This document shows, in pieces, positions 1 to 26,334 of a DNA stretch of 26,334 nucleotides. Source of the DNA: a virus; IMG/VR virus record IMGVR_UViG_3300025030_000378, positions 1 to 26,334 of that record; one strand, given 5' to 3'. The notes beneath the pieces were generated by a model. That model ran no database searches, had not been told where the DNA came from, and was given only the letters and a program-made list of their open reading frames with translations. How positions within the stretch are numbered: the first letter of the stretch is position 1; each line of letters starts with the position of its first letter. Made by a program: the position numbers and the translations under genes.

Positions 1-78
1 GTCGCCCGCCGCGACCCGGGGCGCGGCGAGGTCGCAGTACGCGGCGACGAGCGCCCAGTGGTTTCGTCCCGCCGTCAT
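1..78 (-). CDS. Partial CDS at left edge (N-terminal 26 aa)
   Basis: An ATG on the minus strand overlaps the TGA of the upstream gene by 4 bp (ATGA), the usual junction in this window. The frame is open to the window edge and begins MTAGRNHWALVAAYCDL. Nothing recognisable; the rest lies outside the window. Confidence 0.6.
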   Translation of the reverse strand, partial: MTAGRNHWALVAAYCDLAAPRVAAGD

Positions 79-761
79 GCGTCAGCCCCCGGAGCATTCT
101 GCTTCGGCTGTGACATTTCCGTGCAGTACGCCTCCCACCCTTTTCGCCTGATCCACAGAGTGGACTCGATCACGGCTTGGTGCATCGCGCCCGTACAGTC
201 CCCGTCCGCTGCGTCGGTCGCGGCCTTTGACAATGCCTTCGCGTCCGCGTTGTCATCAATCAGCACACCCATGACGTGCTTGTACCCCTTGAATCCCGGG
301 GCGGCGGCCGGGTGGGCGTCGAACCACCGCAGGGCCGCCGCGAGCATGTTACGGCACGTCTGCTCGTAGCCGCCACCGAACCCGCTGATTTCGCCCATGC
401 CGGGCCGCCACGAGTACGGTGCCGTCGTGTCGGGGACCGGGTGGTCGCGGTCGTGTTGCTCACGTTCGGCCTTCGCTTGCGCGAGGTCGTTCAGCAGCGA
501 CGCCGCGGCTTCGTCGGCAGTTTCGTAACGGACAACGCGCCACGGGTCCGCCCCCGTTTTGAGCGCCACGCCGCGCACGGGAAAACCAATTCCCCTACCA
601 TGCAGCCGAATACGGTCGTTGCGCTGCGGTTCACCGTCATCGACCGCGAGCGACCAGCCGTCGTTGGTCGTGACGGTGTTCTTGGTGAACTTGATGACGG
701 TCTTGTCCTCGTACTCGTCGTCTGCACGCCACAGGTCGATTCGTTCCTTACTGGTGATCAT
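75..761 (-). CDS. Hypothetical phage protein, 228 aa
   Basis: I do not recognise the family. The ATG overlaps the stop of the upstream gene by 4 bp. The protein has a basic, beta-rich N-terminal part (FTKN near residue 26, then RNDRIRLHGRG near 47-57), a charged helix around residues 83-108, and a C-terminal part with a Gly-rich segment (GFGGGYEQTCRNML near 127-140), a VMGVLIDDN segment and a WIRRKGWEAYC segment. No transmembrane helix is seen. It is one of the larger genes in the left part and sits among small membrane and zinc-ribbon proteins, so context gives no function. Confidence 0.8.
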   Translation of the reverse strand: MITSKERIDLWRADDEYEDKTVIKFTKNTVTTNDGWSLAVDDGEPQRNDRIRLHGRGIGFPVRGVALKTGADPWRVVRYETADEAAASLLNDLAQAKAEREQHDRDHPVPDTTAPYSWRPGMGEISGFGGGYEQTCRNMLAAALRWFDAHPAAAPGFKGYKHVMGVLIDDNADAKALSKAATDAADGDCTGAMHQAVIESTLWIRRKGWEAYCTEMSQPKQNAPGADA

Positions 762-1006
762 GCTGTTTTCCTTTCCGCCGCCTGCCGTCGCGCGGCCGGG
801 ACGAGCGGGACGAGGCCCCCGGCGAGCATGGCGAAGTCCACGACGACCACGTCGGCACCGAGCGCCGCCGCCGAGATCCCGCAGACCGCGAGGCTGACGA
901 GCGGGAAGAAAGGCCGCGCGCCGAACGGGAGGAGTTCGCTCGCCCAGCGGGCCGTGGAAACCCCGATCACGGCGCCCATGCAGCCCCAGAACAGCGTTGC
1001 GATCAC
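758..1006 (-). CDS. Small membrane protein, 82 aa
   Basis: A GTG start overlaps the upstream TGA (GTGA). Hydrophobic stretches at about residues 2-20, 33-49 and 50-70 suggest two or three membrane segments with little soluble sequence, ending in a basic tail (RRQAAERKTA). No family recognised. It is probably an inner-membrane protein, and its neighbours include other small membrane proteins (1440-1760 and 1754-1915). Confidence 0.7.
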   Translation of the reverse strand: MIATLFWGCMGAVIGVSTARWASELLPFGARPFFPLVSLAVCGISAAALGADVVVVDFAMLAGGLVPLVPAARRQAAERKTA

Positions 1007-1443
1007 GGCTTCCTCGCCTTCAGCGTCGTCTCGATTCGTTTGAGTGCAGATTCGATCCGGTTCAACTGGTCGTGGATCGTGGGCACGACGTACCCACCTG
1101 CCGGATCAACGTCGATGGAGGTCGGGCACGTCGGGCAGACGCTGATCCATACAGCGGCTGACCCGTAGATGAACAGACCATCCAACAGCCACCAATCCTC
1201 GCCGCCTCCATCCAACCACGCGTCCCGGGCGTACGAGTTCTGCCCGTCGCCGCACGGGCACGCCCACGTCTCGCGGTACTGCGTACGCGCGAGGACGTGC
1301 ATTCCCTCGTCGCGGCACTCGATCACCTGCGCGTGGTCGTCGCCTTGCCGCTCCGCGTGGCGTAGCGCGGCGGTCACGAGGTCGGCCGGACACGGGGCCG
1401 GTGCCGACAGGGCGAGGACGAACGTATAGGCGATGAGAGTCAT
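1003..1443 (-). CDS. Hypothetical protein with signal-like N-terminus and CxC/CxxC pairs, 146 aa
   Basis: The ATG at 1443 has GGAGG five bases upstream and overlaps the preceding stop by 4 bp; a longer frame reaching 1548 is rejected because it runs into the upstream gene. Residues 1-16 are hydrophobic (MTLIAYTFVLALSAPAP), like a short signal peptide or anchor, though charge before the hydrophobic core is lacking. Cys pairs at residues 62/64 (CPC) and 103/106 (CPTC) could bind zinc or form disulfides. The C-terminus (about 123-144) is an amphipathic helix with I/L heptads. Function unknown. Confidence 0.75.
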   Translation of the reverse strand: MTLIAYTFVLALSAPAPCPADLVTAALRHAERQGDDHAQVIECRDEGMHVLARTQYRETWACPCGDGQNSYARDAWLDGGGEDWWLLDGLFIYGSAAVWISVCPTCPTSIDVDPAGGYVVPTIHDQLNRIESALKRIETTLKARKP

Positions 1444-1760
1444 GGCCACCTCCGTGCTTTCCGAAACAGCCCATCCACGGTGCAAAAGCATCGTCCGCCG
1501 CGCACGATCCCGCAGTCGTGGTGCCGGGCCATGCAGCGGTTCTCGCACGCGAGGGCGGCGGTGTCGGGGGGCGGGGCGACGTAGGTGAACGGCGTTACGA
1601 TGGCCACCGCTGTCGTGAACACAAGGGCCGTGAGCAGCAGGCTCGCAACGGTGCAGACGGCGTAGTCAAGCCAGTCGTGTATCTCATTCCAGACGCCGAA
1701 CAGCCGGAACAGCAGCCACCACACGGCGAGGGCGAGCCCAACGAGGTAGATGGTCAGCAC
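1440..1760 (-). CDS. Two-helix membrane protein with Cys-rich tail, 106 aa
   Basis: Two strong hydrophobic helices (about residues 1-22 and 37-62) are followed by a C-terminal soluble part with C-x3-C-x6-C-x7-CxC spacing (ENRCMARHHDCG, then GRCFC). The tail could be a disulfide-rich or zinc-binding domain. GTG at 1760 is chosen because a GGTGGG stretch lies about six bases upstream; GTG at 1772 is possible but overlaps the upstream gene further and has no ribosome site. No family recognised. Confidence 0.65.
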   Translation of the reverse strand: MLTIYLVGLALAVWWLLFRLFGVWNEIHDWLDYAVCTVASLLLTALVFTTAVAIVTPFTYVAPPPDTAALACENRCMARHHDCGIVRGGRCFCTVDGLFRKARRWP

Positions 1761-1915
1761 GGCAGCGCCCACCAGAGCGCGGCGGTGAGCAGGAACGCCG
1801 CGCCGACACGGCGCGCGACCCGACCGGGCCCCCCGTCCGGCGGCGCGTACTCGTAGGCCGTTACGTTGATCGCAGCCACGACGGCGGCGAGTTTCACAGC
1901 GAGCAAGAGCGTCAT
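1754..1915 (-). CDS. Small membrane protein, 53 aa
   Basis: The ATG at 1915 overlaps the upstream TGA and has an excellent ribosome site (AGGAGG, six bases before the start), so the longer frame to 2026 is not used. Two hydrophobic helices (about residues 2-19 and 36-52) are joined by a short polar loop with basic residues. The sequence upstream of the start repeats the one before the gene starting at 2322. Function unknown. Confidence 0.7.
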   Translation of the reverse strand: MTLLLAVKLAAVVAAINVTAYEYAPPDGGPGRVARRVGAAFLLTAALWWALPC

Positions 1916-2322
1916 TTCGTTCCTCCTGTCACGGACTTGATCTGCTCGCGCAGCCGCCGACACGTCCTGTCGTTCGGCTTGACCGCTTCGCGGCACACTT
2001 CCGGCCGTCGGGCGTACACGGCGCAACGGACCTGGCGCATCGGCTCACCGTTCAAGGCGGTGCAGACCGTGCAGTTGTGTCCCGCGAGTGGCCCGCGTCG
2101 CACGCACGCAATCTTCGTCCTGACGGCCGCGTGCGGACAGATGATGCCGCCGAGGGACGCCACGAGCATTTCGTACGGCGTGGACGCCCGGACATTCTTG
2201 CGCGACCATGCGGCGCCGAGGCGTCGCGCGTCGTCGGGGGTCACGTCGCAAAACGTGTCCTGCTCGAACGGCGCGATGCAGCACAGGCCGCACCGCAGGC
2301 AGTCGGCGGCCGTCACCTTCAC
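1912..2322 (-). CDS. YkgJ-type cysteine-cluster protein, 136 aa
   Basis: The protein carries the cysteine pattern of the YkgJ family (putative zinc or iron-sulfur chelating proteins): C-x2-C-x2-CC near residues 8-15 (CLRCGLCC), a central IICPH, a CTVCTALNG segment near 89-97, and a C-terminal RCAVYARRPEVCREA segment followed by one more Cys. Family members are widespread in bacteria and phages, and their biochemical role is not established. The GTG at 2322 overlaps the upstream stop (GTGA) with GGAGG nine bases before it; the frame is open further to 2586, but that part covers the upstream small gene. Confidence 0.85.
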   Translation of the reverse strand: MKVTAADCLRCGLCCIAPFEQDTFCDVTPDDARRLGAAWSRKNVRASTPYEMLVASLGGIICPHAAVRTKIACVRRGPLAGHNCTVCTALNGEPMRQVRCAVYARRPEVCREAVKPNDRTCRRLREQIKSVTGGTK

Positions 2323-2498
2323 GGTTTCGTTCCTCCGTCCGGCGTGTTCACGGCCGCGCACGGGCACGCGGCGAGACGGTGTTCGATGGCGGCGAGGCGC
2401 GCGGAAAGCAACCCGGCACCCGCCAACATGCCCGACACGCAGCCGGACAGAATCGCGAGCCACACGTACATGGCCACCTTGTGGGGATAGTCGCTCAC
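2319..2498 (-). CDS. Small single-helix membrane protein, 59 aa
   Basis: This short ORF fills the space between its neighbours exactly: GTG at 2498 overlaps the upstream TGA (GTGA), and its own TGA overlaps the next GTG start. It begins MSDYPHKVAMYVWLAILSGC; residues 8-32 form one transmembrane helix, followed by a short charged helix (ARLAAIEHRLA) and a CPC pair near residues 45-47. This N-terminal-anchor layout is typical of small phage membrane proteins. Function unknown. Confidence 0.65.
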   Translation of the reverse strand: MSDYPHKVAMYVWLAILSGCVSGMLAGAGLLSARLAAIEHRLAACPCAAVNTPDGGTKP

Positions 2499-2848
2499 GG
2501 TACTTCCCTTGCCGCCACGAGGGCGGCGTCAATGGTGACACACGCCTCGCAGGCGATGGCCCTGTCGGCGGGGTCAGCCGGGTCAACCTCGCCGTCTTTC
2601 AGGTCCGCGCACACCGCCCTTGCCTCTCGCAGCGCCGCCACCAGTCCCGCCACGCGCGGGTCGGGCAGGAGTTCGACTTCGTAGTCGTTGTGGTAGGAGA
2701 ATGCCGTGCCGTCCCGGGTGCGCGCGGTGATCGAACCGTAGTCCACGCCACCCCGCGTGGAGCCGAGCACGAACACGACGCCGTCTTGTGTCTTGATTCG
2801 CAACCCGAACGGGTCGGGGTGCAACGCGAGCAGTTCACGGACGGTCAT
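2495..2848 (-). CDS. Hypothetical protein, 117 aa
   Basis: The ATG at 2848 has GGAGG nine bases upstream and lies just after the upstream TGA. The N-terminus MTVRELLALHPDPFG resembles the start of the protein at 7711-7965 (MTVREAVDKG). Residues 1-65 look like a beta-rich domain, and the C-terminal half is helical with Cys at CADL and CEAC. Soluble; no family recognised. Confidence 0.75.
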   Translation of the reverse strand: MTVRELLALHPDPFGLRIKTQDGVVFVLGSTRGGVDYGSITARTRDGTAFSYHNDYEVELLPDPRVAGLVAALREARAVCADLKDGEVDPADPADRAIACEACVTIDAALVAAREVP

Positions 2849-2850
2849 GG

Positions 2851-3183
2851 TCAATCGCCTCCGTCGTCGCAGCCGCCGAAACTGTCCGGGTCCACGCCGC
2901 CCGGATCGGCCCGGCGCAGGTTCTCCGCGTACCGCGCGCCCCGGTGGCCCGCCTCGCGTCCAGCCGCGTGCGCCGCCTTGACCACCTTCTCGGCCTCGTC
3001 CAGCGCCACGACCGCAACGACGGTGTGGGGGCCGCAGCGGTACCCGCCGGGGCCGTCGATCTTCGCGGCGACTTCGATGGCGTCCGCCTTCCGCGTGTGC
3101 AGCGCCCCCAGGCGTGCGCCCGACGCGAACAGGCCGTGTGCCTTACCGTTCTTGCACCGCAGGACGTAGCCGAGGATGTTCAC
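2851..3183 (-). CDS. Hypothetical protein, 110 aa
   Basis: The ATG overlaps the RNA-ligase gene's TGA by 4 bp. The first half (MNILGYVLRCKNGKAHG, then RLGALHTRKADAIEVAAKI) reads as a compact alpha/beta fold. The second half is helical, with an acidic, Gly-rich tail (GGCDDGGD). It directly follows the RNA ligase and may be co-translated with it, but nothing in the sequence links the functions. Confidence 0.75.
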   Translation of the reverse strand: MNILGYVLRCKNGKAHGLFASGARLGALHTRKADAIEVAAKIDGPGGYRCGPHTVVAVVALDEAEKVVKAAHAAGREAGHRGARYAENLRRADPGGVDPDSFGGCDDGGD

Positions 3184-4055
3184 TTGGACTCCGTCAACGC
3201 GGCTCGCAGCCGTTCCTGAAACATTTTCGCGGCCCGTGACCCCACGGCCCGCCGCACGTCGTTCGTGACCTCGATCTCGCCGGATGCCTCGCGCGCCACG
3301 TCCTCGACCATCGCCGTGATCACCTGCGGCGTGGACTGGATCGCCGTCACGTCCGTCCCCGCCGCCGCGAGCGCATCAAGGACGTGTGCGAGGCGCATCG
3401 GCGTGACCCACTCGTCGGCCACGGCGTTCGCGGCGGTCAAGACAGGCAGGCGTTCCGACGAAACCTTCGGCTGGTGCGTGCGCTCCGCGAAGGCGTCCGA
3501 CTTGTGCTTGGTGATGATGCGGTCGCCGTTGCTCTTGGTCAGTTCGATCAAAGGCCGAATGACGATCCCCTCGCGCGGGCGCGGTGCGGTGATTCCGCAC
3601 TTGACCGACTGCTCGGACAGACGGTCGCGTTCGGCGTCGAGCGTCGGCACGTCGGCCACAACTTTCCGCCACGGCACGAAGTCAAAGCCCAACCCGGCCG
3701 CCACGTCAGCGGCATCGGGAACGGCGAGCCACGTCGCATCGATGCGAATCTCAAACGCGACGAACCGTAGGGTCGGCCCGTAGGTGTCCTTCATCCCCTG
3801 CATCTTGCCACCGTACGCCTCGCCGTAGACGGTCACGACCGGATGGCTGAGCGCGGTGAACTTCGCGGCGAGTGCGGGCACGTCGAACAGGGCCGCGAAC
3901 GATGCGGCGGACGTACCCCCGGCGAACAGGGCCACGGTGTCGTCCTTCCACGCGACATGGGCCGACGAACCATGAATCTTCTCAAGCGCGTAGCATTCGC
4001 GGAACATGAGGATGTCCTGCGCGCGGTAGAGGTTTTCAATATGCATGTAACTCAT
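3180..4055 (-). CDS. RNA ligase, Rnl2-like nucleotidyltransferase, 291 aa
   Basis: The protein shows the ordered motifs of covalent nucleotidyltransferases of the Rnl2/RNA-ligase type: motif I EKIHGSS with the predicted adenylated Lys at residue 26, motif III VYGEAYGGK (77-84), motif IIIa FVAFEIRI (98-105), motif IV REGIVIRP (161-168) and motif V ITKHKSDAF (181-189). Such enzymes seal RNA nicks through an enzyme-AMP intermediate, and in phages they often repair RNA cut by host defences. The C-terminal 100 residues are helical, like the extra domain of Rnl2. ATG at 4055 overlaps the upstream TGA; an upstream in-frame start at 4088 is less likely. No polynucleotide kinase is seen beside it. Confidence 0.88.
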   Translation of the reverse strand: MSYMHIENLYRAQDILMFRECYALEKIHGSSAHVAWKDDTVALFAGGTSAASFAALFDVPALAAKFTALSHPVVTVYGEAYGGKMQGMKDTYGPTLRFVAFEIRIDATWLAVPDAADVAAGLGFDFVPWRKVVADVPTLDAERDRLSEQSVKCGITAPRPREGIVIRPLIELTKSNGDRIITKHKSDAFAERTHQPKVSSERLPVLTAANAVADEWVTPMRLAHVLDALAAAGTDVTAIQSTPQVITAMVEDVAREASGEIEVTNDVRRAVGSRAAKMFQERLRAALTESK

Positions 4056-4276
4056 TGTGCCGACCTCCGTTCGATGTCCACGATGCACGCCACGATCAGC
4101 GCGAGTGCGCCCCTATCACGGTTGTGGCCGACCAGCGCACGGCGCAACGGCGACCCCGGCGGCCCGCTCATGCGCCCGAGCCACCAGAGCATCCAGTCGC
4201 CGCGCTCGCACGCGGCCCACGCGGCATCGGTGCAGGCACCGAGGTCCGCGAGTACGCCCGTCCAGTGCTTACCCAC
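4052..4276 (-). CDS. Small CxRGDWMLW-motif phage protein, 74 aa
   Basis: GTG at 4276 has GGAG seven bases upstream. The central AWAACERGDWMLWWLGR (about residues 19-35) matches a motif I recall in small uncharacterised phage and bacterial proteins (C-x-RGDW-x-LW). An N-terminal helix with Cys 15 precedes it, and a C-terminal helix (LALIVACIVDIE) follows it. No catalytic role is known to me. Confidence 0.75.
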   Translation of the reverse strand: MGKHWTGVLADLGACTDAAWAACERGDWMLWWLGRMSGPPGSPLRRALVGHNRDRGALALIVACIVDIERRSAQ

Positions 4277-4514
4277 GGTCGTTCTCCTCCGCGTCGGCGC
4301 GGTTCCTGACCTTCGCCGACGCCTCCCAGTGCCCCTCGGCGCGGAGCGCCCCCGCCGCCTCCCGCAACGCCTCCGTTCGGGCAGCGCGCAGTGCGGCGTC
4401 GATGGCGTTGGACAGCCACTCGTTGCGTTTCTCGCGCGACAGACTGCGGCCCTCTACACGTTCGCGGAAGCACCGTCCCTCGTATGCCTCGATGATGTCC
4501 TTGCCCGCCATCAC
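4269..4514 (-). CDS. Hypothetical helical protein, 81 aa
   Basis: Starts at GTG 4514 (GTGA overlap with the upstream stop) or at the ATG immediately after it (4511). The protein is almost wholly helical and highly charged, with EKRNEWLSNAIDAALRAA in the middle and a C-terminal helix (EGHWEASAKVRNRAD). Soluble; no family recognised. Confidence 0.7.
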   Translation of the reverse strand: MMAGKDIIEAYEGRCFRERVEGRSLSREKRNEWLSNAIDAALRAARTEALREAAGALRAEGHWEASAKVRNRADAEENDRG

Positions 4515-4762
4515 CCACCCGCCTTTCGCGCGGCGATGAGAGCGGCGCGCATGTTCCCGCGCAACAACATCTTCCCGTCAACGTCGAACTCTTCCGGCCA
4601 GTCCGCGCCCTCGTACTCTGCCACCGCCGCCTCCACCGCCGCGTCCATGTCGGGCGGGGGAAGGGCGGCGAGGTACGCGAGGATGATCACGCGCATGTGC
4701 GTGATCGTGTCCTCGCGCGTGGTCCCCCACGCTTCCAGCAACGCCTTCTCGTTGAGTTTCAT
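4511..4762 (-). CDS. Hypothetical protein, 83 aa
   Basis: ATG at 4762 overlaps the upstream TGA; the 12-bp junction is shared with two other genes (4959 and 6200). An N-terminal helix is followed by THMRVIILAYLAALPPP, an acidic stretch (AVAEYEGADWPEEFD) and a basic C-terminus. Small and acidic in the middle; function unknown. Confidence 0.7.
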   Translation of the reverse strand: MKLNEKALLEAWGTTREDTITHMRVIILAYLAALPPPDMDAAVEAAVAEYEGADWPEEFDVDGKMLLRGNMRAALIAARKAGG

Positions 4763-4959
4763 CGCGTCACCCGCTTCTTCGCCACGCCCGCCTCGACCGT
4801 CCCCTCGCAGCGAACGACCCGAAAAGGGCCGCACGCGGGGGAGAACTTGTTGTTCGACTTCGCATCGGCAGTCGCGCGTTCTCGACGCGCGAAGATGTCG
4901 AAACTGCCGAACCGCCCGCATCCATCCACCACCACCCACACGACGATCGTCTTCTTCAT
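4759..4959 (-). CDS. Hypothetical protein, 66 aa
   Basis: The ATG overlaps the upstream TGA by 4 bp, with AAGG seven bases before it. It starts MKKTIVVWVVVDGCGRFGSF, a hydrophobic beta strand pair rather than a clear membrane helix, and contains three Cys (residues 14, 43 and 51). Probably a small beta-barrel-like protein; no family recognised. Confidence 0.7.
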   Translation of the reverse strand: MKKTIVVWVVVDGCGRFGSFDIFARRERATADAKSNNKFSPACGPFRVVRCEGTVEAGVAKKRVTR

Positions 4960-5399
4960 CGCGTCACCTTCTCCGCCTTCTCAGCGCGATCCTGCCACTC
5001 ACGGGAGTTAAGGATATTCGCCTCCTTCGCGGCGCGCTCCATGCCCCTCTCCCGCTCGGCCTTCTCGGCGCGGGATGCGAGGTCGAGCACGGCCCGCATG
5101 GCGAAGGCGTGATCCACACCGTTCTGGTCTGGGTCGTACGGGCCGGAGGTGTTCACGCCTTCATGTTCGGCGCACCAGTCGAGCAACGGACGCACGTAGA
5201 TGTCCTCGCGCAGCGCGCGCACGTCCTGTTCTGCCTGTCGCGCCTCGTCCCTCTCCCGCTCGGCCGCGACTAGGGCGGCGCGGAGGCGGTCCAATTCGGC
5301 AGCGTGGGCGCGGAGGTCCCGGTGCGCCACAGCGAGGATGCGTCCGCACGCCGTACATGTCTGGGGCGAGGGGGACGTCAGGCTCCTGTCGTTGTCCAC
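4956..5399 (-). CDS. Coiled-coil protein with N-terminal CxxC, 147 aa
   Basis: GTG at 5399 has AAGGAGG six bases upstream, a strong site, so the longer frame to 5507 is rejected. Residues 14-21 contain TCTACGRI, a single CxxC that may be half a zinc site. Residues 27-65 form a charged heptad helix (DRLRAALVAAERERDEARQ), and the C-terminal third is another charged helix rich in AEKAERE repeats. Likely oligomeric; function unknown. Confidence 0.75.
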   Translation of the reverse strand: MDNDRSLTSPSPQTCTACGRILAVAHRDLRAHAAELDRLRAALVAAERERDEARQAEQDVRALREDIYVRPLLDWCAEHEGVNTSGPYDPDQNGVDHAFAMRAVLDLASRAEKAERERGMERAAKEANILNSREWQDRAEKAEKVTR

Positions 5400-5400
5400 G

Positions 5401-5703
5401 TCAATCCTCCTTCGTCGCTTCGAGAGCGGCGTCCACCACCGCGAGAATGGACGCCAGCCGCACGCGCGGGGCAGGCGACGGCGCGAGCAGAGGCGGTGCG
5501 GCGGCATGTCCGTGTATCTGCGCCAGCACTTCCCTCAACCCCCGCACCTGTTCGTGGAGGCGCGCGTTGTCGGAGCGGAGTTCCGCCACGTCCCTAGCCA
5601 CCACGGCGAGGAACCGCGAGGGGTACGATTCCGCCAGCAGTTCGCCGTAGTCGTAGAGCGCGGCGAGGCGGGAGATTGCGTCCGCGACCTTCGTGTCACC
5701 CAC
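5401..5703 (-). CDS. Hypothetical coiled-coil protein, 100 aa
   Basis: GTG at 5703 is preceded by GGAGG at six bases, in a 24-bp junction identical to the one at 6915-6938. A first helical segment (VADAISRLAALYDYGELL) is followed by a heptad region around residues 40-66 (AELRSDNARLHEQVRGLREVL), a Pro/Ala linker and a final helix. Probably an oligomer. Function unknown. Confidence 0.72.
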   Translation of the reverse strand: MGDTKVADAISRLAALYDYGELLAESYPSRFLAVVARDVAELRSDNARLHEQVRGLREVLAQIHGHAAAPPLLAPSPAPRVRLASILAVVDAALEATKED

Positions 5704-5718
5704 GTTCCACCTCCGCGC
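5695..5718. repeat. 24-bp gene-junction repeat, copy 1
   Basis: Identical to 6915-6938. On the minus strand it contains the GGAGGTGGAACGTGGGTGAC core: a ribosome site, the GTG start of the downstream gene and the TGA stop of the upstream gene. A shorter match (12 bp, 7135-7146) lies before the gene starting at 7134. Confidence 0.85.
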
Positions 5719-5893
5719 CCATGGGAGCGCGCGCGACGAGTCCAAACTCATCCCAGTAGCCCGCACGAAGACAGGCATCGCAGACTCGTACCGGCCGCCC
5801 GGGGTTCTCGCCCTTTGTGGTCCGCCACAGGCCCGCGTTGGGAGCGCCGCAGTCGAGGCACGCGCGAACGCGAGCTGCTTCGAGGTTCGTCAT
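5696..5893 (-). CDS. Zinc-ribbon protein, 65 aa
   Basis: Two CxxC pairs (CLDC near residues 12-15 and CDAC near 37-40), about 20 residues apart, form a classic small zinc ribbon, followed by LRAGYWDEFG. ATG at 5893 is chosen because a TAGGA stretch lies eight bases upstream; the ATG at 5899 is too close to it. One of several zinc-ribbon proteins in the window. It could bind nucleic acid or protein; no family recognised. Confidence 0.7.
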   Translation of the reverse strand: MTNLEAARVRACLDCGAPNAGLWRTTKGENPGRPVRVCDACLRAGYWDEFGLVARAPMGAEVERG

Positions 5894-5903
5894 CGTCATC
5901 GTC

Positions 5904-6200
5904 CTACTTGTGCGGGTCGAACCCGGTTGCCGCCGGATGCCGGGGCCACTGGCGCCGCCACTCCTGCGCCTTGTCGAACGCGCCCGGGTCGTCGAACCGC
6001 GCCGTCTCGATGCGTGTGTTTCGGCCGGGGCTCCCCGCGAGGAAGTACCGCGACGACAGGTTGCGGCCCATGACCGCCCCATCCTCGCCCCGGTTCGTCT
6101 TCCACGACCAAATGTGCCCACCTTCTAGGACCACGATGGCCCCGACATACGAACGCTCCCGGATGGCCCCCGTCAGTTGTCCGCGCGCAGCGGGGGTCAT
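5904..6200 (-). CDS. Hypothetical protein, 98 aa
   Basis: ATG at 6200 overlaps the upstream TGA and has GAGG seven bases upstream; the longer frame to 6419 shadows the neighbour. An N-terminal helix (MTPAARGQLTGAIRERSY) is followed by beta strands (VGAIVVLEGGHIWSWKT) and a C-terminal helix with Trp (QEWRRQWPRHP). Soluble, basic; not recognised. Confidence 0.7.
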   Translation of the reverse strand: MTPAARGQLTGAIRERSYVGAIVVLEGGHIWSWKTNRGEDGAVMGRNLSSRYFLAGSPGRNTRIETARFDDPGAFDKAQEWRRQWPRHPAATGFDPHK

Positions 6201-6439
6201 CGCGTCACCTCGTCGTCGAGCGTGAAGCGGGGCAACGACGGCGACCCCTGCACGAGCCGCCCCGTCAGGCGCGCGTGCTCCAACGACGTGTCCAGCAGGC
6301 GCACCGCGCCGCCGAGCAGACGGGCCTCCGCGTGGGCTTGGTCCGTCTGGATCGTGCCTGCGCGTAGGTCCTCCCGCGTCTGATGGATCGCGGCGAGAAC
6401 GTCCGTACTCGACTTCCACGACATCATCGACTTACCCAT
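6197..6439 (-). CDS. Hypothetical helical protein, 80 aa
   Basis: ATG at 6439 follows a purine-rich AGAGGACGGAAGC stretch. The body (DVLAAIHQTREDLRAGTI, then QAHAEARLLGGAVRLL) has a helical pattern I recall from small phage proteins of unknown role. It is followed by a short basic tail. No catalytic motif. Confidence 0.7.
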   Translation of the reverse strand: MGKSMMSWKSSTDVLAAIHQTREDLRAGTIQTDQAHAEARLLGGAVRLLDTSLEHARLTGRLVQGSPSLPRFTLDDEVTR

Positions 6440-6923
6440 GCTTCCGTCCTCTCAAGTCGCGCCGCAACGCCACGATGGCGACGGCGAGACTTTCGTTGCG
6501 CCCCTGTTTGCGTGCGTACTCCCCGGCCGCCACGCACTTCGATGAGCAGAAGCGCCGCTTCCCGAGCCCGCCGCCGCGCGTCAGGAACTCACGTCCGCAG
6601 GCGCAGCGGCGGCGCTCCACGAACCGCGCAAGGCCGAGTTGCACGTGCCGGGCGCAGATGGAGGTCGTTGACGCACCCACCGCACGGGCCACCTCGGAGT
6701 CACTCATCGTGCCGAGCATCCGGTCGATCCGCTCGTAGTCGAGGCGCGGTTGCAGGCCGACATGGTTGAACCGCGAGGCGATCCCGCGCCGCTTGCGCGC
6801 GTAGCGCACGTTGTCCGTCGTCAGACCGACACGCGCCGCGAGGTCCGCGTCCCGCATCGTGCCGAGCAACGCGATGGGGGCGCCGATGCGCTCGTAGTAA
6901 CCGCGTGGTCGGCGGTCACCCAC
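6432..6923 (-). CDS. Putative DNA-binding protein: two HTH-like repeats plus zinc finger, 163 aa
   Basis: Two related segments fit helix-turn-helix domains: residues 20-48 (LGTMRDADLAARVGLTTDNV, then RKRRGI) and 70-98 (LGTMSDSEVARAVGASTTSI, then HVQLGL). Both follow the pattern LGTM-x-D-x2-(L/V)A, then (V/A)G. Residues 107-130 hold CAC and FCSSKC, a small zinc knuckle like those next to HTH domains in phage regulators. GTG at 6923 has GGAGG six bases upstream, inside the 24-bp junction repeat. It is the best candidate regulator in the window, but its target is unknown. Confidence 0.75.
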   Translation of the reverse strand: MGDRRPRGYYERIGAPIALLGTMRDADLAARVGLTTDNVRYARKRRGIASRFNHVGLQPRLDYERIDRMLGTMSDSEVARAVGASTTSICARHVQLGLARFVERRRCACGREFLTRGGGLGKRRFCSSKCVAAGEYARKQGRNESLAVAIVALRRDLRGRKHG

Positions 6924-6938
6924 GTTCCACCTCCGCGC
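6915..6938. repeat. 24-bp gene-junction repeat, copy 2
   Basis: Identical to 5695-5718. Both copies supply the ribosome site and start codon of one gene and the last codons of the preceding one, although the flanking genes are not similar. Confidence 0.85.
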
Positions 6939-7134
6939 GTATCACGGCCACCGCGCGCTCTCCAGCCTCGGCTGCTGCCTCGGGCGTGGCGAAACCATGC
7001 AACGCAATCTCCCGCGCGCCGAACGTCGCCTCAAACGACCACGTCTTGTCGCTGCCGTACCGAACGACCTCGCCCACGGCCGGGTTGTAGTACAGGCCGT
7101 CGTTCGCCCCGTCGTGCCACCCTGCGCGCTTCAC
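6916..7134 (-). CDS. Hypothetical protein, 72 aa
   Basis: GTG at 7134 overlaps the upstream TGA and follows AAGGAGG at seven bases, so the longer frame to 7404 is rejected. The sequence (AGWHDGANDGLYYNPAVGEV, then TWSFEATFG, then HGFATPEAAAEAGE) resembles a class of small phage proteins with a Trp/Tyr-rich beta sheet and a final ATPEAAA helix. Function unknown. Confidence 0.75.
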   Translation of the reverse strand: MKRAGWHDGANDGLYYNPAVGEVVRYGSDKTWSFEATFGAREIALHGFATPEAAAEAGERAVAVIRAEVERG

Positions 7135-7718
7135 CGTTCCACCTCCTTGCGCAGTTCGGGTGAGAGGGCGAACAGCGCGAAGAACGCCTGCCGTGCCGCA
7201 GACCGGCGCTCGGCAACGTCGTGCTGCTCCACGGCGAGAACGGCCCATCCAGTCCTCGCCACCGCCAGCAACTCCGCGCGTTCCGCGCGCAGCCGGCCCG
7301 CTTCGTCGTCGGCGGCGGTGAGGAGGGCGGGGGCGTATTCGCGCAGAGAGTGCGCGAATCGGCTCTCGGCAAGGATGCGGCGCTCCATCATGTCCAACAG
7401 GCACTCGCCGGGGCGCTGCGGTTCCGTCGCCTCGTCCAGCAGCGCGCGGAGTGCCTTCGTGTCGAGGTCAGTCGCCATCGGGAACCTCCTCACGCCATGC
7501 ACGCGCCGCAAGAACGCATCGGCGCAGTCGTGCGCGCGGTCGGCCACGAACTCGCCCGTCAGCGCCCCGGGGTTCGATGCGAACCCCTGCACCGCCGCGC
7601 GCGCAATCTCGCCCCACAGGGCGGCGCACGTCTCGCACTTGTCCTCGCGCGGATCGCGGTCGTCGCCGGGGTCCACGGCGGACAACCATGCGCCGCAGAA
7701 CTTGCAGCGGTCAGGCAT
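7131..7718 (-). CDS. Zinc-ribbon plus helical protein, 195 aa (possible internal second start)
   Basis: ATG at 7718 has GGAG seven bases upstream. Residues 5-30 form a zinc ribbon (CKFC, then CETC). From residue 81 a second, helical region starts MATDLDTKALRALLDEATE, with charged heptads (RLRAERAELLAVA). The internal Met codon at 7478 has a strong ribosome site of its own (GAGGAGG, six bases upstream), so a shorter 115-aa protein may also be made. Function unknown. Confidence 0.75.
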   Translation of the reverse strand: MPDRCKFCGAWLSAVDPGDDRDPREDKCETCAALWGEIARAAVQGFASNPGALTGEFVADRAHDCADAFLRRVHGVRRFPMATDLDTKALRALLDEATEPQRPGECLLDMMERRILAESRFAHSLREYAPALLTAADDEAGRLRAERAELLAVARTGWAVLAVEQHDVAERRSAARQAFFALFALSPELRKEVER

Positions 7719-7965
7719 CACGAATCTCCAACGTCTCGGACTCGAAACAACCCATCGCGCCACGGTCCCCGAACACACGCCCGCTGTCGCCGTCCGCGTG
7801 CCGGACGTACAGCGGGATCTCGGGTGCCTCCGGGTCCTCCGCGCCGACCCGCGTGACGATGCACGGCCCCCCCGTCCAGTTGCCCCCCCCCGCCTCCGTC
7901 ACGACGCGGTCGCCCCGCTTCACGAGTCCCTTGTCCACGGCTTCGCGCACGGTCATGGTCTTCAT
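7711..7965 (-). CDS. Hypothetical protein containing G9 and G7 tracts, 84 aa
   Basis: The ATG overlaps the upstream TGA by 4 bp. It begins MKTMTVREAVDKGLVKRGDR, like the start of the 2495-2848 protein. The following part (about residues 20-80) looks like a small beta barrel (RVVTEAGGGNWTGGP). The minus strand carries runs of nine and seven G (plus-strand C runs 7883-7891 and 7867-7873), so slippage could shift the frame. Not recognised. Confidence 0.72.
   Translation of the reverse strand: MKTMTVREAVDKGLVKRGDRVVTEAGGGNWTGGPCIVTRVGAEDPEAPEIPLYVRHADGDSGRVFGDRGAMGCFESETLEIRDA
7867..7891. repeat. Paired homopolymer tracts (C7 and C9 on plus strand)
   Basis: C7 at 7867-7873 and C9 at 7883-7891, only nine bases apart, inside a coding gene. 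These are the longest homopolymers I saw in the window. They may be a slippage site, or a place where the sequence itself is less reliable. Confidence 0.8.
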
Positions 7966-8351
7966 GGGTTCTCCTTCACGCCACAGGCCAGAGCGGCGCG
8001 GTCACGGCCATCCAACTCGGGGTCAACGGCGGTGTAACAACGTGCGTACATGTCCACCGCACACTCAGGGTCTACGCCAGCAAGTGCGAACCAAAACCGA
8101 AGGTCGCAAAGACCGAGCCGCGAGTTCATCTCCATCAGTGCGTGCGGAACACCCGCACGCGCGTCGATGATCCACTGCCGCAACACAGCTGACGCCAACT
8201 CTTGACACGCCTCCGGGTCGAACGGCGCAGCGTCCTTCTCTGCGCACTCTAGGTGGTAGCGAACACCGCGCGCGGCGCCACCGCACACAGGGCAGATCTC
8301 GTCCCGGCTGCGCCGACGCGCAGTGTCCGTCTCTGCACGAAAACGCGCCAC
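7962..8351 (-). CDS. Hypothetical protein with C2HC zinc knuckle, 129 aa
   Basis: GTG at 8351 follows a GAAGGGG stretch at eight bases; GTG at 8396 is also in frame but overlaps the upstream gene by 44 bp. Residues 20-36 carry CPVCGGAARGVRYHLEC, a compact C-x2-C...H-x2-C zinc finger. The rest is mainly helical (QELASAVLRQWIIDARAG, then LRFWFALAGVDPECAVDMY). Function unknown. Confidence 0.7.
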   Translation of the reverse strand: MARFRAETDTARRRSRDEICPVCGGAARGVRYHLECAEKDAAPFDPEACQELASAVLRQWIIDARAGVPHALMEMNSRLGLCDLRFWFALAGVDPECAVDMYARCYTAVDPELDGRDRAALACGVKENP

Positions 8352-8352
8352 G

Positions 8353-8613
8353 TCACCGACCCCTTCGGCGCTCAAAAGCGAGCACCGCTGTGACACCTGC
8401 GGTCAGCGCGTTGCGAAACGTGCCATCTGGCTCAGGCATCCCCCGACAACAAGCTGCGGCGCAGTACGCACGCCAAAACGCGGCGAACGTGTCGCGGGAC
8501 ACCGCGCCGTGGAATTCACACGCAACAAGCACCTCGCCGTCAGCGTCCACGATGCAGTTGCAGTCACGTGCGAGCGTTGCAAGGCGGCCGGGCGTGCTGG
8601 GCTCGCGCCTCAC
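8353..8613 (-). CDS. Hypothetical Cys-rich protein, 86 aa
   Basis: GTG at 8613 makes a GTGA overlap with the upstream stop. Cys are scattered rather than in ribbon pairs (CNC near 18-20, CEF, then YCAAACC near 55-61), and the middle contains FHGAVSRDTFAAFWRAYC. A C-terminal helix ends in RRRGR. The ORF extends to 8640, but the internal start fits the local overlap pattern. Not recognised. Confidence 0.6.
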   Translation of the reverse strand: MRREPSTPGRLATLARDCNCIVDADGEVLVACEFHGAVSRDTFAAFWRAYCAAACCRGMPEPDGTFRNALTAGVTAVLAFERRRGR

Positions 8614-8849
8614 GGGTCCACCGAACACGCGAAACGCCACGCGTGCAACACCGCCTCAACGCACTCGGCGCTCGCCGCCATGCCCGCCACACTTTCGCTG
8701 CGACAGGCCATCGCCGCACGCTCGCCGCTAGTGAGTGCGGCGAAACGCGTCTCGCGCGCGAGGATGACACGCTCGACCGACCAGACGAACGTAGTGAGCG
8801 CAGCGACAAGCATAAGCCCCTGCACAGCTAACACACCCATACGCGTCAT
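8610..8849 (-). CDS. Small membrane-anchored protein, 79 aa
   Basis: ATG at 8849 overlaps the upstream TGA (ATGA) and follows GGAGGGGGTC. Residues 4-23 form one hydrophobic helix (MGVLAVQGLMLVAALTTFVW), followed by a charged helical soluble part with two Cys, predicted cytoplasmic or periplasmic. Function unknown. Confidence 0.65.
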   Translation of the reverse strand: MTRMGVLAVQGLMLVAALTTFVWSVERVILARETRFAALTSGERAAMACRSESVAGMAASAECVEAVLHAWRFACSVDP

Positions 8850-9025
8850 GACCCCCTCCACAACGTCGCGCCAAGCGCTGCGCCGCTCGGACACAGCGCG
8901 GCGAGTCCGCCAAGAGCGAGTGGCATGTTGTCGGTCGCCACGCCGCCGATGACGAACCCGCCAGACACGAGCAGCAGCGCCAATGCCGCCATCGTCGCTG
9001 TGGGGTGTGGAAACAAGGGGTCCAC
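8846..9025 (-). CDS. Small membrane protein, 59 aa
   Basis: GTG at 9025 is chosen because GAGGAG lies five bases upstream; in-frame starts further out (9067) would sit right against a hairpin and have no ribosome site. Two hydrophobic helices (about residues 11-29 and 31-53) with almost no loops suggest a bare membrane hairpin. It is the first gene after the largest gap in the window. Confidence 0.6.
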   Translation of the reverse strand: MDPLFPHPTATMAALALLLVSGGFVIGGVATDNMPLALGGLAALCPSGAALGATLWRGS

Positions 9026-9068
9026 AACGTCTCCTCGCGGTCGGGCTTGGAACGACCGCTGCCGCATT

Positions 9069-9096
9069 AGCACGAGCGCCCGAAAGCGCCCGTGCT
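9069..9096 (-). terminator. Strong hairpin in the largest intergenic gap; possible terminator without U-tract
   Basis: An 11-bp inverted repeat with one G.U pair (read on the minus strand: AGCACGGGCGC, loop TTTCGG, GCGCTCGTGCT) lies between the stop at 9107 and the next start at 9025. There is no T-run after it on either strand, so it may be a pause or processing site rather than a classic terminator. Confidence 0.5.
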
Positions 9097-9106
9097 CCTC
9101 TGCTTG

Positions 9107-9343
9107 CTAACGCGGCCAAAGCCGCTTACAGGCGCCATCTGCCTGTGCGTCTTTCCTAGCCGCATGGGCTTGCATAGAAAGCGGCCGCAGAGGCGGACCG
9201 CGACACCGAAGCCCCGTCCAGAGCGGTTCCCAGCACGGCAGCAGGACAGCGAGGGGGTTACTCGCCTCTGGAACGCGCGGGAGGGCTCCCGCCGCCGTGT
9301 AGGCCTCGCTCTGGACGAGGCAGATATCAAAGTCGAAAAACAT
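9107..9343 (-). CDS. Hypothetical protein, 78 aa
   Basis: ATG at 9343 lies two bases after the upstream TAG with only a weak ribosome site, so translation probably depends on coupling. It starts MFFDFDICLVQSEAYTAAGA and ends in a basic, Cys-containing region (GACKRLWPR). It is the last gene before the hairpin gap. The competing frame 9067-9330 has an arginine-rich shadow composition. Moderate support only. Confidence 0.45.
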   Translation of the reverse strand: MFFDFDICLVQSEAYTAAGALPRVPEASNPLAVLLPCWEPLWTGLRCRGPPLRPLSMQAHAARKDAQADGACKRLWPR

Positions 9344-9345
9344 AG

Positions 9346-9552
9346 CTACCGGACGCGCCGAAATAGCGCGGGTTGCACAGGTGCGCGCGAGGCTTTGTCG
9401 AACGCGAGCGAAAGGGACGCGGCCGACGCACTGCGCGTGTCGCTTGTGTCGAGCGCCTCGATCTGAACACGCCACACACCGGCAAGACACTCGAACACGA
9501 TACGGACGTCACCGGCGGCAGCGACGCTAACCATCGCCTCATCGAGCCCCAT
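9346..9552 (-). CDS. Hypothetical protein, 68 aa
   Basis: ATG at 9552 follows GGAG at six bases. The first half reads as beta strands (MVSVAAAGDVRIVFECLAGV, then WRVQIEAL), followed by a Ser/Ala-rich stretch and a basic tail. It overlaps the preceding gene by 14 bp. Function unknown. Confidence 0.55.
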   Translation of the reverse strand: MGLDEAMVSVAAAGDVRIVFECLAGVWRVQIEALDTSDTRSASAASLSLAFDKASRAPVQPALFRRVR

Positions 9553-9694
9553 CGCCCTCTCCGATCTCCACAACCGCCTCGCCGCTGTCGCTCGCCACGA
9601 TCTTGCCGACCTGCTGGCACAACTGCACGCATCTGTCCGTGCGCGTGCGAATGTAGCCGAGCATCAGCAGCAGCACCGCCGCGAGCAGCATCAC
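9539..9694 (-). CDS. Small membrane protein, 51 aa
   Basis: A hydrophobic N-terminal helix (MLLAAVLLLMLGYI) is followed by a short soluble tail with two Cys and acidic residues. GTG at 9694 gives the usual GTGA overlap. ATG at 9772, in the same frame and with AAAGGAG eight bases upstream, would add 26 residues but overlap the neighbour by 82 bp; both starts are possible. Predicted one-helix inner-membrane protein, role unknown. Confidence 0.55.
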   Translation of the reverse strand: MMLLAAVLLLMLGYIRTRTDRCVQLCQQVGKIVASDSGEAVVEIGEGDGAR

Positions 9695-10176
9695 GTTGCA
9701 AACCAGGAGCCCGCTGGCGCGAGAAGCGTGCGAACAGGACCCCTCGCCAACACCGCCGTCACGTCCACGCATCGCTCGTTCTCCTTTGTCAGCCGCTCGC
9801 CGTCGAGAACTGCGGCAAGCGCAAGTCGGCACACGATGCTCCCTGTCTCCTGCTCGTCGATGATGCGCTCGACCTCGCGCTTCGCCGACGCGAGAAACGC
9901 AGCGCGAGAGCAGCCGAGCAGCGGCTCAACCTCCTCGCGCCGCGCGTAGTAGCGCACGGCGACGACGAGGCGGACGAGATCGCCGTCTCGCCCGCGCGGC
10001 AGCGCGCGGCCGCCGAGTGTGCGTTCGCACAGACACGTAGAGCACAACCCCACACGCCGCTTGCCGTCCATCGGCACGTCGAGCAGACGCTCGGCGCTGC
10101 CGCACAAGTTGCACGGCGCGTCCGGCATCCCCAACAAGCTGCGCGACAACGGCAGCCGCACCTTCCGCTTCCCCAT
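9691..10176 (-). CDS. Zinc-ribbon protein, 161 aa
   Basis: Residues 22-50 hold CNLC and CSTC pairs, a zinc ribbon, followed by an acidic/basic helical part (EVEPLLGCSRAAFLASAKRE) and a region ending GSWFAT. ATG at 10176 has no clear ribosome site and lies only five bases from the repeated two-part motif at 10181-10211, so the message might start very close to the start codon if that motif is a promoter. Function unknown. Confidence 0.7.
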   Translation of the reverse strand: MGKRKVRLPLSRSLLGMPDAPCNLCGSAERLLDVPMDGKRRVGLCSTCLCERTLGGRALPRGRDGDLVRLVVAVRYYARREEVEPLLGCSRAAFLASAKREVERIIDEQETGSIVCRLALAAVLDGERLTKENERCVDVTAVLARGPVRTLLAPAGSWFAT

Positions 10177-10180
10177 GTCA

Positions 10181-10211
10181 CACGTATTCTGCGGGTCGCG
10201 GCAAACCTACG
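10181..10211 (-). promoter_or_regulatory. Two-part repeated motif, copy 1 (candidate phage promoter)
   Basis: On the plus strand CACGTATTCTGCG is followed after nine bases by AAACCTACG. The same CACGYATTCTGCG block and RAACYT block, with identical spacing, occur at 19373 and 23146. It lies in a 30-bp gap just upstream of the start at 10176. Function is inferred from recurrence and position. Confidence 0.45.
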
Positions 10212-10452
10212 CCTGATCCGCAGCGAGCAGCAGAGTGATGATGCCGCAGTCGCTAACAGCGATCTCGACGCCGGACATCGCAGGGTTCTCGGGCATCCCG
10301 CAGTCGCGCAGCAAGCGGTAGAACACGCGCGGCGGCAGCGTCACCGACTTCGGCGGCGCGCCGTTCGCCTCAACGAACTCGTGCGCCGTGCGCGCAATAA
10401 ACACGAGCGGTGGCTCGCCGGGACGAGGCAACGACCTGACCGGCTTCGTCAT
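10207..10452 (-). CDS. Hypothetical protein, 81 aa
   Basis: ATG at 10452 follows GAGGAG at four bases, partly overlapping the upstream TAG. It starts MTKPVRSLPRPGEPPLVFIA and has a helical middle (PPRVFYRLLRDCGMPENPA) and a beta-rich C-terminus (VEIAVSDCGIITLLLA). The longer frame to 10632 overlaps the neighbour. Not recognised. Confidence 0.68.
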   Translation of the reverse strand: MTKPVRSLPRPGEPPLVFIARTAHEFVEANGAPPKSVTLPPRVFYRLLRDCGMPENPAMSGVEIAVSDCGIITLLLAADQA

Positions 10453-10453
10453 G

Positions 10454-10666
10454 CTACTCCTCTGCGCGCGACGGCGGGACGAGTTCGTCGCCCTCCGCGC
10501 GTTCAACGCAGAACTTCGTGTCGTGTACCCACGCGCCAACGATCCGCACAACCTCATCACCGGGCTCAACAGGGTCGCCGCACGCGAGGCACTGCGCGGC
10601 AATGCGCGCACGCGCCCTCGGGTAGCGACCACGAGCCATCTGCCGCAGCATGTCTTCGTGATTCAT
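10454..10666 (-). CDS. Small zinc-finger protein, paralogue of upstream gene, 70 aa
   Basis: The core CLACGDPVEPGDEVV...WVHDTKFC (about residues 26-53) fits a C-x2-C...H-x4-C zinc site. The same QC-x2-C...GD...WVHDT layout occurs in the upstream protein (10663-11004), so the two are probably tandem paralogues. ATG overlaps the upstream TGA by 4 bp. Function unknown; a nucleic-acid or protein-binding role is possible. Confidence 0.72.
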   Translation of the reverse strand: MNHEDMLRQMARGRYPRARARIAAQCLACGDPVEPGDEVVRIVGAWVHDTKFCVERAEGDELVPPSRAEE

Positions 10667-11004
10667 CGCACGTCGAAGTCGAGTGCCGCGGCAAGCGCGG
10701 TCTCGTGCTCCGTTTCTTCCTCATCGTCACACTCGGTTTCGGGCGACACGGCCCCGGTGCCTTCAGCTGCGTGCGTGAGCGCAGCCCACTCGGCCGCTTC
10801 GAGGTCTTCGGGCGTGTCGTGAACCCACACCCTCGGTTCGACGCACACGATGGCATCGCCCTTGACGATGGCGCCTTTGCACGCTGAACACTGGCGCGGA
10901 AAACGCGCCACACCCCGGCGGCGCACAGTAGCGCGCGGAGGGCGCACCACGTCCGTTGGCAGTGGTGGAAACAGCGTGTCGTCAACTTGTGCCCGCGCAC
11001 TCAA
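10663..11004 (-). CDS. Zinc-finger-like protein with acidic tail, 113 aa
   Basis: After a basic N-terminus (RPPRATVRRRGVARFPR) residues 39-65 read CSACKGAIVKGDAIV...VWVHD, matching the next gene downstream but lacking its final Cys (WVHDTPED instead of WVHDTKFC). The C-terminus is strongly acidic (ETECDDEEETEHETA). The start is uncertain: TTG at 11004 (GAGG nine bases upstream) overlaps the previous gene by 23 bp; GTG further in is also possible. Confidence 0.6.
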   Translation of the reverse strand: MSARAQVDDTLFPPLPTDVVRPPRATVRRRGVARFPRQCSACKGAIVKGDAIVCVEPRVWVHDTPEDLEAAEWAALTHAAEGTGAVSPETECDDEEETEHETALAAALDFDVR

Positions 11005-11233
11005 CTTCTTCGACCTCGCAAAGCGTCACACCCTTGCCGATGATAGCAAACACCGGGCGGCTCGTGATCTTCCCGACCGCCGCCGAGATGCTGCTCAACG
11101 CGGCGGGGCTAACGGGGTGGTCCGCTTCCACGACCACGACGAGCGCGCGGTCGAACTGCTCGTGGAGGCGAATCGTCGTTTCGCCGACCTGTTCGCGCTT
11201 CGCGTCGAGTGCCTTGACCCGGTACGTCTTCAC
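10982..11233 (-). CDS. Hypothetical protein, 83 aa
   Basis: GTG at 11233 overlaps the resolvase-like gene's TGA (GTGA). Alternating charged and hydrophobic strands (KTYRVKALDAKREQVGETTI, then RALVVVVEAD, then KITSRPVFAIIGKGV) suggest a small alpha/beta fold. Soluble. It follows a nuclease gene directly, but there is no sequence evidence that they work together. Confidence 0.7.
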   Translation of the reverse strand: MKTYRVKALDAKREQVGETTIRLHEQFDRALVVVVEADHPVSPAALSSISAAVGKITSRPVFAIIGKGVTLCEVEEVECAGTS

Positions 11234-11670
11234 GGCTTCTCCAACCCGCGCTCCACACGCGCGGCCTTGACGGTTTCAAGGGACAGCACCTTGACGGTGC
11301 GTGCGTTGCCGAACCCGCTGCACAGCGCGAGCGCAGGCGCGGCCAGCGCGAGCAACAGAAACAAATCGTCGGCGCGCAGCACAGCAACGGCCTCGCCGTT
11401 GTCCCGGCGGCACACGGCCACAGGCAAACGGTCGTGCGTGCTGTTGTCGTTGACCGCCTGCCGCAACGCGCCCTCGTAAGTGAACGACTTTCCGGTCTTG
11501 ACCTCGATGTGGTAGTCGCGCAGGTCCTCGCCGAAGATGTCACCACCCTCCTGCTTGCCTGTACGCGACTGCGAGAGGTTGCGCCGCGCGTCAAGGAAGC
11601 CGAACGTGCGCAGTCGCTCCGAGATGTCGCGCTCGCCCTTCGCGCCTTTGCGCCTCGACCGCGCGCCCAT
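11230..11670 (-). CDS. PD-(D/E)XK nuclease, Holliday-junction-resolvase-like, 146 aa
   Basis: The N-terminal half fits the archaeal Hjc-type/PD-(D/E)XK fold: GAKGERDISERL with Glu 13, then GGDIFG with Asp 44, then YHIEVKTG with Glu 56 and Lys 58. These match the E...D...ExK catalytic set of small junction-cutting endonucleases. A hydrophobic stretch near residues 97-117 (LFLLLALAAPALAL) is unusual for a resolvase. ATG at 11670 has GGAG seven bases upstream; GTG at 11673 is an alternative. Resolving recombination intermediates would suit the RecA/UvsY set upstream; a more general nuclease role cannot be excluded. Confidence 0.75.
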   Translation of the reverse strand: MGARSRRKGAKGERDISERLRTFGFLDARRNLSQSRTGKQEGGDIFGEDLRDYHIEVKTGKSFTYEGALRQAVNDNSTHDRLPVAVCRRDNGEAVAVLRADDLFLLLALAAPALALCSGFGNARTVKVLSLETVKAARVERGLEKP

Positions 11671-12014
11671 CACAGCACTCCGACAGCGTGCGCGAACGCG
11701 CGAAGAACCAGCGCGAGCGACACGCACGCGAAGATCGTCACGACTGCGGTGAGCACCTGTGTGGCAACCGCCACGCCTTCTCGAAGCGTGACGTTGGGGC
11801 GAAACGCGTGACGCTCGTAGGTCGTAACGGCCACCGTCACCAGCCACACCCACCCGCACCACGACGCGACGCCCGACGCCGCTGTGGCGGTCGCCACGGC
11901 GAACTCGACAAACGGCGACACGCGCGCAAGCCGTGGCAGTGGAACGAAGATGTTGGACACCGCGTACAGCACCCAAACGAGCAGCACGCCCAGCACGATC
12001 ACTTCGACGGACAT
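11670..12014 (-). CDS. Membrane protein, 114 aa
   Basis: Three to four hydrophobic helices (about residues 3-22, 32-60 in one long or two short segments, and 84-108) with short loops. ATG at 12014 has GAGG eight bases upstream; GTG at 12002 would give the common GTGA overlap. It lies between a Cas4-like nuclease and a resolvase-like nuclease. Why a membrane protein should be in this cluster is unclear; membrane attachment of the replication site is one speculative idea. Confidence 0.7.
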   Translation of the reverse strand: MSVEVIVLGVLLVWVLYAVSNIFVPLPRLARVSPFVEFAVATATAASGVASWCGWVWLVTVAVTTYERHAFRPNVTLREGVAVATQVLTAVVTIFACVSLALVLRAFAHAVGVL

Positions 12015-12823
12015 GGCAATGACCTCGGGCCCGTGAACGCCGGGCAGAACGAACGCACCTGACACCAACGACACTTGTCCCCCGGCACCGCAGGATAGCC
12101 CTCTTGCGAGTACCGCAACAACCTGGCGTCGGCGTCGTCGCACGCCGCGGTGATCGAACGCACGGCGGCTGCGCAGTCAGTAAGCGTCTCCGCGCGTGCG
12201 TCCCACTGCGACCCGGCAAGCACGATCACCATCGCCGCCGCCTTGTTGTGACCGCGCGCAACAGCGGCGAGGCACGCGTAGGCGCTCGACTGCGTGATGC
12301 CCGCCTCCCAGCGATCCGGCGTGAACGACTCGACCCGCGAGGCGGTCATAGTCTTGTAGTCAGCCGCCACGAGCACACCGTCTTCGCGTGTGCCGAGCAG
12401 GTCGATGAAACCGACGTACCGCGCGCCCTCGGTCCACGCGAAGCCGCCGCGTTCGTGCCCTACTCCGGCGTTCGGCCCGAGCAGCACGACCCCGGTCGCG
12501 TCGAGCGCCACGGGCACCTCAGCGCGCCGCGCGCGCAGCCCCATGACGATCTTCGCCACGACCTGCGAGACAGCGGGGTAGAAGCGCAGCACGCTCTTGC
12601 GGTCGATCTTCCGCTTGTCCGCCTCGTCCGCCAACGTTCGGCGCACGATGGCGTCAACAGACGACAACGACGTCTGCGACACCGCGGCCTCGAACGCGGC
12701 GTGGACCGCGCTGCCCGCCTCCATCGCAGTAGACGGCGGCGGCTTCACGCCGAGAACGTACTCGTACTCGTACTGCTTCGGGCACTTGAGCGTCTGCAAG
12801 CGACTGTATGACCACCGGTTCAT
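11999..12823 (-). CDS. Cas4/RecB-type Fe-S exonuclease, 274 aa
   Basis: All motifs of the RecB-like PD-(D/E)XK family are visible: GSAVH with His 41 followed by Glu 45, Asp 141 (GFIDLLG), Asp 155-Tyr-Lys 157 (ADYKT), and QSSAY with Gln 178. Cys 14 near the N-terminus and Cys 251, 254 and 260 near the C-terminus (CRWCQVRSFC) fit the split four-cysteine iron-sulfur clamp of Cas4 and AddB. These proteins degrade single-stranded or end DNA. There is no cas1, cas2 or repeat array nearby, so a phage recombination role, next to SbcCD and the recombinase, is the likely one. ATG overlaps the upstream TGA by 4 bp. Confidence 0.85.
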   Translation of the reverse strand: MNRWSYSRLQTLKCPKQYEYEYVLGVKPPPSTAMEAGSAVHAAFEAAVSQTSLSSVDAIVRRTLADEADKRKIDRKSVLRFYPAVSQVVAKIVMGLRARRAEVPVALDATGVVLLGPNAGVGHERGGFAWTEGARYVGFIDLLGTREDGVLVAADYKTMTASRVESFTPDRWEAGITQSSAYACLAAVARGHNKAAAMVIVLAGSQWDARAETLTDCAAAVRSITAACDDADARLLRYSQEGYPAVPGDKCRWCQVRSFCPAFTGPRSLPCPSK

Positions 12824-13107
12824 CTACGCCTCACGCGCGGCTCGGCCGCCTCTGCGATCTTCTCCCACGCGACCTGCTCGTGCAGCGCCTCGACGCACTC
12901 CGCGCACACCGGGAACTTCTCGGCGTCCCGCAGTCCTTGCACCCCGATGTCGAACCAGCACCACCACACAGACCCGCCATGCGGAATCTGCTGCGCACAC
13001 TGCTGGCACTGCGTGTAATGCCCCTTCACGCCCTCGGCGAACCGCGGTACACGCAGTGGAGCGTTGCCACTCGTCACGCCGCGTAGAATGTCGCCCGCTG
13101 TCGGCAC
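12820..13107 (-). CDS. Zinc-finger protein, 95 aa
   Basis: Residues 34-71 contain CQQC and CAEC pairs with a WWCWFD stretch between them, giving a treble-clef or ribbon-like zinc site. It starts MPTAGDILRGVTSGN (GTG codon at 13107, two bases after the upstream TAG) and ends in a basic tail (EPRVRRR). It sits between the SbcC-like and Cas4-like genes and could be an accessory protein for them; this is inference from position only. Confidence 0.7.
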   Translation of the reverse strand: MPTAGDILRGVTSGNAPLRVPRFAEGVKGHYTQCQQCAQQIPHGGSVWWCWFDIGVQGLRDAEKFPVCAECVEALHEQVAWEKIAEAAEPRVRRR

Positions 13108-13109
13108 GG

Positions 13110-15134
13110 CTACCCGATCTCATCGACCACCCCAGCAGTCACTCGCAGTACGCGCGCGTCGGGGAAGTGCGCGCGCACGGCGGGCGAGTGCGAGATGACG
13201 ACAACGTGGCGCGCGGCAGACAACTCGCACAGCAAGTCCGACGCGCGCTCGCAGCCCTCATCGTCCAAGATGTCGAACACCTCGTCGAACGACGACCACG
13301 CCCACCGAGGGCCGCCACGCGCCGCCGCTGTCTCCGCGAGGCCAAGCATCACGGCAAGGTCCACGCGCCGGCGCTCGCCTTCGCTCGCGTCGTCGTAGTT
13401 CCCGGTCTTGCCGACGCCCGAAGTCGTCAGCCCCAACTCGGTCGCCGTCGTGCCTTTCTTGAGCGCGCGTTCGGTCGTTAGCGTGATCGTCGCGCCGGGT
13501 TCGAGCCGCTGAACACACGTCGTCGCAGCGTCCGACGCAGACGCAAGGTACGCAGCCATGACACGCACGCGCGCGCCACGAACGCCGAGAACGGTCGCGG
13601 CAGCCGAAAGCACCGCGAGGCGCGCTTCGTGTGCAGCCTGCCTAGCTACCAAGGCGCCGATCTCCGCTTCGGCGGCGACAAGCGCAGTCTTCGCCGCCTC
13701 GTGTCCGGTCTGCGCCGCCACAAGCCGCGCAGCCGTGTCGCGCGCGCGCTGCTCGCGTTCGGCCACGCGCGACTCGTTGACCTCGCGCGCGCTGCGCGCA
13801 GCAGCAACAGCAGCGTTTGCCGCTGCCGCTCGCGCGCTCGCGGTCGTGAGCGCGTCTTGGCAACCTTCGACCAACGCTGCGTGCTGTTGTGCGAATCGCT
13901 GCGCAGCGTTCGTAGCATCTGCGTGTGCGGTTGCCGCCGCCTTGAACTCTGCCCTCGCCACAGCGCGTGCTTGTGTTAGGCGTTCTTCTTCCGCGCGCTC
14001 TGCTGCGAGCGCAGTGCGCGCAGCGTCGAGCGTCTCCGTCAACTTCGCAAGGTCGGCCTCGTAGTGCGCAGCGACCTTGTCCGCTGTGTCCGTCTCAACC
14101 GTGCGCAGGCACGTTGGGCAAGGAACACCGACCATGCTCGCCGCCCGTGTGACAACGGACTTGATGCCGTCCGACTCGCGGGTCAGCTGCGCGACGCGCG
14201 CACTCAACGCTGTGACGCGCGCAACGCACGCGACAAGCGTCTCAGCCGCCGACTCGCTCACGGGCCCCGCGTCGTCTCGCGTGCGAAGCGCGGCGGTCAA
14301 CGCGGCCGCGTGCAGGGCGCGCTCGGCGCGCTCGTTCGCCTTCGCTGCGGCGAGCGCGCGCTCACAGGTGCTCGCCCGGTTGCGCGCGGCGCTCGCCAGC
14401 GCCTCTGCACCAGCCACGTCAACCTGCTGCGCGGCGCTCGCCTCGGCCTGCGCAAGCGCGTCCTCGGCGTCAGCCGCGTCCTTGTGCGCGCTCTCGGCAG
14501 TCGCGCGCGCGGTGACGAGGGTGCGCGCAGCGGCGTTTCGCTCCGCCGTTGCGACAGCGGTGGCGTTCAACGCGACCGCGACCTCCGCGTTCTCCGCGTC
14601 AACCTGAGCGCGCACGCGTGTCGACGCACGGTCGAACGGGGCCGACACACCGAACAAGTCGTCCACGAGCACCTCGCGGTGCGCGTTGTCCGCCTGCGAG
14701 TACGCGAGCATCGCGCCCTTCGTGAACAGCACGGTGGCGACAAACGACTCGAACGTGCCGATCGCAGCGGTCAGCTTGTCCTGTGTCGCAGTCATGGTCG
14801 GGCCCATGAACTCGGCGACCGGGCCGCTCGCGTCATCGACTGTCAATTCGACTTTCGCGCTCTTGCCTTTCGCCTTGCAGCGCGTGACGCGCAGATCGCG
14901 GCCGTCAACGTCAAGTGCTACCGACACGCGCACGTCGGCTGTGGCGCCGCGAAGCGGGTCGCCGCCGCGCGCGCTCTTGCCCCACAAGCACCACGCCGGG
15001 GCCTCGACGACGAGCGCGCTCTTGCCTTGGCCGTTCCTGCCGGTCACGAGTGTCAGCCCGGTCGCGTCGAACGCGACGTTGGCGCTGCCGAACGACAGGA
15101 AGTTGTCGGCGGCGATGCTGCGCAGTTGAATCAC
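13110..15134 (-). CDS. sbcC: SbcC/Rad50-like ATPase (T4 gp46 type), 674 aa
   Basis: The N-terminus (IQLRSIAADNFLSFG) and Walker A GRNGQGKS at 32-39 fit the SMC-like ATPase of the SbcCD/gp46-47 nuclease. Long Ala-rich coiled coils flank a zinc-hook CPTC at residues 339-342. The C-terminal lobe has the ABC signature (YDDASEGERRR) and Walker B with catalytic Glu (SSFDEVFDIL, near 615), then an ISHS switch His. The protein is shorter than bacterial SbcC, in the phage gp46 size range. GTG at 15134 overlaps the SbcD stop (GTGA); frames further out are open but cover SbcD. It should work with the SbcD-like nuclease to process DNA ends for recombination. Confidence 0.92.
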   Translation of the reverse strand: MIQLRSIAADNFLSFGSANVAFDATGLTLVTGRNGQGKSALVVEAPAWCLWGKSARGGDPLRGATADVRVSVALDVDGRDLRVTRCKAKGKSAKVELTVDDASGPVAEFMGPTMTATQDKLTAAIGTFESFVATVLFTKGAMLAYSQADNAHREVLVDDLFGVSAPFDRASTRVRAQVDAENAEVAVALNATAVATAERNAAARTLVTARATAESAHKDAADAEDALAQAEASAAQQVDVAGAEALASAARNRASTCERALAAAKANERAERALHAAALTAALRTRDDAGPVSESAAETLVACVARVTALSARVAQLTRESDGIKSVVTRAASMVGVPCPTCLRTVETDTADKVAAHYEADLAKLTETLDAARTALAAERAEEERLTQARAVARAEFKAAATAHADATNAAQRFAQQHAALVEGCQDALTTASARAAAANAAVAAARSAREVNESRVAEREQRARDTAARLVAAQTGHEAAKTALVAAEAEIGALVARQAAHEARLAVLSAAATVLGVRGARVRVMAAYLASASDAATTCVQRLEPGATITLTTERALKKGTTATELGLTTSGVGKTGNYDDASEGERRRVDLAVMLGLAETAAARGGPRWAWSSFDEVFDILDDEGCERASDLLCELSAARHVVVISHSPAVRAHFPDARVLRVTAGVVDEIG

Positions 15135-16225
15135 GCTGTCCACCCCATCGCTTCTGCCACTGTGCGGCGCACGTCGTCGCGCGACACGTTCTCTAGCGGC
15201 ATCGCGTTCACGTACTCCGCGACGACCTCCTGCGGCGTTTGCGCCTGCTGCGCGTTCCGCGCGCGCTGCTCGCCTTCGTCTCGCACAACGTCCGCGACGT
15301 ACTCGACCCAGACCCGGTTCTCGACGCCCCACTTGCGCGCGTACTCCGCGCGCGCGGCGGGGCCACGAAGGCGCACGCGATACGCACAGCCGTCCTCCAG
15401 CACACCCATCGCGCTGCGCAGATCGCTCTCGCCGTCCCACGCGCCGTCCATGAACCGCGGGCCGGGCAACCGGCGCACGTCGATCTTCGTTGTCGTGCCG
15501 ACACGGCGCGCAACAACGAGACGCCCGAACGCGCCGATGTCGTTGAACCCGCGCGGCCCGAGCGCGCCGATCTGCATCACACGCCCGTTGTCGTGCGTGC
15601 GCGGCACGTGACCGTGGCCGTGCAGCATCAACGCCACGTCGAACTCGCGCACGAGCGCGTCCGCGACCTCGTGGGGCACGTAGTCAGGCTTCGCGTCCCA
15701 CTTGACAAACCCGCCAAGGCCGTAGTGCGCGACAACGATAGTCGGCGCTGTGCGCTTCGCTGTCTCCGTGAGCACTCCGGCGACGATACTCGACGCGTTC
15801 TCACCACGCTGCGGCGGGCGAAATGGGATGCACACAACAGCGAACCCACCAAGCACGAGCGTCGTGGGGTATTCTACCACTGTCACCCCGACCTCGCGCA
15901 ACGCGCCAAGCGCGTTCGCACCATCTGCGAGGCCAAAGATGTCGTGATTGCCCGCGAGCACAACGGCCTGCCGCCCCGCCTTACGCCACTCGTTGAACGT
16001 GGAGCACGCGGCCTCGACAAGCGGCGCTTCCGGGCGCGACGACTGGAACAGGTCGCCGGCGACCACCACCACGTCGCACTTCTCCACGAGCGCAACACAC
16101 AGCGCGCTATCGAGCGCGCGGGCCGTTTCCTCTGCGCGCGACGACAATCCACGCCACGCGTTCGGTGTGGCGAGGGCGTTGTAGTTGCCGAGGTGCGAAT
16201 CGGCGATGAAGCCCACGCTGCTCAC
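15131..16225 (-). CDS. sbcD: SbcD/Mre11-like nuclease (T4 gp47 type), 364 aa
   Basis: The five metallophosphatase motifs are present: DSHLG (Asp 9, His 11), GDLF (Asp 58), GNHD (Asn 93, His 94), AHYG (His 167) and HGHGH (202-206), which bind two metal ions. A C-terminal capping and ATPase-binding region follows. This is the nuclease half of the SbcCD/Mre11-Rad50 complex. GTG at 16225 overlaps the upstream TGA and has GGAG five bases before it; GTG at 16231 is in frame but badly placed. Overlap with the ATPase gene suggests coupled translation in proper ratio. Confidence 0.92.
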   Translation of the reverse strand: MSSVGFIADSHLGNYNALATPNAWRGLSSRAEETARALDSALCVALVEKCDVVVVAGDLFQSSRPEAPLVEAACSTFNEWRKAGRQAVVLAGNHDIFGLADGANALGALREVGVTVVEYPTTLVLGGFAVVCIPFRPPQRGENASSIVAGVLTETAKRTAPTIVVAHYGLGGFVKWDAKPDYVPHEVADALVREFDVALMLHGHGHVPRTHDNGRVMQIGALGPRGFNDIGAFGRLVVARRVGTTTKIDVRRLPGPRFMDGAWDGESDLRSAMGVLEDGCAYRVRLRGPAARAEYARKWGVENRVWVEYVADVVRDEGEQRARNAQQAQTPQEVVAEYVNAMPLENVSRDDVRRTVAEAMGWTA

Positions 16226-16506
16226 AGCCACTCCGTGTCGCGCAACAACGCGCGGATCTCGTCGGAGTTGTTTCGCACGTACGCTGCGGCACCGTGTTCG
16301 CGTGTCGCCTTTCGAGCGAAGTCCACCAAGCGCACGAACGCGCTGACAGGCACGACCGCGATCCGGTCGCCAACCGCGAACCCAGCGTCCTTGACGTGAA
16401 CGCCGATATGGTCGTGGTGCCCCTGCCCCTTCGGGCCGCGCAGCGACAACCGCTCTCCCGGGCGCATAGTGCTGTCAACGACCACGCCTTCCGCGACGTG
16501 CTTCAC
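16222..16506 (-). CDS. Hypothetical protein, 94 aa
   Basis: GTG at 16506 gives a GTGA overlap. The N-terminal half is beta-rich with a His/Gly turn (RPGERLSLRGPKGQGHHDHI); the middle (GDRIAVVPVSAFVRLVDFAR) and C-terminus (NNSDEIRALLRDTEWL) are strand then helix. It lies between the recombinase and SbcD genes, so a recombination or regulatory accessory role is possible, but no motif shows it. Confidence 0.72.
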   Translation of the reverse strand: MKHVAEGVVVDSTMRPGERLSLRGPKGQGHHDHIGVHVKDAGFAVGDRIAVVPVSAFVRLVDFARKATREHGAAAYVRNNSDEIRALLRDTEWL

Positions 16507-16775
16507 GGTGCCTCCTGATCTGGCGAGCCCATCACGAAGCCGAAGTCATGCAGCGCCTCGAACAGACGACGCCGCACGGTTTCGGCTTCCTTCCCGTTCC
16601 GGCGGTACGCGCACGCGACGGCAGTGTTCACGAGCCGCTGGTAGTCCTGCTGTGTGACAAGCACGACAGTCTCGCCCGGCTCAAACCGCGCGTCGGCGAG
16701 CGCGTCGGAAATGCCGCGCACCCGCACGCCGGGAGCGAACGGACACTTCTCCACCGTCAGCATCGCTCGTCTCAC
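16503..16775 (-). CDS. Hypothetical protein, 90 aa
   Basis: GTG at 16775 overlaps the RecA-like gene's TGA and has GGAGGA six bases upstream; the ATG at 16763 lacks a well-spaced site. Beta-rich N-terminus (VEKCPFAPGVRVRGISDALA, then ETVVLVTQQDY) and a helical C-terminus (EAETVRRRLFEALHDFGFVM). Soluble. Not recognised; directly downstream of the recombinase. Confidence 0.72.
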   Translation of the reverse strand: MRRAMLTVEKCPFAPGVRVRGISDALADARFEPGETVVLVTQQDYQRLVNTAVACAYRRNGKEAETVRRRLFEALHDFGFVMGSPDQEAP

Positions 16776-17848
16776 CGCACGTCCTCCGGCACCACGGCGG
16801 GTGCGTTGAACTTGTTGGGCCACGACGCCGCGCGCAGTTGCGTCAGCACCTCGGGCGTCGGCGCCGATGTGATGCACGTCAGCCCCGTCGCCTTGACCGT
16901 CACGAGGCCGCGCGACACGGTGCACAGCCCGTGCTGCCGCGCGTGGTCGATGAGCGTCGCCGCCTCATCGATGATCGGCGCGTCGCCGTCGAACCGCAAC
17001 AGCACGTCGCCCCGTCGGAACGGCGCGGCGCAGCGGTTCTTGGCGATGCGGATGTGCGTGGAGTGCCCAACCGAGAACTCCTCGCCCGTCTCCTTCGTCT
17101 GTGCGCCACGCGTCATCTGGATTCGCAGATGCGCGTGGTACTTCACGGCCTGCCCACCCGGTGTCGTGGTCTTCTCGCCAAACATGACGCCGGGCTTGTC
17201 GCGCAGTTGGTTGACGATCACGAGCGCCACACGCTTCTTCGCCACTTCGCGCGTGATGGCGCGGCAGAACGTGGACATCACGCGCGCGCGGTAGCCCATG
17301 CCGTCACCGCGCTTCTTTCGCTTCTCGTCCTCGCTGTCGCCCTCCGAGTCGTCAAACACGCCGTCAAGCTCCTTCTTCGTCGGCGTGGCAGCGAGCGAAT
17401 CCCACCCGATGAGCAACGGGATGTCGGGCGCCACATCCGACGACCGCGCGATGGCGAGGCCGATCTGCGCAACCACGTCCTCGATGGTCTCGCCTTGCCC
17501 AAGCACCACGTCGTCGGGCGCGCCACCGAGCGCGCTGATACGCCCCGGCTCGAACGCCGTCTCCGTGTCCCACAAACACGCAAGCCCGCCTTCGGCCTGA
17601 ACGCTCGCGACGAGATGCGCGAGCAAGGTGCTCTTGCCCGCGCTGACCTCGCCGCTGATCTCCGTGAGACGGCCGATCGGCACGCCACCGATGCCGATGA
17701 GGTCGTGGTCGATGAGCGAAATGCCCGTCGGCACGACCTCTCGCACGGTCGAGAGGCCGCCGTCCGCAAGGGTGACGGCGGCCTCCTTTCCGTACTGCTT
17801 GCGGATGCCGTCGAGGACGGACTTGATGGCCTTGCGAACGTCGTTCAC
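16772..17848 (-). CDS. recA: RecA/UvsX-family recombinase, 358 aa
   Basis: The core RecA fold is clear: Walker A GEVSAGKST at 66-74, the catalytic-Glu region DTETAFE (94-100), Walker B LLIGWDS at 145-151, VIVNQLRDKPG (210-220) and loop L2 TTTPGGQAVKYHAHLRI (228-243). Between Walker B and L2 there is an insertion in the L1 area, rich in Asp, Glu and Lys (about 166-182), not present in E. coli RecA. It polymerises on single-stranded DNA and catalyses strand exchange, here probably for recombination-dependent replication. GTG at 17848 overlaps the SSB stop, with GGAGG seven bases before it. Frame open further upstream is only the shadow of the SSB gene. Confidence 0.93.
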   Translation of the reverse strand: MNDVRKAIKSVLDGIRKQYGKEAAVTLADGGLSTVREVVPTGISLIDHDLIGIGGVPIGRLTEISGEVSAGKSTLLAHLVASVQAEGGLACLWDTETAFEPGRISALGGAPDDVVLGQGETIEDVVAQIGLAIARSSDVAPDIPLLIGWDSLAATPTKKELDGVFDDSEGDSEDEKRKKRGDGMGYRARVMSTFCRAITREVAKKRVALVIVNQLRDKPGVMFGEKTTTPGGQAVKYHAHLRIQMTRGAQTKETGEEFSVGHSTHIRIAKNRCAAPFRRGDVLLRFDGDAPIIDEAATLIDHARQHGLCTVSRGLVTVKATGLTCITSAPTPEVLTQLRAASWPNKFNAPAVVPEDVR

Positions 17849-18810
17849 TTGCCGCCTCCGCTCGTGTCGCCGCGCAGCGCCGCACGCAGCGCCTGCACCT
17901 GCGCGGCCGGGGCGTTCGGCCCCATGCTGGCGAGGCACGCCTTCACGCACGCCGACTTGTGACGGCACGCCATCTCGCCGCGCTTCGCGTAGGGCGACGG
18001 CTTGCCCGTCGCGCCATCGCACGTCGGATCGCCCGACGAGTACGTCTCGAAACACGGCGGCGTGGCCGCCTCGCTCGTGTCCGGCGGCACGTCCCCTTCG
18101 TCCTGCGACGACGCGGGCGGCGGAAGCAGTCGCACCGTATCCGGCGGAAGCAAGGCGCGGATCTCGTCCGACTCCTTGAGCACGATGAGGTTGTCCAGGT
18201 TGTGCAGCCCGTCGAGCCACGCAGGCGTGCTGACCGGCGACGGCTGCTGCTTGCGCGTGACACGGTACCGCGTGTCCGTCTTGGTCGTGCCCGTGCGGTC
18301 CACGATGACGTTGAACCCGGTCTCGGGATCCGTGAAATCCACGCCCTCGTCCGGGTCCGCGATCATCGGCAGCACCTGCTCGTCGAACGTGCGGGCGGGG
18401 ACACCCCACACCTGCACGCCCTTGGAGGCACGCTGCGGGTCCGTCAGGTCCACGGCGTTGACGAGGACGCGCCGGCCGACGTTCATCGCCTTCGCCAGCG
18501 CCTCGTCGGTTTTGTCGCCCGTGGCGAACAACGCCTTCACGATGTCGCAGATCGGGCACGACTGCTGCGCCTCCTTGCGGGGACACGTCACGCCGATCGT
18601 CTTGGTCGGGTCGTCCTTGTTCGCGATGTGGTGCGACCACTGCTCGCGGTAGAACGTCGGCACGCCGTCGGCCCACGGAGGCATGACGCGGAGGATGGTG
18701 CGCCCGACAGGCACCTTCAACCACGGGACGGCGTTCGCCCGGTTCTGCATATCTTCCTGCGAGCGGCGGTAACGCTCGCGGATCTCCTGCATGTCCACCT
18801 TCTGCGCCAT
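17845..18810 (-). CDS. gp32-like zinc ssDNA-binding protein, 321 aa
   Basis: The zinc site matches T4 gp32 in position and spacing: His 60 or 61, Cys 76, Cys 85 and Cys 88 (CPICD), close to the H64/C77/C87/C90 set known in T4. The surrounding sequence (WLKVPVGRTILRVMPPW; FYREQWSHH) is the expected OB-fold core. After an acidic linker (QDEGDVPPD) the C-terminus adds a second Cys group (PPCFETYSSGDPTC, then CRHKSACVKAC), reminiscent of C-terminal CF...C...C motifs in other phage gp32-like proteins. ATG at 18810 has AAGGAG nine bases upstream. Neighbours encode the mediator and recombinase it would cooperate with. Confidence 0.85.
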   Translation of the reverse strand: MAQKVDMQEIRERYRRSQEDMQNRANAVPWLKVPVGRTILRVMPPWADGVPTFYREQWSHHIANKDDPTKTIGVTCPRKEAQQSCPICDIVKALFATGDKTDEALAKAMNVGRRVLVNAVDLTDPQRASKGVQVWGVPARTFDEQVLPMIADPDEGVDFTDPETGFNVIVDRTGTTKTDTRYRVTRKQQPSPVSTPAWLDGLHNLDNLIVLKESDEIRALLPPDTVRLLPPPASSQDEGDVPPDTSEAATPPCFETYSSGDPTCDGATGKPSPYAKRGEMACRHKSACVKACLASMGPNAPAAQVQALRAALRGDTSGGGK

Positions 18811-18840
18811 GTTCGCTGTCTCCTTCTTGCGGTTGCGAAA

Positions 18841-19350
18841 CTACTTGGACGCCGCGTGCTTCGCGGCGAAGTGCGCCTCGACGCGCTTCTTGAGTTCGGC
18901 GGTGCGCTGCTCGCGCGCTTCGGCCATATTCGACCGCGTGGCAGGATCCGCCTCCATCTCGGCGCGCAGCATTGCGCCCAGTTGCATCAGCATGTCCCGC
19001 TTGACCGACAGCGCGATGGTGACGGCACGCGTCACGCCCGCGTCCTCGCGCGCATCCGTGTACTCGTTGTGCGCTGCGATGACCGACGTGTCGAGCGCGA
19101 TGGCAGCGTCAAAATCCGCCACCGTCATCTTCGCGCCCTGCGACGCCGCGCGCACGCGCTCACGCGCCTCGGCCTCGATGCGCACGATGTCGTCCTTCGC
19201 TCGCTCCTCGACAGCGATGGCGCGGGCGAGCCGCGTGTTCCAGTACGCGACTGACGCGCTGAGCTGCGTCATCTCGGCGTCCAACTGCGTCGGGTCGATC
19301 TCGACATGCGACACCGCCTCGGGCGGCAGGTTGTGGTCGTTCGGCATCAT
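18841..19350 (-). CDS. UvsY-like recombination mediator, 169 aa
   Basis: The order and spacing of segments resemble T4 UvsY: an acidic start with IDPTQLDAE (T4: IDSTKLQYE), a helical VAYWNTRLARA, a RIEAEARERVRA stretch (T4: RIEAQKKVAL), a short loop with MTVADFDAAIALD, then a long helix ending before a basic tail. UvsY loads UvsX on gp32-coated DNA; here a gp32-like protein and a RecA/UvsX protein follow directly. The match is from memory of the T4 sequence, not an alignment. ATG at 19350 with AGGAGG nine bases upstream; the repeated two-part motif lies just before it. Confidence 0.65.
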   Translation of the reverse strand: MMPNDHNLPPEAVSHVEIDPTQLDAEMTQLSASVAYWNTRLARAIAVEERAKDDIVRIEAEARERVRAASQGAKMTVADFDAAIALDTSVIAAHNEYTDAREDAGVTRAVTIALSVKRDMLMQLGAMLRAEMEADPATRSNMAEAREQRTAELKKRVEAHFAAKHAASK

Positions 19351-19372
19351 GTCTCAGCACCTCCTGTGCCCA

Positions 19373-19402
19373 CACGCATTCTGCGACCGCGTAGAAACTT
19401 CG
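19373..19402 (-). promoter_or_regulatory. Two-part repeated motif, copy 2 (candidate phage promoter)
   Basis: CACGCATTCTGCG then, after nine bases, AAACTTCG on the plus strand, in the 58-bp gap between the polymerase stop and the UvsY-like start at 19350. It has the same two blocks and spacing as the other copies. A small GAAAC/GTTTC inverted repeat also falls over the second block. Confidence 0.5.
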
Positions 19403-19408
19403 CGCGTT

Positions 19409-21970
19409 TCACGTAGCGGTGAGCACAAACCCGTGCAACGAATCAGCCTTGGCGTACTTCTTGAGCGTGCCCCACGACGCGCCCACCTTCGCGTCAACAG
19501 CAAGCGGCACGCCCGCGCTGTTCCACGACAACATCGCTGCGCAGACCTCGCGCGAAACGCTCTCCGCGTGCTCGGGCCGCGCGGAGAACAAGATGTCGTC
19601 ATGGACTTCGAGCACCATACGCGCGGGCAGTCCCTCGTCGACCAGTTGCGCGATAGCGATAACCGAGGCCATCTTGAAGTCGCTCGCCGTGCCCTGAACC
19701 GGACTGTTGACGGCCTGGTTCATGGCGCCAGACTGCCGCTGCCTGTCGCCGCTGTCGGCGTCGGGCAGGTAACGAATGCGAAACGGCGCGCCGTCCCACC
19801 ACGTTCGGATGTGCCCTTCCTCGCGCGCCTGTCGCTGCAACTCCTCGCGGTACGCCGCGGCGCGCGGGTAGCGCGTGAGCACCGCGTCGTAGATGCGCTG
19901 CGCGGCCTTGTCGCTGATGCCGAGGTCGAGCGCGAGCGTGTGGACCGTCTTGCCGTACCAGACGCCAAAGTTCACGACCTTCGCGCCGTCGCGCTGCACG
20001 TTCGTCACGTCCTTGACCGCGCAGTTGTGAACGAGCGCAGCGACCTCCGCGTGCAAGTCGCGCCCTTCGCGGAACACAGCAAGCATGTCTGGATCCTGCG
20101 ACAGCAGCGCAGCCACACGCAGTTCGATCTGCGCGTAGTCGAACGACAACAGCACCTCGCCGGGCTCAGGAGCAAAGCACTCCTTGACCATGCGCGCTTC
20201 TTCCGTGCGCGCACGCGGGATGTTCTGCAAGTTCGGATCTTCACTCGACGTCCGCCCTGCTGCCGTCCACAGCCCAAACCGCGTGTGAACGCGTCCGTCG
20301 TTGCCGATGTGCTTGAGGATGCCGTTGTTGGCCTTGCGACCGCGCCGCGTCTCGTCGGACCCTGCGTAGCCGCTCTCCAAACGGCGCAGCCGTTTGTATT
20401 CGAGCAAGTGCTTGACGACCGCATGTTTCCCGGCAAGCGCAGCAAGCGCCTCCTTGTCTACTGACCGCCCTTCCGGCGCTTCGAGTTTCAGCCGGTCGTA
20501 GAGCAACGCGCGCAACTGGTCGTTGCTGTCGAGATTGAAGTCGTCGCCCTTCTCGCTGATGAACTGCTTGATCTGTGCGAACGCGCACACGCGACTTTCG
20601 GCCTCCTCGATGCGCTTGCGCAGCAGCATCCGAAGCGCGCCGACCGCGACGCGATTGACACAGACGCCGTTCCGCTCCATCTGAGCGTAGGCGAACACCG
20701 CCGGGCGCAACATTCGATTCCACACGTTGTCGGCGATGGCGTCCGGCGCCGCGTGCGCCCACAGGCGGTATGTCGAAACCGCGTCACCACCGTTGTAGCG
20801 CAACAACTTCCGCGGGTCGGCGCGACCATAGTGCTTGCCGACGTGCGCGGCCTTGCGGTGCGTGGCAAACGCCTCCTTGTGCCCGCCCATGCCGACGTGC
20901 CACTGCGCCGCTTCGAGACCGTAAGGCGCGTCTGTGTCGCGCAGATACCGCTCGGCCTGCGTGTCCCCTGCCGCACCGCGCAACGGCATTCCAAGCGCGA
21001 CGTGACCAACCTGTGTGTCGAACTTGATGTCGTGCGCGACCTTGCCCACGGCGGGGTCTGCAAACACCGCGTGCAGCGTTGGTGTGCGCAGCGCGCGACC
21101 GACAAGCACCAGCGCGCGGTCGTCGCTGCTACTCATACCGAGGCACAGCGGCGTGAAGTTCGCGCTCCACGGGTTGAGCGGGTTCTCACCGTCGCACTCG
21201 TAGTCAAACCCAATCACGCCTGCGCGGTCGGTGCGGCCGCGCACGCGCTGTGCCATCGCAGCGACCTCGCGTTCGGCCTCGACCGGATCTTCGACCACGC
21301 ACAACGCGAAGTCGCCACCGAGCACCTTCACCTCGGGGATGCGCGAGGCGTCGTCGAGCAGCCACGTCATGGTTTGCCGCGACCGCAGCGCCGCGGCGAC
21401 ATGATGCACAAAATAGACAGGAAGCCCGTCAGGTCTGCGATGCGCAAACGTCGGACCGTGAACGGCGCGCACACTTTGCGGCGAACCAGTCAGCGCGCGA
21501 AACGCAACAGCGCCCATCGCCACGATGACACGCGGGCGCACGCGGGCGATCTCGTCCTCCAGGTATCCGCGACACGCCTCCACCGCCTCGGGCGGGATGT
21601 CACGCGCGCGGCCCGGATAGCAGCGCACGGCGTTGGTGTAGTACTGCGGACCGCCCAACCGCTCGCCGATCGCGCGCAGCAGGTCGCCCGACGCGCTCGC
21701 GTACACCCGCCCTGCGTTGTCCTCGTCGGGGCCGGGCCCTTCGCCAACCCACAACACGCCCCCCGGCGCACCCTCACCGGGCAGACAACGACTCGTGGCG
21801 TGCCGGCAAAGCGCGCAGCGTTCGCACCGCGCGTTACGCGTGAGCGGTACGACAACGGGCAGCAGCGCAGGCTGCCCGACAACGAACTCGCCGACGGCGC
21901 CGGAGGCGTCGAACGGCGGCTCGCCGGCAACCGCGCTCACACCAAACAAACTGCGCTGACCGGATCCCAC
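19409..21970 (-). CDS. Uracil-DNA-glycosylase domain fused to DNA polymerase I, 853 aa
   Basis: Residues 45-205 form a family-4-type uracil-DNA glycosylase: Cys 49 and 52, Cys 117 and 133 (C-x15-C) fit its 4Fe-4S site; motif GEGPGPDED is at 76-84; the usual HPA motif is replaced by HHVAAALR (189-196). A DEDDy proofreading exonuclease follows (Asp 256/Glu 258, Asp 318, Tyr 392-x3-Asp 396). The polymerase part has motif A DYAQIELRV (Asp 611), motif B RDGAKVVNFGVWYG (Lys 664, Phe 668, Tyr 672) and motif C EVHDDI (His 790, Asp 791). All catalytic residues of both polymerase and exonuclease are present; no 5'-nuclease domain. GTG at 21970 has GGGAGG seven bases upstream; GTG at 21940 gives a GTGA overlap. 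Confidence 0.93.
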   Translation of the reverse strand: MGSGQRSLFGVSAVAGEPPFDASGAVGEFVVGQPALLPVVVPLTRNARCERCALCRHATSRCLPGEGAPGGVLWVGEGPGPDEDNAGRVYASASGDLLRAIGERLGGPQYYTNAVRCYPGRARDIPPEAVEACRGYLEDEIARVRPRVIVAMGAVAFRALTGSPQSVRAVHGPTFAHRRPDGLPVYFVHHVAAALRSRQTMTWLLDDASRIPEVKVLGGDFALCVVEDPVEAEREVAAMAQRVRGRTDRAGVIGFDYECDGENPLNPWSANFTPLCLGMSSSDDRALVLVGRALRTPTLHAVFADPAVGKVAHDIKFDTQVGHVALGMPLRGAAGDTQAERYLRDTDAPYGLEAAQWHVGMGGHKEAFATHRKAAHVGKHYGRADPRKLLRYNGGDAVSTYRLWAHAAPDAIADNVWNRMLRPAVFAYAQMERNGVCVNRVAVGALRMLLRKRIEEAESRVCAFAQIKQFISEKGDDFNLDSNDQLRALLYDRLKLEAPEGRSVDKEALAALAGKHAVVKHLLEYKRLRRLESGYAGSDETRRGRKANNGILKHIGNDGRVHTRFGLWTAAGRTSSEDPNLQNIPRARTEEARMVKECFAPEPGEVLLSFDYAQIELRVAALLSQDPDMLAVFREGRDLHAEVAALVHNCAVKDVTNVQRDGAKVVNFGVWYGKTVHTLALDLGISDKAAQRIYDAVLTRYPRAAAYREELQRQAREEGHIRTWWDGAPFRIRYLPDADSGDRQRQSGAMNQAVNSPVQGTASDFKMASVIAIAQLVDEGLPARMVLEVHDDILFSARPEHAESVSREVCAAMLSWNSAGVPLAVDAKVGASWGTLKKYAKADSLHGFVLTAT

Positions 21971-22665
21971 CCGTGCGCCTCCCACAGCCACAAACCCCAC
22001 GCGGGGCAGAACCGGTACGCCCGCACGCCTGCGAGCAGCGCGAACACCGAGCGGCCGAACTCGCCGTAGAGCGCGTGCATTCCGGTCGATTCGATCTGCA
22101 CGCCGCGGCGAAACGAGTCGAAGTCCCTGCCGCCCGCCGCCGCGCAGTAGTCAAGCGGGTGCGTGTGTGCCAACTCGCGCAACGCATACAGCGGCTCGTG
22201 TAGCACGAGCAACGCCGGCGGACGGGGAACGACGAACGCGCCCAACGTCTCAGGCCGGTCGTTGTCGAGCCGTGCGTCCACGACAACCGTCTGCTCGGGC
22301 GCCGCCCACGAAGCCGCAGCGAACGCGGCAACGTTGACCGCGCTTAGCCACACGCCGCCGCGCGCGGTGACACGGACCTCCTGCGGCGACGCAGCGACGA
22401 CAAGCGACGAACCCCGCACGCTGAACGGGAACTCGAACCGCGAGGACAGGCGCAGCGCGAACTCGAACTCCGCGAGCGGAACCGCGATGTCGCGCGGCCC
22501 GCCCGACGTCCACTCGGCGACGCGCAGCGTGGTTGCGTCAAACGTGTCGCCGATCAGCTCATCCAACGCGTCGGCGGCGCCGAAAACGGGGACACCGTTC
22601 TCGACGCTCGCCGACGCGTGCGTGCCGTCGTCGCCTACGGTGACGTCGATAGCTTCGCTGCGCAT
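21937..22665 (-). CDS. Unknown protein in replication operon, 242 aa
   Basis: Not recognised. The first 130 residues alternate short strands and turns (FEFALRLSSRFEFPFSVRG, then SLVVAASPQEVRVTARGG), and the C-terminal part has a HEPLYALRELAHTHPLDYC segment and a Trp-rich end (CPAWGLWLWEAHGWDPV). No membrane helix, no nucleotide-binding motif. ATG at 22665 has only a weak ribosome site; the stop overlaps the polymerase GTG. Its place just before the polymerase makes a replisome accessory role plausible, but this is inference. Confidence 0.75.
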   Translation of the reverse strand: MRSEAIDVTVGDDGTHASASVENGVPVFGAADALDELIGDTFDATTLRVAEWTSGGPRDIAVPLAEFEFALRLSSRFEFPFSVRGSSLVVAASPQEVRVTARGGVWLSAVNVAAFAAASWAAPEQTVVVDARLDNDRPETLGAFVVPRPPALLVLHEPLYALRELAHTHPLDYCAAAGGRDFDSFRRGVQIESTGMHALYGEFGRSVFALLAGVRAYRFCPAWGLWLWEAHGWDPVSAVCLV

Positions 22666-22667
22666 CG

Positions 22668-23111
22668 TCAGGCCGCCGGGCTGGCAATGGTGAAGGCGCG
22701 CACGATGCGCTCGTCCGTCAGGTTCGTGATGGACGAAAGGATCGGCACGCCGCGCTTCTTGAGGTCGCCGACGAGCGCGACCACCTTCGCCTCGGCGTCC
22801 TTGCGCGGCAGGCCGTCGGTCAACTTGCGCGCCACGATCTCCTGCATGACCTCACGCAGCGAGGTCGCGCGCTGGAAGGCCGCGATGTCGCTGAGCGGGT
22901 CGGCGTCCGACGACGCCGGGGGCGGCGGGGCGCTCGCCACCGGCTGAGGCTGCTCGACGACAGGCCGCGGCTTCGCCTTCGGCGTGGCGTCCACGACCAC
23001 GGCGGGGTCGCCGCCGCGCTGCGCCTTGTCCGCGACAACCTGCGCGACCGCCGTCAGGATGTGCAGCGCGTCCTCCGCGCTGTCGAACTCGCACTCCACA
23101 CGCATCTTCAT
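22668..23111 (-). CDS. Unknown protein with Pro-rich linker, 147 aa
   Basis: A strand-helix N-terminal region (MKMRVECEFDSAEDALHILT) is joined by a Pro-rich linker (about residues 44-67) to a helical C-terminal domain (EVMQEIVARKLTDGLPRKDA, then LVGDLKKRGVPILS). ATG at 23111 follows a strong GGAGGA. The repeated two-part motif lies 35 bases upstream, so this gene may open a transcription unit that includes the polymerase. Function unknown; two domains with a flexible linker suggest a protein-protein adaptor. Confidence 0.78.
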   Translation of the reverse strand: MKMRVECEFDSAEDALHILTAVAQVVADKAQRGGDPAVVVDATPKAKPRPVVEQPQPVASAPPPPASSDADPLSDIAAFQRATSLREVMQEIVARKLTDGLPRKDAEAKVVALVGDLKKRGVPILSSITNLTDERIVRAFTIASPAA

Positions 23112-23123
23112 CAGTGTCCTCCA

Positions 23124-23990
23124 TTAGAAGGGAACGTCGTCGTCCCACGTATTCTGCGGAACGACCGGAACTTCGTTCGAGAACCCGGCCAGCACGGCCT
23201 CCTCGATGGCCTCCTCTGTCGAATCACCAAGGTCGCCGACGCCGGGTGCGACAGGCACGTACCGCGCGTCTTTGCCAAGAAGGCGCAGCGTCATGGCGAG
23301 CGCCTCGCCCTCGGCACGCGCGTCACGGTCGAGCATCACGGCCACACGCGGCGCGCGGCACGACGCGAGCAACGCCACTTGTTCGTCGCTGTACGCCTTG
23401 CCGTAGCCGCCGACTGCGGGTGACACGCGCACCGCGCTCACCACGTCGAGCACCCCCTCGGCGGCGATGATGTACGCCGCGCCATCACGCAGCGCGCGTT
23501 CGTTGAACAAGTGCTGTTTGCCCGAGAACCCAGGGTTGAACAGGTACTTCGGGTCCACGCCGGGATGGACGGTGCGCGAAACGATGCCACCTTCCGCGAG
23601 CATCACCAGTCGCCCCGCGTACCTGCCACGCGTACACGCGCCCAGTTGCAGTTTCGCCGCCCAGTCGTGCGTGAACAGCAGTCGCCGCTGCGCGTACTCT
23701 ACGAACACGCGCAGCGAGAGCGAGCGCGTATCGGGTGTCAGCGGGGTGTAGCCTCCCGGTGGCCAGTCGAGTTGCGGCGGCGGGCCATCCTCCACGAACG
23801 ACCGCTTCGACGTCCCCGCCGCCGGGTCCACGCCGAGCGCGCGCGCGAGCGTGAACCGTCCGGCGCCGCTCGCGTCGCAGCGGTGGCACTTCCACAGGTG
23901 GCTCTCAACGTGGAACGACAGCGACTTGTGTCGGTCAGGCGAGCCCTTGCGCTCTGAGCAGAACGGACAAGTGAAACGGCGGTTGAGCAT
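23124..23990 (-). CDS. DnaG-type DNA primase, 288 aa
   Basis: The N-terminus holds a zinc-binding domain with CPFC (Cys 8 and 11) and CHRC (Cys 35 and 38). The TOPRIM catalytic core is at 173-225: AAEGVLDVV with Glu 178, and VMLDRDA with Asp 221 and Asp 223 binding metal. It ends in an acidic tail (TWDDDVPF). It makes RNA primers for lagging-strand synthesis, with the helicase encoded just upstream. It is shorter than bacterial DnaG and has no helicase-binding C-terminal domain, like stand-alone phage primases. ATG at 23990 is chosen over 24071, which overlaps a small gene. Confidence 0.88.
   Translation of the reverse strand: MLNRRFTCPFCSERKGSPDRHKSLSFHVESHLWKCHRCDASGAGRFTLARALGVDPAAGTSKRSFVEDGPPPQLDWPPGGYTPLTPDTRSLSLRVFVEYAQRRLLFTHDWAAKLQLGACTRGRYAGRLVMLAEGGIVSRTVHPGVDPKYLFNPGFSGKQHLFNERALRDGAAYIIAAEGVLDVVSAVRVSPAVGGYGKAYSDEQVALLASCRAPRVAVMLDRDARAEGEALAMTLRLLGKDARYVPVAPGVGDLGDSTEEAIEEAVLAGFSNEVPVVPQNTWDDDVPF
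23146..23175 (-). promoter_or_regulatory. Two-part repeated motif, copy 3 (candidate phage promoter)
   Basis: CACGTATTCTGCG then, after nine bases, GAACTTCG on the plus strand, within the last codons of the primase gene and 35 bases upstream of the start at 23111. Copies 1 and 3 share 14 identical bases across the first block. Confidence 0.45.
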
Positions 23991-23992
23991 TG

Positions 23993-24124
23993 CTAACCCT
24001 GTCGCACGATGCGGCCGAAGGTGACCCGTGGCAACCGCCGTGCAGGATAGAACCAGAGCGTCAGCGACCACTTGCCGAACGACACGCCCCAGTAGCGCAA
24101 GTTGGCCATGTAGCCGCGGTGCAT
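23993..24124 (-). CDS. Very small protein, 43 aa
   Basis: ATG at 24124 shares one base with the upstream TGA, and the TAG at 23995-23993 ends two bases before the primase start, so this ORF fills the gap exactly. It begins MHRGYMANLRYWGVSFGKWS and continues LTLWFYPARRLPRVTF, basic and aromatic-rich. Residues 11-27 are amphipathic rather than a clear membrane helix. Too short for family recognition; exact fit in the operon is the main support. Confidence 0.6.
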   Translation of the reverse strand: MHRGYMANLRYWGVSFGKWSLTLWFYPARRLPRVTFGRIVRQG

Positions 24125-24339
24125 CACTTGCCGCCTATCGCGTGGATGCCGCTGCCCGTGCATTCGCTACTCGTCATATAGACACCGACATCCTGCCGTG
24201 ACGCGGCCGCGCGCTCTAGCTCGTCCCACCTGCGCTGCTCGTCGAACGCGCGATCACTACGCCGAATCAGCCAGACCGCAAGCGCGCCGGAGACGATGCC
24301 AACGCACGCCGAGACCGCCGAGAAAACGTTAGGGTCCAC
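24124..24339 (-). CDS. Small single-helix membrane protein, 71 aa
   Basis: GTG at 24339 lies two bases before (downstream in transcription of) the helicase TGA, with GAGGAAG at five bases. Residues 4-25 form a transmembrane helix (FSAVSACVGIVSGALAVWLI), followed by RRSDRAFDEQRRWDELERAA, a charged helix on the cytoplasmic side by the positive-inside rule. It sits between helicase and primase. Function unknown. Confidence 0.68.
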   Translation of the reverse strand: MDPNVFSAVSACVGIVSGALAVWLIRRSDRAFDEQRRWDELERAAASRQDVGVYMTSSECTGSGIHAIGGK

Positions 24340-24340
24340 G

Positions 24341-25684
24341 TCACTTCCTCGACGTCTGCGCGACGGGCAAGATGTCTGCGTCCACGAGCCGCCCACGCCG
24401 GTAGTCTGTATCGAGCGGCCCGACCTCGATGCCCGCCGTCGTGTACCGCGCCTTCGCGATGTAGAAACGGATCTTGTCGTCGGCCTGTTCCTCGGGCGTG
24501 CGGCACAGCGCGATCACGAGGTCGGCAACGTGGCACTTCTTGAACGACTCCGCGATGTCCACCATTGAAACAACGCGCTTCGTGAGCGCCTCGCGCCGCG
24601 CCTGTGAAGCCGTCCACACCGGCACGTTCCACTCGGCCGCGAGTGCGGACAACTCGGCGTACACGCCACCAAGTTCCTCGTAGCGGTTATCGTGACGCGC
24701 GCTGTTGGCCGACGGCGACGGCCCGAGGATGTCGCCGTAGTCCACGATCACGAGCGTCGGCTCAAGCGACAGCGACGACCGCGCCTCGCGCAGGTGCGCG
24801 CGAATGTCCGAAGCCGTTGTCAGCACGGCGGGGAACTTCTTGCAGATCATTGTCCCGTCGCCGAGCCGCCCGGAGATGCGCTTGTGCGCCTCATCTGGCT
24901 GCATCCGCAACGAGTCGATGGCCATACCTGCGAGGTTCGCGTCGATCCGGTCGTTGATGGTCGCATCCGAGACTTCGAGCGTGTAGTACGCGACGACGCC
25001 GCCGAGCACGATCTCGGCCGCGGCGAACTGTGCGAGCGCCATCGTTTTTCCAGATCCTGTCGCCCCAAGCACCACACCCAACTCGCCTGCTGCGAGTCCG
25101 CCGGCGATCACGCGGTCGAGGTCAGGGATGCCTGTGGGGTGCCGGTACACCTGATCTGCTGGGTTTTTCCGCATCTTCGTCCGCTTCGCGAGTGTCAGCG
25201 CGTAGTCGCTGCCGAGGTCCACGTCGAGCACCTTGCCCACGGCGTCCGCGCGCACCACTTCATTTACTGCTGCGTCAACATCGCCGCGTCCGTAGTGCTT
25301 GATCGCTTCGTCGAGCGCGCCGCGCACCGCAACACGCCGCGCCTCCTGCGCTAGCGTGTGCAGCACGTCCTCCGGATCCGGCTGCGACAGGTCGCGCAGG
25401 TCGTCGAGCGCCACGCGACACGCCTCGAACTCCTCCCACGTCGCTTTACCGGCATCCACGAGCAACCGCGTCTCCTGTGTCAGTTCAACAGGCAGCGGGC
25501 CATGCCCTGTGCGTTTGATGTACGCGCACGCGCAAGAGGCGAGGGTCGAAAGCGTCTTGTCCTCGATGCGCTCTGCGTCGAGGTACGCAGCGAGACGCGG
25601 CGCGTAAGCGGGGTCCGCCACCAACAACCCCACAACCGCGCGCGTGAACTCAACAGTGAACGGATACGTCTCAGTCTTCCGCAC
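24341..25684 (-). CDS. DnaB-type replicative DNA helicase, 447 aa
   Basis: The C-terminal RecA-like helicase core is clear: Walker A GATGSGKT at 207-214, YYTLEVSD (233-240), Walker B LVIVDYGDIL at 311-320, the WTASQARRE motif with Gln 361, and a FYIAKARYTTAG segment near 408-419 that fits the arginine-finger region of DnaB. Residues 1-110 form a helical N-terminal domain, smaller and more divergent than that of DnaB. It unwinds the fork in a hexameric ring. GTG at 25684 has GGAGG four bases upstream and overlaps the preceding gene by 14 bp. No separate helicase loader is recognised. Confidence 0.9.
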   Translation of the reverse strand: MRKTETYPFTVEFTRAVVGLLVADPAYAPRLAAYLDAERIEDKTLSTLASCACAYIKRTGHGPLPVELTQETRLLVDAGKATWEEFEACRVALDDLRDLSQPDPEDVLHTLAQEARRVAVRGALDEAIKHYGRGDVDAAVNEVVRADAVGKVLDVDLGSDYALTLAKRTKMRKNPADQVYRHPTGIPDLDRVIAGGLAAGELGVVLGATGSGKTMALAQFAAAEIVLGGVVAYYTLEVSDATINDRIDANLAGMAIDSLRMQPDEAHKRISGRLGDGTMICKKFPAVLTTASDIRAHLREARSSLSLEPTLVIVDYGDILGPSPSANSARHDNRYEELGGVYAELSALAAEWNVPVWTASQARREALTKRVVSMVDIAESFKKCHVADLVIALCRTPEEQADDKIRFYIAKARYTTAGIEVGPLDTDYRRGRLVDADILPVAQTSRK

Positions 25685-26240
25685 GGGCCCTCCGGTACCA
25701 CTCAGGCAACCACGGCGCGCTGTGCGCGCCGGAGTGTCGTTCCCACCACGACCAGTACGCCGCGCGCTCGCGCGGCGTCATGGGCTGAACTCGCCGCGCC
25801 TCGTCCTGCACCGCAACGCGGCGGAACGGCTCGCACCACCGCGCCGCGGCGCCCTCAGTCAACACTTGTCGGATGAACGGCACGGTCGGGGCGTACTGCG
25901 CGAGCACGAAGTCGCAGTAGCCGCCGAACTCGACGCCCTCCAAGATGAGCCGCGCAGCGCAACGCGCGATGTGGAAGTAGTGCTTGCTGTGCCGCGGGTC
26001 GGTGCGAGAGAGCGCCGTGCGCTCGATCTGCCGCTTCGCACAAGCGTTCTCGAAACAAGACGCCAGCAGCAACGTGTGCTCGTGCAGCGTGTCCTCGCTG
26101 TCGAGCGTCAGTCGTGGCGCGGCCGACACGGGGCGCTCGACTACGCCAAGAGGCAGTGGCTCGGTCGGGCGAGGCCGACCCTCGCCGAACCGCCGCACAC
26201 GCGTTTCGGCCGCGTGAACGAAACCGCACGCGCGCATCAC
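25671..26240 (-). CDS. Unknown protein upstream of helicase, 189 aa
   Basis: Not recognised. Starts at GTG 26240 (GTGA overlap with the preceding partial gene) or the ATG next to it. Basic, with a helical middle (HTLLLASCFENACAKRQIER, then HYFHIARCAARLILE) and a C-terminal Trp-rich part (RERAAYWSWWERHSG, then WLPEWYRRA). No membrane helix or nucleotide motif. Immediately before the helicase, so a helicase-loading or accessory role is possible but unsupported by motifs. Confidence 0.72.
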   Translation of the reverse strand: MMRACGFVHAAETRVRRFGEGRPRPTEPLPLGVVERPVSAAPRLTLDSEDTLHEHTLLLASCFENACAKRQIERTALSRTDPRHSKHYFHIARCAARLILEGVEFGGYCDFVLAQYAPTVPFIRQVLTEGAAARWCEPFRRVAVQDEARRVQPMTPRERAAYWSWWERHSGAHSAPWLPEWYRRARAED

Positions 26241-26334
26241 GCACCCGTCGCGGCGTCGAGAATCAGTTGACGAGGAGAACTCGTGCTGCTACGGTCCAGT
26301 CGGTAGAGGTCGCTGGTTCTTCTCGTCACGGCTC
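26237..26334 (-). CDS. Partial CDS at right edge (C-terminal end)
   Basis: The minus-strand frame is open from the window edge to a TGA at 26239-26237 that overlaps the next GTG start (GTGA). The visible end reads TSDLYRLDRSSTSSPRQLIL then DAATGA. A GTG near 26329 could also be a start of a tiny gene. Too little to identify. Confidence 0.45.
   Translation of the reverse strand, partial: AVTRRTSDLYRLDRSSTSSPRQLILDAATGA

Follow-up and report, generated by a model that had tools for sequence, protein, structure and literature searches.

A phage family A DNA polymerase with a family-4-like uracil-DNA glycosylase domain, in a clade that keeps the iron-sulphur cysteines and often lacks the catalytic histidine

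Phages SPO1 (gp31), PaBG and phiLo already provide examples of a uracil-DNA glycosylase (UDG) domain fused to a family A DNA polymerase (PolA); the novelty lies in how the clade of the present fusion has evolved. The DNA polymerase I of Pseudomonas phage PaBG possesses an N-terminal UDG domain, modelled on the Thermus UDG 1UI0, that its authors link to accurate replication (PMC7412058). The polymerase of Thermus phage phiLo is identical to PDB 9QHS across the solved chain, and the UDG domain is part of this structure, whose title is “phiLo family-A DNA polymerase with modified template”. A literature search returned no papers on the phiLo structure, nor on UDG-PolA fusions beyond PaBG. SPO1 gp31 (L190:22242-25901) shows the same domain order and a Pfam UDG match of 2.9e-22. 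A reading of the present fusion made from sequence only had pointed to a similar domain on SPO1-type polymerases; the domain is indeed found there, but with none of the four Fe-S cysteines, QENPF as motif 1 and a Ser in place of Asn80 (pocket residues are numbered as in Thermus UDGa throughout).

The yardstick for such domains is Thermus UDGa, a family 4 enzyme whose uracil pocket is lined by Glu41, Gly42, Glu47, Phe54, Asn80 and His155 (PMC5387724). The H155S mutation lowers k2 by more than three orders of magnitude, E41Q lowers k2/Km by three orders and E47A by two, changes of Asn80 cost over 40-fold and N89A yields a k2 about 6-fold lower, while the F54Y enzyme is still largely active (PMC5387724). 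Asn80 and Glu47 ensure recognition of uracil and block thymine (PMC5387724).

The window analysed here is the whole 26,334-nucleotide stretch of IMG/VR record IMGVR_UViG_3300025030_000378, which is classed as viral and may be a fragment. On its minus strand, positions 19409-21970 encode, from a GTG start and in a single frame, a UDG domain followed by a DEDDy exonuclease and an entire family A polymerase, the order also seen within one chain in PaBG and phiLo. The open reading frame spans 22000-19409 and counts 863 codons from its first GTG. The start chosen by the sequence-only reading, GTG 21970 (853 amino acids), has a GGGAGG located 7 nt upstream, while an alternative in-frame GTG at 21940 (843 amino acids) overlaps the TGA stop of the upstream gene, forming GTGA. 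A plus-strand reading of the same interval was rejected, being an unrelated frame that contains a stop. Three Pfam domains, UDG (E 1e-16, residues 82-209), DNA_pol_A_exo1 (5e-6, residues 241-415) and DNA_pol_A (2.5e-91, residues 478-844), all exceed their curated cut-offs, so the fusion is no chance reading. PHROG 17 (phage DNA polymerase) spans residues 133-852, the full-length model reaches a pLDDT of 88.0 and a pTM of 0.88, and the fusion is the sole UDG match of the record. It therefore joins a UDG-superfamily, family-4-like fold to a proofreading PolA, as the sequence-only reading had proposed. The UDG-fold domain occupies the N-terminus, the position of the 5' nuclease in bacterial Pol I, and the fusion is most likely the replicative DNA polymerase of the phage: family A, proofreading and devoid of 5' nuclease.

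The genomic context is that of a phage replication operon, since the same-strand (minus) neighbours comprise genes for a DnaB-like replicative helicase (24341-25684), a DNA primase (23124-24071; PHROG 47, 2.9e-18), a gp32-like single-strand DNA binding protein (SSB, 17845-18810), a RecA/UvsX recombinase (16772-17830), the SbcD and SbcC subunits (13110-16231) and a PD-(D/E)XK nuclease. The helicase gene runs in the operon direction, as does the fusion. Two ORFs of 242 and 147 amino acids located between the primase and the polymerase (21937-23111, minus strand) have no family match in Pfam or PHROGs. Long plus-strand ORFs tested between positions 1 and 11480 have no Pfam or PHROGs match either, and the only recognisable gene in the left half of the window encodes an RNA ligase (3180-4088, minus strand).

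To place the fusion among its relatives, a clade of 37 UDG-polymerase fusions, among them the window fusion and L036, the relative nearest to it, was collected with the polymerase peptides VGMGGHK and DPNLQNI, a search blind to UDG motifs. The scan was seeded by the window and L036, the latter having been met first in a UDG-motif scan and then again here. Clade members are distant from the window fusion (at most about 39% identity), and full-length peptide patterns retrieved from viral and bacterial collections only a small number of closest relatives, none of which reaches 40% identity; with L019 and L011 as seeds, scans added no relatives. An IMG/VR scan with a UDG-domain alignment yielded 80 loci, many of them polymerase-fused. 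Annotated relatives include phages Brevundimonas MaInes, Serratia Opt-155, Pseudomonas PMBT14, Yersinia P744 and Xanthomonas phiXF1. Two sets serve for comparison, 78 other fusions and 37 unfused viral UDGs, found mostly through patterns of motif 1 and of the Asn80 region.

The exonuclease (20756-21280) and polymerase (19469-20569) domains were both delineated by Pfam. The D-x-E, D and Y-x3-D elements of the former and motifs A, B and C of the latter are all present, and their residues are invariant in 37/37 clade members, the exceptions being the Tyr of motif B (34/37) and the final residue of motif C. Among the invariant positions (853-residue numbering) are D256, E258, D318, Y392 and D396 of the exonuclease and D611, E616, R660, K664, F668, H790 and D791 of the polymerase; the catalytic carboxylates of both domains are thus unchanged throughout the clade. 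Residues 219-837 of the model match Pol I large fragments with Z scores up to 36.9, the value obtained with Bst Pol I. Such Pol I entries fill the Foldseek ranking of the full-length model, which informs on the polymerase and leaves the UDG-polymerase interface outside its reach.

The UDG-fold domain (21326-21838, residues about 55-225 of the 863-codon frame, from Pfam and the model) was also modelled alone with AlphaFold2, with 33 clade sequences in the input, giving a pLDDT of 84.6 and a pTM of 0.82. Its top structural matches are all family 4 UDGs or UdgX, with Z scores of 21-23 over 167-175 residues (Foldseek, VIA-align 2). The Foldseek E value against 1UI0 is 3e-13, and the Sulfolobus tokodaii family 4 UDG 4ZBX superimposes with a Z score of 22.8 and 2.1 Å over 173 residues. 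The domain carries the cysteines for a putative 4Fe-4S cluster, with the C-x2-C and C-x15-C spacings of family 4: C59 (21824-21826) and C62 (21815-21817), each a Cys in 36/37 clade members, the remaining row being gapped, then C127 (21620-21622) and C143 (21572-21574), both in 37/37 (863-residue numbering). Structure prediction and alignment of the fusions, two of the checks proposed with the initial sequence-only assignment, agree with it on both the UDG fold and the cluster ligands. An additional conserved cysteine, C72 (21785-21787), lies outside the usual family 4 set; it is present in 34/37 clade members, in 47/78 other fusions and in 7/37 unfused UDGs.

The uracil pocket of the window copy is mostly intact. 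Motif 1, GEGPGPDED (21719-21745, from residue 86), follows the family 4 pattern GE(A/G)PG with Glu47 and supplies the equivalents of Glu41, Gly42 and Glu47; the uracil-recognising Asn80 (21632-21634) is retained, as is His155. Three positions are substituted: Phe54, the pocket aromatic, by Tyr (21701-21703), Asn89, which coordinates water, by Ala (21605-21607, from the phmmer alignment to 1UI0), and Pro156 by Val. The latter change belongs to motif 2, HHVAAALR (21383-21406), where family 4 enzymes display HPA or HPS. Alignment of VHHVAAALR with TYHPAAAL and TFHPAAALR identifies the second His (21401-21403) as catalytic, which excludes HHV as a catalytic triplet with HPA lost. The alteration of HPA noticed from the sequence is consequently real but milder than it seemed, the Pro having become Val and the His having stayed. 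Among the aligned UDG-domain rows that were compared, His followed by Val at this place is found in the window only. Judged against Thermus UDGa alone, the domain of the window would be expected to be a weakened, possibly live glycosylase, and with most of the pocket retained it may excise slowly.

The known enzymes differ from the window domain in several respects. The family 4 UDGs of Thermus thermophilus (UDGa), Thermotoga (TM0511) and Sulfolobus tokodaii share its fold (Z 21.3-22.8), Fe-S cysteines, motif 1, Asn80 and catalytic His, but stand alone and possess HPA and Asn89, as opposed to HVA and Ala in a polymerase-fused domain. UdgX shares the fold (Z up to 22) and the Fe-S cysteines; membership of that family was rejected, as its KRRIH loop and GEQPG are absent from the window and from all 152 viral UDG domains examined. 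As compared to PaBG and phiLo, the window fusion belongs to a separate VGMGGHK clade with widespread loss of the catalytic His and an added conserved Cys, and it has an HVA of its own.

In this clade, conservation of the cluster ligands and of the excision chemistry comes apart. All four Fe-S cysteines are present in 36/37 members, the remaining row being gapped there, and rank 1-4 in conservation among the 196 alignment columns, whereas His155 is found in 10/37 and ranks 132. It is replaced by Asn, Asp, Ser, Pro, Gly, Ala, Trp and others. These replacements directly precede a kept Pro in most rows, which makes misalignment unlikely, motif 2 being anchored by the adjacent Pro156 (31/37) and by a downstream ALRN. 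Asn80 is retained in 18/37 members and replaced in 19/37 by Tyr, His, Phe, Ser, Thr or Ala, many of these also lacking His155; Glu41 is retained in 15/37. Glu41, Asn80 and His155 occur together in five of the 37, window included, and 26 members combine the four cysteines with the absence of His155. The domain is near full length throughout. Elsewhere, His155 is present in 73/78 other fusions and 36/37 unfused viral UDGs; the motif patterns used to find most of these inflate Glu41 and Asn80 there and, His155 lying outside the patterns, possibly inflate His155 indirectly. The contrast stands nevertheless, as other fusions found via their polymerase have His155 in 14/18 cases.

In a quick IQ-TREE phylogeny built from the exonuclease-polymerase part of 75 rows, the window clade forms one group (SH-aLRT 96), with L148 falling inside. 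Its sisters L146 and L149 retain His155, and the window and L117 form a pair close to the base. Across the whole tree, the His155 state has changed at least 12 times, a count that is soft given the quick tree method and the long branches. The many losses could also mean that a repair function no longer needed was given up independently in several lines, which then went different ways. The UDG domain stays under constraint after His155 has gone, judging from the sequences: L132 and L134, which both have Asp at this position, yield a dN/dS of 0.15 over the domain, a value resting on this one close pair, the others being too distant for firm values.

The neighbouring genes also set the clade apart. 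The order helicase-primase-UDG/Pol-SSB-RecA-SbcD-SbcC is common to its members where the contig allows. A dCMP deaminase gene lies nearby in 1/37 clade members against 31/76 other fusions, and a thymidylate synthase gene in 0/37 against 26/76; in the window, a 26 kb record that may be a fragment, genes for thymidylate synthase, dCMP deaminase, dUTPase or HMase-like proteins were not found. This would agree with uracil surveillance having become dispensable in phages that do not push dUMP, but is only suggestive, since one clade is set against the rest and the contrast is confounded with phylogeny. The idea that pocket loss tracks neighbours of the hydroxymethyl-dU type proved weak: six of the 16 other fusions with an HMase-like gene nearby have lost Asn80 (L011, L012, L013, L015, L033 and L034) and ten have retained it.

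Several other fusions deserve mention. In phages STP12, Opt-155, PMBT14 and P744 (L011, L012, L013 and L015), Asn80 is changed to Pro and Phe54 to Gly while the Fe-S cysteines and the His are kept, and the fusions adjoin thymidylate-synthase-like, dUTPase or NTPase, kinase and dCMP deaminase genes; the altered pocket thus occurs in phages that may be of the hydroxymethyl-dU type. A second, unrelated polymerase family has acquired the same partner: in Nickievirus ZY21 and two IMG/VR contigs (L023:1130-4522, L101:2232-5522 and L104:1-3309), DNA polymerase III alpha carries a UDG domain as a C-terminal fusion, with an intact pocket in L101 and L104 and a degenerate one in ZY21. At L002:4780-7600 and L005:5926-8780, the UDG with an upstream part and the polymerase are encoded by two successive ORFs. 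The UDG-polymerase ORFs of L053, L090, L110, L128 and L141 are about 1150-1280 amino acids long instead of the usual 800-950, possibly due to inteins, insertions or an upstream open frame. Finally, L150 and L151 are two consecutive UDG-polymerase ORFs on one contig.

As to function, the first reading had allowed for removal, sensing or mere binding of uracil by the domain. The clade, with its catalytic His missing in 27/37 members and its cysteines in place, favours a role without excision, and we lean towards a domain kept for a DNA-binding, tethering or structural job that would aid the polymerase on DNA. The clade-wide role is probably non-catalytic, because the cluster ligands and the fold are kept while the chemistry is not. 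Selection on the whole lineage would then act on something other than excision activity. The simplest candidate role is to keep DNA bound at the polymerase, in the manner of vaccinia D4. D4 resembles the window fusion only by a works-like analogy, in that a UDG fold assists a viral polymerase and does not need its glycosylase activity to do so; it is a family 1 UDG without Fe-S cluster, a separate polypeptide and the partner of a family B polymerase, and the two systems are not homologous. PMC10253040 presents D4 as a processivity factor for the viral polymerase; it refers to De Silva and Moss 2003, a paper whose title gives the protein a role in DNA synthesis independent of glycosylase activity. 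What is proposed for the clade need not hold for the window, since its members are so distant. In the window copy, most pocket residues are kept and the Phe54Tyr change is tolerated in Thermus UDGa, which speaks against a non-catalytic role there; having Glu41, Asn80 and His155, this copy probably still binds uracil and may also remove it, at a lower rate. A more specific version, which we put forward tentatively, is that the clade has recast an Fe-S uracil glycosylase as a built-in, non-catalytic part of the replicase, be it a clamp-like tether or an Fe-S-dependent sensor, having shed the repair chemistry time and again but at no point the ligands of the cluster.

A rather unlikely but serious alternative is an active glycosylase coupled to replication, which would remove uracil from the template or from fresh DNA and leave the gap to be filled by the polymerase or other repair enzymes. 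The window does possess the pocket residues of largest effect in Thermus UDGa, the pocket is conserved in the other UDG-PolA fusions, polymerase-found ones included, many of these adjoin the dCMP deaminase and thymidylate synthase genes, which make or use dUMP, and the fusion to Pol III alpha shows that UDGs have joined polymerases in other phages too. Against this stand the clade members without catalytic His and, in the window, the lack of Asn89 and Pro156 equivalents. Furthermore, cutting a single-stranded template at the fork would leave an abasic block, which argues against routine cutting ahead of synthesis.

A uracil sensor, which would bind template uracil uncut and stall the polymerase, like the pocket of archaeal family B polymerases, appears improbable. 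Uracil binding could outlive catalysis, and Asn80 and Glu47 are both retained in the window; the loss of Asn80 in 19/37 relatives nevertheless indicates that what the clade conserves is not uracil recognition. Least probable is a vestigial domain, a once-active UDG decaying after selection was lost, as the repeated loss of catalytic residues might suggest, for it is contradicted by the four cysteines of 36/37 members, the near-full-length domain and the dN/dS below 1 between relatives.

UDG-polymerase fusions invite an explanation by repair of uracil at the fork. The evolutionary pattern described here points away from simple repair in the lineage of the window, and the split between kept cysteines and lost excision residues makes another explanation testable, namely that the UDG domain has a structural or DNA-tethering role for the polymerase. 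The clade supplies natural “dead” and “live” versions of one domain for comparison, and its pattern bears on the role of 4Fe-4S clusters in replicative polymerases. If true, a non-catalytic service to the polymerase would constitute a prokaryotic-virus parallel to the poxvirus processivity factor D4, within one polypeptide.
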